NCBI GenBank assembly: GCA_017795025.1
Contig: CP051243.1
Location: 1,054,001-1,118,000 of the forward strand
Source: Flavobacteriales bacterium
GTDB lineage: Bacteria; Bacteroidota; Bacteroidia; Flavobacteriales; Schleiferiaceae
Length of the DNA stretch: 64,000 nt
Direction: 5' to 3'
Shown here: in pieces, positions 1-64,000 of the stretch
Layout of the letters: the number at the start of each line of letters is the position of its first letter
How positions within the stretch are numbered: position 1 is the stretch's first letter
The notes under the pieces: model-generated
Seen by the model: only the letters and a program-made list of their open reading frames with translations
What the model was told of the DNA's origin: nothing
Databases searched by the model: none
Made by a program: the position numbers and the translations under genes

Positions 1-74
1 ATTTTTATTCTGAAGGTGGACTTCATTCAATGCCAGGCTTACATTACCTTCGCAAGGTATGGAGAGTAAAGTGA
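1..74 (+). CDS. 3' end of an unidentified upstream gene (partial)
   Basis: An open frame runs from position 3 to a TGA at 72-74 and would encode a 23-residue C-terminal tail (ending KVWRVK). It overlaps the start of the CheR gene in the manner of a translationally coupled pair: the TGA shares bases with a GTG at 71. The fragment is too short to name. In Bacteroidota, cheR often follows cheB or a signalling gene, which would be the first guess, but nothing here proves it. Confidence 0.35.
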   Translation, partial: FYSEGGLHSMPGLHYLRKVWRVK

Positions 75-907
75 AGTTTAGTCAGGTTATTCCTGAAAAG
101 AGCTATCGCGATTTTGTAGAGTTAGTGGAGGATCGCTATGGTCTGCAGCTTAAATGGTACAATCGCTCCTCTCTTATGCGTCGCTTGCTTAAGGTTATGG
201 ATCAATTTCAGGTAAACGACCTTTATACCTTAATGCTTCTCTTGAGCAGTGATCATAAGTATTACGAAAAGTTCCTTGACCGCTTTACCGTGCAAGTGAC
301 CGATATTTTTCGGGAACCTAAAGGCTGGAAGAAACTAAGAGAATTGGTACTTCCCCTTTTGAGGAAGCAGGAACAAATAAAGATTCTTATTGTCGGCGGA
401 AGCAAAGGAGAAGAACTTGCGGCATTATGTATAATGCTTAAAGAAGAATCCCTATTAGATAAGACCGAAATCACCTTGAGTGATCTTTCGGAATCGGCCT
501 TAAGGGCTAGCCAAAGGCCTTCGATATCTAAAACGCGTATTAAAGAAGCGGAATTAAACTATCGCATGGGTGGTGGAAAAAGTAACTTATATGATTACTA
601 TCAAAGTACCTCTTCCCTATGCTATTTTGATGAAAACCTATTCGCAAATGTGGAACGGCTTCATTTTGATATCACCCAAAGTGAACTTGGAAAAAAGTAT
701 GACCTTATTCTCTGCCGAAATCTTCTAATTTATTTCCAGTCCCAGTTTCAACACTTGCCCCTAGCTCGCTTGGTAAGACATTTAAACCCCGGCGGTTTTT
801 TATCCTTAGGAGAGCAAGAATCTATCGCCTTTTACAAGGGGCACGAAAACCTTCAAATTGTAAGCTCATCACAAAAAATATTTCGCCAAAACCTGATCTC
901 CTTTTAA
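59..907 (+). CDS. cheR: CheR-type SAM-dependent protein-glutamate methyltransferase
   Basis: CheR enzymes methylate glutamate side chains of chemoreceptors using S-adenosylmethionine; in non-flagellated Bacteroidota, homologues also occur in CheB/CheR-PAS signalling modules. The N-terminal helical domain (about residues 10-65) is followed by the family hallmark around residues 77-90 (FTVQVTDIFREP, matching the usual T.N.T.FFR.P). The SAM-binding Rossmann domain has a weak motif I (LIVGGSKGEE), an acidic LSDLSESAL strand, and the diagnostic LILCRNLLIYF near residue 222. The 282-residue length fits a stand-alone CheR. The start is ambiguous: ATG 59 is used here, but GTG 71 has a GGAG six bases upstream and overlaps the previous stop, so residues 1-4 may not be translated. 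The partner receptor lies outside the window. Confidence 0.88.
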   Translation: MESKVKFSQVIPEKSYRDFVELVEDRYGLQLKWYNRSSLMRRLLKVMDQFQVNDLYTLMLLLSSDHKYYEKFLDRFTVQVTDIFREPKGWKKLRELVLPLLRKQEQIKILIVGGSKGEELAALCIMLKEESLLDKTEITLSDLSESALRASQRPSISKTRIKEAELNYRMGGGKSNLYDYYQSTSSLCYFDENLFANVERLHFDITQSELGKKYDLILCRNLLIYFQSQFQHLPLARLVRHLNPGGFLSLGEQESIAFYKGHENLQIVSSSQKIFRQNLISF

Positions 908-972
908 TAGCATTAATCCTCTTAGTATGCGCTACGCCTGCAAAAGCGCAAATTAGGATTGGGTTTTATAAT

Positions 973-1878
973 GTGGAGAACCTCTTTCATCCTTCGGTTG
1001 ATAGCCTAAATGGAAATCCAGATCAAAGCTTCACCCCGGAGGGAGATTACCAGTGGCATTTTGGGAGCTACTATGAGCGAATAAATCGCTTAGCTAAGGT
1101 CTTGATTAACCTTAGTGATAGTTCTTTTCAAAGCCCTGCATTGATGGGTTTGGCAGAGGTTGAATGCCAAGAGGTACTGGAAGACCTTCGATTAAAAAGC
1201 CCGCTTCGAAAGCTAGACTATCAATGGGTTCATTACGATTCTCCAGATCGCAGAGGGATTGACGTGGCTATTCTTTATCGTCGAGATTTATTAAGGCTGA
1301 TAGATTCTAAGAAAATTCCCTTCGTTTGGCCCAAAGAAAAGGAGTATCGCAGTAGAGATATGCTTTACGCGAAGTTTAAAACCAAAGCCGGCACTTATTT
1401 GCAAGTCATCATTTGTCACTGGCCAAGCCGCTATGGAGGCCAAGCAGCCTCAGAACCAAAGCGCTTGCAAGCCGCTCGGATTTTAGGTCGTTTTTGCGAT
1501 TCCATCGCTTTAATTAATCAGGACCCGATTCTCATCATGGGTGACTTTAACGATGGTCCCGGCGATAAAAGCTTAAGCTACCTCTGCGATAGTTTAGAGA
1601 ATATAGGCTTCGAAAATTTAATGAAGAGCTTAAACCCCGCTTTGGGCAGTCATCGCTTTCAAGGTAATTGGGAATACCTTGATCAGATTCTCATACGAAG
1701 GGATTCACGTTCCAAATTAGCAAAGGCGCAAGTATTTCGTGCTGATTTTCTATTAGAGGAGGAAACAAAATTTCCAGGATATAAACCTAAAAGAGCCTTT
1801 AAGGGCCGGTTTTTCACAACAGGCTTTAGTGATCATCTGCCAATTTACCTTGATTATCACCCTGCTACCCAACCTTAA
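973..1878 (+). CDS. Exported endonuclease/exonuclease/phosphatase (EEP) family hydrolase
   Basis: EEP-fold Mg-dependent phosphodiesterase. The first strand carries GFYNVENLF (the family's FNVENLF with metal-binding Asn and Glu). Later motifs are HWPSR near residue 150, GDFNDGP near 190 and the C-terminal SDHLPIYL with the catalytic Asp-His. The first conventional start codon in frame is GTG 973, but this cannot be the true N-terminus because it cuts through the FYNVENLF strand. The frame stays open upstream and encodes a hydrophobic stretch LLLIALILLVCATPAKA followed by Q, a good signal peptide, between about 880 and 957. No ATG, GTG or TTG precedes it, so translation probably begins at a rare codon (ATT 880 or ATC 868), or there is a sequencing or frameshift problem at the junction with cheR. 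It is likely a secreted nuclease or phosphatase; the substrate is unknown. Confidence 0.85.
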   Translation: MENLFHPSVDSLNGNPDQSFTPEGDYQWHFGSYYERINRLAKVLINLSDSSFQSPALMGLAEVECQEVLEDLRLKSPLRKLDYQWVHYDSPDRRGIDVAILYRRDLLRLIDSKKIPFVWPKEKEYRSRDMLYAKFKTKAGTYLQVIICHWPSRYGGQAASEPKRLQAARILGRFCDSIALINQDPILIMGDFNDGPGDKSLSYLCDSLENIGFENLMKSLNPALGSHRFQGNWEYLDQILIRRDSRSKLAKAQVFRADFLLEEETKFPGYKPKRAFKGRFFTTGFSDHLPIYLDYHPATQP

Positions 1879-1969
1879 GGGCCACAAAATCGATTCATAA
1901 ATAGTAGAATAATTTACGCCTTTACACATCTAAGCCAATAGACTCTTGTAAATTGGCGTTTTTAAAGAG

Positions 1970-1977
1970 TAAATTTG
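1970..1977 (+). promoter_or_regulatory. Bacteroidota -7 promoter element (TAAATTTG)
   Basis: An exact match to the TAnnTTTG -7 consensus of Bacteroidota sigma factor, 18 bases upstream of the ATG at 1995. A TTG at 1946-1948 could serve as the -33 element at 21-base spacing. It supports 1995, rather than an upstream in-frame codon, as the start of the lipoprotein gene. Confidence 0.6.
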
Positions 1978-1994
1978 CCTCGAAATTAACAGCT

Positions 1995-2939
1995 ATGAAA
2001 CGATTCGCGCTTATTGCATTGAGTGTTTTAACCCTCGCATCATGTGAGGATGACCCTGTGGTTACCACCAGCTCTTACCCCACTGATGGCCTGGCTTTAC
2101 CTCAGGTTCGGAACTCAATCATCTTCACTTCATATTTACCAATGTCGGGATACACCACCCAAATCCCAATGTTGATTTTAGATGATGCATACGCCGAAAA
2201 CTTGAACTATGTTAATGTAGTTAATGATGGTAATAATGCCTTCTATTCAGCTATTGCCGATAGCATCACCTTTAATCAGCCTTTACAAGCACCTCCTTCC
2301 TTTTACCTAAATGATGCAACGGTAGATTTACCAAGTCTCAGCATGGCAGTGGAAAGTTCGATGGACAAAAAACCGGTAGCTTCAGTAAACCACAAAGTGA
2401 CTATTACGGATAGTGCTTGGGTAGTAGATAGTAAGGTTAAATTTTGGAGGGATACCGTTAATAAAGGCTTTAGGGTAGCTACCTATATGTTAGTGAATGC
2501 CAAGGCAGCAAATTATCCGACGGCCGGGATTAATTTAAATGTGAATCCTGCTCAAGGGGTAGTTACCAATAACAATGACCTTTCTTATTGGGATTACGAA
2601 GTGCCAAATATTGATACCTCCAAAACGCTTACTAGTAAAGGCGATATCTTTTACCATCAGCACGTTTTAGTTAAAAACTTTAATGATGAATCTGCATGGG
2701 GATTCCCTTTTACGGAGTACACTCCATTTGGGGAAAGCTTTAGCAATGGTGATGTAATCGGAACTTCCACCACGCCTATTCGCCACTATTTTCCGAAGCC
2801 TGATTCAGATATTGAAGGAGCCTTTGAACCGGATTACGAATTTACGCCCGCCTTTATTACGATTATCTGGTGTCAGAATGCCGACACCTACAAATACGAA
2901 TACATCAATAGTGTGCTTACTAGCCTGCCATTAGAATAA
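1995..2939 (+). CDS. Lipoprotein of unknown function
   Basis: The ATG at 1995 gives a 314-residue protein that opens with a clear SPII signal (MKRFALIALSVLTLASC; lipobox TLASC, Cys17), so it should be lipid-anchored in the periplasm or, since the residues after Cys are acidic (EDDP), exported to the surface as in the Bacteroidota lipoprotein export signal. The rest is rich in Asn, Asp, Thr and aromatic residues, typical of a beta-rich extracellular domain, with no family that I recognise. An upstream in-frame start exists at 1953 but would bury the signal peptide. A promoter box lies just upstream and a terminator follows, so it is probably transcribed alone. Confidence 0.8.
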   Translation: MKRFALIALSVLTLASCEDDPVVTTSSYPTDGLALPQVRNSIIFTSYLPMSGYTTQIPMLILDDAYAENLNYVNVVNDGNNAFYSAIADSITFNQPLQAPPSFYLNDATVDLPSLSMAVESSMDKKPVASVNHKVTITDSAWVVDSKVKFWRDTVNKGFRVATYMLVNAKAANYPTAGINLNVNPAQGVVTNNNDLSYWDYEVPNIDTSKTLTSKGDIFYHQHVLVKNFNDESAWGFPFTEYTPFGESFSNGDVIGTSTTPIRHYFPKPDSDIEGAFEPDYEFTPAFITIIWCQNADTYKYEYINSVLTSLPLE

Positions 2940-2958
2940 GCTGTTCTTAAAAAATTTA

Positions 2959-2996
2959 AAAGTCGGACTGATTTTGATCAATCCGGCTTTTTTTTT
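2959..2996 (+). terminator. Rho-independent terminator after the lipoprotein gene
   Basis: An imperfect hairpin (AAGTCGGACTGATT pairing with AATCCGGCTT, with G-T wobbles) is followed by nine T residues. It sits about 20 bases past the stop at 2939. Confidence 0.7.
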
Positions 2997-3073
2997 GATC
3001 AAATACCTTTGGCTAGGATAGTCTGCCACCTCCGAGCTTCAGTTCTCAGCTCCTTTCCAAGAAAATAAAACTT

Positions 3074-3496
3074 CTAGCTTGGTTCTTTCTCCTCAAAATA
3101 GGGCTGCATTAATTCCATGAAATAATCAGGCGCAGCAACGGGTCTTTTGCTCTCGATACTTACAAACACCAATTGCACCATTCCAATGGTTAAAAGTTTA
3201 CCCGCATCATTTCTAATTTCGTGATGAAAGGTTATTCGGGTGGAAGGTAATTCGCGAATTTCGGTTCGGATTTCAATCAGATCATCATAGGTTGCTGGGG
3301 CGATATACTTCACCTCCAGTTTTAAAACGGGCAGCATAATTCCCCTAGCCTCCATTTCTTTATAGCTTAAACCTATTGAGCGCAAGGCTTCTACCCTTCC
3401 AATCTCAAAAAATTGAGGATAATTTCCGTAGTAAACCACTCCCATTTGATCGGTTTCGGCGTACCGAACTCGAGTTGACATTGAGTTAACAAACAT
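3074..3496 (-). CDS. YbgC-type hotdog acyl-CoA thioesterase
   Basis: A 4-hydroxybenzoyl-CoA thioesterase-like single hotdog domain of 140 residues. The signature RYAETDQMGVVYYGNYPQFF contains the catalytic Asp and the Asp-x-x-Gly-hx-hx-hx-Tyr-hx pattern of the YbgC group. A second start (MSTRVRYAE, five codons in) is closer to the family's usual N-terminus. It hydrolyses acyl-CoA or acyl-ACP thioesters in the cytoplasm; the physiological substrate cannot be read from sequence. It is transcribed divergently from dnaA. From memory, a thioesterase next to dnaA is common in Flavobacteriia, so this looks like core chromosomal gene order. Confidence 0.85.
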   Translation of the reverse strand: MFVNSMSTRVRYAETDQMGVVYYGNYPQFFEIGRVEALRSIGLSYKEMEARGIMLPVLKLEVKYIAPATYDDLIEIRTEIRELPSTRITFHHEIRNDAGKLLTIGMVQLVFVSIESKRPVAAPDYFMELMQPYFEEKEPS

Positions 3497-3729
3497 AATC
3501 TCTTAAGTACTGAATATTAGTCTACTTCTACGGTAGAATGCGGGATACAGAGCGATTAACGCTCTCTTAAAGTCGCATAAAAAAAGGTATAACGCAATAC
3601 CAATTTGATTTTTTTTATCACTTTTTTCTGCACACATTTGTCACTGATAAGAGGGGCGGGTTTTCAAGCGCAATTTTGACTTCGGAGGGCCCTCATTTTA
3701 ACTAAACGCAAAGCAAATTTATTCAAAGC
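3497..3729. other. Divergent intergenic region upstream of dnaA
   Basis: This 233-base AT-rich gap lies between the divergent thioesterase and dnaA genes. It holds a perfect short hairpin at 3549-3565 (AGAGCG-ATTAA-CGCTCT) and T-tracts at about 3605-3625. I found no TTATCCACA-like DnaA boxes in it, so I do not call it an origin. A near-match to the -7 element (CAATTTTG, about 3671-3678) could serve dnaA. Confidence 0.4.
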
Positions 3730-5160
3730 ATGGAGCTGACTGCAAAGACAGTTTGGGATAATTGTTTGTCCTATATCAAGGACAACATCGCTCCCCAGAG
3801 CTACAAAACGTGGTTTTTGCCGATCAAGCCTTTAAAACTCAAGGACAATGTCTTGAGTATTCAGGTTCCTAGTAAGTTCTTCTACGAATGGTTAGAAGAA
3901 AATTACATCAAGCTGCTTAAAAGTGCAATTACCAGGGAACTTGGAGATGATGCTAAATTGGTGTACAGCATCGTAATGGAAAACACCTACGGCAATAGCA
4001 AACCTTACACCGTAAAAATTCCATCAAGCAACAGAGGCTCAATCAAAAATCCAAAGGTAAACATGCCGATGGAACTTGGAGAAAATGGGGTTAAAAACCC
4101 ATTTATAATTCCGGGTTTACGCAAGGTGCATGTGGAATCCCAACTAAACCCTAACTACACCTTCGATAATTTTGTTGAAGGAGACTGCAATCGACTAGCG
4201 CGTTCGGCTGGTTTTGCAGTAGCTAAAAAACCGGGAGGCACCTCCTTTAATCCATTATTACTTTATGGAGGTAATGGCTTAGGGAAAACCCATTTGGCGC
4301 ATGCCATTGGCATTGAGATTAAAGATCGATATCCTGAAAAAACCGTCCTTTACGTAAGTGCAGAGAAGTTTCAACAGCAATTCGTTGAAGCCATTCGAAC
4401 CAACAACAAAAACGACTTTTTACATTTCTATCAGCTCATTGACATTTTAGTGGTAGATGATGTTCACTCCTTCGCCGGTAAAGAGAAAACACAGGATGCC
4501 TTTTTCGAAATCTTCAATCACTTGCATCAAAATGGTAAGCAGGTAATTTTAACCTCGGACCGGGCTCCGGTTGACTTGCAAGGGATGGAGCAACGCCTAC
4601 TCTCCCGCTTTAAATGGGGTTTGAGCGCTGATTTACAAGTTCCAGATTTAGAAACTCGAATCGCCATCTTAAACCAGAAGTTGTATAACGATGGAGTAGA
4701 AATGCCGGCCGATGTAATCGAATACCTCGCTTACAGTATTAATTCCAATGTACGCGAGCTTGAGGGCGCACTGATTTCCTTGCTGGCACAATCTTCACTC
4801 AATAAAAAGAAGATTACGGTTGAACTTGCCAAGCAAATGATTGACAAGTTTGTTAAAAACACCACACGCGAAATTAGCATCGATTATATCCAAAAAGTGG
4901 TTTGTGATTATTTCGATATGCCTATTGAGCTTTTAAAGTCTAAAACTCGTAAGCGTGAAATTGTACAAGCTCGTCAATTAGCGATGTACTTTTCGAAGCA
5001 GTTAACGAAAAACTCCTTGGCGAGCATTGGCGCTCAATGTGGCAATAAGGACCATGCAACGGTTTTACATGCCTGTCGAACCGTTAATAACCTTACCGAA
5101 ACGGATAAACGCTTTCGGACCTACGTTGAAGACCTTCGCAAGAAGCTTACCCTAAAATAA
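3730..5160 (+). CDS. dnaA: Chromosomal replication initiator protein DnaA
   Basis: DnaA is the AAA+ ATPase that opens the replication origin. The 476-residue protein has domain I at the N-terminus (VWDNCLSYIKDNI, SYKTWFLPIKP), a short linker, the AAA+ domain from about residue 135 (NPNYTFDNFVEGDCNRLA), Walker A GGNGLGKTH at residues 180-188, Walker B ILVVDDVH near 240, and the arginine-containing sensor region RLLSRFKWG. The C-terminal DNA-binding helix-turn-helix carries the family signature DHATVLHACRTVNNL. Length and motif order are standard. A hairpin terminator follows, and the gene is flanked by the thioesterase on the other strand and a response regulator downstream. Confidence 0.98.
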   Translation: MELTAKTVWDNCLSYIKDNIAPQSYKTWFLPIKPLKLKDNVLSIQVPSKFFYEWLEENYIKLLKSAITRELGDDAKLVYSIVMENTYGNSKPYTVKIPSSNRGSIKNPKVNMPMELGENGVKNPFIIPGLRKVHVESQLNPNYTFDNFVEGDCNRLARSAGFAVAKKPGGTSFNPLLLYGGNGLGKTHLAHAIGIEIKDRYPEKTVLYVSAEKFQQQFVEAIRTNNKNDFLHFYQLIDILVVDDVHSFAGKEKTQDAFFEIFNHLHQNGKQVILTSDRAPVDLQGMEQRLLSRFKWGLSADLQVPDLETRIAILNQKLYNDGVEMPADVIEYLAYSINSNVRELEGALISLLAQSSLNKKKITVELAKQMIDKFVKNTTREISIDYIQKVVCDYFDMPIELLKSKTRKREIVQARQLAMYFSKQLTKNSLASIGAQCGNKDHATVLHACRTVNNLTETDKRFRTYVEDLRKKLTLK

Positions 5161-5167
5161 ACATTTT

Positions 5168-5193
5168 AAAGCCCCATTTGGGGCTTTTTTTTT
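5168..5193 (+). terminator. Rho-independent terminator after dnaA
   Basis: A perfect hairpin AAAGCCCC-ATTT-GGGGCTTT is followed by a run of T, beginning seven bases after the dnaA stop. Confidence 0.85.
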
Positions 5194-5241
5194 AGTCCTC
5201 TACTATGGCTTTTTGTATTTTCGAAGGAATTACCCGTAAAA

Positions 5242-5637
5242 ATGCCGGCCAAACAATATTGGATTATTGATGATGATCCCATCGCCCGAATTCTAATCAG
5301 GAAGAAAATGGCTAAAGGTCACCCTGACTTTCAGGTATTAGAATTCACCAATGGCCAAGAGGCTTTAGCCAAAGTGGAAGGCTTGGAAATGGATCAGGCG
5401 CCTTTGTTTATCCTTCTCGATTTAAATATGCCCATTATGAATGGCTGGGAGTTTTTAGAAGAATGTCATGAACGGCTCAAAAGCCTAAATGTCAATATTG
5501 CCATCCTCACCTCCTCCATCGATGAAAAGGACCAGCGTAAAGCTCACGATTACGACGGTATTGTATGTTTTCTTAATAAGCCCCTCAAGTTGGAATTACT
5601 GGAGGAATACTTTCCCGGAAACTTAATTAAAAACTGA
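5242..5637 (+). CDS. Single-domain response regulator (CheY-like receiver)
   Basis: A 131-residue stand-alone receiver domain with no output domain. The acidic pocket is IIDDDP near residues 8-13, the phospho-acceptor is Asp60 in FILLDLNMPIMNG, the conserved Thr/Ser is in AILTSSIDE, and the conserved Lys is Lys113 in FLNKPL. The next gene, a large PAS histidine kinase, begins six bases after its stop, so the two almost certainly form one operon and a cognate pair. With no DNA-binding domain it must act by protein-protein contact or in a phosphorelay. Confidence 0.92.
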   Translation: MPAKQYWIIDDDPIARILIRKKMAKGHPDFQVLEFTNGQEALAKVEGLEMDQAPLFILLDLNMPIMNGWEFLEECHERLKSLNVNIAILTSSIDEKDQRKAHDYDGIVCFLNKPLKLELLEEYFPGNLIKN

Positions 5638-5643
5638 ATTAAA

Positions 5644-8600
5644 GTGCACTATCTGTTCGGCATAGACGGGGACCAAAGTGATACTCAATTTAGAAGTATT
5701 CGTGCCGATCAAATGGACAGCTTTAATATAGCCCACTTGGATGCAGGGTCTAAGGTTTGGATTATGGATAGCCTTTGGCAGCAGCAATCCAAAGAGCTTC
5801 AAAATCGCGCTATAAAGGTATTTAGGGACTTAAAAGCTGGTTTAACTGAACGATTATCGGGAACGTCAATAGCGCATCTTCATTGGCTCATGAAGCATGA
5901 GAATAGCCTTTGGGAACAAAGTTTACGGCATGCTCAAAATCCGGGCCTCCTCTTTTCAAAAGAAGGTCAGCTCGTATATATTAATGCCGCGGCCTCCAAG
6001 CTTTTCAAATGCGATTTCACCCCGGCACTTAATAGCAAAGATTTCAATATTGATGATAAACTCCTCTTCCAGCCATTTAGCCCAGTTTCTCATCATTGCT
6101 CCATTGGCCTACCTAATGCAAAACTTACTTTAGAGGGTCAGTTATCCTATTTAAATAATTCGCCAGAAGCCTACCTCCAGTTTGAGATTCAGGCAATAGA
6201 AAGTTTAAACACCTCCCAATCTTCCGAAAAGCTTAAGCACCGCATTTTACTGCAAGAGAGCCTTGGAGCCTATGTTATTCTTAATGAAGAAGGCCAAGTA
6301 AAATTTGCGAGTGAAGAAATTCAAAATATTGTCGGCCTTGCCCCAAATAAACTACTTAATAAGGTTTGCTCTGATTTTCAACATCCAGAAGATCGCAAGG
6401 TCTTTCAAGACTATTTAAAGCGGCTTAAAAACAAGCCAAAGGAGCGTTACCGCATTAAATACCGGGTGCGTCATGCCGATGGTAATTATCGTTGGGTCCG
6501 CACCAGCATTAGTAATTATCTGGAAGATTCTGAAATTGCAGGGTTTGTGATGATGGTGCAGGACATTGACGAACCGGAGCGGGAATTACTAGATAGCAAT
6601 CAACGCTTTAAATGGGCCAGCAAGGCCACTAAGGACGTTATTTGGGACTGGCGATTTAAAGATGGAACGATTTCTTGGGGAGAAAATCTAAAGGAAATAT
6701 TTGGCTGGGAAGCCCAAGACTTAAACACCACCGATAAATGGATATCCTGCATTCCCGAGGAAGACCAGCAAGGAATCCATGATAGCTTAGAAAAGGCATT
6801 TGCCAACGGTTCTGAAATATGGATAACCCGCTACCGCTTTAAGAAGCAGAACGGCGAGCTTGCGTATATCCTGGATCGAGGCTATATCGAACGTGATAGC
6901 CAAGGAGAAGCTATTCGTCTGATTGGCGCCATGCATGATTACAGCGAGCAATACTTTTATGAGCACGAGCTTAAGAATGAAAGGCGAAAATTTCAGCAGT
7001 TATTTGAGCATTCCTTAATTGGCGCTGCCATGCTTAATCTAAATGATCTAAAGTGGCAGGATTGCAATCAATCCCTCCTCAATATCTTAGGTTTTAAGCA
7101 GGAGGAATTTTTAAACCTGCACTGGAAGGATCTTATTCCTCTGGAAGAGCGTGCCTTAAATGATGTAAAAATTGAGCTTTTAAAAGCAGGTGAAAATATT
7201 TCAGCCTATCAAAGCAGTTGGCTCCGAAAAGACCTTGCAACCACCCGATTGGTTGTTTCCGCCTTTAAGGCCAACGATATTCAAGGTAATCCCATTGCCT
7301 GGTTCCACTTGCTTGACCTAGGACCAATTGAGGAAAGCAACCGCGCCTTAGTTGAAGCGGAATCTAGGTTTAGGCAGTATATTGAAAAAGCCTCCGATAT
7401 CTTTATTTACCTTTCTTCCAGAGGTGAATTTGAGTACATTTCTCCGAACATCAGTACCCTCCTAGGTTTTAAACCAATAGATTTATTGGGGACTAAGATT
7501 GAAGAAATAATTCACCCAGAAGAGTTGAATTATGTTAAGTTCTCCTTCCAAAAGGCCTATCTAAATCCTGGGGCAACATATCGTTCGGTATTCCGGATTA
7601 AATCACGCACCAATCAATGGCTTTGGGTAGAGGCGAATGGCAGTTTTCAAACCAAGGGTGCGGAACTTAAGGCCTTTATTAACCTCCGTGATATCCAGAA
7701 AGAACATGAGGCTGAGGCTGAATTAAGAAAGCTATCCCTAGTGGCCAACCGTACCTCTAATGGCGTATTGATTGTAGACCATGAACATCGGGTCGAATGG
7801 ATCAATGAAAGCTTCTCTAAGATGAGTGGTTATAGCCTGGAAGAGTTGCAAGGCATTAAGATGGAGGATATGCTCCACGGGGAAAACTCAACTACCACAA
7901 GTGATGACCGTCTGCTTCGATTATTGGAGAAAAAGAAGCCCTTTCGCTTTGAAAACATCAACTACAAAAAGGACGGAACAGAATATTGGATAGAAAGCAT
8001 CGTAACGCCCATTTTTGATGATCGCGGAAAGCTGGTTAACTACCTGTCGATTGAAAGTGATATCACCGAGCGAAAGCTTGAAGAATTTGATTTTCAACGT
8101 AATCTGCAACTAATTTCAGAGCAGAATGAACGGCTACGAAGCTTTGCTCATATCGTATCGCACAACTTCCGGTCACATGGCTCAAACATCCACCAATTGA
8201 TTCATGAGCTTAATGTTACCACCGATCAAATCCTAAAAGAAGAGCTGCATAGCTTTTTAGAAATTAGTTCTAACGGATTGATGCAGGCCCTTGACGAGTT
8301 AGCAGGCTTGCTAGAGGTAGAATCTGCTTCAGATTTACCAACCGAAGAATTACAAGTGGCCGACTACTGCAAACGCATTCGTCAAATCCTCTCTAGACCT
8401 ACCATGGAAGCAAATGCCGAATTGGAGTTTAACATTCCAGAGGGCTTTACTGTTAATTTCTATCCTGCTTACTTCGAGAGTGTCCTCTTTAATTTAGTGA
8501 GTAATGCCTTACGCTACCATGACCCGCATAAAGACCCATGGGTAAAAGTTTCGGTGAAGGAAGATGAAAAGGCGAAGTATCTCATTGTGGCCGATAATGG

Positions 8601-8790
8601 TTTAGGCTTTGATTCTAACAAACATGGGGAGGAGGTCTTCAAATTCAAGAAAAGCATACATAACCATCCCGATAGTTCTGGCATCGGTCTTTATCTGGTT
8701 CGGAGTCAACTCGAAAGCTTAGGTGGTGAAATCAAGGTAGAGAGCGAAATCGGCAAAGGCAGCACTTTCACTATTATCCTTCCAAAATAG
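5644..8790 (+). CDS. Soluble multi-PAS sensor histidine kinase
   Basis: A 1048-residue cytoplasmic kinase with GTG start and no membrane segments. By repeated PAS/PAC patterns I count about six PAS domains (roughly residues 90-190, 200-310, 320-440, 450-560, 570-690 and 695-825); the PAC ends are recognisable as MVQDIDE, GAMHDYSEQ, NLRDIQKE and SDITERK. The kinase core follows: H-box FAHIVSHNFRSHG with His840, N-box LVSNALRYHD, G1 VADNGLGFD and G2 SSGIGLYLVRSQLESLGG. The H-box reads SHNFR rather than the common SHDLR, as in a Bacteroidota group of PAS kinases. It should sense soluble or redox ligands and phosphorylate the receiver encoded just upstream. A GC-rich hairpin (AGAGCGGGCCGCTCT, about 8788-8804) follows the stop. 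Confidence 0.93.
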   Translation: MHYLFGIDGDQSDTQFRSIRADQMDSFNIAHLDAGSKVWIMDSLWQQQSKELQNRAIKVFRDLKAGLTERLSGTSIAHLHWLMKHENSLWEQSLRHAQNPGLLFSKEGQLVYINAAASKLFKCDFTPALNSKDFNIDDKLLFQPFSPVSHHCSIGLPNAKLTLEGQLSYLNNSPEAYLQFEIQAIESLNTSQSSEKLKHRILLQESLGAYVILNEEGQVKFASEEIQNIVGLAPNKLLNKVCSDFQHPEDRKVFQDYLKRLKNKPKERYRIKYRVRHADGNYRWVRTSISNYLEDSEIAGFVMMVQDIDEPERELLDSNQRFKWASKATKDVIWDWRFKDGTISWGENLKEIFGWEAQDLNTTDKWISCIPEEDQQGIHDSLEKAFANGSEIWITRYRFKKQNGELAYILDRGYIERDSQGEAIRLIGAMHDYSEQYFYEHELKNERRKFQQLFEHSLIGAAMLNLNDLKWQDCNQSLLNILGFKQEEFLNLHWKDLIPLEERALNDVKIELLKAGENISAYQSSWLRKDLATTRLVVSAFKANDIQGNPIAWFHLLDLGPIEESNRALVEAESRFRQYIEKASDIFIYLSSRGEFEYISPNISTLLGFKPIDLLGTKIEEIIHPEELNYVKFSFQKAYLNPGATYRSVFRIKSRTNQWLWVEANGSFQTKGAELKAFINLRDIQKEHEAEAELRKLSLVANRTSNGVLIVDHEHRVEWINESFSKMSGYSLEELQGIKMEDMLHGENSTTTSDDRLLRLLEKKKPFRFENINYKKDGTEYWIESIVTPIFDDRGKLVNYLSIESDITERKLEEFDFQRNLQLISEQNERLRSFAHIVSHNFRSHGSNIHQLIHELNVTTDQILKEELHSFLEISSNGLMQALDELAGLLEVESASDLPTEELQVADYCKRIRQILSRPTMEANAELEFNIPEGFTVNFYPAYFESVLFNLVSNALRYHDPHKDPWVKVSVKEDEKAKYLIVADNGLGFDSNKHGEEVFKFKKSIHNHPDSSGIGLYLVRSQLESLGGEIKVESEIGKGSTFTIILPK

Positions 8791-8848
8791 AGCGGGCCGC
8801 TCTTCCTATTCTTTTCCTTAAAATGTATCTTTAACAAAAGATTTTATC

Positions 8849-9313
8849 TTGAAGAAAATACTCATGGTGTGCTTAGGGAATATCTGCCGCTCTCCTTTGG
8901 CAGAAGGCCTCTTAAGCAAAAAAGTAGACCAAGAAACTGTAAAAGTAGATTCGGCTGGCACGGCATCTTATCACATAGGAGAAGCCCCTGATATCAGAAC
9001 TATAATGTCGGCCCGAAAACATGGTTTAAATATATCCAACTTAGTGGGTCGTCAATTTAAAGTATCTGATTTTGACGAGTTCGATCGCATTTATGTGATG
9101 GACCATTCCAATTTGCAGAATGTTCTGGCTTTGGCCCGTACCGAAGACGATAAGGCTAAGGTAGACTTGATTCTCAACGAGCTAAAAGCGGGTTCTAATC
9201 AAGATGTCCCAGATCCATACTATGGTGGAGATGAAGGCTTTGAACAAGTTTATCGCCTGCTTGACGCTGCTACGGAAAACATCGCCAATAAATTGAAAAA
9301 TGGAAAACTCTGA
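8849..9313 (+). CDS. Low-molecular-weight protein-tyrosine phosphatase
   Basis: The P-loop CLGNICRS (Cys8 nucleophile, Arg14) stands directly after the first beta strand, and the general-acid loop DPYYGG lies near residue 120, both diagnostic of LMW-PTP. The start is TTG 8849, giving MKKILMVCLGNICRS, the canonical family N-terminus; the ATG at 8864 would delete the first strand and leave too little before the catalytic Cys. It dephosphorylates phosphotyrosine, often on the tyrosine autokinases that control exopolysaccharide export. Its end overlaps the following methyltransferase gene by 14 bases, so the two are translationally coupled. A near-consensus -7 box TATCTTTA lies at about 8826-8833. 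Confidence 0.93.
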   Translation: MKKILMVCLGNICRSPLAEGLLSKKVDQETVKVDSAGTASYHIGEAPDIRTIMSARKHGLNISNLVGRQFKVSDFDEFDRIYVMDHSNLQNVLALARTEDDKAKVDLILNELKAGSNQDVPDPYYGGDEGFEQVYRLLDAATENIANKLKNGKL

Positions 9314-10025
9314 GGACCCAAAGGGTAAGTTATATCTCATCCCTTCTTTGCTAGGTGAAATTGAACCTTTGGAGGTTTTACCCCTTGCCGTTAAAAAGGT
9401 AATTGACCTCTGCGATCATTACATAGTTGAAAATGAAAAGTCTGCGCGAGCCTTTGTGAAAAAGGTATTGCCTAGCAAGAATCAACCGGACCTTATTCTT
9501 TACACCACCAATAAATTTTCGGATCCAGCGGAATATCCTAGTTATTTAGAAGCCGCGCGTCGTGGCGAGCACATCGGTCTGATTTCGGAAGCCGGTGCTC
9601 CAGGCATAGCCGATCCGGGAGCCGAAATTATAAGTATTGCCCACCGTGAAGGTATTCGAGTGGTACCTTTAGTTGGTCCATCTTCCATTTTTATGGCGAT
9701 GATGGCCAGTGGCATGAATGGTCAGAATTTCGCCTTCAATGGATACCTGCCCATTGATAACCAAGAACGCAAAAAGCAAATTAAACACTTAGAGAACCTT
9801 TCCTTAAAAACCGGTCAAAGCCAAATTTTTATGGAAACGCCTTATCGAAACGATAAGTTGATGAAAGACCTAGTAAGTGTTTGCAAACCAACTACCAGGC
9901 TATGCGTTGCTCGTGAACTTACCACCCAGAGTGAATTCATTAGAACCCAAACCATAAACGAATGGAAAGGCCATTTACCGGATTTAGAGAAACGCCCGAG
10001 CATCTTTATCCTTTCCGCAGAATAA
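9300..10025 (+). CDS. Tetrapyrrole-methylase-family SAM methyltransferase (RsmI-like)
   Basis: A TP-methylase fold with LYLIPSLLGE at the N-terminus, the glycine-rich ISEAGAPGIADPGAE motif near residue 100 and VPLVGPSS (the LxGPS motif) near residue 125. This combination is typical of RsmI, which 2'-O-methylates C1402 of 16S rRNA. At 241 residues the protein is shorter than Proteobacterial RsmI (about 285), and it belongs to a Bacteroidota subgroup whose target I cannot confirm from sequence. The start codon overlaps the end of the phosphatase gene. A symmetrical terminator follows. Confidence 0.85.
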   Translation: MENSEDPKGKLYLIPSLLGEIEPLEVLPLAVKKVIDLCDHYIVENEKSARAFVKKVLPSKNQPDLILYTTNKFSDPAEYPSYLEAARRGEHIGLISEAGAPGIADPGAEIISIAHREGIRVVPLVGPSSIFMAMMASGMNGQNFAFNGYLPIDNQERKKQIKHLENLSLKTGQSQIFMETPYRNDKLMKDLVSVCKPTTRLCVARELTTQSEFIRTQTINEWKGHLPDLEKRPSIFILSAE

Positions 10026-10027
10026 AA

Positions 10028-10056
10028 AAAGCCTAAACTGAAAAAGTTTAGGCTTT
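10028..10056. terminator. Bidirectional terminator between rsmI-like gene and glyA
   Basis: A perfect 12-base stem (AAAGCCTAAACT / AGTTTAGGCTTT) with a five-base loop of GAAAA and A/T tracts on both sides. It lies between convergent genes and can serve both. Confidence 0.9.
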
Positions 10057-10078
10057 ATAGCATTATTTAGTTTGCTTA

Positions 10079-11353
10079 CTACCAATTGAACAAAGGACGA
10101 GCCGACATCAACTCGTTAACCTCTGCTCTTACGGCTTCTAGATTGGCTTCATTTTCAAAGTCCTTAATAACCTTATCAATCAAGTTCGCCACGGTTTTCA
10201 TATCCGACTCCACTAAACCACGGGTGGTGATTGCCGGGGTTCCCAATCGAATACCACTGGTTACAAAGGGAGACTTATCATCAAAAGGGACCATGTTTTT
10301 ATTCACGGTGATGTCCGCTTGTACTAAAGCGTTTTCTGCCTGTTTGCCACTAATGTTTTTATTGCGGAGATCGATAAGCATGCTATGATTATCTGTTCCT
10401 CCGCTTATAATTTGATAGTCAAGTTCCACTAAGGCTTGTGCTAGCGCCTTTGCATTCTTTTGAACTTGTAAAGTGTAATGCATAAACTCATCCTTTAAGG
10501 CTTCACCAAAAGCCACTGCCTTAGCAGCAATAACATGCTCCAATGGACCACCTTGCGTACCGGGGAAAACTGCAGCATTCAAAAGCTGGCTCATCATTTT
10601 CACATTTCCCTTGGGCGTTTTTAAACCCCAAGGGTTTTCGAAATCTTTTCCCATCAGAATTATACCTCCCCTAGGTCCTCGCAAGGTTTTGTGAGTAGTG
10701 GAAGTAACGATATGGCAATGGGGTAAAGGATCATTTAACAGGCCTTTGGCTATTAAACCACTCGGATGGGAGATATCCCCTAATAGTAAAGCTCCAACGC
10801 TGTCGGCGATTTCGCGGAACTTGGCATAGTCTAGGTCTCGGCTGTAGGCACTAAATCCACAAATAATCAAATTTGGCTTTTCCTTTTTCGCTGTTTCGGC
10901 GATGAGCTCATAATTTAAACGACCGGTTTCTTTTTCTACGCCGTAAAAACATGTTTGGAAGGTTTTACCGCTAAAGTTTACGGGAGAACCATGTGTAAGG
11001 TGTCCTCCATGAGAAAGGTCGAATCCCATTATTTTATCGCCTGGTTTTAAGCAAGCTAGGTATACGGCTGCATTTGCTTGTGAGCCGGAGTGGGGTTGCA
11101 CATTTGCATATTCGGCACCAAAGAGTTCCATAGCGCGCTCGATGGCAATTGTTTCCACTTCATCCACAATTTCACAACCACCATAATAGCGTTTTCCTGG
11201 AAATCCCTCCGCATATTTATTGGTCAGCACGGAGCCCATAGCCTCCATAACTTGCTCGCTTACAAAGTTTTCGGAAGCGATTAATTCGATACCCTCTACT
11301 TGGCGTTCACGTTCTTGCTCAATTAAATCGAAGATGAGTTCATCTCTGTACAT
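10079..11353 (-). CDS. glyA: Serine hydroxymethyltransferase
   Basis: Interconverts serine and glycine with tetrahydrofolate, using PLP. Motifs include [46 protein letters not shown] and the PLP-lysine motif [15 protein letters not shown]. The C-terminal [14 protein letters not shown] is also conserved. I place the start at the ATG at 11353 ([14 protein letters not shown]), which gives 424 residues, the usual family length; the frame is open for 33 more codons upstream but these are not homologous and lie in the promoter region shared with the divergent fumarylacetoacetase gene. Confidence 0.97.
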
Positions 11354-11423
11354 AGGACTAGTTTTGTTACCGATTTTTCTGCGGTGATGAATCTTAGTAA
11401 TATTGCTCAAAATTAAACCAAAT

Positions 11424-12701
11424 ATGCTCACAGCAAACGACCCATCCCGCAAGTCATGGATCGAAGTTTCTCCAGATAGCGACTTTCCAATTCAGAATAT
11501 TCCATTTGGCGTGTTTATGGCCAACGATGACCACATTTCTATTGGTACTCGTATCGGTGACACCGCCATCGACCTGGCCGCTTTGCACCAGTTAGGCTAT
11601 TTTGAAGGAATCTCTTTACCAGAAGATGTGTTCTTACAAGATACGCTTAACGATTTTATCACCTTAGGACGTCCCACCGTTCGCCAAGTTAGAAATCGAA
11701 TTGCTGAGATTTTTGACATTAAGAACACAAGTTTACAAACGAACAAGGAGCAACAAGCGGTGATTCTTTTTAAAGTAGAGGAACTGCAAATGTTGATGCC
11801 CGTGTTTATTCAGGACTATACCGATTTTTACAGTAGCCGCGAGCACGCCACCAATGTTGGAATCATGTTCCGTGGTAAAGAAAATGCTCTGATGCCCAAC
11901 TGGTTGCATCTTCCGGTAGGTTATCATGGTAGAAGTTCTTCTATTGTGGTATCAGGCGAAAACATCCGTCGCCCTATGGGTCAGATGCTTCCTCCCGGAG
12001 CCGATACTCCCGTATTTGGCGCTTCTAAAGCCATGGACTTTGAATTGGAAATGGGCTTTATCACTAATGATGGTAAACCATTAGGTGAACGCATCACTAC
12101 CGAGGAAGCGGAGGAGTATTTATTCGGAATGGTAATTTTTAATGATTGGAGTGCCCGGGATTTACAGAAGTGGGAATACGTTCCCTTAGGTCCTTTCCTT
12201 GGAAAGAATTTTGGATCTTCCATTAGCCCATGGGTGGTAAGCTTCGACGCCTTGGAGCCCTTCCGCACTACTCGACCTAAACAGGAAAACCCTGCGCCCC
12301 TTCCCTATTTAAATTGTGCCGAAAACACGGCCTACGACATTAAGTTAGAAGTTTATTTACAGCCCGAGGGCGGTGAAGAAAACTTGATAAGTGAAAGCAA
12401 CCACAAGTATTTGTACTGGACGATTGTACAGCAATTGGCCCATCACACCGTAAATGGTTGTAACATAAATGCGGGGGATTTGATGGCCAGCGGGACTATT
12501 TCCGGTCCCGAACCAAACAATTACGGATCTATGCTTGAATTGAGCTGGAAAGGTGAGAAGCCTTTAAAGTTAAAAGATGGCAGTGAACGTAAATATTTGT
12601 TGGATGGCGACACTATCATCATGCGTGCCTTCTGTGAAAATGCCGAACAGCGATTAGGTTTTGGTGAAGTACGCAGCAAGATCCTCCCCGCTAAAAACTA
12701 A
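11424..12701 (+). CDS. fahA: Fumarylacetoacetase
   Basis: Last step of tyrosine/homogentisate breakdown: fumarylacetoacetate is cleaved to fumarate and acetoacetate. The protein starts [21 protein letters not shown] like the eukaryotic-type enzyme, and the catalytic domain contains [61 protein letters not shown] and [14 protein letters not shown] 11424 gives 425 residues, the usual length; a TTG at 11403 in the same frame is unneeded. No other tyrosine-catabolic gene is adjacent. An alpha-amylase-family lipoprotein gene begins four bases after the stop, a close spacing that suggests co-transcription without an obvious functional link. Confidence 0.96.
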
Positions 12702-12705
12702 TCTT

Positions 12706-14103
12706 ATGTTCCTACGCCTTAAGGCCCTTATATACGTTTTAGCCATCGGACTCCTTTTTGGAGGCTGCAAAAAAGAAGAGGATTCAATCAGCAAGAATCC
12801 AAGCAGCAATAATCCCGATCCGGTTGACGATGGCTTTTACGGAAATGCCTATCAGGGATTACCTAATGATGTAAATGATTGGGTGTTTTATGAGGTTAAT
12901 TTGAGGGCTTTTTCGGCGGAAGGCGATTTAAATGGAGTTCGTAACCGACTGGATAGTATCCAGAGTTTAGGCGTTAATATTATTTGGTTGATGCCTATTT
13001 ACCCCATTGGGACCGTAAATAGCGTAAACTCTCCGTATAGCATTCGTGATTTCAAGGCGGTGGCCTCAGAATATGGTGATCTCGAAGATTTGCGAAACTT
13101 AATTGATGAAGCCCACAATCGAAATATGGCGGTGGTGCTCGATTTTGTTGCCAATCACACCGCTTGGGATCACCCCTGGATTAGTGCACACCCCGAATGG
13201 TACACCCAGGATGGCAATGGCAACATCGTACATCCTCCTGGCACCAACTGGTTGGATGTGGCTGATTTAAACTTTGAGGAGACTCAAATGCAAGATGCCC
13301 TCATTGAATCGATGAAGTATTGGATTAAGGAAGCCAATATTGACGGCTTTAGGTGCGATTACGCTAACGGCGTTCCTTACGAGTTTTGGGCAAGAGCTAT
13401 TGACTCTTTAGAGAATTACCATCGCAGCAATTTAGTAATGCTTGCCGAAGGAGATCGGTTTAATCATTTAGTCGCTGGATTCGACGTACGATTTAGCTGG
13501 GCGGCATATGGGAAATTAAAGGAGGTTTTTACTGATGGTGCCGCAGCCTCTGAACTAAGCGCCTACCATTTGGCCGAATACAATGTGGTAACAGGCAATC
13601 AAGGGATCATGCGCTTTACCACGAATCACGATGAATCGGCCTGGGATGAAACTCCGGTCCAATTATTTGGTGGTCAGGACCGAGCGGTAGCCGCAATGGT
13701 GGCCACAACCTTCCTTGGCGGGATTCCGTTAATTTATGGTTCGCAAGAGGTGGGTCGTGCTAATCCCCTGCCCTTTTTTACCAATGACCCTATTAACTGG
13801 AATGCCAACCCCGATGTGCTTCATAAGTATCGAACCTTCATGCAAATTTACCAAGCCGAGCCCGCAGCACGGGTTCAACAATTGGTAGATTACAGCTCTC
13901 AAGACGTGCTGGCTTTCACTAAAAGCTTAAATGGAGAAGAGCTCCTTGTGATGGTAAATTGCCGAAATCAACAGGTGGTTTATCAGGCTCCTTCGGCAAT
14001 AACGGCGGATCCTTGGACGAATTTACTTATTGGTCAAATGACGAATATTCCTCCCGGTGTAATCCTTGGCCCCGGTGAATATGCTATTTATAAGAAACTA
14101 TAA
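12706..14103 (+). CDS. Glycoside hydrolase family 13 (alpha-amylase family) lipoprotein
   Basis: The ATG at 12706 yields a 465-residue protein with an SPII signal (lipobox LFGGC, Cys21), so the enzyme is membrane anchored. The GH13 regions are all present: region I DFVANH (146-151), region II GFRCDYANG with nucleophile Asp218, region III LAEGD with acid/base Glu248 and region IV TTNHDESAW with Asp309. It should cleave alpha-glucans or maltooligosaccharides at the cell surface or in the periplasm. There is a short C-terminal beta domain. Its 3' end overlaps the convergent gene at 14084 by 20 bases. No SusC/SusD pair accompanies it. Confidence 0.93.
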   Translation: MFLRLKALIYVLAIGLLFGGCKKEEDSISKNPSSNNPDPVDDGFYGNAYQGLPNDVNDWVFYEVNLRAFSAEGDLNGVRNRLDSIQSLGVNIIWLMPIYPIGTVNSVNSPYSIRDFKAVASEYGDLEDLRNLIDEAHNRNMAVVLDFVANHTAWDHPWISAHPEWYTQDGNGNIVHPPGTNWLDVADLNFEETQMQDALIESMKYWIKEANIDGFRCDYANGVPYEFWARAIDSLENYHRSNLVMLAEGDRFNHLVAGFDVRFSWAAYGKLKEVFTDGAAASELSAYHLAEYNVVTGNQGIMRFTTNHDESAWDETPVQLFGGQDRAVAAMVATTFLGGIPLIYGSQEVGRANPLPFFTNDPINWNANPDVLHKYRTFMQIYQAEPAARVQQLVDYSSQDVLAFTKSLNGEELLVMVNCRNQQVVYQAPSAITADPWTNLLIGQMTNIPPGVILGPGEYAIYKKL

Positions 14104-15094
14104 GTCGACCTAAACGACCATTAGGACCGCTAAACCAAAGACCGTCATTGCTATAAAAGCTATTGTTGTGGTATTGCCAAGTTTGACCGTTGTCCATACT
14201 GATGGCGGTACCAAAGCGTGAGCAAAGGATGAGGCGATTGCCTTGCCATTTAACACATGACCAATAGCGTGAACTTAGCTCTTTGGGAAAGTATGGAGCG
14301 GTCCAGCTTTGGCCACCATCTGCCGAAAGGCAAATACTTTGGTTGCTCAGGGAATCGGCCAAGTAATCACCTCCCACTACAATGAGAGTATCCTGGTTCT
14401 TGTAATCAAGACTAAAGGCTCCTTTGCTAGGCGCGCCCTTATCCATTGGCAATTCATGGTGATAGTTTTCTTCTTTATCCAAGCGAATATAGCTGGCCGT
14501 TTCACCACCAAGGACCAGGGCCCAGGCACTATCGCCCAGCGCAAGTAGGCAAGTTCCTGAGGCCGCAAAACCTCCTTGTTGTGACCTTACTTTTGTATTG
14601 CTGTAAGGACTTAGCTCCTGCCAGGATTTACCAAAGTCATTGGAAACAATCACTCCTAAATAGTCATCTAAAGCATCTGCGAAAGCATAGCCGATACCCT
14701 TTTGGTTAAAGTCCATCGCATCAAAGAAAATATCGGGATGGGTATTGCGGTAAACCATTTGCCAGGATTGCCCATAGTCCTCCGTACGAAGCACCAAGGC
14801 TGGTGAACCTGCGCTCAATATTACAGCTGTACTATCATTAAAGGCTTCAATATCTCGCCACTGAATATCTTCATGAAAATTGGGACTGCGATTACTCCAG
14901 CCCTCTTTAAGGCTGTAAAACCACACCTGACCTTGATTACTCGACAACCAAACAGTTGAATCGCTGCTAGCCGAAAGACCGCGGAAGGAATTTTCGGAAA
15001 CTGGGCATTGATATTCCACGACTTGAACTTGTGCCCCTAATTTGGGGTTAATGCTAAGGATGAAGAGAGGTAAATACCAAAAAATAGATTTCAT
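14084..15094 (-). CDS. Secreted BNR/YCF48-like beta-propeller protein
   Basis: Signal peptide (MKSIFWYLPLFILSINPKLGA) followed by repeating WD/BNR-type blades: RTEDYGQSWQMVYRN, SNDFGKSWQELSP, SADGGQSWTAPYFP and SMDNGQTWQYHNN, each with the Asp-box S/T-x-D-x-G-x-S/T-W. This is a sortilin/YCF48-like seven-bladed propeller of 336 residues. Homologues in Bacteroidota are often labelled oxidoreductase, without support. No catalytic motif is apparent; a binding or assembly role in the periplasm is the reasonable inference. It converges on and slightly overlaps the GH13 gene. Confidence 0.85.
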   Translation of the reverse strand: MKSIFWYLPLFILSINPKLGAQVQVVEYQCPVSENSFRGLSASSDSTVWLSSNQGQVWFYSLKEGWSNRSPNFHEDIQWRDIEAFNDSTAVILSAGSPALVLRTEDYGQSWQMVYRNTHPDIFFDAMDFNQKGIGYAFADALDDYLGVIVSNDFGKSWQELSPYSNTKVRSQQGGFAASGTCLLALGDSAWALVLGGETASYIRLDKEENYHHELPMDKGAPSKGAFSLDYKNQDTLIVVGGDYLADSLSNQSICLSADGGQSWTAPYFPKELSSRYWSCVKWQGNRLILCSRFGTAISMDNGQTWQYHNNSFYSNDGLWFSGPNGRLGRLIVSYK

Positions 15095-15168
15095 CTATGG
15101 AGGTTTCGTAAATGACTTGCAAGAAATCAAAATAAATATTAATTTCGATGTTGTAACACTGAATAATT

Positions 15169-16050
15169 ATGAAAAGAAGTAAGTTTTTAAAATCCAGCAT
15201 TTTAGGTTTGGCTTCCCTTTCTTTAATTAAGGTTAAAGCCGAGGAAACTACGGACCTTGACACTAGTAATTTAAGTGACCCAAATGTGGGTTTTAATCAC
15301 CTACCCTCTCAAAAACCGATAAACATGAAAAACTCAATTTTAATAAAAGCCAGTGATCGTGGGCATGCAAACCACGGTTGGCTCGACACCCATCATACCT
15401 TTAGTTTCGCCAATTACTACAATCCCGATCGTATGCATTTTGGGGTGCTAAGGGTTATCAATGACGATTACATAGCAGCCGGTGCAGGATTTGGCACCCA
15501 TCCTCATGAAAATATGGAAATCATTACCATTCCCTTTGAAGGCGATTTAGAGCACAAGGATTCGATGGGAAATGGAGAGGTGATTAAGAATGGAGATGTA
15601 CAGGTGATGAGTGCTGGTACCGGTATCTATCACAGTGAGTACAATGCCAACAAGGATCGAGCGGTAAAACTCTTTCAAATTTGGGTATTCCCGAATAAAC
15701 GAAATGTTGAACCCCGTTACGACCAGATTACCTTAGATACCAGTAAGATGGATAATCGTTTCATGCAGATTCTTTCGCCCAATCCTAAAGACGAAGGGGT
15801 ATGGATTCACCAAAATGCTTGGTTCGATATGGGTAAATTTGAAAAGGGAGTCAAAATTAACCATCAATTAAGAGCTCCTAAAACCAATGGCGTGTACGCG
15901 ATGGTTGTTGATGGCAAGTTTAAATTAAACGGTCAGGATTTAGATCATCGCGATGGCTTAGGGATTTGGGACATTGAGAATCTCAATATAGAAACCATCG
16001 AAAGCGGACGGCTCTTGCTGATGGAAGTACCCATGCAAATGAATTCCTAA
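15169..16050 (+). CDS. Pirin-family cupin protein with an N-terminal export signal
   Basis: From residue 53 the protein is a normal YhhW-type pirin (about 240 residues): HGWLDTHHTFSFANYYNP, the metal-binding cupin motif THPHENMEIITI, then MSAGTGIYHSEYN. Pirins bind Fe and some show quercetin 2,3-dioxygenase activity. The unusual part is the first 52 residues, which begin MKRSKFLKSSILGLASLSL: a Lys/Arg-rich n-region and a hydrophobic stretch resembling a degenerate Tat signal (KRSKFLK versus SRRxFLK) and then a Thr/Asp-rich linker. An internal ATG at 15325 would give a conventional cytoplasmic pirin, so two starts are possible. It is transcribed divergently from the BNR gene, with a hairpin after it. 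Confidence 0.88.
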   Translation: MKRSKFLKSSILGLASLSLIKVKAEETTDLDTSNLSDPNVGFNHLPSQKPINMKNSILIKASDRGHANHGWLDTHHTFSFANYYNPDRMHFGVLRVINDDYIAAGAGFGTHPHENMEIITIPFEGDLEHKDSMGNGEVIKNGDVQVMSAGTGIYHSEYNANKDRAVKLFQIWVFPNKRNVEPRYDQITLDTSKMDNRFMQILSPNPKDEGVWIHQNAWFDMGKFEKGVKINHQLRAPKTNGVYAMVVDGKFKLNGQDLDHRDGLGIWDIENLNIETIESGRLLLMEVPMQMNS

Positions 16051-16065
16051 TTACAATTAATGGTA

Positions 16066-16100
16066 AAACTTGCGGTAAGGCCTAGCTTTGCCGCAAGTTT
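16066..16100 (+). terminator. Hairpin after the pirin gene
   Basis: AAACTTGCGG pairs perfectly with CCGCAAGTTT across a 15-base loop, 16 bases past the pirin stop. The T-tract is short, so termination may be partial and the TPMT-like gene may be co-transcribed. Confidence 0.55.
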
Positions 16101-16106
16101 GATAGG

Positions 16107-16682
16107 ATGGAATTAAACGCCGCTTACTGGGAAAGTCGTTACCGAGAACAAAGTACCCCATGGGATTTAGGAGGCCCTACTCCTGCTTTGGTTCATTATT
16201 TAAAATCAGTCCCTCGAGAGAAAAGTATTCTTATTCCAGGTGCCGGGTATGCCTATGAAGCAGAGTGGCTTCATAATAATGGCTTTCAAAATATTCATGT
16301 AGTTGATTATAGCAAACAGGCCATATTAGAAGCACAGGAGCGAATCGCGAGCGCCAATACCATTCAATGGTCCTCTGAAGACTTTTTTGAGCATGAGGGA
16401 GTGTATGATTTGATTGTTGAACAAACTTTCTTTTGTGCTATCGACCCAAAGCTTAGAAGTAAATATGTTCAAAAAATGAAGTCCCTACTTCGGCCCTCAG
16501 GTCGCTTGGTAGGTTTACTTTTTAATTTTCCCCTTAGCAAGGAAGGTCCTCCTTTTGGGGGTTCGGAAGCGGAGTATCGCAATTTATTCTCAGCTGAATT
16601 CGAAATCCTTCATCTAGAGAACTGCTATAATTCGATTAAGCCACGAGCGGGTCGAGAATTTTTCATAGAGCTCGAAGCTTGA
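16107..16682 (+). CDS. TPMT-like SAM-dependent methyltransferase
   Basis: A 191-residue thiopurine S-methyltransferase-family protein: YWESRYREQSTPWDLGGPTP at the N-terminus is the family hallmark, followed by SAM motif I ILIPGAGYAYEAEWL, acidic HVVDYSKQAILEA, and DLIVEQTFFCAI. Bacterial members methylate small thiols, selenium, tellurium or halide compounds; the substrate here is unknown. The PyrR-like gene follows 28 bases later with its own -7 box. Confidence 0.88.
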   Translation: MELNAAYWESRYREQSTPWDLGGPTPALVHYLKSVPREKSILIPGAGYAYEAEWLHNNGFQNIHVVDYSKQAILEAQERIASANTIQWSSEDFFEHEGVYDLIVEQTFFCAIDPKLRSKYVQKMKSLLRPSGRLVGLLFNFPLSKEGPPFGGSEAEYRNLFSAEFEILHLENCYNSIKPRAGREFFIELEA

Positions 16683-16684
16683 TG

Positions 16685-16692
16685 TATCTTTG
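16685..16692 (+). promoter_or_regulatory. -7 promoter element (TATCTTTG) of the pyrR-like gene
   Basis: An exact TAnnTTTG match 19 bases upstream of ATG 16711 and immediately after the stop of the previous gene, indicating an independent promoter. Confidence 0.6.
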
Positions 16693-16710
16693 TAAAAATC
16701 ATTTGAAGCG

Positions 16711-17211
16711 ATGGGCGGTTCCACGGAAGTCTTAAACCACAAGCAAGTTGAAGATCGCATTAAGCGAATTGCTTGGCAAATCTTTGAAGAGTTTAATGCC
16801 GAGAAAGAAGTCATTCTGGCTGGCATCGCAGACCGTGGCTATCATCTAGCCGAAAGACTATGTAGTCACTTGCAAAGCATAGCCGACATTGAAGTAAAGC
16901 TTTGCAAGCTTAGCTTTGATAAAGAAGACCCCTTAAAAAGTGATTATACACTTGAGCCGGAGGTTAATCTAAAGGCTAATAATGTGGTAGTGGTAGATGA
17001 TGTTTTGAAATCGGGTGGAACCTTAATATACGGGGTTCGCTATTTTTTAAACTATGAAGTAGGTAACCTTAAAACGGTGGTGCTCGTTGATCGAAACCAC
17101 AAGAGATTTCCGGTTAAAGCCGACTTTAAAGGTTTAAGTCTTTCTACTTCCATGCATGAACACGTTAGCGTATCGATTGTGGAAGCGCCCTATTCGGTAA
17201 CCGTTAGCTAA
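16711..17211 (+). CDS. PyrR-like phosphoribosyltransferase
   Basis: A type I PRTase of 166 residues with the PRPP-binding signature VVVVDDVLKSGGTL near residue 95 and an early ILAGIADRGYHLAERL. The C-terminal LVDRNHKRFPVKADFKG matches PyrR (LVDRGHRELPI.ADYVGK), the pyrimidine attenuator that has uracil phosphoribosyltransferase side activity. No pyr operon or attenuator is adjacent, so a regulatory role is not supported by context. Its end overlaps the convergent crtZ gene by 8 bases. Confidence 0.85.
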   Translation: MGGSTEVLNHKQVEDRIKRIAWQIFEEFNAEKEVILAGIADRGYHLAERLCSHLQSIADIEVKLCKLSFDKEDPLKSDYTLEPEVNLKANNVVVVDDVLKSGGTLIYGVRYFLNYEVGNLKTVVLVDRNHKRFPVKADFKGLSLSTSMHEHVSVSIVEAPYSVTVS

Positions 17212-17704
17212 AAGCGGCAGCGCTCTTTTTCACGCGCTTCTTTTGTCGAGCCTTACGTTCGGCTTGTATGTACTTAGGATGAACGATTAACATTCCAAAA
17301 CTCTCTCCGTCTTGTTTACCTAAATGCTTATGATGCATTTTGTGTGCTCTTAAAATCGAGGCCAAGTAAAGGTTATTGCTACCCTTGAACCACTTTAAAC
17401 GTCGGTGGATAAAAACTTCATGAACCAGGAAATAGGCGAAGCCATACACCGCTATTCCCGCTCCAATACTCGGTGCGATCCAATCTCCGGCCATTAAACC
17501 CAGCATGATGCACAACCAACTTGGGATAGCAAAAATCAAAAAGAACGCATCATTTTTCTCGAAGAAGCCTGGCTCTTTAACATGATGGTCTTCATGAAGC
17601 ACCCATAAAAAACCATGCATAACATATTTGTGCGCAAACCAAGCGACAAATTCCATAAACCAGAAGGTTGCTAATACAATTAGGGCTATCCAATACCAAG
17701 TCAT
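17204..17704 (-). CDS. crtZ: Beta-carotene hydroxylase CrtZ
   Basis: An integral membrane di-iron hydroxylase of the fatty-acid-hydroxylase superfamily, 166 residues with about four membrane segments. All histidine motifs are present: HKYVMHG, HEDHH, HEVFIHRR and HKMHHKH. It adds 3-hydroxyl groups to beta-ionone rings (beta-carotene to zeaxanthin, or the ring end of myxol/saproxanthin-type carotenoids). The start codon overlaps the stop of the cruF-like gene (ATGA), so it is the third gene of a translationally coupled crtD-cruF-crtZ operon. Confidence 0.94.
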   Translation of the reverse strand: MTWYWIALIVLATFWFMEFVAWFAHKYVMHGFLWVLHEDHHVKEPGFFEKNDAFFLIFAIPSWLCIMLGLMAGDWIAPSIGAGIAVYGFAYFLVHEVFIHRRLKWFKGSNNLYLASILRAHKMHHKHLGKQDGESFGMLIVHPKYIQAERKARQKKRVKKSAAAFS

Positions 17705-18345
17705 AACAAGATGTTAAGCATACTAAAAAAACCTGCAATTAGTAATAAATACCAACGGGCTAAAGAATTATCTCTTTGAATATTCAGTTTGCAGAAAAAC
17801 CACTGCATAATTAAAGAAACAACAAACCAGGCCAGATAGTTTTTAAGGGGAATGCTGTTTCCTTCCCAGGCCCAAAAACCCAAGGTTTGCGAGAGGGGTT
17901 CAATAAATAAGTCTAATCCGACCATTAAGGCAGATGCAACTATCATCCTTAACCAAATCGACTTAAACCAGCGGCTCGCCCAAAGGGCACTACTGTAAGA
18001 AAGTAAAAACCAGTTGACCCCAATCATAAGGGGTACTTCAATCCACTTTGGTCCAAGATTATCTAAATACCAATAAATCCCAAAGGGGAAGCCCGTTTGC
18101 GTACCCAAAACCTCTACCCCAAAGCCAAGAGCGAAGCTACCTACGAAAAACCAGGTCAACTTTTTAAGTTCATGATTCCCAGCCGCTCCGACGATGAGTA
18201 CCGCCGAAAGCAGGAGGTTTAAGGGCGTAAAACCTGCAAAGTAATCGAGATCCCAAAAGGGAATTACCAAAACGCCGAAGAAGTGGACTATAGATAAAAT
18301 CCACAAGCCATAGCGCTCTGAAAAGTGGGTCCATATATTAGGCAT
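17701..18345 (-). CDS. cruF: CruF-family carotenoid 1',2'-hydratase (DUF422)
   Basis: A polytopic membrane protein of about 214 residues with the DUF422 pattern GFGVEVLGTQTGFPFGIYWY and LGPKWIEVPLMIGVNWFLL. CruF hydrates the psi-end of acyclic or monocyclic carotenes to the 1'-hydroxy form, and in Bacteroidota it acts with CrtD in saproxanthin/myxol synthesis. The ATG at 18345 overlaps the crtD stop by eight bases (ATGCCTAA), which favours this start over the TTG four codons upstream. Position between crtD and crtZ strongly supports the function. Some databases list such proteins only as carotenoid biosynthesis protein. Confidence 0.87.
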   Translation of the reverse strand: MPNIWTHFSERYGLWILSIVHFFGVLVIPFWDLDYFAGFTPLNLLLSAVLIVGAAGNHELKKLTWFFVGSFALGFGVEVLGTQTGFPFGIYWYLDNLGPKWIEVPLMIGVNWFLLSYSSALWASRWFKSIWLRMIVASALMVGLDLFIEPLSQTLGFWAWEGNSIPLKNYLAWFVVSLIMQWFFCKLNIQRDNSLARWYLLLIAGFFSMLNILL

Positions 18346-19813
18346 AGTCCTCAGCAATTAGATTGGCGGTAATTTCGGCTCCCATTAAACAAAGGGGTAT
18401 TCCACCGCCGGGGTGAACACTGCCGCCACAAAAGTACAGTCCTTGAATTTTACGAGAGAAATTGGGATGCCGCAGGAAGGCCGAAAAAGTATCATTAGAA
18501 CCCGCTCCGTATAAAGAACCTTGGAAACTCGATGTGCGACTTTCAATTCTTCGTGGATCGAGATAATCTTCAAACACAATTAAGGCCTCAATATCCCGAC
18601 CTAAGATTCGACTTAGCTTTTGAATAACTATTTTACGTACTTCTGGAATAATGCGATCCCAGTTCTGGCCCGTATTTCCGGGGGCATTAATGAGGATAAA
18701 CCAATTCTCGGCACCCTCTGGTGCATCTCCCTCTCCTTCCTTAGAAGAAATATTTAGGTATATCGTTGGATCCTCGCTAATACGTCCTTCCTTAAATATG
18801 GCATTAAACTCTTGTCGATAGTCTTCGCTAAAAAAGATATTATGCAAGTCAAGTTCAGGAAAGCTTGCTTTAATACCCCAATAAAATATCAATGCAGAGG
18901 AGCTCCTCTCTTGCGCTAAAGTTTTTTCGGGAGCCTCTTGGTCGGACATTAGGTTTCGATAAGTCGGAACAATATCCATATTGCTAATAATCAAGTCTGC
19001 CTCATAACGAGTGTCTCCCACCCATACAGCACGAGCTTTTGCATCTTCAACCTCAATTCGATCGACCTTACTTTTAAAAGTGTAACGAACCCCTAAATCA
19101 AGGCCCAATTTATATAAGGCTTGCGGAATTTGGTGCATTCCCCCTTTGGGGTAAAAGGTTCCGATATTGTGCTCCAAATGCGGGATGCTGCTCATTACTC
19201 CAGGCGTTTGATAGGGATCGCTACCGTTATAGGTAGCAAAGCGATCAAAGAGCTGCACTAATTTAGGATGCCCTAATTTCTTTCGGTTTAAATCGTGCAA
19301 GGTGCCATTTAGACCTAATTGCGGCATTCTTAGAATCGAAGCCAAAGTGTCCTTATTCAAATAACTCTTTAAGCGATGCAAGCTTTTGCGGAGAAATACC
19401 TTTTCGGTGTACTTATAGATGTAGCCACTCTTTTTTAGGTAGTCCTCGATTATTGCTGGTTCCAAGCCTAATTGCTCTCCCGCCTCCTTTGCAAAGTCCA
19501 CCGCATCAGCATAAGCACTAATCCTCGTACCGTCCTCCCAAAAGTAGTTACATGCAATATCCTTTTTATAGTAGTCAAAATAATCGCGAGGCGATTTCCC
19601 GCATTCGGTGATTAACTGATCAATGAGTTTTGGGAGGGTGAATAGCGATGGCCCCGAATCAAAGCGGTAATGCTCGTTTCCAACTAGGCCTAGTTTACCT
19701 CCCGGACGATCTGCTGCTTCAAAAACCTGGACTTCATAGGACATTGACGCCAAGCGTGCTGCCGTTGCTAGTCCGGCAATGCCGCTTCCAATAATGATTG
19801 CCTTTTGACTCAT
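18338..19813 (-). CDS. crtD: Carotenoid desaturase, CrtD-type (1-hydroxycarotenoid 3,4-desaturase)
   Basis: A 491-residue FAD-dependent desaturase of the CrtI/CrtD family: dinucleotide-binding IIGSGIAGLATAARLASM and FEAADRPGGKLG at the N-terminus, FDSGPSLFTLP shortly after, and the C-terminal GGSVHPGGGIPLCLMGAEI. The SVHPGGGIPLC form is typical of CrtD, whereas phytoene desaturase CrtI usually reads THPGAGIPG; together with the adjoining cruF and crtZ this favours CrtD. A phytoene desaturase is the alternative. First gene of the operon; no phytoene synthase or lycopene cyclase lies in the window, so the early pathway must be encoded elsewhere. Confidence 0.85.
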   Translation of the reverse strand: MSQKAIIIGSGIAGLATAARLASMSYEVQVFEAADRPGGKLGLVGNEHYRFDSGPSLFTLPKLIDQLITECGKSPRDYFDYYKKDIACNYFWEDGTRISAYADAVDFAKEAGEQLGLEPAIIEDYLKKSGYIYKYTEKVFLRKSLHRLKSYLNKDTLASILRMPQLGLNGTLHDLNRKKLGHPKLVQLFDRFATYNGSDPYQTPGVMSSIPHLEHNIGTFYPKGGMHQIPQALYKLGLDLGVRYTFKSKVDRIEVEDAKARAVWVGDTRYEADLIISNMDIVPTYRNLMSDQEAPEKTLAQERSSSALIFYWGIKASFPELDLHNIFFSEDYRQEFNAIFKEGRISEDPTIYLNISSKEGEGDAPEGAENWFILINAPGNTGQNWDRIIPEVRKIVIQKLSRILGRDIEALIVFEDYLDPRRIESRTSSFQGSLYGAGSNDTFSAFLRHPNFSRKIQGLYFCGGSVHPGGGIPLCLMGAEITANLIAEDYA

Positions 19814-19863
19814 CGAAATACTTGGCTAAACAAACTATAATAGCGCTTACTTGTTCAAGAGAT

Positions 19864-20448
19864 ATGCGAAAGTTGTTAAAAAAGATGAAGGAAAGCTCTC
19901 CCTTAATCAAGGGTTTCCTGATTTTTTTAGTTCTAGCTATTGGTCTGGCGGTTTCAACTGCTCCTAAACCTATTCCTGTCGACTATCGAGAAGTTAGTTT
20001 CAAAACGAGCAGTGATAGCAGAATTTACTTTCATAATGTAAGGTCTTATTATTACGACATCGATCGGCTCTCCAAGCGCCCTATGGAAATTTACCGCCTT
20101 AAGCGAATTGGTGAAGAACGTGCATCCGAAAGTCTGAATTTCGATATTATCAGGGCGGCGGCAATTGATGAGGCCTTCATCTTCGCTAGGGTTGGCACCG
20201 CCTATGAACAATGCGATAGTCTGACCGTTAAATTTGAAAAGTATCCTGAGGCTGAGGATCTTACTTTAATAAACTCCGAGAGGAACTTTCAAATTGCGGC
20301 TAAGGTATACACCTCCATTTTGGAAAGTCGGCCAGTGTATCTCTGTTGTGGAAGCGATACCCTCAAACAGCTTTACGTTGATAAAGCTTCGCAACTAGAT
20401 GCCGAAATAGCCTTAGAGGATTATTTCAGATTAACATTAAAAAACTAG
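19864..20448 (+). CDS. Membrane-anchored protein of unknown function
   Basis: ATG 19864 gives 194 residues: a basic N-terminus (MRKLLKKMKESSP), one membrane segment (FLIFLVLAIGLAVSTA, about residues 18-34) and a periplasmic domain of mixed alpha/beta character with no family I recognise. A longer reading from 19798 would overlap the crtD start region and is unlikely. Two bases separate it from the next small membrane protein, so they are probably co-transcribed. Confidence 0.65.
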   Translation: MRKLLKKMKESSPLIKGFLIFLVLAIGLAVSTAPKPIPVDYREVSFKTSSDSRIYFHNVRSYYYDIDRLSKRPMEIYRLKRIGEERASESLNFDIIRAAAIDEAFIFARVGTAYEQCDSLTVKFEKYPEAEDLTLINSERNFQIAAKVYTSILESRPVYLCCGSDTLKQLYVDKASQLDAEIALEDYFRLTLKN

Positions 20449-20450
20449 CA

Positions 20451-20921
20451 ATGAGCAATTATTCGATGCATGGATTAAGAGTTTCAAGAAACATGGGACT
20501 GATGTTGGGTGGATTCCTGCTCCTTTTCTTTTTAAGTATGAGAGGCCTAGGCTTAGCGCATGAATACTATTTACGCGTATTCAATGCGGTTATCATGCTA
20601 ATTATCATGGGCTTAGGAATTAAGCAATATCGGGCTTACCTAGATGAGGAAAATTATGGGAGCTTCTTTGATCTCTATAAGATTTGCCTTCGAATTGCCT
20701 TTATAGGGATAGCGAGCTTCAGTGTGTTCTTGGTAATCTACTTGGACATCATAGACCCAGTGTTTATGCAGGAATTGGAGCAACTTGAAAGCCCCGTCCC
20801 CTATCTAAGTCCGGTAATGGCCTCGGCTATTGTTTTTATAGAAGGCATGGGTTCAGCCTTAGTCTTCAGCTACCTACTCATTCAACTGATGAAAAAGCCA
20901 AGTGGTGTGGTTACCGCTTAG
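20451..20921 (+). CDS. Small polytopic membrane protein (DUF4199-like)
   Basis: A 156-residue protein with four predicted membrane helices (about 16-31, 41-56, 77-98 and 123-146). Length, helix spacing and the sequence GSFFDLYKICLRIAFIG between helices 2 and 3 recall Bacteroidota DUF4199 proteins, but the match is by pattern only. It follows the previous gene by two bases and is closed by a strong terminator. Confidence 0.6.
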   Translation: MSNYSMHGLRVSRNMGLMLGGFLLLFFLSMRGLGLAHEYYLRVFNAVIMLIIMGLGIKQYRAYLDEENYGSFFDLYKICLRIAFIGIASFSVFLVIYLDIIDPVFMQELEQLESPVPYLSPVMASAIVFIEGMGSALVFSYLLIQLMKKPSGVVTA

Positions 20922-20948
20922 GAAAAGATAGTTTGACTCAGAGTCTTG

Positions 20949-20982
20949 TCCCATCTTCTTTTTAGAAGGTGGGATTTTTTTT
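20949..20982 (+). terminator. Rho-independent terminator
   Basis: A perfect 11-base stem (TCCCATCTTCT / AGAAGGTGGGA) with a TTTT-type loop and eight T residues closes the preceding two-gene unit. Confidence 0.9.
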
Positions 20983-21354
20983 GTCTAAAAACGGGCTCTA
21001 TTGAACGGCACTTCGTATTCCGTATCCGACTAATCTTGATAATTCTTCAGCAGTTCATTTTGATAAAATTCATGTTTTGGCGGATTTTAATCTTATCAGT
21101 CTAAACGCCCTAACAACAGCCCTTTCAAACTATCACTTTTTCAATTTTATGCTGATTTGGCTTTAAATTTTTATTATCACTTTTTATTTTGATAATTAAA
21201 TTATTAAGACACTAAATACCTTAAATCATTATTTATAAGATAGTTATAGTATAATAAAGAGCTAATAAATTAGTATTAATTTTTTTTGATTAAGGTTATT
21301 AACAGTTTGTTGTTAATTCTACATTTGAAACAGTGCTAACCAATCAACACTCCC
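20983..21354. other. AT-rich gene-free leader before the motor-like operon
   Basis: About 370 bases without a plausible coding frame on either strand and very AT-rich from 21120 to 21310, in contrast to the short gaps elsewhere. It ends with an exact -7 element TACATTTG at 21320-21327, 28 bases before the first gene of the operon. I see no tRNA-like or riboswitch-like fold. The length suggests upstream regulatory sites for the operon. Confidence 0.45.
21320..21327 (+). promoter_or_regulatory. -7 promoter element (TACATTTG) of the motor-like operon
   Basis: An exact TAnnTTTG match upstream of ATG 21355. TTTG stretches at 21306-21309 and 21285-21288 are not at ideal -33 spacing, so the second element is uncertain. 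Confidence 0.55.
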
Positions 21355-21888
21355 ATGAAAGGAAGCAAAACTTTACTATTTATCTTTTTAATGTCTTTTT
21401 GGGGATATGCCGATAACGACTCTCTTCGGCTCAATTCCCTTGAAAATGAACTTGCTGTTTATCAATCCCGATTGGATCGATTACTCCGAACCCAGGACCA
21501 GGTGCTTAAGGAGGCGCGTGATTTAAGAATGGAGATGATGCTGCACGAATCGAATCGAGACTCTCTTAATCAACAAATCGCCGGTCAAATTTCGGAGAAT
21601 CGTTCAATGATGGACGACTTTTCGGCCAAACAAGTGCAAACCGAAAGGGCCTTAAACCTGGCTTTAGACCAGTTCCAACAAAGGTTTGAACAGCAAAACC
21701 GTGTAGCTGCGCAATTAGAAGCCCAGCTTCAAGGACAAGTCAACTACCAGCTCATTATTATGGTAGCGGCCTTTGCCACCTTAATTGTTCTATTCATTCT
21801 CCTGAATAGAAGTAGTATCCGAAAAAGCTTGGCACATAGCAATGCCAGCTGGAATCAATTTCAAGATCACTTCCTAAAAAACAACTAG
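21355..21888 (+). CDS. Periplasmic coiled-coil protein with C-terminal membrane anchor
   Basis: 177 residues: a signal peptide-like start (MKGSKTLLFIFLMSFWGYA), a long charged heptad-rich helix from about residue 22 to 130 (many Leu, Gln, Glu and Arg, with hardly any Gly or Pro), then one membrane helix (YQLIIMVAAFATLIVLFILL, about 132-151) and a short cytoplasmic tail. I recognise no family. It is the first gene of a five-gene operon whose next product is GldL-like, separated by only two bases, so I infer a periplasmic rod or assembly partner attached to the inner membrane beside a motor. It has no counterpart in canonical gldKLMN loci. Confidence 0.75.
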   Translation: MKGSKTLLFIFLMSFWGYADNDSLRLNSLENELAVYQSRLDRLLRTQDQVLKEARDLRMEMMLHESNRDSLNQQIAGQISENRSMMDDFSAKQVQTERALNLALDQFQQRFEQQNRVAAQLEAQLQGQVNYQLIIMVAAFATLIVLFILLNRSSIRKSLAHSNASWNQFQDHFLKNN

Positions 21889-21890
21889 TC

Positions 21891-22505
21891 ATGCAAAAAG
21901 AACAAACAGCCGTGCGCAATGGAAAAAGGAGAAATGGCCACTCCAAACAAAGAAACGGTCTTAAACAACAGCGAAGCGCTATTCAAGCTCAAGCTATCCG
22001 TCCAATTAACGGAACGGAACCCGAAAAAAAGGGTAAGCTCGACACCATCACCTTTATTTATGGATTTGGTGCTGCCATTGTACTGGTAGGTGCCATGTTT
22101 AAATTCCTTGGATGGTCCTTTGCTAATGAACTCTTTATCGTTGGACTAAGTATCGAGGCCGTCGTGTTTATGATTTCTGCCTTTGAGCGCAAAGAAGAAG
22201 AGGTAGAATACAAATGGGAAAACGTGTTTCCCCAACTACAAGGTCAGGCCAATGGCCATAGCTTAAACGGCAATGCCTATGGCGATGCAATGGAGCAATT
22301 CCATTATACGCTTAGGAGTATGACCGATGAGGTTCGAGATTTAGCCACTAGTATGCGTGACATCCGCGAAAGCATACAAAGCTCCTCCATAAGCTCCAAA
22401 TCAATGCAAGAGCAAATGGAAGACTATATCGACTTAATGGATCATTACAACGAAAATCTGCGTGTGATCAATGACAAGTACGATCAGGTATTAGACACGC
22501 ACTAA
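21891..22505 (+). CDS. GldL-like inner-membrane motor subunit (paralogue)
   Basis: GldL forms, with GldM, the proton-driven motor of the T9SS and gliding machinery. This 204-residue protein has an unusual basic, Gln/Asn-rich N-terminal extension (about 48 residues). The GldL core follows: TM1 FIYGFGAAIVLVGAMFKFLG (56-75) and TM2 NELFIVGLSIEAVVFMISAFE (about 79-99). The TM2 glutamate Glu89 in GLSIEA matches the conserved, proton-pathway glutamate of GldL. The KYWENVFPQL-like segment after TM2 also resembles GldL (VYPEL). The tail is a predicted cytoplasmic helix. No gldK or gldN is nearby and the next genes encode GldM-like proteins, so this is a second, divergent GldL rather than the T9SS one. 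Confidence 0.85.
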   Translation: MQKEQTAVRNGKRRNGHSKQRNGLKQQRSAIQAQAIRPINGTEPEKKGKLDTITFIYGFGAAIVLVGAMFKFLGWSFANELFIVGLSIEAVVFMISAFERKEEEVEYKWENVFPQLQGQANGHSLNGNAYGDAMEQFHYTLRSMTDEVRDLATSMRDIRESIQSSSISSKSMQEQMEDYIDLMDHYNENLRVINDKYDQVLDTH

Positions 22506-22520
22506 GCGAAAGTCGAGTTT

Positions 22521-23924
22521 ATGGCTAACACGATAAAAATATCGAAGTCCAAGAACCTGATCTTTAAAAAGCTCAGCTTCCTATACTTGGTATTCATTTT
22601 ATTCTTGTTTCTCTCAAGCCCAGGTAAGTTCCTCGATCACTACGAGAACTTAGAACCTGCCCAAGAGGCAGTTATTGAGCGACTTAAGGAGCAAATGAAA
22701 AACCTTCCGGAAACTGAAGCTAAGTCGAAGGCCCTAAAGCTTGAAACCGAAAAGGCCCTTGCTACCCTCGAAGACCTCCGGGAGAATTACCATCAATACC
22801 GGGCCACCAACCATATTGCCGGTGAAAAATTGAAGGAAAACTTATTCGCAACTAAAGAAGTTCTTCAAACTAACCAAGGAGCGCGCCTACAATCGGCCCT
22901 CGCCACTTATAACACCGCCTATCAAAATTTTGGCGGGGTTGATTTAAGTGATGAGTTACTTAAGCTTTTAGACCATAGCGATCAAGAGTTCGAAGCCCGA
23001 GAGTTCTTTTTTAAAGAAACTCCAAATGCAGTAATTGAATCTGTTATCAATCACCTGCAAACTACCATTCTACTTAGAAGTATCGAATTACTCCAGGGTG
23101 AAAAGGCACAACTTTTTAAAGAGGAAGTGCTCCCTGCCGGTCAATTAGACCTCATCCAAAATTTTAAAAAGTCTCTTACCCGAGGTGAGCAACTGCTTTT
23201 TAAAATTCGCATCCCCGACAGTGTGCAGCAACTTCAAGTGCTAATCAACGGTGAAAAGTTAATGCCTACTGAAGTAGATTCCGCCTATTGTCATTTTAGT
23301 TATTTGCCTCCTCAAACTGGGGCGTATAACCTTGACTTACTCTTGGATGATCAGCATTTCTATCACAATTTTAAAGTGCTGCAACCAGGAATCCGAATCA
23401 ATCGCAGTGGTTCTAATTTCATCAGTCAGGTTGGTGAGACGCAAACGCTAAGCTTAAACCCCAAATATTTACCTAAAGGTGAACTCGAGTTTAAGTCGAA
23501 ACATGCTGATCTTAAGTTTAATGGAAATGCCTTAGAAATTACTCCTTTACATGCTGGTGCCTTTGATGTTCAAATGCTTTGGCAAGGGCAATTCATCGAT
23601 TCCATTGGGCTTTTTGCCCAAGATGTGAGTGTAATTGATGTAGCGCTGATGGATTTGGCTGGCAAGGAAAATAAAGTACAAAAGGTGGCCTACCTTGAAG
23701 CAACTAATCCCTTTTGGCAAGTTGTGAACTTCCGTTTGAGAATCACCAAACCAAACGGCAAGCAAGTAGTGCTACACAATGCTACTCGATTCTTGCGAAG
23801 TGAACTGCGAGAAGCCATTCTTCAGGCTCCCAGAGGCAGTGTATTGGCTTTCGAGCAAATCAAAGTAATAGGCAAGAACGGCTACACTTACCGTGATGGT
23901 CGCTCGATAATAAAGATGCTATAA
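22521..23924 (+). CDS. GldM-like periplasmic motor protein, copy 1
   Basis: 467 residues. The N-terminal membrane helix KLSFLYLVFILFLFL (about 18-32) matches the MINLMYLVFIAML helix of GldM. A helical, charged domain (about 45-190) corresponds to GldM domain D1, followed by beta-rich domains. The C-terminal 70 residues (FWQVVNFRLRITKPNGK, then APRGSVLAFEQIKVIGKNG) reproduce the last domain of GldM, where GldM has PGSRVYFENIKATGPDG. The resemblance is by pattern and topology, not by search. It is slightly shorter than T9SS GldM (about 515). The stop overlaps the next start (TAATG), so the two GldM-like proteins are made in a fixed ratio and could form a heterodimeric shaft. Confidence 0.8.
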   Translation: MANTIKISKSKNLIFKKLSFLYLVFILFLFLSSPGKFLDHYENLEPAQEAVIERLKEQMKNLPETEAKSKALKLETEKALATLEDLRENYHQYRATNHIAGEKLKENLFATKEVLQTNQGARLQSALATYNTAYQNFGGVDLSDELLKLLDHSDQEFEAREFFFKETPNAVIESVINHLQTTILLRSIELLQGEKAQLFKEEVLPAGQLDLIQNFKKSLTRGEQLLFKIRIPDSVQQLQVLINGEKLMPTEVDSAYCHFSYLPPQTGAYNLDLLLDDQHFYHNFKVLQPGIRINRSGSNFISQVGETQTLSLNPKYLPKGELEFKSKHADLKFNGNALEITPLHAGAFDVQMLWQGQFIDSIGLFAQDVSVIDVALMDLAGKENKVQKVAYLEATNPFWQVVNFRLRITKPNGKQVVLHNATRFLRSELREAILQAPRGSVLAFEQIKVIGKNGYTYRDGRSIIKML

Positions 23925-25315
23925 TGGGGAAATATATACGTATAAAGAAGTCTAAGAACCTGAGGTTTAGATTGATCAGTATACTTTACCTACTGTTCAT
24001 CTCCCTCTCGATTATCCAGATTCCCATTGGATGGTTAAGGGTAAACCCTAACCTTAGAATGTCCCTATTGAGCTTAGACAGTCTTAATAAGGAAGCTGGA
24101 AATATTGAAGACTTAAAGCAAAAGGTGAAGGCCCTCGAATCGGATTTCATCACCTTCGCGGGAAGCGACCCGGCCACCGGAGAACTACTAAACCCTGAAA
24201 ATTACGCCCAAACCGATCAGTACTTTTTGGAACAAAAGAATAGTGAAATCCTATTTAAGGACTTGCAAGTATTGACCGATAGCATGGACGCCCTACCGGA
24301 AGACAATGCGGTTCGAATAAACTTTGAAAAGCTTTTCGCTTCCGATCTCGAACATGGGCTGCGGGCTAAAACGCCACAAGTTTGGAGTACCTGGAAATTT
24401 TCGCATGTACCAGCAACGGTGGTTAGACTGCAGATGGCCGATCTCATTTTAAAGTTAAACCTTCTTCAAGGAGACTTTGAGATTGACCCCCAAAGTAAAG
24501 TCAATAACCCGGAGCTGATTTTAGCCTACAACATTGATAAACTTCACATTGGCGACACCGCCTATTTTGTGTACCAAGGAAAAAAACGACCTAATTTATC
24601 CTTGGCAGTAGGAAATGAAAAAGCCCAAGCTTACGAATGGGAAAAGGACACCTTAATTTTTGTTGCCTTAGACACGGGAGCTTATCACTTAGACTTTAGT
24701 TTAAATGAAGAAAAGCGTCACTTCGAGTTTGATGTGCTTCCCAGTAACTTTAAAGACTTAGAATACCGCGCTCCTAAACCCTTCTACTCAGGTCTCCCTC
24801 TAAGTTTACCCATTCAAAAAACACAGCAAACCTTGAACTTTGAATGCACCTGCATGCCTGGTCAAGAGATTCAAGCTTCCAATGGCGAGCTCAAGATTAC
24901 CCCAAGGCGATCCGGTTGGTGTTATGTAAAAGGTAAAGGTGCCGAAATCGGAAATCTGGCCTTTGAAGACTCTATTTATATCCACCCTCTTCCCGCCCCC
25001 ATGATTCAAGTGAGCGGTTTAAGTGGCGATCAAATATCAATACGTCGCTTAAAACAGTCAGCCGGGCTTGATATAAAACTAATGTTCCCGGAACAAGACT
25101 TAGCCAGCGCCTATCGCATTGAAAGCATTGAGGCAAAACTATACGGATCCTTTGGCGAGAAAAGTCTAAAAAGCGGACAAAGATTGGAATTGCAGGAAAC
25201 CGACCTCAATGGCCTGCGCTACATCGAAATCGAAACCATTAATCTATTAGGTCCTGATGGTGAATTAAGTATAAGCGACCGACTCATTATTAATGTAACT
25301 AACCATGAAAGCTAA
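23924..25315 (+). CDS. GldM-like periplasmic motor protein, copy 2
   Basis: 463 residues, arranged like the preceding gene: the same KIKKSKNL-type N-terminus, one membrane helix (LISILYLLFISLSIIQIP, about 17-34), a helical segment with periodic Leu/Lys/Glu, then beta-rich domains and a final domain ending in IEIETINLLGPDGELSISD, comparable to GldM's FENIKATGPDG. The shared KSKNLxF start suggests tandem duplication of one ancestral gene, but the middle regions have diverged and this copy has a Cys-containing FECTCMPG segment absent from copy 1. It overlaps both neighbours by a few bases. I infer a hetero-oligomeric GldM-type rotor with copy 1; a homodimer of each is the alternative. Confidence 0.75.
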   Translation: MGKYIRIKKSKNLRFRLISILYLLFISLSIIQIPIGWLRVNPNLRMSLLSLDSLNKEAGNIEDLKQKVKALESDFITFAGSDPATGELLNPENYAQTDQYFLEQKNSEILFKDLQVLTDSMDALPEDNAVRINFEKLFASDLEHGLRAKTPQVWSTWKFSHVPATVVRLQMADLILKLNLLQGDFEIDPQSKVNNPELILAYNIDKLHIGDTAYFVYQGKKRPNLSLAVGNEKAQAYEWEKDTLIFVALDTGAYHLDFSLNEEKRHFEFDVLPSNFKDLEYRAPKPFYSGLPLSLPIQKTQQTLNFECTCMPGQEIQASNGELKITPRRSGWCYVKGKGAEIGNLAFEDSIYIHPLPAPMIQVSGLSGDQISIRRLKQSAGLDIKLMFPEQDLASAYRIESIEAKLYGSFGEKSLKSGQRLELQETDLNGLRYIEIETINLLGPDGELSISDRLIINVTNHES

Positions 25316-27428
25316 ACACTACTCCCTAATTTTAGTATTGATGGGCATACTTCAGTGTGCCGTGGCAAGGCAAGGTCAGGATACCTTGCGTTTTGATCGA
25401 AACATGTTTTTCGATGAAGGTCATAACCTGGAGGCCTATGCCGGCAGCGTTATTGAGCTAGGACCCGGAGTTCTGCTCCTAATTGAAGGATCTTTATGCT
25501 TGGAAGGTACTTCAGAGCGTCCAATTCGAATTATTAACAAAGACCCCGAAAAGCCTGGGGTGGGCATACAGATTCAGGCTCAGAATCACGATGCCTCTGT
25601 GAAAATTCGACACGTAGAATTTGAAAACTTAACTCAAGCCTTGCGCTTTGATCCCTTTTGGTACCGAAAGGAAATTATTTTAGAAGATCTCAGCTTTCAG
25701 GGGAGTACCAGTGGGGAGCCCGTATTGTATTTAGGAGACCCTTATATCGACCGTCGTTGGGGCCGCAGCATCGATCTCAAGATTCATGATTTGCTATTCG
25801 TGAATAATAGCGGGGGTATGGTTATGGAAGCCTATGGTTCCCCACTGGTTAATTACGACATTAACCGTATTCACTTTAGAGACAATCTCTTTAAAGGACC
25901 TGAACAAGCTTTAATTCACTTTGATTTATACCCAGATGAACGTAATCCTCAGTCTATTGGAAGTTTAATTTTTGATCGCAACCACTTCGAATCGGATGAT
26001 TATTTGATTTCATTAGGCGGCACCTTCGAACAGGAGTTAATTATCGATACCATTGCTAAAGCAGGTTCGCTCGGAGTATTAGATCATCGCGTGGATCATC
26101 GTCTAGCTCAACTTGAAGTAAAGCACCAAAGGAGCTTAAAAAACAATGAGTTAACAGACTTCAGGGTAATTGATCACCGCAGGGATAGTATCCAAATGAT
26201 AATTAAGAATATTGGTCAGAAGAACTTGAACCTTAAAGTTTTAGACGCTCAAGGTAGCCCCCTTCGATACAAGATGTTACGTCAAGCCGATAAAACCTGG
26301 TTCATTTATTCGGAAGGCCCCGCTCAATTTGTAGAACTAGCCGATGGGTACCGCATTGTTCTTCCAAATGTTACTGAGCTAAATCCTGCAGATACTGCAG
26401 AAAATGAGATTGAAAAGGAGATTTACGCTATCAATGAAGAGGAGGAGGAACAAGAGGACTTAAAAGATCCCAGCCGTTTGGAAACACTAAGCGAGAATGT
26501 AACCGAATTCTTTACAGCAAACACCAGCCCCGTGCAACGCTGGGAAGTTGGCGCTTGGGGCGGCGGTGGTTTATATGGAGCCGGAGACATTAAGCCTAAG
26601 TTCGCCTTCATTGAAGATCTAGTTTATGTCCCTTCTACGATTAACTTGAGCTTTGGGGCTTACGCTCAATACAATTTTAATAGCCGTTTTGCTACAAGAT
26701 TGAACTACTACAACACCACCATTTCCATGCACGACTTTACAGCGGTCGGCTTCTTTTCTGGAACGGCCCCATTAACAGGGCTGAATGAAGAATACGAGGA
26801 AGTTGAAATTGCTCCGAGCTCTACGGCTGCGAGATTTATGACCCATATAAACAGCCTTGAAGTAGAAGGGTTGTGGCACCTCCGCTCCTATAACTTGAAA
26901 CCAAACCAATGGTCTAAACTAGTTCCTAGTATCGGCCTTTCAGTGGGTGCTATCCATTTTACACCCTACCATTCAAAGTACACTTCTCGACTGGATGGCG
27001 AAAACTACTTCACCTATTTAGGTCGTTTGCGCGATAATAGATACAATTTAAGAGACCTAGGTTCTGAAGGACAAAATTTCCTACCTGGTGCCAAACCTTA
27101 TTCATCAATGGCACTAACTGCTGGATTAAGCTTCTCGGTAACTTGGCTGTTCGAAAACTTCGCATTAAAAGGAGAAGTTAGAAGCACATATACCAGTACA
27201 GATTATCTAGACGATTTTGGACCCGGACTATGGTATGGCGGCGACGCTGATGCTTTAAGATCCAATCATAGAATCGAAGGAATTAATAATGATGAATTGG
27301 ATAACATTATTAGAGAAATTGAGCTTCCCAGATCGAATACCTTCCGCTCAACCGATGGACTAAACGACTGGTACTTCCAAGGCCACCTAGGATTCTCCAT
27401 ATTTCTTGATAAACCCAAGAACAAATAG
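25305..27428 (+). CDS. Outer-membrane protein: beta-helix domain fused to a PorG-like beta-barrel
   Basis: 707 residues with a signal peptide (MKAKHYSLILVLMGILQCAVA). Residues 30-260 show the spacing of a right-handed parallel beta-helix (AGSVIELGPGVLLLIEGSL, then repeated IxIxxLxFxxN-type turns such as LFVNNSGGMVME and LIFDRNHFESDD). A helical, strongly acidic linker follows at about 364-385 (NEIEKEIYAINEEEEEQED). The last 300 residues look like an outer-membrane barrel: WEVGAWGGGGLYGAGDIKPK recalls the EIGxxxGxxxYxGD start of DUF6089/PorG barrels, and the protein ends with an aromatic strand WYFQGHLGFSIFL. PorG is the T9SS outer-membrane partner of PorKN, so this may be the outer-membrane end of the motor-like machine. 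Overlaps copy 2 of the GldM-like genes by 11 bases. Confidence 0.75.
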   Translation: MKAKHYSLILVLMGILQCAVARQGQDTLRFDRNMFFDEGHNLEAYAGSVIELGPGVLLLIEGSLCLEGTSERPIRIINKDPEKPGVGIQIQAQNHDASVKIRHVEFENLTQALRFDPFWYRKEIILEDLSFQGSTSGEPVLYLGDPYIDRRWGRSIDLKIHDLLFVNNSGGMVMEAYGSPLVNYDINRIHFRDNLFKGPEQALIHFDLYPDERNPQSIGSLIFDRNHFESDDYLISLGGTFEQELIIDTIAKAGSLGVLDHRVDHRLAQLEVKHQRSLKNNELTDFRVIDHRRDSIQMIIKNIGQKNLNLKVLDAQGSPLRYKMLRQADKTWFIYSEGPAQFVELADGYRIVLPNVTELNPADTAENEIEKEIYAINEEEEEQEDLKDPSRLETLSENVTEFFTANTSPVQRWEVGAWGGGGLYGAGDIKPKFAFIEDLVYVPSTINLSFGAYAQYNFNSRFATRLNYYNTTISMHDFTAVGFFSGTAPLTGLNEEYEEVEIAPSSTAARFMTHINSLEVEGLWHLRSYNLKPNQWSKLVPSIGLSVGAIHFTPYHSKYTSRLDGENYFTYLGRLRDNRYNLRDLGSEGQNFLPGAKPYSSMALTAGLSFSVTWLFENFALKGEVRSTYTSTDYLDDFGPGLWYGGDADALRSNHRIEGINNDELDNIIREIELPRSNTFRSTDGLNDWYFQGHLGFSIFLDKPKNK

Positions 27429-27450
27429 AAATTAAACCCTTAAAAACTAG

Positions 27451-27478
27451 AGCCCCTTTCAAAAGAAGGGGCTTTTTT
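27451..27478. terminator. Bidirectional terminator after the motor-like operon
   Basis: Hairpin AGCCCCTT / AAGGGGCT with a seven-base loop and a T-run; it separates the convergent motor operon and the histidine kinase gene and overlaps the latter's stop codon. Confidence 0.8.
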
Positions 27479-28547
27479 ATGCCTTTGGTTTGGGAAGACA
27501 AACTATGAAACGTGAGCCTCTTCCCTCTTCACTTTCGACCCGAATACTGCCTTTATGCACATCCACCACTCCTTTTACGATGCTTAAACCAATACCTATA
27601 GACTGCTCGCCATTGGTCCCTGCCCGACGTATACTATCATTCATACCTTGAAATAAATTTTGCCGTATATCCTCAGGCATGCCAATTCCTTGATCTGCCA
27701 CTTCAATACAGGTACAGGTCGACTCTTGCCATGATCTAATAGTTATTACACCATGCTTCGGCGAAAACTTTATAGCATTGGATAGCAGGTTTTCGATGGC
27801 TCGCAATATTTTTTGCTCATTGGCCCAAACCACTTCTTGGTTAGCAGCGGTGATTTTTAAAGTGAGATCTTTCTCCTCCAGTTTTATTTTAAACGAATTG
27901 CCAAGCCTTTTCAGTAATTGCTTCACGGGCACTTCTTGAAGCTTAATTTTACTTCGACCTTCCACCTTATTGCGAGTGGCATCATTCAGCTCACCAAGAA
28001 TTTGATAGGTGTGGTCTAAAGCGTCGAAGGCCATTTTTAATATTTCCTTTTGTCCTTCCGCTTCAATTTCTTCCTTCAAAAGCCTTAATACACCATCAAC
28101 TTGGGAAATGGGATTTCTTAAGTCGTGGGCAATCATGGCTAATGACTGATCTTTCATTTCTAACAATTCCTGCAGTTCTGCTAGTCGCTGCTGATGGAGC
28201 TCTGAAGACGCATTCTGCACGAGATACCCCTTAATTAAAGTGGAAGATTCCTGAGGATTTGGGACCAACTGGGCCTCAATATAAAAACCCCTTGCATTCC
28301 CGCTAAGGTCCCTCAGTTCAAAATTGGATTGAATCTCGATCGGTTCGGTTTGAGCTCCTTCCCAAAGACGGCCGAAGTTCGCTTGGTCATTTTCAGGTAC
28401 TCGCTCTAGAAATGTATCATAAGTCACATAGGATTCCTCGAAGCCCATCTGCTCTGCGAAACTCAAGGGGAATCCAAACAGCCCCTCTCGCAAGTCCAAG
28501 GTGAATGGGATAATCCGCTTTTCCGATTGAATAATTTCAGATTTCAA
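27477..28547 (-). CDS. PAS-domain sensor histidine kinase
   Basis: 356 residues, soluble. An N-terminal PAS-like domain (about 20-125, GLFGFPLSFAEQMGFEE onward) is followed by a coiled linker and HisKA with MIAHDLRNPISQVDG (the phosphorylated His is in AHDLRNP), then the HATPase with N-box AIENLLSNAIKFSP, G1 VADQGIGMP and G2 GIGLSIVKGVVDVHKGSI. It lacks a receiver domain, and no response regulator is next to it. It is convergent with the motor-like operon, so a link to that operon is possible but unproven. Confidence 0.9.
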   Translation of the reverse strand: MKSEIIQSEKRIIPFTLDLREGLFGFPLSFAEQMGFEESYVTYDTFLERVPENDQANFGRLWEGAQTEPIEIQSNFELRDLSGNARGFYIEAQLVPNPQESSTLIKGYLVQNASSELHQQRLAELQELLEMKDQSLAMIAHDLRNPISQVDGVLRLLKEEIEAEGQKEILKMAFDALDHTYQILGELNDATRNKVEGRSKIKLQEVPVKQLLKRLGNSFKIKLEEKDLTLKITAANQEVVWANEQKILRAIENLLSNAIKFSPKHGVITIRSWQESTCTCIEVADQGIGMPEDIRQNLFQGMNDSIRRAGTNGEQSIGIGLSIVKGVVDVHKGSIRVESEEGRGSRFIVCLPKPKA

Positions 28548-28663
28548 AATCCAGAGTTTCCAGCAAATATTAAAAAATGTTGTTAATAAAATGTAATTGC
28601 CTCAAAAACATTTATTTATAATATTCATTTTTATTATTTACTTTGCAACAAATCTTTGGAAGG

Positions 28664-29335
28664 ATGTTGATTTTAAGCACACTCAAATACCAGCAGACTA
28701 AGGGCGAAACGCTTGGTCTTCTCGAAAATCTTAAAGCCTTACGCGCTGACTTAATAGCTAAAAGTCGTCGCATTAACCCTAATTCGATTAAGGAAGAGGC
28801 GAAGGAAATGCTCTTTGACATTTACATGGAGTATTCCGACATCGTTTTCACCCCCAGCAGTAAAAGTCGAGTATTTGATTATCTGACTTCCTTGGAAAAT
28901 GAAGCCACCGGCCTTAAGGAAACCGAATCAGGTAGAATGTATATTGCTCTCATTGAGGCGGTTGATACGGTTTGGAAAGAAACTCAAGCCCCTGTGGCCG
29001 AGTTGGTGGGTGCTGGAAAGTACCAATTGAAAAAGGTGAATGGTGCGGCCACTTATCACAACTTTAGTGAGAATGCGAAAGAGATGCCCGAGATGTTTAG
29101 CGCCACAAAAGCATTAGTAGATAATTATCTCCTTATAGACTTTTACGCCATGCTTATTGACTTGGCCATTTCCGAGGGAGAGCATCCACCTATGGAGTAT
29201 TTGCGGGAAGTACGCGTGCAATTAAGGGAATTTGCCGGCCGTGGCAAGGCTATCGGTTTTTGGTCTGATCCCATTGCTGAGAAATCTGAGATTCTTAAAG
29301 ACCTTAATGTCGATTCTTTCCTTGTCCTCTCGTAA
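28664..29335 (+). CDS. Conserved-looking helical protein of unknown function
   Basis: 223 residues from ATG 28664 (MLILSTLKYQ). The longer reading from a TTG at 28643 would begin inside the likely promoter (a -7-like TTACTTTG lies at about 28637-28644), so I prefer the ATG. The protein is mostly predicted helical, charged and soluble with no signal peptide or recognisable catalytic motif (YMEYSDIVFTPSSKSRV and EFAGRGKAIGFWSDP are its most distinctive stretches). The next gene, a small lipoprotein, starts 20 bases downstream. Confidence 0.6.
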   Translation: MLILSTLKYQQTKGETLGLLENLKALRADLIAKSRRINPNSIKEEAKEMLFDIYMEYSDIVFTPSSKSRVFDYLTSLENEATGLKETESGRMYIALIEAVDTVWKETQAPVAELVGAGKYQLKKVNGAATYHNFSENAKEMPEMFSATKALVDNYLLIDFYAMLIDLAISEGEHPPMEYLREVRVQLREFAGRGKAIGFWSDPIAEKSEILKDLNVDSFLVLS

Positions 29336-29355
29336 ATTTGGGCAAAACATTGGTT

Positions 29356-29703
29356 ATGAAAATCCGTCCCCTGCTAGGGATTTTACTACTTACCTTAATT
29401 TTAAGCTCCTGTTTTAGTCACCATTATAACGTTGGTGAAGGAGTTCGCGTGGAAAAAACCGAAGAGGTTACTGCTAAAAACCACTTTCTGGCTTTCGGTT
29501 TGATTCCGATTAAACGCTCCAAATTGGAAACTCTGGTCGGGGATACGATCAACTATGAGGTTTATACTCGCATGACTCCTCAAGATATGTTCGTTTCGGC
29601 CCTTACCATTGGATTTTACACCCCTACTACAACTACGGTAACCCTTCCGGCAGAAAAGCTTAAGCGCAATACCAACCGGAAAGTACGACGCAGAGAGGAC
29701 TAG
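29356..29703 (+). CDS. Bor-like small lipoprotein
   Basis: 115 residues from ATG 29356 with an SPII signal (MKIRPLLGILLLTLILSSC; Cys19). The mature part, with KNHFLAFGLIPIKR and ALTIGFYTPTTTTVT, resembles Bor-family lipoproteins (phage lambda Bor ends in a GLxTxGIYTPxxxxV motif). Homologues occur in many non-phage bacterial envelopes; there is no other phage gene here. Function unknown. The tail is basic (NRKVRRRED). Confidence 0.65.
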   Translation: MKIRPLLGILLLTLILSSCFSHHYNVGEGVRVEKTEEVTAKNHFLAFGLIPIKRSKLETLVGDTINYEVYTRMTPQDMFVSALTIGFYTPTTTTVTLPAEKLKRNTNRKVRRRED

Positions 29704-29716
29704 CCTTTAAAGCCCC

Positions 29717-30079
29717 CTAGTCAAACTCACTGTAAACCACCTCCTCCTTGTAGCTCAATTTGGAAATATGTCGTGGGCTGGTTTCGGTATGCAACAAGCT
29801 CCAGTAATCGGGATACTTAAATTCGAGTTCCTTTTGGAGAAATTTATGGCGTAGACTATCTAGTTCTAGACCTTGTTCCAAACCTCGATTAATGTAAAAG
29901 GCCTTGCCATCTTTTAATCGAAATAAAACATCTTGATTACCAGATTCCAGAATTTGCACTACTTCTCCTTTATGTACGAGTGTTTCCGACTCCTCAACTT
30001 TAGGTACTGGTCTGAAAATCACTAAAAGCACAATAATTACGACCGCGAAAATTAAATAGGTACGTGCTGATCCTCTCAT
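29717..30079 (-). CDS. Single-pass membrane protein of unknown function
   Basis: 120 residues from ATG 30079 (MRGSARTYLIFAVVIIVLLVIF), with one N-terminal membrane helix and a periplasmic domain containing two short predicted strands (GEVVQILESGNQDVLFRLKDGKAFYINRG). A TTG start five codons upstream would lie inside the sucC terminator hairpin's downstream arm and is less likely. It follows sucC on the same strand but is separated by that terminator. Confidence 0.6.
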   Translation of the reverse strand: MRGSARTYLIFAVVIIVLLVIFRPVPKVEESETLVHKGEVVQILESGNQDVLFRLKDGKAFYINRGLEQGLELDSLRHKFLQKELEFKYPDYWSLLHTETSPRHISKLSYKEEVVYSEFD

Positions 30080-30100
30080 GGTATAAAATTGCAAAAAGAA

Positions 30101-30122
30101 ACCCCGGTATCGCTACCGGGGT
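30101..30122 (-). terminator. Rho-independent terminator after sucC
   Basis: A perfect nine-base GC-rich stem (ACCCCGGTA / TACCGGGGT) with a four-base loop; read on the minus strand it is followed by TTCTTTTTG. It lies 20 bases past the sucC stop. Confidence 0.85.
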
Positions 30123-30143
30123 CTAAAATACGGAAAGGCCAAA

Positions 30144-31334
30144 TTAGCCTACTAGCTCTTGTACTTTTCCAGCGGCTTCCGCTAAAGCAATAGCCGAATG
30201 CACTTCCAAACCGGAATTGTCTATCATTTCCTTAGCCACCTCAGCATTGGTACCTTGTAAACGAACGATAATGGGAATATTAATATTCTCAATGTTCTTG
30301 TAGGCATCAATAATACCTTGAGCCACACGATCACATCTTACAATACCGCCAAAGATGTTTACCAAAATGGCTTTTACATTATCATCCTGAAGGATAATAC
30401 GGAAGGCTTTTTCCACACGTGCCGCATCGGCAGTACCACCAACGTCTAAGAAGTTTGCAGGGTTTCCACCTGCCATCTTAATAATATCCATGGTAGCCAT
30501 CGCTAAGCCTGCACCGTTAACCATACAGCCAACATTTCCGTCCAGGTTAACGAAATTCAAGCCTGCTTCACCGGCTTCTACATCAATAGGGTCTTCCTCA
30601 CGCTTATCGCGAAGCTCGGCGTAGTCTTTATGACGGAATAATCCATTATCATCTAAAGTAACTTTAGCGTCTACTGCTAAAATCTTATCATCAGAAGTTT
30701 TAAGAACGGGGTTGATTTCAAAAAGACTGGCATCAATACCATCGTAAGCCTTGTATAAGCTGCTTACGAATTTCACCATCTCTTTAAAGGCCGTACCACT
30801 CAAACCTAGGTTGAAGGCAATTTTCCGTGCCTGGAAGCCTTGCAATCCCACCTTAGGGTCAATCTCTTCCGTAAAAATGCGCTCTGGAGTTTTATCGGCC
30901 ACTTCTTCAATATCCATCCCACCTTCGGTAGAATACATAATCATATTACGACCGGTATTACGGTTTAGAAGTACCGACATATAAATTTCGGAGGTCTCAC
31001 TTTCGCCTGGATAGTAAACATCTTCGGCAATTAAAACCTGGTTAACCAATTTACCCTCAGCAGAAGTTTGAGGGGTAACGAGCATCATACCAAGGATTTG
31101 TTCCGAAATGCTACGCACATCGTCTAAAGATTTCGCCAACTTAACGCCACCGCCTTTACCACGGCCACCGGCATGAACCTGAGCTTTTACCACCCACCAA
31201 GAGGTTCCGGTTTCTTCATTAAGCTTTTTGGCTGCTTCAACCGCCTCCTCTGGAGTGCTGGCTACAATACCGCGCTGAACGCGTACTCCGAATGAAGCTA
31301 AGATATCTTTTCCTTGATATTCGTGTAAATTCAT
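30144..31334 (-). CDS. sucC: Succinyl-CoA synthetase (ADP-forming) beta subunit
   Basis: TCA-cycle enzyme, 396 residues, which with SucD converts succinyl-CoA to succinate with ATP formation. The N-terminus MNLHEYQGKDILASFGV, ATP-grasp residues VVKAQVHAGGRGKGGGVKLA, LFEINPVL and the C-terminal ligase domain NVGCMVNGAGLAMATMD and NIFGGIVRCDRVA are all typical. sucD is not adjacent, as is common in Bacteroidota. It is divergent from the DUF5916 gene and terminated by a strong hairpin. Confidence 0.97.
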   Translation of the reverse strand: MNLHEYQGKDILASFGVRVQRGIVASTPEEAVEAAKKLNEETGTSWWVVKAQVHAGGRGKGGGVKLAKSLDDVRSISEQILGMMLVTPQTSAEGKLVNQVLIAEDVYYPGESETSEIYMSVLLNRNTGRNMIMYSTEGGMDIEEVADKTPERIFTEEIDPKVGLQGFQARKIAFNLGLSGTAFKEMVKFVSSLYKAYDGIDASLFEINPVLKTSDDKILAVDAKVTLDDNGLFRHKDYAELRDKREEDPIDVEAGEAGLNFVNLDGNVGCMVNGAGLAMATMDIIKMAGGNPANFLDVGGTADAARVEKAFRIILQDDNVKAILVNIFGGIVRCDRVAQGIIDAYKNIENINIPIIVRLQGTNAEVAKEMIDNSGLEVHSAIALAEAAGKVQELVG

Positions 31335-31409
31335 CGATTTGCTTTTTTGCTGATGGCCGCAAAAATACCACCCAATTTCGTGGCTGAAAAATTTTGCATG
31401 GCTTTTATC

Positions 31410-31417
31410 TACCTTTG
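31410..31417 (+). promoter_or_regulatory. -7 promoter element (TACCTTTG) of the DUF5916 gene
   Basis: An exact TAnnTTTG match 32 bases upstream of ATG 31450 in the divergent region shared with sucC. Confidence 0.55.
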
Positions 31418-31449
31418 CCGCGAATTACTAATGCTCCCTATCTTTTGTA

Positions 31450-33876
31450 ATGCCTAGAGCTTACCTTTTAATCGTTTTTTTGCTAGCAGCAGCGATTACC
31501 TCTGCCCAAAAGAAAAGTATCGAACCTTTAAAGGCTGATGCTGATGTTGTAATCGATGGTATCCTTAACGACTCCATCTGGGCCTACGCCCCTGTAGCCA
31601 CTGATTTTGTGATGCTTTCTCCCGGTAGTGGAGAGAAGATTCCTGATAAATTTGAAACCACGGTTAAGGTTTTCTATACCAATGAAGCCATTTACTTTGG
31701 CTTTACCATGAAGGACCCTAGTCCGGACTCGATTTTACGACAAATTACGGTCCGCGACGATATCAATCAAAATCACGATTGGTTGGCAGTAGCCATAAAT
31801 CCTTTTAACGACGGGCAAAACGACTTTACCTTTTTTGTGAGTTCTTCCGGTACTCAAGGCGACAGCCGCACCACCGCTAATGGAGAGGATTACTCCTTTA
31901 ACTCTATTTGGTACTCGGCGGTGCAAATTACTGATGAAGGATGGGTATGCGAGATTAAAATCCCCTACATCTCTTTAAGGTTCCCCAATGAACTAGAGAA
32001 AAACTGGGGTTTCAATATGATTCGCAGTATTCGGCGTTCTAGGGAGGAATACTCTTGGAACTTTATCGATCGTCGCTCTGGCTACAGCTGGGAATATCAA
32101 GCGGGCCTGCTTAAAAACATGCGCGATATTGATCCTCCAATTCGCTTGTCCTTAATGCCATACGCCTCTACCTATGCCGACAATTTTCGCGGCGAAACTT
32201 CATATGAGTTTAATGCCGGTATGGACCTTAAATATGGGATTAACGAAAGCTTCACCCTTGATGCCACATTAATTCCTGATTTCGGTCAGGTAGCATTTGA
32301 TAATCAAGTTCTTAACCTCAGTCCCTTTGAAATCCAGTTTCAAGAAAACCGGCAATTTTTTAATGAAGGTACCGAGCTCTTTTCCTTGGGGGATTTATTT
32401 TATTCAAGGAGAATTGGTGGCGCACCGGAAAATATAAACAACCAAGATCTTTCGGGAAATGACAGCTTAAATGTGTCGGTACAAACCGAATTCACCAGGC
32501 TTTTAAATGCCACGAAAATATCGGGAAGAACAAATGGAAATTTGGGGATTGGCTTTTTAAATGCGGTTACTGATAATAACTACTCGACCATCGACTCCGC
32601 TGGAAGAGAGTTTAGGCAATTGTTAGAGCCTTTGACTAACTATAATGTATTTGTTTTAGACCAGCGATTTAACCGAAACTCCAGTGTTAGCTTTATTAAC
32701 ACTAATGTTTTACGAAACGGTCGTTATGCCGATGCCAATGTTGCGGGACTTTTGGCAAGTGTGTTTAGCAAAAGTGGACAGTACCGAGTAGACGCCCAAC
32801 TTAAAAGGAGCGATCAATTTATTAGCGATGGCCCTAACAGAAGTGGGGAGCAATACTATCTCCGCTTTGGAGATGTAGATGGCAATTGGCGCTGGGGTAT
32901 ACGTCAGGATATAATTAGCGATGATTTTGACCCCAACGATTTGGGCTTTTTACCACGTAACAATATGATTCGCAATTACAGCGAATTGGAATATGGAACC
33001 TTTAAGCCGAAAGGACCCTTTAATCGCACCTCCTTTACCCTTTTTAGCGTGCATTCCATGCTGTATAGCAACCAACGCTTTGAAGAGTTTTACCTCGGCT
33101 TTAACAGCTTTTTCCTTCTACGCGACTTTACAGGAACGGGTATTCGCCTGCGTTTACGTCCCCAAGAATCTTACGATTACTTCGAGCCTCGCATTGCCGG
33201 AGCCTATTTCCGAAAGCCGGTGAATTATGCCTTTATATATTTCATTTCCACCGACTACCGAAAACCACTTGCCTTGGATGTGGACTTTAATTACGACCGC
33301 ACCCCAGATTGGCGGCGTGATCACTACACCTTAGAGTTAGAACCACGCATTCGCTTTGGCGATCATTTCTTTATGATTCCCAATGTTACTTTCGATTTAT
33401 TTTATCGTGATCGGGGTTATGCCGGGCAAGAATGTAGAACATGTGATCCCATTTTTGGGGAGCGAAATATTCGAAACATAACGGCAGTAATAGAAGGCCG
33501 CTATGCCTTTAACCCCCTCTCCTCTTTGGGGCTTCGATTACGCCATTATTGGTCGAGGGTAGAGTTTAATGAGTATTACGACCTGCAGAGTGATGGTTAT
33601 TTAAGCGCCGCTCGAAACGCCAATGACAATTATGATCTTTATTTCAATACCATAAATATGGATTTGCGCTTTTCGTGGTGGTTTGCCCCGGCTAGTGAGA
33701 TGGTAATACTTTATCGCATGGCGCTGTCTAACAATGGTAACACGGATATTGTCTCCGATTACTTCCAAAATATTGATCAGGCTTTTAATGCTTCGGTCCG
33801 CAACAATATTTCAATTCGACTATCTTACTTCCTGGATTACCATCAAACGAAGAATCAATTGAAAGCTCGAAAATGA
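31450..33876 (+). CDS. DUF5916 outer-membrane protein with CBM9-like N-terminal domain
   Basis: 808 residues with a signal peptide (MPRAYLLIVFLLAAAITSAQ). The first 220 residues form a CBM9-type domain (DADVVIDGILNDSIWAYAP, FYTNEAIYFGFTMKDP, HDWLAVAINPFNDGQND) and the rest, with alternating aromatic strands (FRDYDYFEP-like repeats) and a C-terminus ending in a Tyr/Phe-rich strand region, is predicted to be an outer-membrane barrel as in other DUF5916 proteins. Its function is unknown; sugar or polymer binding at the surface is a guess from the CBM9 fold. The stop overlaps the lolD-like start by four bases. Confidence 0.88.
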   Translation: MPRAYLLIVFLLAAAITSAQKKSIEPLKADADVVIDGILNDSIWAYAPVATDFVMLSPGSGEKIPDKFETTVKVFYTNEAIYFGFTMKDPSPDSILRQITVRDDINQNHDWLAVAINPFNDGQNDFTFFVSSSGTQGDSRTTANGEDYSFNSIWYSAVQITDEGWVCEIKIPYISLRFPNELEKNWGFNMIRSIRRSREEYSWNFIDRRSGYSWEYQAGLLKNMRDIDPPIRLSLMPYASTYADNFRGETSYEFNAGMDLKYGINESFTLDATLIPDFGQVAFDNQVLNLSPFEIQFQENRQFFNEGTELFSLGDLFYSRRIGGAPENINNQDLSGNDSLNVSVQTEFTRLLNATKISGRTNGNLGIGFLNAVTDNNYSTIDSAGREFRQLLEPLTNYNVFVLDQRFNRNSSVSFINTNVLRNGRYADANVAGLLASVFSKSGQYRVDAQLKRSDQFISDGPNRSGEQYYLRFGDVDGNWRWGIRQDIISDDFDPNDLGFLPRNNMIRNYSELEYGTFKPKGPFNRTSFTLFSVHSMLYSNQRFEEFYLGFNSFFLLRDFTGTGIRLRLRPQESYDYFEPRIAGAYFRKPVNYAFIYFISTDYRKPLALDVDFNYDRTPDWRRDHYTLELEPRIRFGDHFFMIPNVTFDLFYRDRGYAGQECRTCDPIFGERNIRNITAVIEGRYAFNPLSSLGLRLRHYWSRVEFNEYYDLQSDGYLSAARNANDNYDLYFNTINMDLRFSWWFAPASEMVILYRMALSNNGNTDIVSDYFQNIDQAFNASVRNNISIRLSYFLDYHQTKNQLKARK

Positions 33877-34526
33877 TTAGCGCAAGAAATATTCGAAAAT
33901 CATACGGAGACTTGGAGGTTTTAAAAGGTCTAGACCTCGATGTTGGTTCTGGAGAAATCGTCTCAATTATGGGAGCCAGTGGAGCAGGAAAAACAACTCT
34001 GCTGCAAATCTTAGGAACTTTAGAATCTGCCGATAGCGGAGAATTACTTTTTAAGGGCAAAGACCTTATAAAGATGAGTCGCAGTAAGTTAAGTCAGTTC
34101 CGTAATAGTCATCTTGGCTTTATTTTTCAATTTCATCACCTTTTGCCAGAGTTTACTGCCAGAGAGAATGTGGCCATTCCAGGTTTAATCAGCCGAAAGG
34201 CAAAAAAAGAATGTTTAAGTCGGGCGGCAGACTTACTCGATTTTATGGGTTTAAAAGACCGGATGGATCATAAACCTTCTGCCCTATCTGGTGGTGAGAT
34301 GCAAAGAGTAGCGGTGGCCAGAGCTCTTATGAATCAACCGGAGCTGGTACTTGCCGATGAACCGACAGGAAACTTAGACAGTCAGAATGCGGAAGACATT
34401 CACGCCTTGTTTACCCGGATTAGAGATGAGTTTGGAAGTAGCTTTGTGGTAATTACACACAATCGCAAATTAGCAGAAACAGCAGATCGATTAATCGAAA
34501 TGCGCGACGGAAAACTTTTGGTATAA
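33873..34526 (+). CDS. lolD: LolD-type ABC transporter ATP-binding protein
   Basis: 217 residues, a MacB/LolD-class ATPase: Walker A MGASGAGKTTLLQ, Q-loop FIFQFHHLLPEFTARENV, signature LSGGEMQRVAVARAL, Walker B LVLADEPTGNLDSQN and switch VVITHNRKL. The FQFHHLLPEFTA stretch is characteristic of LolD, which powers release of lipoproteins from the inner membrane. The LolC/E permease is not beside it, so membership of the Lol system is inferred from sequence. It overlaps the DUF5916 gene (ATGA) and precedes the KDO genes by seven bases. Confidence 0.9.
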   Translation: MISARNIRKSYGDLEVLKGLDLDVGSGEIVSIMGASGAGKTTLLQILGTLESADSGELLFKGKDLIKMSRSKLSQFRNSHLGFIFQFHHLLPEFTARENVAIPGLISRKAKKECLSRAADLLDFMGLKDRMDHKPSALSGGEMQRVAVARALMNQPELVLADEPTGNLDSQNAEDIHALFTRIRDEFGSSFVVITHNRKLAETADRLIEMRDGKLLV

Positions 34527-34533
34527 TTGATTT

Positions 34534-35133
34534 ATGATAACGAGTAAAATTCAGGCTCTTATTGAGAAGGAAATTGAAGCTATTCGCAATATTCCAATCG
34601 ACGGAGTAATTGAGAAGGCCATTGATTTAATTCATCAGCAGGTCCACGAAAAGAATGGTAAAGTAGTGGTTTCGGGAATGGGTAAAGCTGGTCAAATTGG
34701 TATCAACATTGCCACCACCCTTAGCTCAACTGGCACCCCAGCCATCTTCCTCCACCCTAGTGAGGCGCAGCATGGCGATTTAGGTATGGTTCAAAAAGAT
34801 GATGTTCTCATTTTGATCTCCAATTCGGGAAAAACCCGTGAGATCATTGAACTCGAATATTTGGTTAAAAATTTATACCCTGGAATTAAGATCATTGGTT
34901 TAACCGGCCATCCTGATGGAAATTTAGCCCAATTTTCGGATGTAGTACTTCTCACTGGGAACCCCAAGGAAATTTGCCCCTTAGGGCTTACCCCCACCAC
35001 TTCTACTACAGTAATGACCGTTGTAGGTGATGTATTGGTTACCCAACTTATGGAGCGCATTGGTTTTAGTAAAGAAGAATACGCCAAAAGACACCATAGT
35101 GGTTACCTTGGCGATAAAGCACGAAAAAAATGA
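34534..35133 (+). CDS. kdsD: D-arabinose-5-phosphate isomerase, SIS-domain-only form
   Basis: First step of KDO synthesis: ribulose-5-phosphate to arabinose-5-phosphate. The 199-residue protein has the SIS fold with KVVVSGMGKAGQIGINIATT, LHPSEAQHGDLGMV, ILISNSGKTREI and CPLGLTPTTSTTVM, and ends in KRHHSGYLGDKARK. The second half of Escherichia coli KdsD, two CBS domains (about 120 residues), is missing, as in some Bacteroidota and plant-like short forms. The stop overlaps kdsA by four bases, and kdsA in turn overlaps kdsC: three consecutive steps of one pathway. Confidence 0.93.
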   Translation: MITSKIQALIEKEIEAIRNIPIDGVIEKAIDLIHQQVHEKNGKVVVSGMGKAGQIGINIATTLSSTGTPAIFLHPSEAQHGDLGMVQKDDVLILISNSGKTREIIELEYLVKNLYPGIKIIGLTGHPDGNLAQFSDVVLLTGNPKEICPLGLTPTTSTTVMTVVGDVLVTQLMERIGFSKEEYAKRHHSGYLGDKARKK

Positions 35134-35906
35134 AGTTTACCCTTATAGCAGGTCCTTGTGCCATTGAAGACCGTGACTTAGCCTTTTCTATAGCCCGTGA
35201 GGTTAAAGCGATTTGCGAGGACTTGGACATCCACTATATCTTTAAAGGAAGCTACCGGAAGGCCAATCGTTCTCGCTTGGACTCCTTCACCGGGATTGGC
35301 GATCAAGAGGCCTTAGAAATCCTTAAAGAAATTGGTCAAGAATTAAAGGTTGAAACCATTACCGATATCCATGAAAGTCATGAAGCAGCGGAGGCGGCCA
35401 AATACGTTGACCATCTTCAAATACCTGCTTTTCTTTGTCGACAAACCGACCTATTAATCGCCGCCGGGGAAACCGGAAAAGGGGTGAATATCAAGAAAGG
35501 TCAGTTTCTCTCTCCCGAAGCCATGAAGTGGCCAGTTGAAAAAGTGAAAAGCACTGGTAATACTAAAGTTTGGGCTTGTGAAAGAGGCGTTACCTTTGGC
35601 TATTCCGACTTAATTGTAGACGCAACCAGTATTAGTAGAATGAAAGAATTGGGGGTTCCTGTTATTATGGACTGTACCCATTCTGTTCAAAAGCCAAATC
35701 GTACCGAAGGGGTTACCGGTGGCGACCCTAAACTGATAGAGACCATTGCCTTGAGTGCAATTGCAACTGGGGCGGATGGCTTTTTTATCGAAACTCATCC
35801 CGAACCTCATACTGCACAGAGCGACCCCTATACCATGCTCGAGCTTAGCAAGCTTCGTGGAATACTTGAGAAGTGTATGAAAATTCGCAAAGCCCTCCAA
35901 GCATGA
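35130..35906 (+). CDS. kdsA: 3-deoxy-8-phosphooctulonate (KDO-8-P) synthase
   Basis: Condenses arabinose-5-phosphate with phosphoenolpyruvate to KDO-8-phosphate for the LPS inner core. The 258-residue TIM barrel starts IAGPCAIEDRDLAF and carries FKGSYRKANRSRLDSFTG, KGQFLSPEAMKWPVEK, RGVTFGYSDLIVD and the HPEPHTAQSDP phosphate loop. The Cys10 in AGPCAIE is the metal-binding position, so this appears to be the metal-dependent class. Its stop TGA overlaps the ATG of kdsC. Confidence 0.97.
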   Translation: MKFTLIAGPCAIEDRDLAFSIAREVKAICEDLDIHYIFKGSYRKANRSRLDSFTGIGDQEALEILKEIGQELKVETITDIHESHEAAEAAKYVDHLQIPAFLCRQTDLLIAAGETGKGVNIKKGQFLSPEAMKWPVEKVKSTGNTKVWACERGVTFGYSDLIVDATSISRMKELGVPVIMDCTHSVQKPNRTEGVTGGDPKLIETIALSAIATGADGFFIETHPEPHTAQSDPYTMLELSKLRGILEKCMKIRKALQA

Positions 35907-36571
35907 CCGATTACTGGGATAACCTAAGGGCCAACTTACATTACTTGCAAAGGACCATTTCTCCAACGCACCGCCTGTATGCAACTATAGAGCGGTTTTC
36001 TCGAGGAGCGAGTCTCGAGGTGTTTGATTTGTTTCGCATCGCTGAAGAAACCGGTTATCCTGCCGAAGTACTATTTAAAAAACGCATCGACCTACCGCCC
36101 AAAAAGGTGAAAATGCTGGTAATGGATTGTGATGGCGTTTTAACCAAAGGGGAAATGGTGGTTAGCACGGATGGCGAGCATACCAAAATCTTTAATGTTA
36201 AAGATGGAATGGGTATTAAGCGCTGTGAGCAAGCCGGTGTAATTACCGGAATCTTGTCGCACGGACATTCTACTGGTGTGGTTGAAGCCCGGGCCAAGCA
36301 ATTGGCTATCCCCGAAGTATATGTGGGGAAAACAGCAAAATTGGAAGTTATCGGCAAATGGTGGGCTAAGCATCAAATTTCTCCCGAAGAAACGGCCTAT
36401 ATCGGGGATGATATTAATGATATACCTGTCCTTGAAGCCGTAGGAGCCGCTTTTGCTCCGGCTGACGCAGTGGAAGAAGTTTTACTATTACCGGGAGTAC
36501 AGGTCCTTTCAAAAAAAGGAGGCGAAGGTTGCATTCGAGAAATGGTGGATAAACATCTTTTAATCGACTAA
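35903..36571 (+). CDS. kdsC: KDO-8-phosphate phosphatase with an N-terminal extension
   Basis: Dephosphorylates KDO-8-P to KDO. HAD type C0: nucleophile motif VMDCDGVLTKG (two Asp), NVKDGMGIKRCEQAG, SHGHSTGVVEARAKQL and GDDINDIPVL. The ATG at 35903 overlaps the kdsA stop (ATGA). The 222-residue product is longer than typical KdsC (about 180) because of an extra helical segment of about 55 residues before the HAD domain (DYWDNLRANLHYLQRTISP through DLFRIAEE); I do not recognise it. Last gene of the KDO set; four bases overlap the convergent EamA gene. Confidence 0.93.
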   Translation: MTDYWDNLRANLHYLQRTISPTHRLYATIERFSRGASLEVFDLFRIAEETGYPAEVLFKKRIDLPPKKVKMLVMDCDGVLTKGEMVVSTDGEHTKIFNVKDGMGIKRCEQAGVITGILSHGHSTGVVEARAKQLAIPEVYVGKTAKLEVIGKWWAKHQISPEETAYIGDDINDIPVLEAVGAAFAPADAVEEVLLLPGVQVLSKKGGEGCIREMVDKHLLID

Positions 36572-37422
36572 GCGATTGTCCTCGACCTACCTTGGGCCCA
36601 TAGGCCTGCGCTCAAAATGAGTAGACCACCCAAAATGGTTTTCATTTCTGGGATCTCATAAAACAAAAATACACCGGCAACAATCCCGTAAACAGGCTCC
36701 AAAGCGGCAATTAGAGCGGCTGTTTTAGCTTGTATCCACTTTAAGGAAGCAATAAAAAGGGCGTGAGACAAGGCTGTAAAAATTGTGCCTAGCACTAAAA
36801 GTAGTTGCCAGTCCTGAGTCGTAACCATGCTAATTGAGCTCATGATAAAGGGGCTTAGCGCCACACAGGCTAATAAATCTTGATAAAAGGCAATTTCCAC
36901 CGCATTATAATCCTTGACTAATTTTCGATTTAAGATTGCCAGGACAGCGAAACTTAAGCCCGATAGTAAACCCCATATAACTCCATTTAAATCTGGAGCG
37001 TTAAAATCCCATGGAACAATAAAGGCTGTTCCTAAGAAGGATAAAGAAACCAAAAGACCATCTAGCCTGCTCAAGGGCATCTTGTCGACCATGGCTTCTA
37101 ATAGAAGGGTAAACAATGGGAAGCTCGCGAAACTTAATAGGGCTAAGGCAATGCTTGTTTCTTGGATAGCTTTAAAAAAACTAAACCAATGAAAAGCTAG
37201 GACCAGGCCCAAAATCGCACTATGCCTCAAAAAGATCAGCTTGGGCAGCTCGAATTTCCGCTTTCGAAACAGTAGGATTGGAAGAAAGGCTAAACTGGCA
37301 AAAGCAACTCTCCCCCATACAATCATTAATGGTGAGAGATTAATCCAACGACCAAACAAGCCTGCCAGTCCAAAAAGCGCGACAGCTAGATGTAAGCTTA
37401 CAAAGGCTCGAGACCGATTCAA
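36568..37422 (-). CDS. EamA/DMT-family transporter
   Basis: 284 residues, ten predicted membrane helices formed from two EamA repeats (first repeat ends with LSFLGTAFIVPW; second begins with GVIWGLLSGLSFAVLAI). DMT transporters export metabolites or amino acids; the substrate is not evident. It follows the DUF4442 gene by eight bases on the same strand, so the pair is probably one transcript. It overlaps the kdsC stop by four bases in convergent orientation. Confidence 0.85.
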   Translation of the reverse strand: MNRSRAFVSLHLAVALFGLAGLFGRWINLSPLMIVWGRVAFASLAFLPILLFRKRKFELPKLIFLRHSAILGLVLAFHWFSFFKAIQETSIALALLSFASFPLFTLLLEAMVDKMPLSRLDGLLVSLSFLGTAFIVPWDFNAPDLNGVIWGLLSGLSFAVLAILNRKLVKDYNAVEIAFYQDLLACVALSPFIMSSISMVTTQDWQLLLVLGTIFTALSHALFIASLKWIQAKTAALIAALEPVYGIVAGVFLFYEIPEMKTILGGLLILSAGLWAQGRSRTIA

Positions 37423-37430
37423 TTTGAATA

Positions 37431-37937
37431 TTAGACTTTAGTTTTTACGGCTTTCCAATCTTTAATCTGCCAACGCGCAATGGCGGTTGCTACTTGATTT
37501 TCCTCTTGATCAAATACATTTACGGTACAATCAACAAATACCCGATCCGAATTTTCCAAGGGTTCCAAAACCCGATCTTGAAGCCAATCATCATCAATCT
37601 CAAAGCGAGCAATAGCGGCCGACTTAGCCTGATAGTGATAATCCAGATGCAAACTTTTTAGAATGATGCGAAAGCGCTTGGGGTCTAATGTTCCAATAAG
37701 CAGTAAGCCTGAGCTTATTTCGGCTATCGTGGCCATCGCACAAGCGTGGATACCCTTGAGGTGGTTTAAATTCGACTTTCGATATGGAGCCTTAATCTTG
37801 AGGGACTGATTGGAGATATGTTCCACTTTAAAGTGGTGGGAGCGATTAAAGGGCACGAAGCGACGCAAAGCCTGTTCTAAAAAAAACCGATAAAAGCCAC
37901 TGCTCTGAGCCTTATGGTATAATCGACTAAGATCCAT
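37431..37937 (-). CDS. DUF4442 hotdog-fold thioesterase-like protein
   Basis: 168 residues of the DUF4442 family, a hotdog fold related to YiiD/acyl-CoA thioesterases. NHLKGIHACAMATIAEISSG matches the family's conserved helix (GTxHACAxxxLAE), and LKSLHLDYHYQAKS, IARFEIDD and ATAIARWQIKDW form the strands. No biochemical role is established for the family; thioester hydrolysis or binding is the inference from fold. Confidence 0.82.
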   Translation of the reverse strand: MDLSRLYHKAQSSGFYRFFLEQALRRFVPFNRSHHFKVEHISNQSLKIKAPYRKSNLNHLKGIHACAMATIAEISSGLLLIGTLDPKRFRIILKSLHLDYHYQAKSAAIARFEIDDDWLQDRVLEPLENSDRVFVDCTVNVFDQEENQVATAIARWQIKDWKAVKTKV

Positions 37938-38000
37938 ATTAAGATTTACAACGAAGATACAACTTGATGCGCTTTGGGAGGAATAGCTAATTTAGGCCCA

Positions 38001-38840
38001 ATGAAATCCTACCTGTTATTCCTTTTGCAAAATAGCTCCCGTTATGAAGATTTAGGCGAGCCCCGTTTTGAAGGTGCCTTGGGAGTAGTTATGGCTTCCA
38101 TGGCCATTTTTATGCTATTTGTTTTACCCTCTTATTGGCTATGGAATGGGATTTGGGCAAATTACCCTCCATATTTACGCGCACCCTATCGTCAGTTTTT
38201 GCGTGAGCTCCCCTTCTACAGAAGGTTGCAGCCTAAACAAAAGAAATCCTTCGAGCGAAAAGTACAGCGCTTCATCAATCAAAAACAGTTTATCTCGAGA
38301 TCTAAAGGTTTACGCATTGATCACCGTAAAAAGGTTTTAATCGCAGGCACGGCCATCGAACTCACCTTCGGCTTTAAGCGCTTTGATTTTGCCCATTTTG
38401 ATAAAATCTTGGTTTACTCCAATGACTATTACTCAAAAATCAGCAAGCGCTACCATCGCGGAGAGGTAGATTTACGCGGGTATATCGTTTTATCCTGGGC
38501 CGCCTTTGAAGAAGGAAATGCAAATCGGAGTGATGGCATCAATTTGGGAATTCATGAGCTGGCCCATGCAGTAAAATTGGAGAATAAGATTACCAATCGG
38601 AATTATCGCTTTATAAGTAAACCCGACTATCGCATGTTTTATAATGCCTATAAAGCCTTTGCCGCTACCGCAGATGAACCCGGTGCATTATTGCGGAGCT
38701 ATGGCAAAACCAATATCCATGAATTCTTCGCAGTATGCTGCGAGAACTTCATTGAACGTCCACAAGAGTTTGAAGATCAAATGCCGAAACTCTACGCTTT
38801 AATGTGTAAAATGCTAAGAATGAATCCGCTGCGGATTTAA
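38001..38840 (+). CDS. MtfA-like zinc peptidase (M90), membrane-anchored
   Basis: From ATG 38001 the product has 279 residues with one N-terminal membrane segment (GVVMASMAIFMLFVLPSYWLW). The core matches MtfA: RVQRFINQKQF-like start, IVLSWAAFEEGN, LGIHELAHAVKLENK with the zinc motif HELAH, DEPGALLRSYGKTNIHEFFAVCCENF, where the Glu of the HEFFA/E helix completes the site. MtfA is a cytosolic Mlc-interacting peptidase in E. coli; here the anchor suggests a different setting. It converges on amt with a four-base overlap. Confidence 0.85.
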   Translation: MKSYLLFLLQNSSRYEDLGEPRFEGALGVVMASMAIFMLFVLPSYWLWNGIWANYPPYLRAPYRQFLRELPFYRRLQPKQKKSFERKVQRFINQKQFISRSKGLRIDHRKKVLIAGTAIELTFGFKRFDFAHFDKILVYSNDYYSKISKRYHRGEVDLRGYIVLSWAAFEEGNANRSDGINLGIHELAHAVKLENKITNRNYRFISKPDYRMFYNAYKAFAATADEPGALLRSYGKTNIHEFFAVCCENFIERPQEFEDQMPKLYALMCKMLRMNPLRI

Positions 38841-40120
38841 TCGTTTAATACCTCCCCATGTTGACTCGCATCGAGGCCCTTTAACTCTTGCTCGGGGGTA
38901 ACGCGTAAAGGAATCATCGCATCTACCAATCGGTATAGTATATAGGAACCACCAAAGGTGAAAATAGCGGTAATAACCAAAGCTAGAATATGGTAAAGGA
39001 AGGTGGAGAATTCACCGCTTGTTAATCCTACTTCTTTGGTAAAAACGGCAGTTAAAAGCATTCCCACAATACCTCCAATTCCATGACTGGGGAAAACATC
39101 CAAGGTATCGTCTAATTCCCGGGCATTCTTGTATCTAATCGCAAAATTACTGGTTAAGGAGGCGATGAAGCCAATAAAAATAGACTCCCCCATAGTCACA
39201 AACCCAGCGGCCGGAGTTATAGCAACTAAGCCCACGATGGCGCCAATACTTGCACCAAGAGCCGACATTTTTCGATTCTGGAAACGATCGTAAAAAATCC
39301 AAGCAATCATTCCGGCGGCCGAAGCCAAATTGGTATTAGCAAATGCTGCTACTGCATCTGCATTAGCACCTAAGGCTGATCCGGCGTTAAAGCCAAACCA
39401 TCCGAACCAAAGTAAACCGGTACCTAGGATTATAAAGGGCACATTAGCTGGTTCATGTACTTTTTGCTTTCGTTTTCCCAAATAAAGGGCGCCTGCAAGG
39501 GCTGCAAAACCAGCCGACATATGAACTACCGTGCCTCCAGCAAAATCCAATACGCCCCAATTTCTAAACAAACCATCGGGATGCCAAGTCATATGAGCCA
39601 GAGGCGCATAAATGATGAGGGTGAAGAATACGATAAATAAGATATAAGCCCGAAAGCGAATGCGCTCTGCAAAGCTACCCGTAATTAGGGCCGGAGTGAT
39701 GATGGCAAACTTTAACTGGAAAAGAGCAAAAAGTAAAAATGGGATGCTATCCGCGAAATCAGGATTAGGAGCTAGTCCTACTCCCTCAAAATTGAAAAAG
39801 GTTAAGGGGTTACCTATGATGCCGTACCAGCTTTCACCAAAACACAAACTAAAGCCAATCAAAACCCATAAAATCGAAACCACTCCCAAGGCCACATAAC
39901 TTTGAAGCATCGTTGATATCACGTTTTTCCGGCTCACCATACCGCCATAAAAAAAGGCTAATCCAGGTGTCATCAACAATACAAAGGCCGAAGCAACGAG
40001 CATCCATGCTGTATCGCCATGATCAATTGCTTCCGATCCGCTAAAATCATAATCCACACTAAATACCAAGGAAAGTAAAACAAGCGCGCTGAGAATGATG
40101 AAATTTAACTTTCGTCCCAT
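38837..40120 (-). CDS. amt: Ammonium transporter
   Basis: 427 residues, 11 to 12 membrane helices with a cleavable-looking first helix (MGRKLNFIILSALVLLSLVFS). Motifs: AFFYGGMVSRKNVISTML, the pore twin-histidine regions VHMSAGFAALAGALYLGKR and DVFPSHGIGGIVGMLLTAVF, and LLWFGWFGFNAGSALGAN. It takes up ammonium as NH3/NH4+. No glnB/glnK lies beside it, an unlinking of the usual pair. It is divergent from the M1-like gene across a 198-base, AT-rich gap. Confidence 0.97.
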   Translation of the reverse strand: MGRKLNFIILSALVLLSLVFSVDYDFSGSEAIDHGDTAWMLVASAFVLLMTPGLAFFYGGMVSRKNVISTMLQSYVALGVVSILWVLIGFSLCFGESWYGIIGNPLTFFNFEGVGLAPNPDFADSIPFLLFALFQLKFAIITPALITGSFAERIRFRAYILFIVFFTLIIYAPLAHMTWHPDGLFRNWGVLDFAGGTVVHMSAGFAALAGALYLGKRKQKVHEPANVPFIILGTGLLWFGWFGFNAGSALGANADAVAAFANTNLASAAGMIAWIFYDRFQNRKMSALGASIGAIVGLVAITPAAGFVTMGESIFIGFIASLTSNFAIRYKNARELDDTLDVFPSHGIGGIVGMLLTAVFTKEVGLTSGEFSTFLYHILALVITAIFTFGGSYILYRLVDAMIPLRVTPEQELKGLDASQHGEVLND

Positions 40121-40306
40121 GAAATCATTTTTAACGAAAATAGCTCAATTTGATAAATAGACAAAAAATTTAATGCATACCCCTGTTTAAAATGGGGGTT
40201 AATCGTGATATTTTAATAATAATCAAATACTACCCCTTAATAAAATAGGGCTTTAGTGTATTCTAATTAAAGTAATGATGGGGCTTTCTCATCAATTTGG
40301 CACAAC

Positions 40307-40314
40307 TATCTTTG
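40307..40314 (+). promoter_or_regulatory. -7 promoter element (TATCTTTG), almost touching the start codon
   Basis: An exact TAnnTTTG match whose last base is only five bases before ATG 40319, so transcription should begin at or within a few bases of the start codon. This predicts a leaderless or near-leaderless mRNA. Confidence 0.6.
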
Positions 40315-40318
40315 CGAG

Positions 40319-43066
40319 ATGAAGGCTAAACTCGCAGTTCTTTGGGGCCTCATTCTAATGCCCCTATTCAACTTTGCGGCTAACCATAAAATTATATGGG
40401 ATGGGAAGACATTTACGGCTCATTACACAGAAGTCGTAAGTCCCGAAAAAGCGAGGCAGTCTTTAAGTATTCATTTTCCCTTGCAAGCTTACCTTGACAA
40501 GAATTCCTTTCTTAATGATCAACTTAGAGAGTTTCAAGATCCAGATTTGCACTTCGCCAGTGAGGAAGAGCTAGCGCAATTAGAGATTATCCAATTAAAG
40601 GTAAATGGCAAACCCATTAGCCATCAGCTTGATAGCGAGTTTTTAGCCATCCCCAAAAATTCTGAGGAAGGGATTCGTATCGAAATCGAATATCGCTTTC
40701 AAATGCCAGAGGCAAAGTTTACCGGTAATGGTCGCTTAAAAGAAGAATTGCGCCTGATTGATATCTTACCGCGATTGTATTCTTCATCTGAAAAGGCACA
40801 GCCACAAAGCTATTACTATGATATCGCCAAGACCAAGGAAAACTACTATGTTGAATTGGATATGCCCGAGGAATGGGCGGCAGTATCCAATTTAAAGCAT
40901 CGAAAAGCAAAGAACGGAAACTGGGTGTTTGAAGGTGAGGCCCGTCAGTTTCAACTGTTTCTATCCAAAAGCTGGTATAGTTATGAGCTGGAGGAAGGGA
41001 TAAACTTGATTCTTCCCCAGGCAGACGAAGGCTTTAAGCTAAATTTCGAACTGGCCTTAAAGGAGTTGGGAAATTTCTTTAAAAATGAACTCGATCAAGA
41101 TCTTAGCAAAAATCGAAGTTATCTATTTCTCGATGATAAGAAAGGGGAATATCAGAGTGCGGGCCTTATTAGCCTGGAGCGGCCTAAAAAATGGGATGAT
41201 TTACGCATTGATTTAGCGCAAGCAATCGCAGAGTCTTTCTTCCGTTACACCCTAAATACCAATGGTTGGCAGAACCCCTGGATGGCAAGAGGGATACCCT
41301 ATTACTACAAGTATCATTTTATTGAAGAAAATTATCCTCAAAAGCGCTGGATTCCTTTTCAAAGCCCGATTTTAAATGGACTCTTTGGTTTCGATGCTTT
41401 TGACTTTGGCTATCAAAACCGGTTTTTATTTCTCTTTTTACAAAGGCAGGGATTGGATCAAGCAATGTCGGCACCGGTCGATTCTCTTTCGCGACTTAAT
41501 TACGAGGCGATTAGTCAGGCGAAATCCTATTTAAGTTTAAGCCACTTAAGGGCCTACACCGGCGACAAAGATTTTAAAAGGGCGCTAAGAAGATTCTATC
41601 ATGAATATGCCGAAAAGACTGGTCCTGAGGAGTTAAAGGCCTCCTTTGAGTTTTACAGCCCCAAGCCTTTGGACTGGTTCTTTGAAGACGTGATTCAGAC
41701 GGCGGAGATTTACGACTATCAACTGAAATCGATAGACTATTGCGCAACTGTAAGCACCGCAACTGTTTATAATAGTGGGGATTTAGCCATTCCCTACGCT
41801 CTTACGGGCTTTATTGACGGTAAGCCCGTTTTAACGGAATGGTATGCGGGTCATACTGGCGAGAAAAGTGTGCAGATGTATCACTCGGAATATGACAAAG
41901 TGGTTCTTAATGCTCATTTGAGACATGCAGAATATCGCCAAAAGAACAATATCGTTTACAACCGCTGGCTATTCCCGAGAGCCGAGCCCTTAAGTTTTCA
42001 GTTATATAATAGTTTCGAAGCAGCGGAGGCTAGTCAAGTATTCTATGTCCCAAGCCTCTATTACAACGCCTACGACAAATTCCTGCTTGGAATAAATCTC
42101 TCCAATCGCTCCATTCTAGTGCAAAAACCCTTTGAGTGGTTGGTGGTGCCGGAATACAGTACGGGAACCGGAAAAATTACGGGAACAGCTTCTCTGGCCT
42201 ACAATTGGACCTTGCCCAAAAATGCGCTTTTCCGTCAGGTTAAGTTTGGGGTATACAGTCGTTATAATCACTATGATCGAGATTTAGCCTACTATCGAAT
42301 TTCGCCTTCGATAAACTTTTACATCCGTAAACCCCATCCTCGCAGTCCGTATATTCAATCCTTGCGATTTAGGGCGGTGATTTTAAATCGGGAGCAGGCT
42401 CCAAATCAGACCGAAAACCTCAACCGAATAGAATCGGCCAGTTATTCTGTTTTTAATGCGAATTACCGAATGGAGTACACCTCTCTCCTTAGACCCACCA
42501 TTTTTCGTAGCCACATTGAACTTGGGGGACGCTTTGGTAAGGTCTTCGCCGAATGTGACCAACGATGGATGTTGCCTAATAAGAAATGGTTAATCCTAAG
42601 GGGCTTTGCAGGTGCCTTCCTTTATAATGACGCGGCGGATGCTGGTCAGTTCGATAACTTTTACAGCTTTGGATTAAGCGGTACGCCCGATTATTTATTC
42701 GATTATTACCTGATCGGGCGCTCTGACCAAACTGGAATTTGGAGCCGACAATTCTTCACAACGGACGGCGGTTTTAAATCTGAAACCCAAGCTTTTGCCG
42801 ATCAATTCCTTTTAAGCAGTAACCTCAGTGTACCCATTATAGGTCCCCTTGGCGCTTTCGCTGATGTAGCCCTATCGGAAGAGCAAATGTATTGGGACTA
42901 CGGTGTGCGGCTTGCACTTTTAACCGATTTCTTGGAGGTCTACTTCCCCATTCAAAATCAAGATCGAAACTTCTACTCTGAAGCAAACTATGCGCAAAAC
43001 TTACGTTTTGTTTTGGACCTTAACCTTGGTAGTATTATTAATCGTTTACGCAGGGGCTACTACTAA
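40319..43066 (+). CDS. Inactive-looking M1-aminopeptidase-like outer-membrane protein
   Basis: 915 residues with a signal peptide (MKAKLAVLWGLILMPLFNFAA). Residues 40-480 follow the layout of M1 aminopeptidases: an N-terminal beta saddle, then a helical domain in which DLAQAIAESFFRYTLNTNGWQNPWMARGIPYYYKY (about 298-332) lines up with the M1 HELAHxWFG...W.N.WL.EGFA.Y helices. The zinc residues are gone: no HExxH, and the distal Glu of EGFA is replaced by R-G-I-P. The C-terminal 330 residues are rich in alternating aromatic strands (YNAYDKFLLGINL, FLEVYFPI, LRFVLDLNLGSIINRLR) and look like a beta-barrel. It should bind rather than cleave. Neighbours give no further hint. Confidence 0.72.
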   Translation: MKAKLAVLWGLILMPLFNFAANHKIIWDGKTFTAHYTEVVSPEKARQSLSIHFPLQAYLDKNSFLNDQLREFQDPDLHFASEEELAQLEIIQLKVNGKPISHQLDSEFLAIPKNSEEGIRIEIEYRFQMPEAKFTGNGRLKEELRLIDILPRLYSSSEKAQPQSYYYDIAKTKENYYVELDMPEEWAAVSNLKHRKAKNGNWVFEGEARQFQLFLSKSWYSYELEEGINLILPQADEGFKLNFELALKELGNFFKNELDQDLSKNRSYLFLDDKKGEYQSAGLISLERPKKWDDLRIDLAQAIAESFFRYTLNTNGWQNPWMARGIPYYYKYHFIEENYPQKRWIPFQSPILNGLFGFDAFDFGYQNRFLFLFLQRQGLDQAMSAPVDSLSRLNYEAISQAKSYLSLSHLRAYTGDKDFKRALRRFYHEYAEKTGPEELKASFEFYSPKPLDWFFEDVIQTAEIYDYQLKSIDYCATVSTATVYNSGDLAIPYALTGFIDGKPVLTEWYAGHTGEKSVQMYHSEYDKVVLNAHLRHAEYRQKNNIVYNRWLFPRAEPLSFQLYNSFEAAEASQVFYVPSLYYNAYDKFLLGINLSNRSILVQKPFEWLVVPEYSTGTGKITGTASLAYNWTLPKNALFRQVKFGVYSRYNHYDRDLAYYRISPSINFYIRKPHPRSPYIQSLRFRAVILNREQAPNQTENLNRIESASYSVFNANYRMEYTSLLRPTIFRSHIELGGRFGKVFAECDQRWMLPNKKWLILRGFAGAFLYNDAADAGQFDNFYSFGLSGTPDYLFDYYLIGRSDQTGIWSRQFFTTDGGFKSETQAFADQFLLSSNLSVPIIGPLGAFADVALSEEQMYWDYGVRLALLTDFLEVYFPIQNQDRNFYSEANYAQNLRFVLDLNLGSIINRLRRGYY

Positions 43067-43099
43067 AAAAAGGTTGACCCTAAATGAGCCAACCTTTTT
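43067..43099. terminator. Bidirectional terminator
   Basis: AAAAAGGTTG and CAACCTTTTT form a ten-base stem with A and T tracts on both sides, between the convergent M1-like and barrel genes. Confidence 0.85.
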
Positions 43100-43117
43100 A
43101 ATTTCTTGCGATGCTAA

Positions 43118-43714
43118 CTAATCTGCGAAGAAGCCAAACTTCAAACCTAGTTGTAAATTAGGGCTGCTTAATGCCGTGGAGCCCATATAGGGATTGTTAG
43201 CTCCAGCGACAACCATATAGCCAAGGTTTGCATTTAACTTCATCCATGAAACTATATTGAGCTCCACGCCCACGCTGGGATTAATAACAAAAACTGCATC
43301 ATCAATATCCGCATCCTCCCCTTCTGCTATCCTATCGAACTCAATACCTCCGCCACCAAAAGGAAGGGAGAAATTTAAATGCAGGAGCTTATTGGGTTTA
43401 TGGATATATCCAAGCCAAAGTCCACCAAAGCCAAAGTCTGTATAATGGGGGACATCAAAGCCCAGTACATCAACATCCACAACATGATCTGTCTGTAGAC
43501 TCATCCCAAAGCCTCCAATAAAGAATTTGCCATTTACAATCATTCCGCCACCACCACCGGAATAAAAAGCTAATTGGTTATCCACCTGAGCCATTTGAAA
43601 CAAGGGACCACCAAAGCCTCCAAAGCGATTTCCATCACCAATTAAGGTTTCGGTTTGAGCCTTTAGGCTAAGGCTACCAAGAACAAATAAAAGAGCTAAT
43701 ACTTTTGATTTCAT
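43118..43714 (-). CDS. Small secreted outer-membrane beta-barrel protein
   Basis: 198 residues: signal peptide (MKSKVLALLFVLGSLSLKA), then Gly/Phe-rich strands (RFGGFGGPLFQMAQ, YSGGGGGMIVNGKFFIGGFG) and a C-terminus ending with LQLGLKFGFFAD, like small 8- to 10-strand barrels in Bacteroidota. Function not recognised. It lies downstream of the tail-anchored peptide gene on the same strand, about 60 bases away. Confidence 0.7.
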   Translation of the reverse strand: MKSKVLALLFVLGSLSLKAQTETLIGDGNRFGGFGGPLFQMAQVDNQLAFYSGGGGGMIVNGKFFIGGFGMSLQTDHVVDVDVLGFDVPHYTDFGFGGLWLGYIHKPNKLLHLNFSLPFGGGGIEFDRIAEGEDADIDDAVFVINPSVGVELNIVSWMKLNANLGYMVVAGANNPYMGSTALSSPNLQLGLKFGFFAD

Positions 43715-43774
43715 ATTTCAATAAATTTTCTGGGCTTCCTAAAGCAAACATCAAACCAAAAATAATGGAAAGGA

Positions 43775-43945
43775 CTAATCTTTCCTTCGTAACTTTTTTT
43801 GAGCTCCTATAAAGACTCCTGCGACAGTAATCAGTAAAATTCCTGATAAAGGCGCGGGGTTGTTACTGCTCGGAGGAACAGGCTGGGCCCAAATTATATT
43901 GGCTAGGAAAAGGCAAAAAAGTAGACAAGTAATTCTTCTATTCAT
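43775..43945 (-). CDS. 56-residue secreted peptide with C-terminal membrane anchor and basic tail
   Basis: A short frame on the minus strand (ATG 43945, TAG at 43775-43777). It encodes a signal peptide (MNRRITCLLFCLFLANIIWA), then a Pro/Ser/Asn-rich stretch QPVPPSSNNPAPLSG, a 14-residue hydrophobic helix ILLITVAGVFIGAQ and a basic end KKLRRKD. This tripartite P-rich/helix/basic layout resembles short tail-anchored proteins common after large secreted proteins in Flavobacteriia, and the C-terminal sorting signals of exosortase/sortase-like systems. It lies only three bases after the stop of the large secreted protein on the same strand, so the two are co-transcribed. No function known. Confidence 0.72.
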   Translation of the reverse strand: MNRRITCLLFCLFLANIIWAQPVPPSSNNPAPLSGILLITVAGVFIGAQKKLRRKD

Positions 43946-43948
43946 AGC

Positions 43949-46111
43949 TTAAGGATTAATATTAAAGATTCGCGCAGTTCCAGCACCAGTGATAGCATCA
44001 CACCAATAAATAATCAGCACTCCCTGCGGCAATTGATTACTACCACAGCTCCAAGTCTGTCCCTTAGCTAAGTCTGATTCTTGTCTGAGAATGATTCCAT
44101 CCACATTGGCAACTTGGACCGATGTTAAGAAGGAGTTTGAAGAAGGCTTTAGTTCCCAATTGCCCTGTTTGAAACTAAGGAGACTACGACTACTTGATTC
44201 TAATTCCTCTCCTAGTGCGAGCTCTTTAGGTCTTAAACTGCGTACTTTTAACACATATCGATAGGTAGCACTATAATTAAGGTTTGGAAAAGGAACCGCA
44301 CCAAGACCTTCTTTAATCACTTTATTTTCTACTTGGTCATAAATCTCAACTTGCAGGAGACCCGCATCCTCCACAGAATCGATCGATAGACTTGCATTAC
44401 TTATAATGCCATTAGACATACCAAGCGGTATAATCCGTTCCTCCCCAGGACTTAAAGGACCCTGGGTTTGAATAGCCAATGCTTTTTGGTCATTTGAAAT
44501 AGAAAACAAAGCAAATCGATTGCGATCTTCAAAGGTCAATTGGGCATCCCAGACGGAGTCAAAATCAACACTCGCAGCTTCGGAAAAGCACAATAGCATC
44601 CTTCGTCTGGAAACACTATCCCCCAAGCTCAGCCAGATTTTATGCTGCTTCATCTCTTTTTTATAGAAATGAGGGGCCCCCGTTTGAAGAGTGCGTCGCA
44701 TGGCATTATTAAAGGAAACATTGAGGTTGGACTGATTAAAATGGGAGCCAATTTGTACCATAAAGCCCTGCATTGAAGCGATATACCTGCTCGGATTGGC
44801 TCGATTGGAAAAAGGAACGGGATTTACCCCGGCTGCATTCCAAATGGCATAAGCTGCCCCATTCGAATGGGGCGTGCTGGCATCCCAAAAATGAACGGAA
44901 TTCAGTAAATCAGGATTATCAGCAATAAAAGCCTGAAAGTCAATTGGACATGGATATGGATTCCCAAGCAATACCCAATCTCCTGCCTGGACGCCCGTTA
45001 AACTGTAAGTTATTGAACCGTTATTAAGCTCACCGCTAAAAGTCCGATTATCATAAAAAGGGTTAAGATTGGTGCTTCCTTGAGTACTTGGGGTACAGAT
45101 ATAAGCTTTTCCCTCAAGCAGAGGTCCGGAGCTATAATTAGTAAATGATTGACTAGCGGCCTCAAAAGAATAGCGATCCAGAGGATTTGTGCTGGCAAAA
45201 ACATTTTCAATCTGGGCATTTTGAACTGGAGAAGACCAATAAGAAAATCGGAGATGGTCGGGACAATAATAGTTCTTAGAAACATGTACGATACCTGTAC
45301 CCGAATTACCGTTCGTCGTTTTCTCCTGCACCAATGCGGCTCCCGAGGCGATGTTTAAAACTCCATCATTCAAAATATCGGAAAGGACCACTAGGCTTAT
45401 GGCCGAATCGATAACCACACTGGCACCTGGTTCAATAATAAGATCGTTTACAGTGGCATCTTGAGAAATAACTACTTGGGAACCCGCACTTACTCGGGCG
45501 TTTAGAACACCAGAGTATGGGTCAGGCATTCGATTCCAATTACCATTCGCAAAAACGAGTTCCGAGAAAGAATACACGGAGAGGTCATCAAACCTTAAAT
45601 ACTCGGTAGTCGCATTATTCTTTAAGCGTACTCTTATCCGCAGGCTATCTCCTTGTATCCCAAAATGGGAGACCGTTTTAGTGCTAAAATCATCGTAGAG
45701 GTAGCCATTAGTACTAAATAATTGCCATGCCCCAGCATCAACCCTAAACTCAGAAATTAGGTAATCACTGGACTCGAGGCTACCACTTTCGGATGCTTGT
45801 AGGCTAATGCCATAGCCATGACCCGACTGCAAAGGGATACTCGGACTATACCAATAGGCTTCGCCATCTATATCGCGTGCTTCCAGCTGATTATTCGCTA
45901 CTAAGAGCCAATCCGTATTTGCGGTTAGGCTGCACTGACTGATATCAATGTCCCAATTGACATTACTTAGGTCGAGGCTTACTTGACCATTGGAGTTCCC
46001 AATTGCCCCTTTGCCATTTTGGTTTGAAAAATCTTCTTGATAGACGGTAGTTTGTCCCCTAGCAGAAACAGTTAGCAAGAGAACGCTGAGAACGAAATAC
46101 ATTTTGCGCAT
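43949..46111 (-). CDS. Large secreted protein, likely T9SS-exported
   Basis: 720 residues. Signal peptide (MRKMYFVLSVLLLTVSARG), then a lectin/jelly-roll-like domain (YQEDFSNQNGKG through LRFDDLSVYS, about 25-185), a Gly/Val-rich strand region (SAGSQVVISQDATVNDLIIEPGASVVIDS) of beta-helix type, and a middle domain with repeated Trp/Pro motifs (RFSYWSSPVQNAQI, LLGNPYPCPIDFQAF). The end (VQVANVDGIILRQES to RIFNINP) is like the last strand pairs of a T9SS sorting domain but lacks the usual YPNP start, so export by T9SS is likely rather than certain. The small tail-anchored peptide gene follows three bases downstream. Confidence 0.75.
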   Translation of the reverse strand: MRKMYFVLSVLLLTVSARGQTTVYQEDFSNQNGKGAIGNSNGQVSLDLSNVNWDIDISQCSLTANTDWLLVANNQLEARDIDGEAYWYSPSIPLQSGHGYGISLQASESGSLESSDYLISEFRVDAGAWQLFSTNGYLYDDFSTKTVSHFGIQGDSLRIRVRLKNNATTEYLRFDDLSVYSFSELVFANGNWNRMPDPYSGVLNARVSAGSQVVISQDATVNDLIIEPGASVVIDSAISLVVLSDILNDGVLNIASGAALVQEKTTNGNSGTGIVHVSKNYYCPDHLRFSYWSSPVQNAQIENVFASTNPLDRYSFEAASQSFTNYSSGPLLEGKAYICTPSTQGSTNLNPFYDNRTFSGELNNGSITYSLTGVQAGDWVLLGNPYPCPIDFQAFIADNPDLLNSVHFWDASTPHSNGAAYAIWNAAGVNPVPFSNRANPSRYIASMQGFMVQIGSHFNQSNLNVSFNNAMRRTLQTGAPHFYKKEMKQHKIWLSLGDSVSRRRMLLCFSEAASVDFDSVWDAQLTFEDRNRFALFSISNDQKALAIQTQGPLSPGEERIIPLGMSNGIISNASLSIDSVEDAGLLQVEIYDQVENKVIKEGLGAVPFPNLNYSATYRYVLKVRSLRPKELALGEELESSSRSLLSFKQGNWELKPSSNSFLTSVQVANVDGIILRQESDLAKGQTWSCGSNQLPQGVLIIYWCDAITGAGTARIFNINP

Positions 46112-46203
46112 AACACCATTTTTAATGTGCTAGGCAATGTATTTAGGGCTTAAATAAGAACGACTTATAAACTTTTACTAAGCGTCTTTAAACACTTATT
46201 TGA

Positions 46204-46845
46204 TTAAGGAGCTAAACGACTTAGCTGCCAGGACCCATCCGCTTGAAGCGTGTAAAGGATTCGGTCGTGTAAACGCGAGGAGCGACCTTGCCAAAACTCA
46301 ATTCGATTGGGCATAAGTCGGTATCCCCCCCAATGTGGCGGCCTTGGTACTTCTTCCGCATATTTATCCGCATAATGTTGGGCTCGATCTTCGAGAACTT
46401 TGCGGTCTGCGATTTCCTGACTTTGGGGAGAAACCCATGCGCCAACCTGAGAACCATGAGGACGACTATGGAAATACGCCGTAGACTCTTCAGGACGAAG
46501 CTTTACTACCTTACCTTCTACTCGAACTTGCCGTTCTTGCTCCGACCAAAAGAAACACATGCTAGCCTGTGGGTTCTCGGCCAGCTCCTGCCCTTTGGCA
46601 CTTTCATAATTGGTGTAAAATTCAAAGCCGCCTTGATCTACTCCTTTTAGCAGTAACACACGGGCGTGTGGAATGTCATCATTGCCAGCTGTTGCGAGGA
46701 CAAAAGCATTGGGGTCCTTGGGTTTAGATAATTCAAATTGCTCATACCAGTCTTGAAATTGCTGTAAGGGGTCTTTATACACCTGATCTATGCTAAGAGC
46801 ACCTTTCTGATAATCAACGCGTTGATTTTGCAACTTTTCTTTCAT
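46204..46845 (-). CDS. pdxH: Pyridoxamine 5'-phosphate oxidase
   Basis: FMN enzyme that makes pyridoxal 5'-phosphate. The 213-residue protein has the family blocks ARVLLLKGVDQGGFEFYTNY, ASMCFFWSEQERQVRVEG, YFHSRPHGSQVGAWVSPQS and the C-terminal WGGYRLMPNRIEFWQGRSSRLHDRILY signature. PdxH supplies the PLP used by glyA and the class IV aminotransferase in this window. It is divergent from the YqgE gene. Confidence 0.97.
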   Translation of the reverse strand: MKEKLQNQRVDYQKGALSIDQVYKDPLQQFQDWYEQFELSKPKDPNAFVLATAGNDDIPHARVLLLKGVDQGGFEFYTNYESAKGQELAENPQASMCFFWSEQERQVRVEGKVVKLRPEESTAYFHSRPHGSQVGAWVSPQSQEIADRKVLEDRAQHYADKYAEEVPRPPHWGGYRLMPNRIEFWQGRSSRLHDRILYTLQADGSWQLSRLAP

Positions 46846-46925
46846 GACCGTATTTTAAATTATGAACATGATATTGATAAAAGTACTTTGCAAAAGTACC
46901 GATAAGCTACTATCTTCGGTTCACG

Positions 46926-47489
46926 ATGAGTATAAATTTCACATTACCCGCCCAAGGAAAAATATTAATTGCAGAGCCCATGTTAGGGGATCCGAATTTT
47001 GATCGGACCGTAGTGCTGCTAGTGGATCACAATGAAGAGGGAACGGTTGGCTTTGTACTAAATCGAAAGGTAGAGCTAAGCTTTGACGATTTAGTATTAG
47101 ACTTCCCATCCTTTGAGGCTGAGATTTTTGAAGGCGGCCCGGTGCAAGAAGACAATTTGTTTTACCTGCACCGAAAGGGCGACATCATTCCAGGTAGCGA
47201 AGAGATCATGGAAGGTGTATACTGGGGAGGTGATTTGGAGGTCCTCAAAGAAATGATTGCGCTTGAAATGGTGCTTCCTAGCGACATCCGTTTTTACCTC
47301 GGTTACAGTGGCTGGTCCAAAGGGCAACTGAGTGATGAACTCAAACAGAAAGCCTGGCTCGTGGCCGAAAGTGATGCCCAACTTATTTTCGATACGGAGA
47401 TTGATGGTTTGTGGTCGACCATCATGAAACAGCTAGGTGGTGATTATGCGCTTTGGCACAATGCTCCCTTAGATCCTAGTCTAAACTAA
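46926..47489 (+). CDS. YqgE/AlgH-family protein
   Basis: 187 residues of the YqgE/AlgH fold, with the N-terminal GKILIAEPMLGDPNFDRTVVLLVDHNEEGTVGFVLNR (conserved in the family), then EGGPVQEDNLFYLHR and the C-terminal FYLGYSGWSKGQLSDEL. Members are widespread but their molecular role is unsettled. A near -7 element TATCTTCG lies upstream at about 46911-46918. It converges on the class IV aminotransferase gene with a 14-base overlap. Confidence 0.92.
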   Translation: MSINFTLPAQGKILIAEPMLGDPNFDRTVVLLVDHNEEGTVGFVLNRKVELSFDDLVLDFPSFEAEIFEGGPVQEDNLFYLHRKGDIIPGSEEIMEGVYWGGDLEVLKEMIALEMVLPSDIRFYLGYSGWSKGQLSDELKQKAWLVAESDAQLIFDTEIDGLWSTIMKQLGGDYALWHNAPLDPSLN

Positions 47490-48327
47490 GCGCCACTTTT
47501 ACATTCAACCTTTTTACCATTTCTTGAGCCTTCTCCTTGCCAAAGGTTTTCTTGCGGTACTTCCCTACCCATTGGATTCCTTGAATGCTGTTGCTGAGCC
47601 AAAGTTCATCGGCCTTTTGAATGGCAAATGGGGAAAAGGCCTCCTCTTTCACTTCCAGTCCTAGTTGAGGGGCTGTTTCCAAAATTTGCTTTCTCATGAT
47701 ACCTTTCAAGCAACCGCTTTCCAGAGGGGGACTAATCAATTCATTACCTCTCAAAAGAAACAGGTTAGCCTTAATGCTCTCTAAAACCTCCTTCTTTTCA
47801 TTCAGAATAAGAACATCATCCAAATTATTCTCACGAGCATAAACTCCGGCTATGGTATACAATTGGGCCGAGCTGGTTTTTAAATTGCCTAAGAGTCCGC
47901 TTAACTTGTAATGATCCTTAAAAAGATCTATTTCCAAACCTTGCTCATTGAGCTGATATTCACTGTCCTTCAGTTCCGACACGGTAATTAAAAAGTCGGG
48001 CTCATCATTTTGGGGTGTGTAGTAGCCACCAGCCTTTCGCACTACTAGAATTTTTACTCGGGCCGCCCCATTTTCCAGCTTATTTGCGGTCAGGGTTTTC
48101 ATCACCTGCTCCTCTAAATACTCCGGAGAGAAGTTCAAGGGAATTTCCATCCGCACAATCCGCATGGAGGCCATTAAACGGAAATAATGGTCTTCCCAAA
48201 AATGAAGACGCTTACGGCTGTATTTAATCGTTTCGAAAAGGCCATCACCATAATTAAGACCTCTATTATCTAGCGTAATCCCCAAATGCTTATTGCGGAT
48301 GATAAAGCCATTTAAATTGTAATCCAT
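47476..48327 (-). CDS. Class IV PLP aminotransferase, aminodeoxychorismate-lyase-like
   Basis: 283 residues from ATG 48327 (MDYNLNGFIIRNKHLGITLDN). The fold-type IV signature is NYGDGLFETIKY near the N-terminus, with the PLP lysine in GNLKTSSAQLYTIAG and later LESIKANLFLLRGNELISPPLESGCLKG. GDGLFETI is typical of PabC/IlvE/D-amino-acid transaminases; the short length and the LESGCLKGI ending favour aminodeoxychorismate lyase (folate) over branched-chain aminotransferase, but I would not fix the substrate. A terminator from the next gene lies in front of it. Confidence 0.82.
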   Translation of the reverse strand: MDYNLNGFIIRNKHLGITLDNRGLNYGDGLFETIKYSRKRLHFWEDHYFRLMASMRIVRMEIPLNFSPEYLEEQVMKTLTANKLENGAARVKILVVRKAGGYYTPQNDEPDFLITVSELKDSEYQLNEQGLEIDLFKDHYKLSGLLGNLKTSSAQLYTIAGVYARENNLDDVLILNEKKEVLESIKANLFLLRGNELISPPLESGCLKGIMRKQILETAPQLGLEVKEEAFSPFAIQKADELWLSNSIQGIQWVGKYRKKTFGKEKAQEMVKRLNVKVALSLD

Positions 48328-48361
48328 CTTTGATTTTTGGACGGCAAAGGTATAAAGCAAA

Positions 48362-48387
48362 AAGCCCTGACACTAAGGTCAGGGCTT
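48362..48387 (-). terminator. Rho-independent terminator after the esterase-like gene
   Basis: A ten-base stem (AAGCCCTGAC / GTCAGGGCTT) with a short loop, followed on the minus strand by TTTTT; it lies 25 bases beyond the stop at 48413. Confidence 0.8.
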
Positions 48388-48412
48388 GGTATTGTCTAAC
48401 AGTAAATTTGAT

Positions 48413-50056
48413 TTACTGTTTAATAAATCTGCTGCTTGCTTCACCGCGGTCGGTACTCACCTTAATGAAGTACACACCTGGGCTTAAAGCATCAATAGCA
48501 ATGCTGTTTTTCATTTCATCTAGGTCACCCGCCATAATAGTACGGCCCGTATTATCGATGATCTCGAAGTTATTGAGGTTTAAGTCTGCATCACTTAAAT
48601 CCAAATTCAATACGCTTTGGGCTGGATTCGGATATAATGAAATCACTTTATTAAAGTCAAACTCCTCCTCGCTAATCAAGTTCATTTGATAAACTAAACG
48701 GGGTGTAACGTAACCTAGGATGGTATCCTGATAGGTACGACCATAGCTGGAAGACATGTTTGGATTGCTGGCTAAACCTGCCATGTGGTAAGTAATTACG
48801 GGAGGACCTGCAATTAAAGTATCAGAAGCAATGGGGCCATTTGGATCCCACCACTGCCAAGGAGCACCAGTATTATTAAATAAGCCGGTTTGAGAAAGTG
48901 GCAATAAAACTGGGAACATACCTTCTGCACTAGCGATAGTAATAGTATCGAAAGGAGCTGGGAAAATGTAAGGAACAGTTAAGCCGTAACGTGCACGAGC
49001 GGCTAGAGTAATACCGTCATTGTAGGTATTATTGATCCAGGCATTATTATTACCCAAGTTATTGGCTTTAGCTTGGAAGATATTTGCTCCGGATACATCT
49101 ACAACGTCGTCTTGAGTAGTGGGGACTACAACGGTTCCATCACCAAATGGTGCAAATGGATCACGAACACATTGGAACGAAATCATAGAAGCATCTCCCG
49201 CTTCTAACCAAGAGATATCGGCCAAGGCACCTCCCATGTTTACACACATAGAAATGTCGGTCGACTGTCCATTATCAACATAAAGGTTGAGGTTACCATT
49301 AAGACCCTCGATATTTCCTACTAAATTGGAATCAACGAAAGAGGTAGAAGTAGCGGGGTTAATGAACTTGGCAATTTCAACTTCCGCCCACTTATCCAAA
49401 GTAGCGTAAGCTAGAGCAACATAACCTCCAGAACCTTCACCAAAGAATACAATGCGATTAGGGTCAATACCTAGGTTGGCAGCATCGGCCTTTAAAACCC
49501 GTACCAATTCCTTCATATCGTGGATGGCACGATAAACCGCATTAAGAAGCTGAGCGCGACGTACAAACTGGTTTGGATCTAATGGGTTCCAACCTAAACG
49601 GTAATTAGCAGCTACGGCTACAAAACCACGCTTGGCCAAACTTTCGCACATTGCAATTGCCGAGCTATCATTCTTAGAACCATTAATACCACCGTTTAAT
49701 CCAGGAGGTAAAAAGTTTCCAGTGTGAATGTAAACAGCTAAGGGACGATTAGTAGCGGTATCGCCCATAGGCTCATACATGTCCATTGTAAGGGTAGTTA
49801 CCTTTACATCGGTAGTCGTATCAAATGGATTGAAGAATGCCGCTGGGATAGGTTGACCAGTTGCTAAAGCGGTTTTAATCGCCGTAACATCCATAACCAC
49901 TGAAGCAGGATCACTTAAATCAGAGGTAAGGAAATCAATATTGGTGGCATAAGGTTGGTCCGCTGTTACGGATACCTGAGTAAAAACTTCAGAGGTATAG
50001 CGTTGTGCCATAGCCACACTACTGAAGGCTAAAAGAAAAAGTAATGTTCTTTTCAT
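48413..50056 (-). CDS. Secreted alpha/beta-hydrolase-fold protein with T9SS type A sorting domain
   Basis: 547 residues: signal peptide (MKRTLLFLLAFSSVAMA), then an esterase-like fold (LAVYIHTGNFLPPGLNG like the oxyanion region of carboxylesterases; GFVAVAANYRLGWNP; IHDMKELVRVLKADAANLGIDPNRIVFFG), and a C-terminal T9SS domain (SLYPNPAQSVLNLDL ... FEIIDNTGRTIM ... LSPGVYFIKVSTDRGE). The nucleophile elbow reads FGEGSGGY where active carboxylesterases have G-E-S-A-G-G, so the Ser is displaced by one residue and a Gly occupies the catalytic position. It may be a binding protein or an altered enzyme. The TonB receptor gene is 48 bases upstream in the same orientation, so they are likely co-transcribed. 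Confidence 0.85.
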   Translation of the reverse strand: MKRTLLFLLAFSSVAMAQRYTSEVFTQVSVTADQPYATNIDFLTSDLSDPASVVMDVTAIKTALATGQPIPAAFFNPFDTTTDVKVTTLTMDMYEPMGDTATNRPLAVYIHTGNFLPPGLNGGINGSKNDSSAIAMCESLAKRGFVAVAANYRLGWNPLDPNQFVRRAQLLNAVYRAIHDMKELVRVLKADAANLGIDPNRIVFFGEGSGGYVALAYATLDKWAEVEIAKFINPATSTSFVDSNLVGNIEGLNGNLNLYVDNGQSTDISMCVNMGGALADISWLEAGDASMISFQCVRDPFAPFGDGTVVVPTTQDDVVDVSGANIFQAKANNLGNNNAWINNTYNDGITLAARARYGLTVPYIFPAPFDTITIASAEGMFPVLLPLSQTGLFNNTGAPWQWWDPNGPIASDTLIAGPPVITYHMAGLASNPNMSSSYGRTYQDTILGYVTPRLVYQMNLISEEEFDFNKVISLYPNPAQSVLNLDLSDADLNLNNFEIIDNTGRTIMAGDLDEMKNSIAIDALSPGVYFIKVSTDRGEASSRFIKQ

Positions 50057-50104
50057 CTGCTAATTATTTGTTGTTTCGAAGTTAAAGAAAATTTTGCGCT
50101 AAAA

Positions 50105-52984
50105 TCATTGAAGCTCCACCAATACCGAAAAGTAAGCCAATCTACCTACTCTTGGTCCACCATAAACCTGGAACACTTTATTGTTAAGGATATTGGAAGC
50201 ACCTAGCTTAAAGATAGTATTCCAGGGCTTTACATTGTAGCTCACCTGCGCATCCATCAAATCATAGGTATCAATAAAGCCGGTAAACTGCGGGGAGCCC
50301 TCAAATAAAAATCCTTCAATCCATTTATAGGTTACCGCAAAACCTAAGCGATGGTCTTTGCCTTTAAAGGGACGATAATCGCGGCCGGTGATCCCGATGT
50401 TGAATTTATTCTCCGGAGTATTGAACGCCGGTACAATGGGATCTGCATTTTCCGAAAGGGCTAATTCATCAGCATAAAAGGTCTCGGTAATGAAATTGGC
50501 ATTCGGAGTAAGGTTAATCGAATTGTAGCTGTAATTCCCGTTTAGGCTCAAATGGTCGTCGATATAATAGTTAATACCCGCATTAAAACCTTGAGTTGTA
50601 ACCAAACCTTGAGCATTAGCGGCCACCCGGTAGGCTCTTAAACTTCTAATCCGATCGGTGAAAACCGGATCAAAGCGAGGGTCTAAGCCAAATTGAAAGC
50701 CGATAAAACTGGTATACCAAGAATGGAAATAATTAAGGTCTACAAAGACGCGCTTAAACCAAGTTCCACGATAACCTATTTCGGCAGTAGTTACGCGCTC
50801 GGGCTCAATAGGTGCAACGTTAAAGAAGTCAAGATTATCACGGTCTAAATTCGCTTGAGAGCGATAGTAATCAAAGGATTCGATGGTGATTAGGGAATCA
50901 TATCCATTAATGTTACCCAGTAAAACTGCACGACCCACATCGTAGCGCAAATATTGATCTTGCAAAGTTGGGTTTCGAATAGCTCTTCCTAAGGAACCGC
51001 GTAGAGTATTATTGGCATCTATAGTATACACCAAGGAAGCGGCAGGTGAAAACAGATAATCAAAGTTTTGATTTTTATCCATTCTCAAAGTGAAGCTAGC
51101 CTTGAGTAATTCCCCAAAGTAATACTTCTCTACTCCGTAGTAAAAGCCAAATTCCTGATTGCTGATGCGGCGATATTCCTGAGAGATAATATTTCCAACG
51201 CTATCGGTGACAATGGAACTCGGAATCACTTCATCAAAAATATTACCTCGTGAATTAGGACGATAAAGGCGGAAGTTGCCACCCAAACGCATCTTATAAC
51301 CTCCGATGGGATCAAACTTGTACTCGCCCATAATATGGTAGAGCGCCGAACGATCGAAAAATCGAGATCCACCATCGGTAAACGTTCGGGAGGTCACATC
51401 ATTAAAGATAGAGTCGTAAAGCGCGGAGCCAGGCTGAGGTCGATTGGCAGAAATAATATTTAGGAGCGAATCGTGAAAATCGCGAAGAAGCTCGTTGTAC
51501 TCGCGCAGAATGTCTTGATACTCATTGTTAAAAAAGGCAGAGTCGAAGCTCGGCATAGCCACGTTAAATCCAGCGGCGTTTTGAAAGGCATTGGCAAAGC
51601 GGAAGGGCGCACCAGACCATGCCGAGCTGTAGGTTTGGTTCCAGGTCGCTTCATCGCCTAAAACTACATCGTTCATCTTAAAGGCCGTAAGCACGGCATC
51701 GTAACTATTGCCGGCATCTTCTACCGTAGCATAGGCTCTAACAAAGAATTTATCTTTTTTAGAAACCTCGAAGATGTTCTGCATAAACTGAATCCCCTTT
51801 AGGCTAAAGCGGTTTTCCCCTTGGTATACGGTAGTACCCGTTCCATAATTAAGGGTATAATCAAAACGTAAATCTTTATCCGTTCGGTAGGCCAGGTTAA
51901 TATTCCCCTTAAAATTTCGGGTGTCGTAATCCACCAGGTCTATCTCACGAAAGCCGGGACGGTAAAAAACGCCTAATCCGGGACGATTATTAAACTTCAC
52001 ATCCTCGTAGGAGTCCCGTTCATTATTGGAGGCTAAACTTTCATCACCATAAATATTTACCGCATCATAGCGACCCGGATTATTACGTCCCACTGGTGAA
52101 CCATCCACAGGATCATAGTTATCGGCCTCCCAATCATCTGCTCGCAAGTAAAAGAGGTTAATCTTAAAGGCAAAGTCGTCGCGGGTTTCGCTAAAGAGCT
52201 TAAAGGATTCGGCATAGCGCAGTGCTGTTTCGGATAAGGCGCGCTCCCCTACTTTTTGAGAAAAAGATAAACCCTGAAATAAAAATGGATCCTTGGTGGT
52301 CATGGAGATTACCCCGTTAAAAGCCCCCGGGCCGTAAAAGGCGGTAGAGGCACCGGCGATAATATCTACGGTGGTGATGTCGAGCTCATTCGCACCTAAA
52401 AAATTACCAAGGGAAAAGTTTAACCCTGGGGCCTGATTATCTACACCGTCAATTAACTGTAGGCTCCGCACCGGTGAGGTTGAGTTAAAACCGCGGGTAT
52501 TGATGATTTTAAAGCCAATACTGGCAGAAGTAAGGTCTACGCCTTTTAAATTCCCCAGCGCCTCATAAAAATTAGCCGCGGGAGTTTCCTTGATGGCCAA
52601 ATTATCGAGGGCCTCCACCGTTAATGCCGACTCGCGTTGTTTCTTACTTAATCGCTGTTCAATAACATCAACGGCATCTAACATTTCGCTGTCCTCGCTA
52701 AGCCGAATACTCAGATTTGAGGTGGCGGCATTTACGACTACTTCCTTTGCTTGATAGCCAATAAAGGAGACCACGAGGGTAACAGGAAATGAGTTGTTTC
52801 CTAGCTTGAGGGTGAAATTTCCGTCGAGATCGGTAGATGTTCCCTGACTTGTGCCCTTAATAAGGACATTGGCCATAATCACTGGCTCCTCTGTTTTATC
52901 GTCGATTACTGTTCCGCTAATTTCCTGAGCTACAGAAAATTGAAAAACCAAAAGGCTTAAGATCCCTGTTAAATAGTACCGCAC
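50105..52984 (-). CDS. TonB-dependent receptor with carboxypeptidase-regulatory-like domain
   Basis: 959 residues. Signal peptide MRYYLTGILSLLVFQFSVAQ, carboxypeptidase-D-regulatory-like N-terminal domain (ISGTVIDDKTEEPVIMANVLIKGTSQG), plug domain (LTVEALDNLAIKETPAANFY ... GFKIINTRGFNSTSPVRSLQLIDGVDNQ ... GAFNGVISMTTKDP) and a long barrel ending in the aromatic strand LAYFSVLVELQ. This is the OmpA-like/SusC-like TBDR format of Bacteroidota, lacking a SusD partner. It imports a substrate that the neighbouring esterase-fold protein may bind or act on; the substrate is unknown. Confidence 0.93.
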   Translation of the reverse strand: MRYYLTGILSLLVFQFSVAQEISGTVIDDKTEEPVIMANVLIKGTSQGTSTDLDGNFTLKLGNNSFPVTLVVSFIGYQAKEVVVNAATSNLSIRLSEDSEMLDAVDVIEQRLSKKQRESALTVEALDNLAIKETPAANFYEALGNLKGVDLTSASIGFKIINTRGFNSTSPVRSLQLIDGVDNQAPGLNFSLGNFLGANELDITTVDIIAGASTAFYGPGAFNGVISMTTKDPFLFQGLSFSQKVGERALSETALRYAESFKLFSETRDDFAFKINLFYLRADDWEADNYDPVDGSPVGRNNPGRYDAVNIYGDESLASNNERDSYEDVKFNNRPGLGVFYRPGFREIDLVDYDTRNFKGNINLAYRTDKDLRFDYTLNYGTGTTVYQGENRFSLKGIQFMQNIFEVSKKDKFFVRAYATVEDAGNSYDAVLTAFKMNDVVLGDEATWNQTYSSAWSGAPFRFANAFQNAAGFNVAMPSFDSAFFNNEYQDILREYNELLRDFHDSLLNIISANRPQPGSALYDSIFNDVTSRTFTDGGSRFFDRSALYHIMGEYKFDPIGGYKMRLGGNFRLYRPNSRGNIFDEVIPSSIVTDSVGNIISQEYRRISNQEFGFYYGVEKYYFGELLKASFTLRMDKNQNFDYLFSPAASLVYTIDANNTLRGSLGRAIRNPTLQDQYLRYDVGRAVLLGNINGYDSLITIESFDYYRSQANLDRDNLDFFNVAPIEPERVTTAEIGYRGTWFKRVFVDLNYFHSWYTSFIGFQFGLDPRFDPVFTDRIRSLRAYRVAANAQGLVTTQGFNAGINYYIDDHLSLNGNYSYNSINLTPNANFITETFYADELALSENADPIVPAFNTPENKFNIGITGRDYRPFKGKDHRLGFAVTYKWIEGFLFEGSPQFTGFIDTYDLMDAQVSYNVKPWNTIFKLGASNILNNKVFQVYGGPRVGRLAYFSVLVELQ

Positions 52985-53062
52985 TAGTTTTTGATGTTTA
53001 TTTGGCTTAGCAAACTAATTAAATCTTTGCAATGTCTTGCTTTCATTAGCTTTAGAATATTC

Positions 53063-53070
53063 TACTTTTG
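53063..53070 (+). promoter_or_regulatory. -7 promoter element (TACTTTTG), adjacent to the start codon
   Basis: An exact TAnnTTTG match ending six bases before ATG 53077, so the predicted start of transcription is at or next to the start codon. It argues for ATG 53077 rather than the in-frame start at 53068. Confidence 0.6.
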
Positions 53071-53076
53071 CAGGCC

Positions 53077-53817
53077 ATGATTGATAACAAGAAAATCGTA
53101 GTGGTTTTGCCTGCGTATAATGCAGCCAAAACTTTGGAACGCACCTACAAGGAAATTCCCGGTAACATCGTCGATGAAGTTGTTTTAGTCGATGATAACT
53201 CCACAGACAATACCGTTGAAGTAGCCAAAAGCTTGGGCATTACCCATATTATTCCGCATGAGAGTAATAAGGGCTATGGCGGTAATCAGAAGTCTTGTTA
53301 CAACAAAGCTTTGGAAATAGGTGGTGATATTGTGGTGATGCTACACCCCGATTATCAGTACACCCCAAAGCTGATTGAGGCCATGTCTTACATGATTGCT
53401 CATGATGTTTATCCGGTCGTTTTAGGCTCTAGAATTTTAGGTAAAGGAGCGCTTAAAGGAGGTATGCCTTGGTATAAATACGTGGCTAACCGCATTTTAA
53501 CGCTCAGTCAGAATATCCTGATGAACCAAAAATTATCCGAATACCATACAGGTTATCGCGCATTTTCGAAAGAAGTACTAGAGTCGGTAAACTACAATGT
53601 GAATTCCGATGACTTCGTGTTTGATAATCAAATGCTGGCGCAGATTTTTTATAAGGGCTTTGAGATTGCAGAAATCACCTGCCCTACTAAATATTTTGAA
53701 GAGGCCTCTTCCATTAACTTTAAGCGCTCGGCCATTTACGGCTTAGGCGTTTTAGGCGTATCGGTACAATACCGTTTAGCTAAATGGGGCTTAATCAAAC
53801 CAGCCTATCTTTCGTAA
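53077..53817 (+). CDS. Family 2 glycosyltransferase (polyprenyl-phosphate sugar transferase type)
   Basis: 246 residues from ATG 53077. The GT2 N-terminus IVVVLPAYNAAKTLERTYKEI and the DDNSTDNTVEVAKSLG motif are followed by the metal-binding Asp region VVMLHPDYQ and then the short hydrophobic GSRILGKGALKGGMPWYKYVANRIL. This is the pattern of DPM1/Ppm1-type enzymes that build sugar-phosphopolyprenol. The next gene (on the other strand, 13 bases overlap) is a GT39-like enzyme that would use such a donor, which suggests a lipid-linked sugar pathway. Confidence 0.9.
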   Translation: MIDNKKIVVVLPAYNAAKTLERTYKEIPGNIVDEVVLVDDNSTDNTVEVAKSLGITHIIPHESNKGYGGNQKSCYNKALEIGGDIVVMLHPDYQYTPKLIEAMSYMIAHDVYPVVLGSRILGKGALKGGMPWYKYVANRILTLSQNILMNQKLSEYHTGYRAFSKEVLESVNYNVNSDDFVFDNQMLAQIFYKGFEIAEITCPTKYFEEASSINFKRSAIYGLGVLGVSVQYRLAKWGLIKPAYLS

Positions 53818-55469
53818 GCCTTGCGACGATAGAAATAAAAGCCATTTTTAGCATAAAGGAATTCGGCATCTGGAATTTCCTGCTCTAGCTGATCCACCTT
53901 ATTAATCTTGGTGGCAATCATCACATCGCGGTCTACCTGACCATGATAAATCCATTCGCGCTTGTAAGCCTTGGGATCAATATAGGCTTGAACTTCGCCA
54001 TAGTACCAAGGGACATAGGACTTATAGCCATAGTTTACGAGGTAAACCTCCTTCCCGGCTTGTTCTTGGAAAAATTCAACCGCCGCTCTTTGAGAGATGC
54101 GCTCTACCTTGCCAATAAAGAAGATGAGTGCGGTAAATACCCATAGCGCATTACCAAAGAAAAGCACTTTAAGAGAGGTTTGGGTATTGGAACGTCGGAA
54201 CCACCAGTATAAAACTAATACAAGGGCCAATAAAACGGCGGGAGTGTAATCCCAAATACTCCAAGGAACATCGGCATTAAGATTGGCATTGGCGAAGGGA
54301 TCCTTCTCAAATAGGGGCTTAATTTCATCGAGGTGCATTCCAGCCCATGGTAGGGCAATGGATACGATTAGGGCTAAGAGACCTATTACCGTTACAACAA
54401 TGCTAATCCAAATCTTATGCTTTCGTGGCATTTCACTTATCTGCCATAAGGCCAAGGCCGATAAAAAGCTTAAGGGATAGTAGGCCATGGAACTGTAGTG
54501 GATAATTTTGGTCCCAACCAAACTGAACAATATTAACACCACCAGAAGTAAAATAATCATCCAGCGTTGGAAGTCGGCTACATGACTATGTAAGCCTTGA
54601 ATTTTGCCTAAACCACGTAAGGCAAATACACTTGCCGGAAAACAACCTAGTAAAAGCACCACAAAGTGATAAGCGGGAAATCCACCGTGCCCAGCGTCGC
54701 TTGTGGTTAAAAGCTCCCATTGCCGAATGGTGAACTCAACAATAAAATCGGGGCCATTAAAACTATATTCCACTAAAAACCACAGTAGGAAAACACCCAA
54801 AGCGGTAAAAGAATAAATAAGGAAATCGAGAAAGCGCATGCCAAATCGGAAGGATTTAGAGACCGCATAACTTAGAAGGGTGAGAAAGACAATAAGGTAG
54901 GCTACCGGACCTTTGGTTAGTACTCCTAAGCCAATGAAAATCCCTCCGATAATGAGGTAAAAACGAGCCGACTTTGATAGAAAGATAAAGTTGACCCCAT
55001 TACGCTTCCAAAGGAAATGGATAAGAAAGAACAGTCCATTAAAGATAAAGAAGTTGAAATAGGGGTCGATAATACCCGATTTGAAATACAAGAAAGGTAA
55101 GGTTGCCCCAAACCAAGAAAGAGCCCAGAGAAAACCGAATTTACGGTCCACCAAAAACTTTCCCGAAATGTAAAGGAAGGGAAGTACTATAATTCCAAGC
55201 AGCGCATTGGGAAAACGGGCGGCGTACTCACCGATACCAAAGATAGACATGGATGCCGCTTGAAGCCAGAAAAACAAGGGGGGTTTTTCGGTAAAGGTTT
55301 CAAAGTTTATGGTTAGTTGGAGCCAGTTCTCCCGAATAACCATTTCGCGCGCCAGTTCAGCAAAGTTGATCTCATCCCAATCGAAAAGGTGCACACCACC
55401 TAAAAAAGGCAGGAAGAACAAACTGCCCAGGATAATCCAAAACCAGGTATTCTTATCGAAATACTTCAT
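53805..55469 (-). CDS. GT39/ArnT-like polytopic glycosyltransferase
   Basis: 554 residues from ATG 55469. GT39 (protein-mannosyltransferase / ArnT clan): the first loop carries DWDEINFAELAREMV (the conserved Asp-Glu pair), EKPPLFFWLQAA and GEYAARFPNALLG. About twelve membrane helices follow, ending in a soluble domain (FFQEQAGKEVYLVNYGYK). Enzymes of this type use polyprenyl-phosphate sugar donors to glycosylate lipid A or proteins in the periplasm. The PAP2 gene precedes it on the same strand by three bases and probably recycles the polyprenyl phosphate. Confidence 0.88.
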   Translation of the reverse strand: MKYFDKNTWFWIILGSLFFLPFLGGVHLFDWDEINFAELAREMVIRENWLQLTINFETFTEKPPLFFWLQAASMSIFGIGEYAARFPNALLGIIVLPFLYISGKFLVDRKFGFLWALSWFGATLPFLYFKSGIIDPYFNFFIFNGLFFLIHFLWKRNGVNFIFLSKSARFYLIIGGIFIGLGVLTKGPVAYLIVFLTLLSYAVSKSFRFGMRFLDFLIYSFTALGVFLLWFLVEYSFNGPDFIVEFTIRQWELLTTSDAGHGGFPAYHFVVLLLGCFPASVFALRGLGKIQGLHSHVADFQRWMIILLLVVLILFSLVGTKIIHYSSMAYYPLSFLSALALWQISEMPRKHKIWISIVVTVIGLLALIVSIALPWAGMHLDEIKPLFEKDPFANANLNADVPWSIWDYTPAVLLALVLVLYWWFRRSNTQTSLKVLFFGNALWVFTALIFFIGKVERISQRAAVEFFQEQAGKEVYLVNYGYKSYVPWYYGEVQAYIDPKAYKREWIYHGQVDRDVMIATKINKVDQLEQEIPDAEFLYAKNGFYFYRRKAYER

Positions 55470-55471
55470 TA

Positions 55472-56113
55472 CTATTTTCCGAACCAATTTTTATCGGCCC
55501 AAGAGCCGCGGAGCTTTGAGGCTAAATAAATTGCAACAATCACGATAAAGGTACCTAAGATAGCGCCTGCACCAACATCCCTTAAAAAATGCATGGATAA
55601 ATATATTCGCGAATAGGCTACCCCTGCGGCAATACTAAAGCATATCAGCTGGGCGAAAGGTCGTTTTAGGAAAAAGGCCAATAAGCCCCAGGCGGCAAAA
55701 GCTGCGGTAGTATGTCCACTTGGGAAAGAGTGCTGGTAATGCGGTTTCACATTAGGAACCTCACGTAGACTATAATCAAGGCTTTCAAAGACTTTTAAGG
55801 GTCTCGGTTCATTAAAGTAAGCCTTCGTAAGCCCCGTTAAAAGTAAAGTAATCACACCCGCGAATAAAAGCGCCACCAAGGCACGGCGTTTAAAAAACAA
55901 AAGGGGGATTACTAATATTCCGAAAATCAAGCCATCACCTAAATAGGTATAGATGGGCATTAACTGATCAAGGAAATCAGTGTAGTAGTGGTTAAACCAA
56001 ATTTGGGTCTCTGCTAAACCGTATTGAACGGTAAATAGCAGGGCCAGTAGCCCAAAGACCAAGCTCGGCACTACAAACCACTGTAAGGACCGAATGATCT
56101 GGTTTATTGGCAT
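55472..56113 (-). CDS. PAP2-family phosphatase
   Basis: 213 residues with about five or six membrane helices. The three PAP2 phosphatase motifs are KAYFNEPRPLK (KxxxxxxRP), HSFPSGHTTAAFA (PSGH) and YSRIYLSMHFLRDVGAG (SRxxxxxHxxxD). PAP2 enzymes hydrolyse lipid phosphates, including undecaprenyl diphosphate. Gene order with the GT39 gene supports a role in lipid-carrier turnover. Confidence 0.92.
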   Translation of the reverse strand: MPINQIIRSLQWFVVPSLVFGLLALLFTVQYGLAETQIWFNHYYTDFLDQLMPIYTYLGDGLIFGILVIPLLFFKRRALVALLFAGVITLLLTGLTKAYFNEPRPLKVFESLDYSLREVPNVKPHYQHSFPSGHTTAAFAAWGLLAFFLKRPFAQLICFSIAAGVAYSRIYLSMHFLRDVGAGAILGTFIVIVAIYLASKLRGSWADKNWFGK

Positions 56114-56115
56114 GT

Positions 56116-56505
56116 TTAGGAACCGATCGTATGGAGTAATTGGTGGATTTGACTATCCCAAAGGAGCTTGTCCTCTTCAACTTCATCTTCTTCGCTAAAA
56201 TCGACGATGATTAGAGAAGTGTCGTTAGTAAGTTCGTCCACCTCAATGCGGAATTCAAAAAAGTTCTTGCTCCCCTCCTCTTCATCTTCATCCCAACGGA
56301 ATCGGATAAACTGATCTTTCTTACGTGCAATGCGATAGGCATCTCTTTCTTCACCGTCCCAAATGAAGGTATATTTCTCTCCGCGGGAGTTCACATCATC
56401 TGAAAACCACTCAGATAAACCACTGGGAGTGGATAGGTAGGGAAACAGCATGGAGGGAGAGGCTTTAACCGGAAATTCTAACTCGTATTTTATCTTGTCG
56501 GACAT
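56116..56505 (-). CDS. START-like (SRPBCC) domain protein
   Basis: 129 residues of the Bacteroidota START-like/AHSA1 group: YELEFPVKASPSMLFPYLSTPSGLSEWFSDDV at the N-terminus and an acidic stretch RFRWDEDEEEGS (about 68-79) in the middle, with a terminal helix. The fold binds lipids or hydrophobic ligands. It is two bases upstream of the PAP2 gene on the same strand, so they are one transcript. Confidence 0.82.
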   Translation of the reverse strand: MSDKIKYELEFPVKASPSMLFPYLSTPSGLSEWFSDDVNSRGEKYTFIWDGEERDAYRIARKKDQFIRFRWDEDEEEGSKNFFEFRIEVDELTNDTSLIIVDFSEEDEVEEDKLLWDSQIHQLLHTIGS

Positions 56506-56573
56506 GTTGGCTTATAAAGTTTGAAGTGCCGCAATATATAAAAAAGTAGCAGTGAAAAACCTTGCATTAAATC

Positions 56574-56603
56574 TTTGTAAATTTAGAATAGTAAGTATAT
56601 TTG
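56574..56603 (+). promoter_or_regulatory. Promoter of tRNA-Met (-33 TTTG, -7 TATATTTG)
   Basis: TTTG at 56574-56577 and TATATTTG at 56596-56603 are separated by 18 bases, a complete match to the Bacteroidota consensus, 12 bases before the tRNA. Confidence 0.75.
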
Positions 56604-56615
56604 CCGCCCGAAAAC

Positions 56616-56689
56616 GGCGAGGTAGCTCAGTTGGTTAGAGCGTCGGATTCATAACCCGGAGGTCACGGGTTCAACTCCCGTCCTCGCTA
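56616..56689 (+). tRNA. tRNA-Met (anticodon CAT)
   Basis: 74-base cloverleaf: acceptor stem GGCGAGG pairing with CCTCGCT (one G-T wobble at the first pair), D-arm with AGCTCAGTTGGTTAGAGC, anticodon loop with CAT at 56650-56652, and T-arm ACGGG-TTCAACT-CCCGT. The discriminator is A at 56689, followed by CT in place of an encoded CCA. Fits an elongator Met tRNA by the first-pair and D-arm pattern, but initiator versus elongator was not formally tested. It marks the left edge of the accessory region. Confidence 0.95.
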
Positions 56690-56698
56690 CTAAATGCA

Positions 56699-56729
56699 AA
56701 AAGACTCTGATTTTCAGGGTCTTTTTTTT
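56699..56729 (+). terminator. Rho-independent terminator after tRNA-Met
   Basis: AAAGACTCTGA and TCAGGGTCTTT form a stem with one mismatch and a three-base loop, followed by six more T. Confidence 0.8.
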
Positions 56730-56756
56730 GTCCCCTACTAAAGCGGAGGATTCTTA

Positions 56757-56796
56757 TCCGCCCTAGGCGGACACGGGTTCAAACCCGTCCTCGCTA
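56757..56796 (+). repeat. Partial copy of the tRNA-Met 3' end (att-like) next to a palindrome
   Basis: Bases 56772-56796 repeat the tRNA 3' end (56664-56689) with one mismatch and one deleted base, covering the T-arm and acceptor 3' strand. Just before it, at 56757-56771, lies a perfect TCCGCC-CTA-GGCGGA palindrome. No complete second tRNA is formed. A tRNA 3'-end duplication is the usual trace of integration at a tRNA gene, so this may be an attachment-site remnant bordering the cassette array. Confidence 0.55.
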
Positions 56797-56836
56797 TAAT
56801 TTCTAAAAGAGCCTGATTTATGGTTTTGGGAGGGTT

Positions 56837-56859
56837 GTGCAACGGCTACCATTGTTAGC
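56837..56859 (-). repeat. Collapsed attC-like site (outer boxes only)
   Basis: On the minus strand this reads GCTAACAATGGTAGCCGTTGC: an outer GCTAAC box and an inverted CCGTTGC box lie nine bases apart. The same two boxes bound the 120-140 base palindromes farther right, so this looks like one such site that has lost its central part. The TAA in GCTAAC is the stop codon of the gene at 56855. Confidence 0.45.
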
Positions 56860-57049
56860 TAAAGTTTTTTCTATTCATCCTTTCCTTCTCAAATAGATAA
56901 AACCCTATGCACATCAATGAAATAAATATGAAAGATGTTGGCACCCAGGTCATGTCTGCCCATAACCAACGGACCTCATTTTCAGTCCCCTTAAACGGAA
57001 TGCAAAGAACTAATAGAAACATAGCGAAGTACAACAAATAGCTTTTCAT
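56855..57049 (-). CDS. Small two-helix membrane protein, paralogous to the LuxR-type protein's N-terminus
   Basis: 64 residues from ATG 57049 (MKSYLLYFAMFLLVLCIPF), with a second helix (TSFIFISLMCIGFYLF). Alignment by eye with the N-terminal half of the neighbouring LuxR-type protein shows the same layout: YLL...GTENEV versus YLL...GSDGEV, then a second helix ending in a Y-x-x-x-x-E-K/R-E segment. It therefore looks like a copy of the membrane part without the DNA-binding part. Its stop codon comes from the adjoining GCTAAC repeat. Confidence 0.6.
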   Translation of the reverse strand: MKSYLLYFAMFLLVLCIPFKGTENEVRWLWADMTWVPTSFIFISLMCIGFYLFEKERMNRKNFS

Positions 57050-57162
57050 AATAAATCTAATTTTAAGTGAAAATTTGATGTTCGCAATATGCCTATTCAA
57101 ATCAATCTGAGTAAAAAATCGAGGGTTGATAAAAGGTTGATTTTATGTTATGGTTCTGAATG

Positions 57163-57606
57163 TCAGCGTTTTATTCTTGACTTCAACTCGCGCCTGTTTC
57201 TGATGTCCAGTTTTCTATATATCTGATTAATGTGCGATTTCAAGGTGCTTTGTTCGATAAACAACTCCGCCATTATTTCTTTATTGGTCTTTCCTGAAAT
57301 AATCAAGTCATAAACCTCCCTTTGTCTCTCTGTCAATTCATGAAGAAGGGCATGTATTCCGTCATCATTAAATTGGGACTGCTCTTTTATTTGATTGGAA
57401 AGGTTGGATATCTTCTCTCTATTGATGTGAAAATAGAGGGCAACTAAGAATAAGCTTACTGTTATCAATAAAGTGATAATGGTTGGATAGTTATGCAGAA
57501 CCAATTTTACCTCGCCATCACTTCCCCGAATTGAAATAGCTATTGATGAAAGTATAAGAGCTATTATCAGAAGATACTTGTGATATTTTGACAGGAAATT
57601 TTCCAT
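57163..57606 (-). CDS. Membrane-anchored LuxR-type transcriptional regulator
   Basis: 147 residues: two membrane helices (YLLIIALILSSIAISI and IITLLITVSLFLVALYF), a short linker, and a C-terminal GerE/LuxR helix-turn-helix LTERQREVYDLIISGKTNKEIMAELF, then TLKSHINQIYRKL. A membrane-tethered HTH protein with no sensor domain in between. It is separated from the small membrane protein by 62 bases with no palindrome, so the two genes may share one cassette. It is likely a stress or surface-signal regulator; the target is unknown. Confidence 0.82.
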   Translation of the reverse strand: MENFLSKYHKYLLIIALILSSIAISIRGSDGEVKLVLHNYPTIITLLITVSLFLVALYFHINREKISNLSNQIKEQSQFNDDGIHALLHELTERQREVYDLIISGKTNKEIMAELFIEQSTLKSHINQIYRKLDIRNRRELKSRIKR

Positions 57607-57622
57607 TTTTATTCAAATGCTA

Positions 57623-57752
57623 GCTAACGGACCCAGCTATGGCCAGTGCGGGATTTTGAAACCGAACCTTTGTCTACCAGACCGAATGTTGTTTAGCTGT
57701 AAAATATTCATTTTTAAGCAGTCTGCCCCCATTTGCTATAGCTGATGTTAGC
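57623..57752 (-). repeat. attC-like imperfect palindrome 1
   Basis: Minus-strand reading begins GCTAACATCAGCTATAGC and ends CATAGCTGGGTCCGTTAGC; the outer (GCTAAC/GTTAGC) and inner (AGCTATAGC / GGCCATAGCT) boxes pair as an imperfect hairpin over 130 bases, the size of a long attC. The stop codon TAA of the gene at 57748-58398 lies inside the first box, as is common for integron cassettes. Its central part contains CCGAACCTTTGTCTACC, related to palindrome 5. Confidence 0.6.
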
Positions 57753-58398
57753 TTCTGGGCTTTTTTCTTTTTAAATACTTTTTTAGTTCCTCTTCCAATT
57801 CTTTAATGTCGTTTGAAGAGTAACTCATTGTTCCTCCCTTATCAATTTTCCAAGCTTGATAATCATAATTTCTTCCGTCAATCTCAATTTTCGAGGTACT
57901 TGCTCGACCAAAGCACAAGTCAACCGTGTCATTTCTGTCTTGAAGGCTTAACCCTGTTTTAGTAAACATCTCTGTTTTGGGTAAGTCCGAATTGATTCTG
58001 CTCGAGGTCAATAGAATTCCATTTTCTGGAATTTCTTTTTCATATGTCCATGTAAAAAAGTTGACTGGTAGTTCTTCCGAGTCTTTTACATCATAGATTG
58101 TAACTACAAATTCAAAGCTTCTTTGGTCTGGAATTATATAGGTCTTAGTTCGTTCTTGCCACGCAAAGCCAAAAGCGATGACACCAACAAGTCCAAATTC
58201 AATTAGGAATAGTCTCTTGTAACTTTGAATTGTCCTTTGTCCAAGATTGTCGAGTAGAAATCCAAAAATGGCAATTGGCAGAAGGTAAAAAAGTCCAAGA
58301 AAACCGAATCCCATAGGTCCGGGGAAAATTGCACCATAAATTGAGGCTATTACAAGTAGCCAACAAATTATATTTACTGGTGTCGGTTTATACTTCAT
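57748..58398 (-). CDS. Membrane protein of unknown function (cassette gene)
   Basis: 216 residues. N-terminal hydrophobic segments (about 10-30, 33-50 and 62-80) give two or three membrane helices, followed by a soluble domain (VTIYDVKDSEELPVNFFTW, NGILLTSSRINSDLPKTEM) ending in a lysine/glutamate-rich helix. I recognise no family. It is bounded by palindromes 1 and 2, which argues that it is a mobile cassette gene. Its stop is the TAA of the palindrome's GCTAAC. Confidence 0.65.
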   Translation of the reverse strand: MKYKPTPVNIICWLLVIASIYGAIFPGPMGFGFLGLFYLLPIAIFGFLLDNLGQRTIQSYKRLFLIEFGLVGVIAFGFAWQERTKTYIIPDQRSFEFVVTIYDVKDSEELPVNFFTWTYEKEIPENGILLTSSRINSDLPKTEMFTKTGLSLQDRNDTVDLCFGRASTSKIEIDGRNYDYQAWKIDKGGTMSYSSNDIKELEEELKKYLKRKKPRS

Positions 58399-58415
58399 CG
58401 TCTTTTTGCTCTGCA

Positions 58416-58550
58416 GCTAACGGATCCGTCTACGGCAACTAAACGAAGTGCGAAGCGAGCTTAGGTTGAAGTTTGATTATTTATTGCCTTCCAATATCGG
58501 GAACACCGAACTAAACGCCAAGACCTTTAATTGCCACAGCCAATGTTGCC
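58416..58550 (-). repeat. attC-like imperfect palindrome 2
   Basis: 135 bases. Minus-strand start GGCAACATTGGCTGTGGCAA and end CGTAGACGGATCCGTTAGC pair as inverted repeats (TGGCAATTAAA against GGCAACTAAA). The centre contains the block TATCGGGAACA and GTGCGAAGCGAGC shared with palindromes 3 and 4. Confidence 0.6.
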
Positions 58551-58557
58551 ATGCGTT

Positions 58558-58848
58558 TTATTTGAAGATTAAATCTATCTCTTGTCTCCCAACAATCGCC
58601 ATGATTTCCACAAGGCCTTCATTGATTCGGTAAAAAATACTGTCGGCACCGCATGGACATCGCCTGTAACCAGGCCTTATATAATCTACTGATTCAAATG
58701 CATCAGGATTGTTAGCTATTAGTCCAAAGTGAATAAAAAAGTTCTCAAAGTACTTGTCAGCTTGTGATTCACCGAACCTAATGGCTCCATAATTGTGAAT
58801 ACGAATCAAGTCTTCTTTAGCCTGTTCCGAGATTTTATAATCCCCCAT
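58558..58848 (-). CDS. RelE/ParE-family toxin
   Basis: 96 residues with the ParE layout: ISEQAKEDLIRIHNYGAIRFGESQADKYF at the N-terminus and YRRCPCGADSIFYRINEG then EIMAIVGRQEI at the C-terminus, the conserved arginine-containing strand of the family. It shares a 14-base overlap with the upstream antitoxin gene. Together they form a canonical type II module carried in the cassette array, where such pairs are common and thought to hold the array in place. Confidence 0.85.
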   Translation of the reverse strand: MGDYKISEQAKEDLIRIHNYGAIRFGESQADKYFENFFIHFGLIANNPDAFESVDYIRPGYRRCPCGADSIFYRINEGLVEIMAIVGRQEIDLIFK

Positions 58849-59080
58849 TTAGACCTTGTTTGGCCTGCGCAAGAATTTGCTCCTTCGAATCGGTAGTAAA
58901 TCCACTTTCTTCGCTTGAATTGAGTTTCGCTCTCAGAAAGTCAACCTGAGATTGCTGTTTTCTTGCCTGTCGAATGAGATCATTAACCAATTCACTTTTG
59001 CTAGAATACTCATTCGATTCTACTTGGCTTTTCAACCATTGGTCGTTGGGTTCTGTGAGTGAAATACTTTGTCTTGCCAT
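58835..59080 (-). CDS. ParD-like antitoxin
   Basis: 81 residues: a ribbon-helix-helix DNA-binding N-terminus (QSISLTEPNDQWLKSQVES with SSKSELVNDLIRQAR), then a charged tail that would wrap the toxin. It precedes and overlaps the toxin gene, the usual order for parDE. The ParD part represses the operon and neutralises ParE. Confidence 0.87.
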   Translation of the reverse strand: MARQSISLTEPNDQWLKSQVESNEYSSKSELVNDLIRQARKQQSQVDFLRAKLNSSEESGFTTDSKEQILAQAKQGLNGGL

Positions 59081-59134
59081 TTCTGATGCTTGATGTAAAT
59101 ATACACCAAAATTGCATCATTGTCAATAATGCTT

Positions 59135-59268
59135 GGCAACGTTCCGGCTATAACATATAATGGAGCTGCGAAGTCAGGAAGCTTGGTTTTAGATTAATTC
59201 AGGTCCTTCAATATCGGGAACAATGCCTGAAGTTTCAAGGCCTTTATTTGCCAAAGCCTTTGTTGGGC
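59135..59268 (-). repeat. attC-like imperfect palindrome 3
   Basis: 134 bases. Minus-strand start GCCCAACAAAGGCTTTGGC and end ATAGCCGGAACGTTGCC pair as inverted repeats, and the plus-strand right edge GTTGGGC agrees exactly with the GTTRRRY core of attC sites. The centre shares GATTAATT and TATCGGGAACA with palindromes 2 and 4. Confidence 0.6.
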
Positions 59269-59276
59269 ACTGGCTT

Positions 59277-59594
59277 TTATTTTTTTCTTTTCAATTTGCT
59301 TGGGTTCTGTCTAAAGTCAAATACATCTGCTACCCTAATTTGACCGATCTCAGAATCTAGACTGTAAATGATCTTGTAGCTTTTAAATAGTATGTATCGA
59401 TATTCAATCTTAAGGTCTGTAAGTGAGAGCTCAATTTGACCTAATTCCGGGTTTTTAATCAGACTATCCGGCGCTTTAATTATTCCGTGAGTAATTTTCT
59501 TGGCAACTTTTACAGAAGCCTCTTCCAAATAGTAAGAGTAAATATTGGCAATTTGCTGTTCAGCAAAGCTAGACCACAGTATAGTCCAAGTCAT
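59277..59594 (-). CDS. RelE/ParE-family toxin (second module)
   Basis: 105 residues: WTILWSSFAEQQIANIYSYYLEEASV at the N-terminus and YRYILFKSYKIIYSLDSEIGQIRVADVFDFRQNP at the C-terminus, the expected strand and terminal basic residues of RelE/ParE toxins. The upstream gene stops at the start of this gene, and the pair lies between palindromes 3 and 4. It is not close to the other ParE in sequence, so the two modules are not a recent duplication. Confidence 0.82.
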   Translation of the reverse strand: MTWTILWSSFAEQQIANIYSYYLEEASVKVAKKITHGIIKAPDSLIKNPELGQIELSLTDLKIEYRYILFKSYKIIYSLDSEIGQIRVADVFDFRQNPSKLKRKK

Positions 59595-59815
59595 TATTGA
59601 AAACGCTCAAGCAATTGTTCGGTAGTTTTAAAATTGCCGTTTTTGAAATCGACCTCCGATTGCTTAATACGCTTAGTCATTTCTTCTTTCGAGAAAGGAT
59701 TCTCCGGCTCTCCCTTTTGTCTTTTGAGCAAGGCTTCAAACTTGGCTACAGCTTCTTCACTGGAAATTTTAAGGAATTCCTGAATGAACTCGAGTTTTCT
59801 AGTTTGTAGATCCAT
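59594..59815 (-). CDS. Antitoxin of the second module
   Basis: ATG 59815 gives 73 residues, MDLQTRKLEFIQEFLKISSE being typical of small Bacteroidota antitoxins paired with RelE/ParE toxins; a longer reading extends to 59881 but would run into palindrome 4. The second half (FSKEEMTKRIKQSEVDFKNG) is charged and helical. The stop touches the toxin start by one base. Confidence 0.75.
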   Translation of the reverse strand: MDLQTRKLEFIQEFLKISSEEAVAKFEALLKRQKGEPENPFSKEEMTKRIKQSEVDFKNGNFKTTEQLLERFQ

Positions 59816-59875
59816 AGGAGAGAGTTTTTTCAAAGATAACGATTGTTTGATTTTGGCCGAAATCTTGTTTGGCTT

Positions 59876-60015
59876 GTGCACAACGGACCGGGCTATGCCA
59901 GGTAAAGGAAATGCGAAGCGAGGTTTTACCGTAGTTTAGATTAATTGAGGTATTTTAATATCGGGAACAATAGGCGGGGCAGCAAACCTTTATTTGCTAT
60001 AGCCATTGTTTGCTA
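59876..60015 (-). repeat. attC-like imperfect palindrome 4
   Basis: 140 bases. Minus-strand start GTAGCAAACAATGGCTATAG and end CATAGCCCGGTCCGTTGTGC pair as inverted repeats. The centre shares ATGCGAAGCGAGG and TATCGGGAACA with palindromes 2 and 3. The stop codon (TAG) of the gene at 59997 lies inside the inner box. Confidence 0.6.
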
Positions 60016-60419
60016 CTTTTTTTTTTGATTTCTATTAATTCGAAATATTGAACCACTCTTTGGTCATCAGCTTCATCTTCTTTTAACAGCCACAGTTCAT
60101 TCCAAACCCTCGCATGACCTCGTAATTCAAGAGTATCACTCCCAATTATTTGCCTGTCAGGTCCATTTTGTTGCACGATGACCGTGTACTCTTTATTAAC
60201 CTGAAACGGAGTTGCATTGGCTAATTGATGCTTATTTACCCAAAGTAGCTTAATAACCATAACACTGTCTGAAGTTCTAAAGCTCTGGTCAAAAGTGATA
60301 AAGTCAAATAGAGGCTGTGTTGTATCAATCTCTCTTATTCGGATGTCCAGTTCTTGAAGATCTTGACTGAAGCTCTTAAAGGTAAGGAGCAATATCAAGA
60401 TGACTAGTCTACTTTTCAT
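59997..60419 (-). CDS. Secreted protein of unknown function (cassette gene)
   Basis: 140 residues with a signal peptide (MKSRLVILILLLTFKSFSQ). The mature part has several predicted strands (VMVIKLLWVNKHQLANATPF, VIVQQNGPDRQIIGSDTLEL) and no recognised family. The last residues (SSKQWL) are encoded by the palindrome itself, and the stop is in its inner box, an arrangement expected for cassette-borne genes. Confidence 0.6.
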   Translation of the reverse strand: MKSRLVILILLLTFKSFSQDLQELDIRIREIDTTQPLFDFITFDQSFRTSDSVMVIKLLWVNKHQLANATPFQVNKEYTVIVQQNGPDRQIIGSDTLELRGHARVWNELWLLKEDEADDQRVVQYFELIEIKKKSSKQWL

Positions 60420-60429
60420 TTCAATAGTG

Positions 60430-60552
60430 GCTAACGGTTTAAATAAAGCTAGTATGGTTTTCCGAGATTTTGAAAGTACCGAAAATTTCGTTCCTCAGAC
60501 GTCTTAGTCAACCGTAGACGTAATGGCTGCATTAGCCTTATTCTTTGTTAGC
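60430..60552 (-). repeat. attC-like imperfect palindrome 5
   Basis: 123 bases. Minus-strand start GCTAACAAAGAATAAGGC and end ACTAGCTTTATTTAAACC then GTTAGC pair as inverted repeats: the outer boxes are identical to those of palindrome 1. The centre contains GATTTTGAAA and TACCGAA shared with palindrome 1. The stop TAA of the gene at 60538 lies within it. Confidence 0.6.
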
Positions 60553-60945
60553 TGCAGGCTTTTTGTTTTTTAATTTCTTCAGATAGAATCTTACTTTTCT
60601 GTCAGGCCATGTCCATGTTAGACTGGAATCAGTAAGTTCGTCAATCAACATGATAGCTGAATCTTGTGGGGAACTGAAAAAAATCGTGTCCGCCTTTAGT
60701 TGCCAGGTCCCAGAGTTTGAAATTTGGTGAAAGTCATTGTTCATTTCAAAGGTTGCTGTGTCGTCAGAAGAGAAAGTCCAACGGGTTTCTTTGTTCAAAT
60801 AGTCAGGGGCCAATTCTCTTGTTTCCAAATTTTCTACCTTCTCAATAGTCCATCGATTTTGAGTCAAAAGTTCTCTGTTGTTCTTCGATTCTGAACAACA
60901 GGTTAGTTGGAAGGCGGTTAATATGATTATACAAAGTTGTTTCAT
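60538..60945 (-). CDS. Lipoprotein of unknown function, lipocalin-like (cassette gene)
   Basis: 135 residues with an SPII signal (MKQLCIIILTAFQLTCC; lipobox QLTCC region). The mature domain (NRWTIEKVENLETRELAPD, TRWTFSSDDTATFEM, NSGTWQLKADTIFF) has the W-x-(Ile/Glu)-x and NxGTWxLxxDTI strand pattern of short lipocalin-like domains found in Bacteroidota. The last residues (AANKE) are encoded by palindrome 5. Confidence 0.6.
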   Translation of the reverse strand: MKQLCIIILTAFQLTCCSESKNNRELLTQNRWTIEKVENLETRELAPDYLNKETRWTFSSDDTATFEMNNDFHQISNSGTWQLKADTIFFSSPQDSAIMLIDELTDSSLTWTWPDRKVRFYLKKLKNKKPAANKE

Positions 60946-60950
60946 TTTCA

Positions 60951-61144
60951 GCTTGCACTAAGGTTATGCAAATGGCTTGTGGCGGTTTACCTTAGCTGAT
61001 TTCCAATTCGAAGCACTTTCCTGCCTGCCCGTTCGTTGCTGAGTGAAGGAAGGTCCACTGCGCTTTCGCGGAGCTTCAGCGGAGCAAGTCCATAAAACCC
61101 CTAACGGAGCGAGATTAAAGCCAGCTTGCATTTATTTGTTGCTG
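60951..61144 (-). repeat. attC-like imperfect palindrome 6 (degenerate, long)
   Basis: About 194 bases, the longest of the set. Minus-strand start CAGCAACAAATAAATGCAAG and plus-strand start GCTTGCACTAAGGTTATGCA pair as inverted repeats, but the AAC core on the left is degenerate (ACTAAGG). A CTAACGG copy at 61101-61107 and a nested hairpin around 61040-61080 suggest insertion or fusion of two sites. The stop of the gene at 61132 lies inside. Confidence 0.45.
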
Positions 61145-62019
61145 TTGCCAGTTTTCATTTCATAGCTTAGTCGGTAAATAAGGGATTCTCCTTTTTCCCA
61201 ATCTGCGTTTTGCATCCTTTTCCTATAATAAATTTGTTCCTTCTGAACTAATCCCCTTTTATCATAGACTATTATTGTGACTGTCGAAAAACTAATACTT
61301 GGATCCCTAATACACCCATTTATTGGATGATATGGAGCTTGGATAGTGGTTCTTGTATTCTCCCTTGGATAGCTATATGATTCAATCAAACTTTCTTTTT
61401 TGCGCCGGTACTTTAACTTTTCCGTCTTGCGGCCAATGGAGTCATAGGTATACCTAACTTTTTGAATTAGCTGTAAAGAGTCATGATAGGTTGGTCCAAA
61501 GGTTCCAGGAGTAACATTTGAGTATACAAAGATTGAGTCAATTCGTTTTCCTGTTCGATTATAGTCAGTCTGGGTTAGGGTTGTGTCATAAAAATAGGTA
61601 AACTCCGATAAACGCCATAAATCTCCATCCTTGTTGTAGAAATATCGTTTTACTTTAGAGGTATCAATTTTAAGGCTGTCGGGGTAAGAAGTGAGATAAA
61701 ATGACGAGTCGCCTAGATTATCAGTGTTGAAATAATGATCTTCAAGAAAATCAATGAGTATCAAAATACTATCGCTACTTTCTCGATAGTCTGCAGAGTC
61801 TGAGTAGATATACTCGTAATATGGTTCTTGATATGAAATTCTCGTTCGATCTGTGCTATGCTCGAGGATATACTCAAATGTCGAATCCTTAATTATTTTT
61901 TTTACCTGAAGCTGGCGGAGCAATGTTACTGGGTTGTTCAAAAGAACAGGATCTTGAGCTGAACAAAAGGCAATTGAGCCCAGGAAAATCATGAATATGT
62001 AACGCAGTTTTGTCGTCAT
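61132..62019 (-). CDS. Secreted protein of unknown function (cassette gene)
   Basis: 295 residues with a signal peptide (MTTKLRYIFMIFLGSIAFCSA). The mature part contains RHS-like Tyr/Asp turns (FYNKDGDLWRLSEFTYFYD, VRYTYDSIGRKTEKLKYRR, YDKRGLVQKEQIYYRKR) suggesting a YD-repeat-like beta fold, although too few for a full RHS shell. No other domain recognised. The last residues (GNSNK) are encoded by palindrome 6. Confidence 0.6.
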   Translation of the reverse strand: MTTKLRYIFMIFLGSIAFCSAQDPVLLNNPVTLLRQLQVKKIIKDSTFEYILEHSTDRTRISYQEPYYEYIYSDSADYRESSDSILILIDFLEDHYFNTDNLGDSSFYLTSYPDSLKIDTSKVKRYFYNKDGDLWRLSEFTYFYDTTLTQTDYNRTGKRIDSIFVYSNVTPGTFGPTYHDSLQLIQKVRYTYDSIGRKTEKLKYRRKKESLIESYSYPRENTRTTIQAPYHPINGCIRDPSISFSTVTIIVYDKRGLVQKEQIYYRKRMQNADWEKGESLIYRLSYEMKTGNSNK

Positions 62020-62027
62020 TTCAAATT

Positions 62028-62157
62028 GGCTACAACGGTCAATTGTATGAGCAGTAGCGGATTTTAAGCAGCTACTTTTCAGATAGCAATACTTTACTTA
62101 AACGAAAAGCGGTTCAAATTGGCACTCAAACCGCTATTGCTTATACACCGTCTTGGC
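62028..62157 (-). repeat. attC-like imperfect palindrome 7
   Basis: 130 bases. Plus-strand left edge GGCTACAACGGTCAATTGTA and the reverse complement of the right edge GCCAAGACGGTGTATAAGC align over CGGT and TATGAGCAGTAGCGG / TATAAGCAATAGCGG, so the site is a strong hairpin. The right core GTCTTGG is degenerate compared with GTTRRRY. Rightmost palindrome of the array. Confidence 0.5.
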
Positions 62158-62174
62158 AAATTATTATTTGGTTA

Positions 62175-62561
62175 TCAATCTTTAAGTTCAATTTTGTCCC
62201 AATAAAATGTTTTTGATATAAATAGCTTTTTTCCAACAAGTTTCAACCTTCCAGGATTTTCTAAGGTAATTGTGGCATTTACGGTTATATCAAGGTCTGG
62301 ATTGTGAACTTGTCCTTTCCATTCATTTTTACTACTATGATATGATATTTGCTTAAGAATGATATGATTTATCCATTCTTTACGCTCACTTTCAATTATT
62401 TTACCATAAATCCTACCATCAGAAGCTTTATAAACTTTAATTGTTGAATTCTCCATTTCAGTAGCTTTCCAATTTCCTAAAATTTGATCAGCTTGGGTGT
62501 TGACGACTGTAAAAAGTAATGATGTTAACGTCATTATCAATGTGAATAATAATTTGCTCAT
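62175..62561 (-). CDS. DUF2147-like secreted protein
   Basis: 128 residues with a signal peptide (MSKLLFTLIMTLTSLLFTVVNTQA). The mature domain shows the DUF2147 pattern (ILGNWKATEMENSTIKVYKASDGRIYGKIIES, then the YxG/DxxG and FxWD-like strands), a small beta-barrel-like domain often found in periplasm of Bacteroidota and Proteobacteria, though shorter here than usual. Its function is unknown. It is the last gene with a palindrome on one side; only 56 bases and no palindrome separate it from the 4Fe-4S gene. Confidence 0.65.
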   Translation of the reverse strand: MSKLLFTLIMTLTSLLFTVVNTQADQILGNWKATEMENSTIKVYKASDGRIYGKIIESERKEWINHIILKQISYHSSKNEWKGQVHNPDLDITVNATITLENPGRLKLVGKKLFISKTFYWDKIELKD

Positions 62562-62617
62562 AATTTCAAATATTTTGAATTATTGACAACTTTAATTTTG
62601 CCAAAAGAAGTTTAAAT

Positions 62618-63574
62618 TCAGCTTGCTGTGGCTCTTTTTTCATAATATGACGATTTAATTTTATTATAGTTCCCATAGATAAAAGGGCAAGCTGAAATAC
62701 ATTGACTACAATTTTTGGAAAAATGAGGTGCACACTTTTCTCGCTCTATAAACTGCGGGTATCCATCGTCCAAAATTTTAGTCTTTTCAAAAATCGCTTG
62801 ACCTGGACATTTCTGGACGCATTTATTGCAGTCCTCACAGAATTCCCTGACCCACTTATGAGGGTTTTCATTAGCTTTTGAAATGGGTAGATTTTCTATA
62901 TCAAGAAAAATTGCTGCCAATCGTAATGAAGGTCCATATTCTTCGGTAATTAGCAATCCATTCTTGCCTACGTATCCCAAGTGAGCTTCTTGTGCAACGG
63001 GTGTTATCATAACATCTCCTCCAATAGCAGGTGAGGGATGGCAGTTAAATCCTTTAGCTCTTATCCATTCAGCCATCTTGTTTACAGCTATTCCTAAGTT
63101 TGAGTAAGCATTCCAAATCTCTGCGGTTGACTCATCGGAAGGGTTTGTTTTCATTTTGTCCTTATCCATTTCCATTCCTAAAACCATCACATTGGGATAT
63201 AGTACTTCGAAACCTTTAAAAATAAAATCTCGGTTAATTGAAGTGTAGTCTATTTTGGATACCCCTAAGGTTTTTGCATAATCTTCAAATTCCTTTAAAG
63301 TTTGATTGTCTATTATTTTGTTGTTTCGATGTGGATTTCGTTTAAGGCTTGATGCACTTTTATAAAGTTCGATGAACGAGGTTTTAAAAGCTTTCTTAAC
63401 AATTGAGAAATTCTTAAACTTATCCCGAATACTACCAAATTGAAGAAGCAAAACAGGTATGATAACTGCTTTTCTCGAATTCTTAGTACTTTTTACTGGG
63501 TTATCCTTTTTCCTGATATAAAACTTAGCTTGAAGGAAAAAGGGTGGTTTCCGAATAAAACGATACAACTTCAT
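62618..63574 (-). CDS. 4Fe-4S ferredoxin-type protein related to epoxyqueuosine reductase QueG
   Basis: 318 residues. The C-terminal 4Fe-4S motifs are CEDCNKCVQKCP and CSQCISACP. The middle part (EAHLGYVGKNGLLITEEYGPSLRLAAIFLDIE) resembles the QueG/corrinoid-binding family (the GYVGKNGLLI and G..LR...I signature). The N-terminal basic stretch (KKDNPVKSTKNSRKA) is atypical for QueG, and vitamin B12-binding residues cannot be assigned confidently. It is AT-rich relative to the left side of the window and follows the FAD monooxygenase gene by three bases, so the two may form an electron-transfer pair. Confidence 0.75.
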   Translation of the reverse strand: MKLYRFIRKPPFFLQAKFYIRKKDNPVKSTKNSRKAVIIPVLLLQFGSIRDKFKNFSIVKKAFKTSFIELYKSASSLKRNPHRNNKIIDNQTLKEFEDYAKTLGVSKIDYTSINRDFIFKGFEVLYPNVMVLGMEMDKDKMKTNPSDESTAEIWNAYSNLGIAVNKMAEWIRAKGFNCHPSPAIGGDVMITPVAQEAHLGYVGKNGLLITEEYGPSLRLAAIFLDIENLPISKANENPHKWVREFCEDCNKCVQKCPGQAIFEKTKILDDGYPQFIEREKCAPHFSKNCSQCISACPFIYGNYNKIKSSYYEKRATAS

Positions 63575-63577
63575 CGG

Positions 63578-64000
63578 TTACACTTTTATTTCGTGGTCAA
63601 GACCAAGAACAAAATCCTTGGCATAGTCTTCGGCAAATCTGAAAACTAAAGGTACTACTGGCGACATATGTCTTAGCATTTTACCTCGAAAAGAATGTCC
63701 ACGAACAACATCTGTCATCATTGCGATGCTATCCATAACCTTATCTACAACAGGTTTTCTCATATTGTGATATTCATTCAATCTGTTTCCTACAAATAGT
63801 TGTGAAAAAACATATGCATCTTCTATTCCCAAGTTCATACCTCTTGCCCCAAGCCCTGAATGAATATGTGCAGCATCTCCACCAAAAAATATGTTTTGGT
63901 GTCTAAACTGTTTAATAACCCTATGGCTAATGCCAAAATCTGACTCCCAAACAATCTTTCCTGTTGTTGTACCTTTTGGAAGGTAATCTAACATATGAGC
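63578..64000 (-). CDS. FAD-dependent monooxygenase, C-terminal part (cut by window edge)
   Basis: The reading frame runs off the right edge; the visible 141 codons contain the group A flavoprotein motif FFGGDAAHIHSGLGARGMNLGIEDAYV (the GD motif binding FAD), then the helical C-terminus of PHBH-type monooxygenases. The N-terminal GxGxxG lies outside. It is co-oriented with and three bases from the 4Fe-4S gene. Substrate unknown. Confidence 0.85.
   Translation of the reverse strand, partial: AHMLDYLPKGTTTGKIVWESDFGISHRVIKQFRHQNIFFGGDAAHIHSGLGARGMNLGIEDAYVFSQLFVGNRLNEYHNMRKPVVDKVMDSIAMMTDVVRGHSFRGKMLRHMSPVVPLVFRFAEDYAKDFVLGLDHEIKV

Follow-up and report, generated by a model that had tools for sequence, protein, structure and literature searches.

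The locus and its M1-like region

The window, i.e., the whole stretch of 64,000 nucleotides that was analyzed, derives from a genome consisting of one contig of 3.44 Mb. On its forward strand lies an open reading frame for a protein in which an N-terminal part predicted to adopt the M1 aminopeptidase fold is followed by a predicted membrane barrel. The gene and its domains are as follows.

40319..43066, + strand: whole open reading frame (ATG start, exact bounds), encoding the pseudo-M1-Omp85-like protein of 915 aa
40319..40381, + strand: signal-peptide-like N terminus, residues 1-21 (from the translation, by eye; helix at 2-17 in the model)
40379..41023, + strand: predicted N-terminal beta domain of the M1 fold, residues 21-235 (strands predominate in the model; inside the M1 alignment of residues 17-573)
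41027..41698, + strand: predicted M1 catalytic-fold domain without an active site, residues 237-460 (mainly helices in the model, with low confidence at about 341-400; M1 matches)
41714..41956, + strand: predicted all-beta domain III of the M1 type, residues 466-546 (strands, with no helix of four or more residues; inside the M1 alignment)
42038..43015, + strand: predicted 16-stranded Omp85-type beta-barrel, residues 574-899 (two models; TamA, BamA, SAM, and FhaC matches)

The signal-like N terminus was judged by eye rather than by cleavage-site prediction, and no lipobox cysteine was seen among residues 1-21 of the translation. Sequence searches by themselves yield a weak M1 assignment: the Pfam scan returns PF01433 at an E value of 0.011, short of the cut-off, the NCBIfam scan returns aminopeptidase N at 0.0069, far short of it, and a search of PDB sequences returns a puromycin-sensitive aminopeptidase at 0.026. 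Structure modeling makes the M1 fold a well-supported prediction. In a full-length AlphaFold2 model built from 11 sequences (the window protein and 10 relatives; mean pLDDT of 74), residues 17-573 resemble M1 aminopeptidases, with a VIA-align Z score of 21.9 against an engineered factor F3 (rmsd of 4.1 over 450 aligned residues) and a best Foldseek value of 1.3e-16, with IRAP at the top. All 50 matches listed, by Foldseek and VIA-align alike, are M1 aminopeptidases or complexes containing one. The pLDDT per block is mostly 74-94 across the M1 part and falls to 43-70 at residues 341-400. The predicted model thus displays the domain I-III fold of M1 aminopeptidases (PF01433; e.g., tricorn-interacting factor F3, PepN, and ERAP1). 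Many M1 enzymes carry a helical domain after these three domains, whereas the window protein has its predicted membrane barrel in that place.

M1 enzymes can be recognized by HExxH with a distal Glu and, further, by a catalytic Tyr and a GxMEN-type motif; the window protein possesses neither set. We compared these positions in an alignment of 94 full-length homologs, restricted to nonidentical rows of 850 aa or more; rows from the first batch described below were taken only if closed at both ends, and the protein L102 was excluded. Of the 94 homologs, 22 keep H, E, H, and E at the positions for zinc binding and catalysis, and the other 72 do not; the window protein has Q301, A302, E305, and R324 there.

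41141..41161, + strand: place of the GxMEN motif, which reads KGEYQSA in this protein, residues 275-281 (GxMEN Glu in 22/22 intact rows and 0/54 site-less rows)
41219..41233, + strand: former HExxH, here Q301 A302 I A E305 (94-row alignment)
41288..41290, + strand: former distal Glu zinc ligand, here R324 (94-row alignment)
41516..41518, + strand: former catalytic Tyr, here Q400 (Tyr in 22/22 intact rows and 0/54 site-less rows)

The Tyr and GxMEN counts come from 76 rows, namely, the 94-row alignment minus 18 close relatives, and KGEYQSA stands where the intact form has GGGMEYP. The window protein differs at all six positions, namely, the two zinc His residues, the catalytic and the distal Glu, the catalytic Tyr, and the GxMEN Glu, which sets it apart from the M1 aminopeptidases whose predicted fold it shares. 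The original prediction had proposed an M1-aminopeptidase fold lacking both His residues and the distal Glu. The fold was recovered by structure prediction and fold comparison, with no unrelated fold emerging, and the alignment shows that the window protein indeed lacks the three residues; the loss of the zinc site stands and is larger than was noted, with the catalytic Glu, the Tyr, and the GxMEN Glu gone as well.

The replacements at the site positions vary between clades. Single site residues persist in some site-less rows (e.g., HRHS, HAER, DEQE, and HACE), and an "all-or-nothing" loss of the site was dropped as an account for that reason; for instance, the site-less L042 keeps both His residues (HRHS), and L006 keeps one (HAER). 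E or Q at position 305 accompanies R324 in the 11 nearest rows, and it is possible, from the alignment, that an E305-R324 salt bridge may have replaced zinc in the near relatives of the window protein. The rows of family f3, which we take to be Flavobacteriaceae and which is distinct from the window's own family, f1 (taken to be Schleiferiaceae, in the order Flavobacteriales and the class Bacteroidia), have K301 accompanied by D or E at 324. Pairs of opposite charge at 301/324 or 305/324 occur in 22 of the 47 site-less rows, whereas shuffling gives a mean of 13.9, in a comparison that ignores relatedness; we regard this excess as no more than a hint of a salt bridge.

The C-terminal barrel and known Omp85 proteins

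The C-terminal region is predicted to form a 16-stranded barrel of the Omp85 shape, similar to barrels whose task is the insertion of other proteins into membranes. A model of the barrel alone (residues 560-915, 13 sequences, pLDDT of 72) likewise has 16 strands, the last one being of four residues, with a long and poorly modeled stretch between strands 11 and 12. The 50 Foldseek matches listed for the barrel are all to TamA, BamA, SAM, or FhaC, the best at 8.3e-6, and VIA-align gives Z scores of up to 16.2, with members of the Omp85 superfamily making up 19 of the top 20 rows. Row 20 is a LamB entry (Z of 14.7), and further barrels in that list are LptD, maltoporin, Fiu, CymA, and ZnuD, with Z scores of 12.9-14.1 (LptD at 14.1 and Fiu at 13.1). 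LamB, LptD, and the other barrels trail the best Omp85 row by only about 1.5-3.3 Z.

The signatures described for Omp85 proteins are (V/I)RG(Y/F) in loop L6, (F/G)xDxG on strand 13, which belongs to the Omp85 "lid lock," and a strand-14 Gly conserved in TamA and BamA (PMC4490367). The window protein shows the following at these places.

42629..42805, + strand: long stretch between strands 11 and 12 with R801, in the place of Omp85 loop L6 (low model confidence)
42857..42871, + strand: strand-13 motif F847-x-D849-x-A851 (F/Y in 94/94 rows and D in 88/94; resembles the Omp85 "lid lock" [PMC4490367])
42902..42904, + strand: strand-14 glycine G862 (94/94 rows)

On strand 13 the window protein reads F847-A-D849-V-A851, with Ala in the last place, where 78 of the 94 rows have Gly and 15 have Ala. 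R801 is present in 88 of the 94 rows, in a loop with a pLDDT of less than 50, and its context is GRS(D/E) as opposed to the (V/I)RG(Y/F) or RG(F/Y) of Omp85 proteins. The likeness to the Omp85 superfamily (BamA, TamA, TamL, Sam50, and FhaC) lies in the predicted 16-stranded C-terminal barrel, the long stretch after strand 11, the strand-13 FxDx(A/G), and the strand-14 Gly; set against it are the absence of POTRA domains, the GRS(D/E) context of the loop arginine, and the lack of a PF01103 match. Indeed, Pfam PF01103 gives no match to the window barrel at E<=10, the window gene is absent from the 4 PF01103 places of its genome, and Pfam left the barrel unnamed in all eight of the eight family members scanned. 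A PDB search with the barrel profile gave 0 matches. Profile comparison returned probabilities of 62 for TamL-type relatives (a moderate similarity), 47.8 for all the Omp85 relatives used, and 0.2 for BamA alone (no similarity), with 0.4 for a reversed control. We consider the Omp85 barrel a prediction with fair support and membership in the superfamily likely.

A second fusion in the same order, L178 of genome G008, has an intact HEIGH and DEG in one open reading frame, the last 233 residues of which match PF01103 at 3.4e-9, whereas scans of the whole frame and of a 370-aa fragment were without PF01103. It was considered as a bridge from the window barrel to the Pfam Omp85 family; the two barrels lack profile similarity (probability of 0.5), and the support it lends is weak.

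In the models no POTRA domain is present, and the all-beta domain III precedes the barrel. Domain III occupies the position where other Omp85 proteins carry POTRA domains. POTRA domains are usual but not universal in Omp85 proteins, as illustrated by the "noNterm" and "Metallo" subfamilies (PMC4104836). The latter parallels the window protein in joining a metal-enzyme domain, at the N terminus, to an Omp85 barrel that lacks POTRA; its domain is PF00149 and not M1 (PF01433), and it is described as conserved only at the genus level (PMC4104836). The "Metallo" group was termed Omp85-metalloprotease, with a suggested role in periplasmic quality control, and for Omp85 proteins whose function is unknown the same survey regards a part in protein assembly as the most conservative hypothesis (PMC4104836). 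The patatin-like protein PlpD also has a hydrolase fold N-terminal to an Omp85 barrel, with the enzyme domain reported to be periplasmic (PMC11116518); it combines patatin with POTRA, in contrast to the M1 fold, dead site, and missing POTRA of the window protein. The part of the earlier survey drawn on here lists ten Omp85 subfamilies, including WD40, patatin, and "Metallo" fusions and none with M1 (PMC4104836), and the available portion of a 2026 review, which counts at least 12 Omp85 members, mentions no M1 peptidase among them. No report of an M1-Omp85 fusion was among the papers listed in searches of the open-licence PMC literature.

The BAM subunits BamG, BamH, BamM, and BamP of F. johnsoniae are likewise outer-membrane parts of Bacteroidota; BamG is a FadL-family protein, BamP resides in the periplasm, and the other two are lipoproteins at the cell surface, and in the portion of the account used here none is described as peptidase-like (PMC12611786). 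The idea that the window protein represents one of these new subunits was set aside, the subunit types being different and the words "peptidase" and "aminopeptidase" occurring 0 times in the main text (PMC12611786).

Distribution and order of events

A search with a profile of domain III plus barrel, at a threshold of E<=1e-20, detects the family in 249 of the 396 class genomes sampled, mostly in one place each; all 396 are at least 90% complete, and some of them belong to the order. The start of the profile, which lies at domain III, also weakly matches shorter open reading frames of about 560-740 aa. Within the order, the full-length window protein matches 155 of 296 genomes at E<=1e-5, a few of them weakly; 141 are without a match, and the 20 listed out of these 141 belong without exception to family f1 and have small genomes.

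Outside the order, HExxH and the distal Glu are kept in 44 of the 46 proteins checked, 16 of 17 in a first batch and 28 of 29 in a second. The first batch consisted of 20 proteins, 17 of them usable after exclusion of L102 (incomplete) and of L112 and L113 (no barrel-profile match); in the second, a simple pattern for the GxMEN-type motif was found in 21 of the 29 proteins. Within the order, the site is intact in the rows seen from families f5, f7, f11, and f14 and from genus g53 of f15, and it is missing in those from f1, f2, f3, f4, f6, f12, and f13 and from genus g31 of f15.

The intact-site relatives carry the same barrel as the window protein, and because intact-site M1-barrel fusions occur across the class, the fusion predates the loss of the site: the barrel came first. 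The barrel-like C terminus of the original prediction has thus been confirmed and sharpened to 16 strands of the Omp85 type in the models, while its claim of a gained barrel has to be abandoned; the relatives with an intact site that it had called for do exist (22 of the 94 full-length homologs and 44 of the 46 proteins outside the order). Its further description, a repurposed peptidase fold at the outer membrane, agrees with the fold comparison, alignment, and homologs as far as a site-less M1 fold on a predicted outer-membrane barrel is concerned; that the fold was repurposed we infer.

One site-less and one intact protein can be paired as orthologs. Nine gene clusters, this gene included, stand in the same order around the intact L028 (region L157, family f5) and the site-less L006, the region of which has three extra open reading frames relative to L157; this shared gene order indicates that the same gene lost its site in place. 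The neighbors recurring in 26 regions, named by sequence reading, include an alpha-keto acid dehydrogenase E1-like gene (12 regions) and UvrA-like, LOG-like, and other genes; these are housekeeping-like and indicate no pathway, being informative for orthology but not for function.

Trees of domain III plus barrel require four changes of site state on 72 rows, three of them forced by starred branches, and three changes on 76 rows. Both trees unite the intact L028 with the site-less f1 proteins (100/98), an arrangement that points to independent losses in the two groups f1 and f3/f6. For a selection of 28 rows and under a simpler model, the AU test did not reject a tree in which the 19 site-less rows from the order form one group (P = 0.149), and by this value a single loss within the order may account for them. 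There are two site-less proteins outside the order, L109 and L217, the second of which is in no tree; L109 lost its site separately, since it pairs with an intact protein at 100/100 in both trees and lies outside the order. The branch leading to L174 is long.

Constraint on the former enzyme and its proposed role

Among pairs with barrels 25-35% identical, the catalytic-fold domain has a mean identity of 43% in intact proteins (29 pairs) and 23% in site-less proteins of the f3/f6 type (138 pairs, L109 included); the pairs are nonindependent and were tabulated from 25% upward. Where barrels are 35-45% identical, intact pairs average 42% and pairs from the clade of the window protein 23%. In site-less proteins the barrel is conserved above the M1 part (mean major-residue frequency of 0.50 in the barrel and 0.35 in the catalytic-fold domain), and in intact proteins the reverse holds. 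These sequence comparisons indicate that constraint has moved from the enzyme to the barrel in the site-less proteins. Purifying selection nevertheless acts on the dead domain in L065/L066, the only close pair, which belongs to family f3 and not to the window's own (dN/dS of 0.06 for the catalytic-fold domain; dS of 0.13-0.29); in the other 9 site-less pairs, dS of the catalytic-fold domain is saturated. The faster evolution of the M1 part could go with a modest role.

We propose, granting this reading an even chance, that the window gene encodes an outer-membrane protein with an M1 fold and an Omp85-type barrel, which descends from an active-site-bearing fusion, lost its site in place, and would now act as a noncatalytic periplasmic binding module. 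The ancestor would have been a fusion with an intact active site, a form still present across the class; in the window's lineage the six catalytic positions would have changed while the gene stayed put. Outer-membrane barrels have a periplasmic C terminus, and the M1 part would lie on the periplasmic side of the membrane because the strand number of the barrel is even. Its cavity would there hold peptides or unfolded segments of envelope proteins beside the barrel, in a POTRA-like manner, and the module would in this way aid outer-membrane assembly or quality control, with zinc possibly exchanged for the E305-R324 salt bridge in near relatives. It is from the periplasmic enzyme domain of PlpD and the assembly and quality control hypotheses for Omp85 proteins that we infer a noncatalytic periplasmic binding arm before the barrel, and the topology, the salt bridge, and the binding role are all proposals. 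More tentatively, M1-Omp85 proteins, spread through Bacteroidia, might constitute an undescribed Omp85 subfamily with a periplasmic aminopeptidase fold standing in for POTRA. In several families of the order this fold would have become a noncatalytic substrate-binding arm, with clade-specific salt bridges (E305-R324 and K301-D324) in place of the zinc cluster, and it would take part in the biogenesis or quality control of outer-membrane proteins. Outer membranes are built by Omp85 proteins, and this Omp85-like protein is common and mostly single copy in the class. With an intact aminopeptidase in most lineages checked and a dead one in some families of the order, it represents a natural experiment, which suggests a job without a need for catalysis. 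The role of POTRA-less Omp85 fusions could be addressed in a culturable relative such as F. johnsoniae, where we presume an orthologue.

A rather unlikely alternative to such a binding module is that the barrel does the work (e.g., protein or lipid passage or assembly) and that the dead M1 part contributes no more than structure, as a cap, plug, or dimerization piece in place of POTRA. The barrel being the best-conserved part of site-less proteins would fit this, as would the small number of M1-part residues common to the intact and site-less groups; the 38 residues of the catalytic-fold domain that are invariant in the 11 nearest rows and the purifying selection in the f3 pair speak against it. 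It is improbable that the barrel pushes the M1 part to the cell surface like a type V passenger: PlpD was long believed to work in this way (PMC4104836), but later work places its enzyme domain in the periplasm (PMC11116518), and the even strand number would likewise imply a periplasmic location. Slimmer still is the prospect of an ordinary porin-type barrel with a generic similarity to Omp85. The presence of LamB, LptD, and Fiu in the VIA-align list (14.7, 14.1, and 13.1 against 16.2 for the best row) and the lack of a match to the Pfam Omp85 family or the BamA profile are in its favor, but every one of the 50 Foldseek matches listed is to BamA, TamA, SAM, or FhaC, and the strand count, the loop position, and the strand-13 and strand-14 residues fit Omp85.

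We find it very improbable that the M1 part has remained a hydrolase through catalytic residues that have migrated or are of another kind. Presumed pseudoenzymes sometimes prove active, as is reported for two deubiquitinases (PMC12037411), the domain is under selection in one pair, and some site-less relatives retain single site residues (e.g., both His residues in L042 and one in L006); the window protein, however, differs at all six positions, the Tyr and the GxMEN Glu are missing in 54 of 54 site-less rows, and the replacements are unlike between clades. Hardly credible is the view of the M1 part as a relic in decay that hitchhikes on a useful barrel, which would agree with this part evolving faster than the barrel and with an in-frame TAG in one site-less match (G181, at a contig edge) but is at odds with the 72 site-less rows all being open reading frames (partly a matter of selection, the rows having been picked as long open reading frames), with the dN/dS of 0.06 in L065/L066, and with an M1 part that is still modeled at block pLDDT values of mostly 74-94, apart from the dip to 43-70 at residues 341-400.

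M1 and peptidase-like proteins with predicted Omp85 barrels

The gene under study encodes an M1-aminopeptidase fold devoid of its metal site and joined to a predicted Omp85-type barrel. Two further ORFs were noted in other genomes:

L178:1089-4001 (-), M1 ORF with an Omp85-matching end, genome G008
L177:2-3037 (+), ORF combining an Omp85 barrel with PD40 repeats, genome G009

In the former, which comes from the same order (Flavobacteriales), HEIGH and DEG are both intact. The Pfam Omp85 model matched its final 233 residues when this fragment was scanned (3.4e-9) and was not matched by longer stretches of the ORF in Pfam scans. The ORF might therefore represent another, separate fusion of M1 and Omp85 domains, or else belong to the window protein's family as a divergent member. 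By eye, the N-terminal part of the latter has a peptidase-like look, without an HExxH motif.

Site loss and genomes without a match

Outside the order, HExxH has also been lost in two M1-barrel proteins (L217, genome G745; L109, genome G626). The 20 listed genomes without a match all belong to genera g11, g12, and g14 of the window's own family, and are small (1.5-2.3 Mb). Within g11, genome G155 does match the window protein, though weakly.

Genomic surroundings

The following features lie around the gene (40319-43066, +), with the first two named by reading the sequence:

33873, LolD-like ATPase, beside the Kdo-pathway-like ORFs
34534-36571 (+), three consecutive Kdo-pathway-like ORFs (sugar isomerase, KdsA, KdsC)
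37974-38840 (+), M90/MtfA-like metallopeptidase (PF06167, 1.5e-39)
43067-43100, inverted repeat with A/T tails, seen by eye
48413-50056 (-), esterase-like ORF

The metallopeptidase is also found in the vicinity of the gene under study in three close relatives (L152, L153, and L004). The inverted repeat, directly past the stop codon, sits between two convergent genes and looks like a terminator common to both. The end of the esterase-like ORF resembles a type IX secretion sorting domain.
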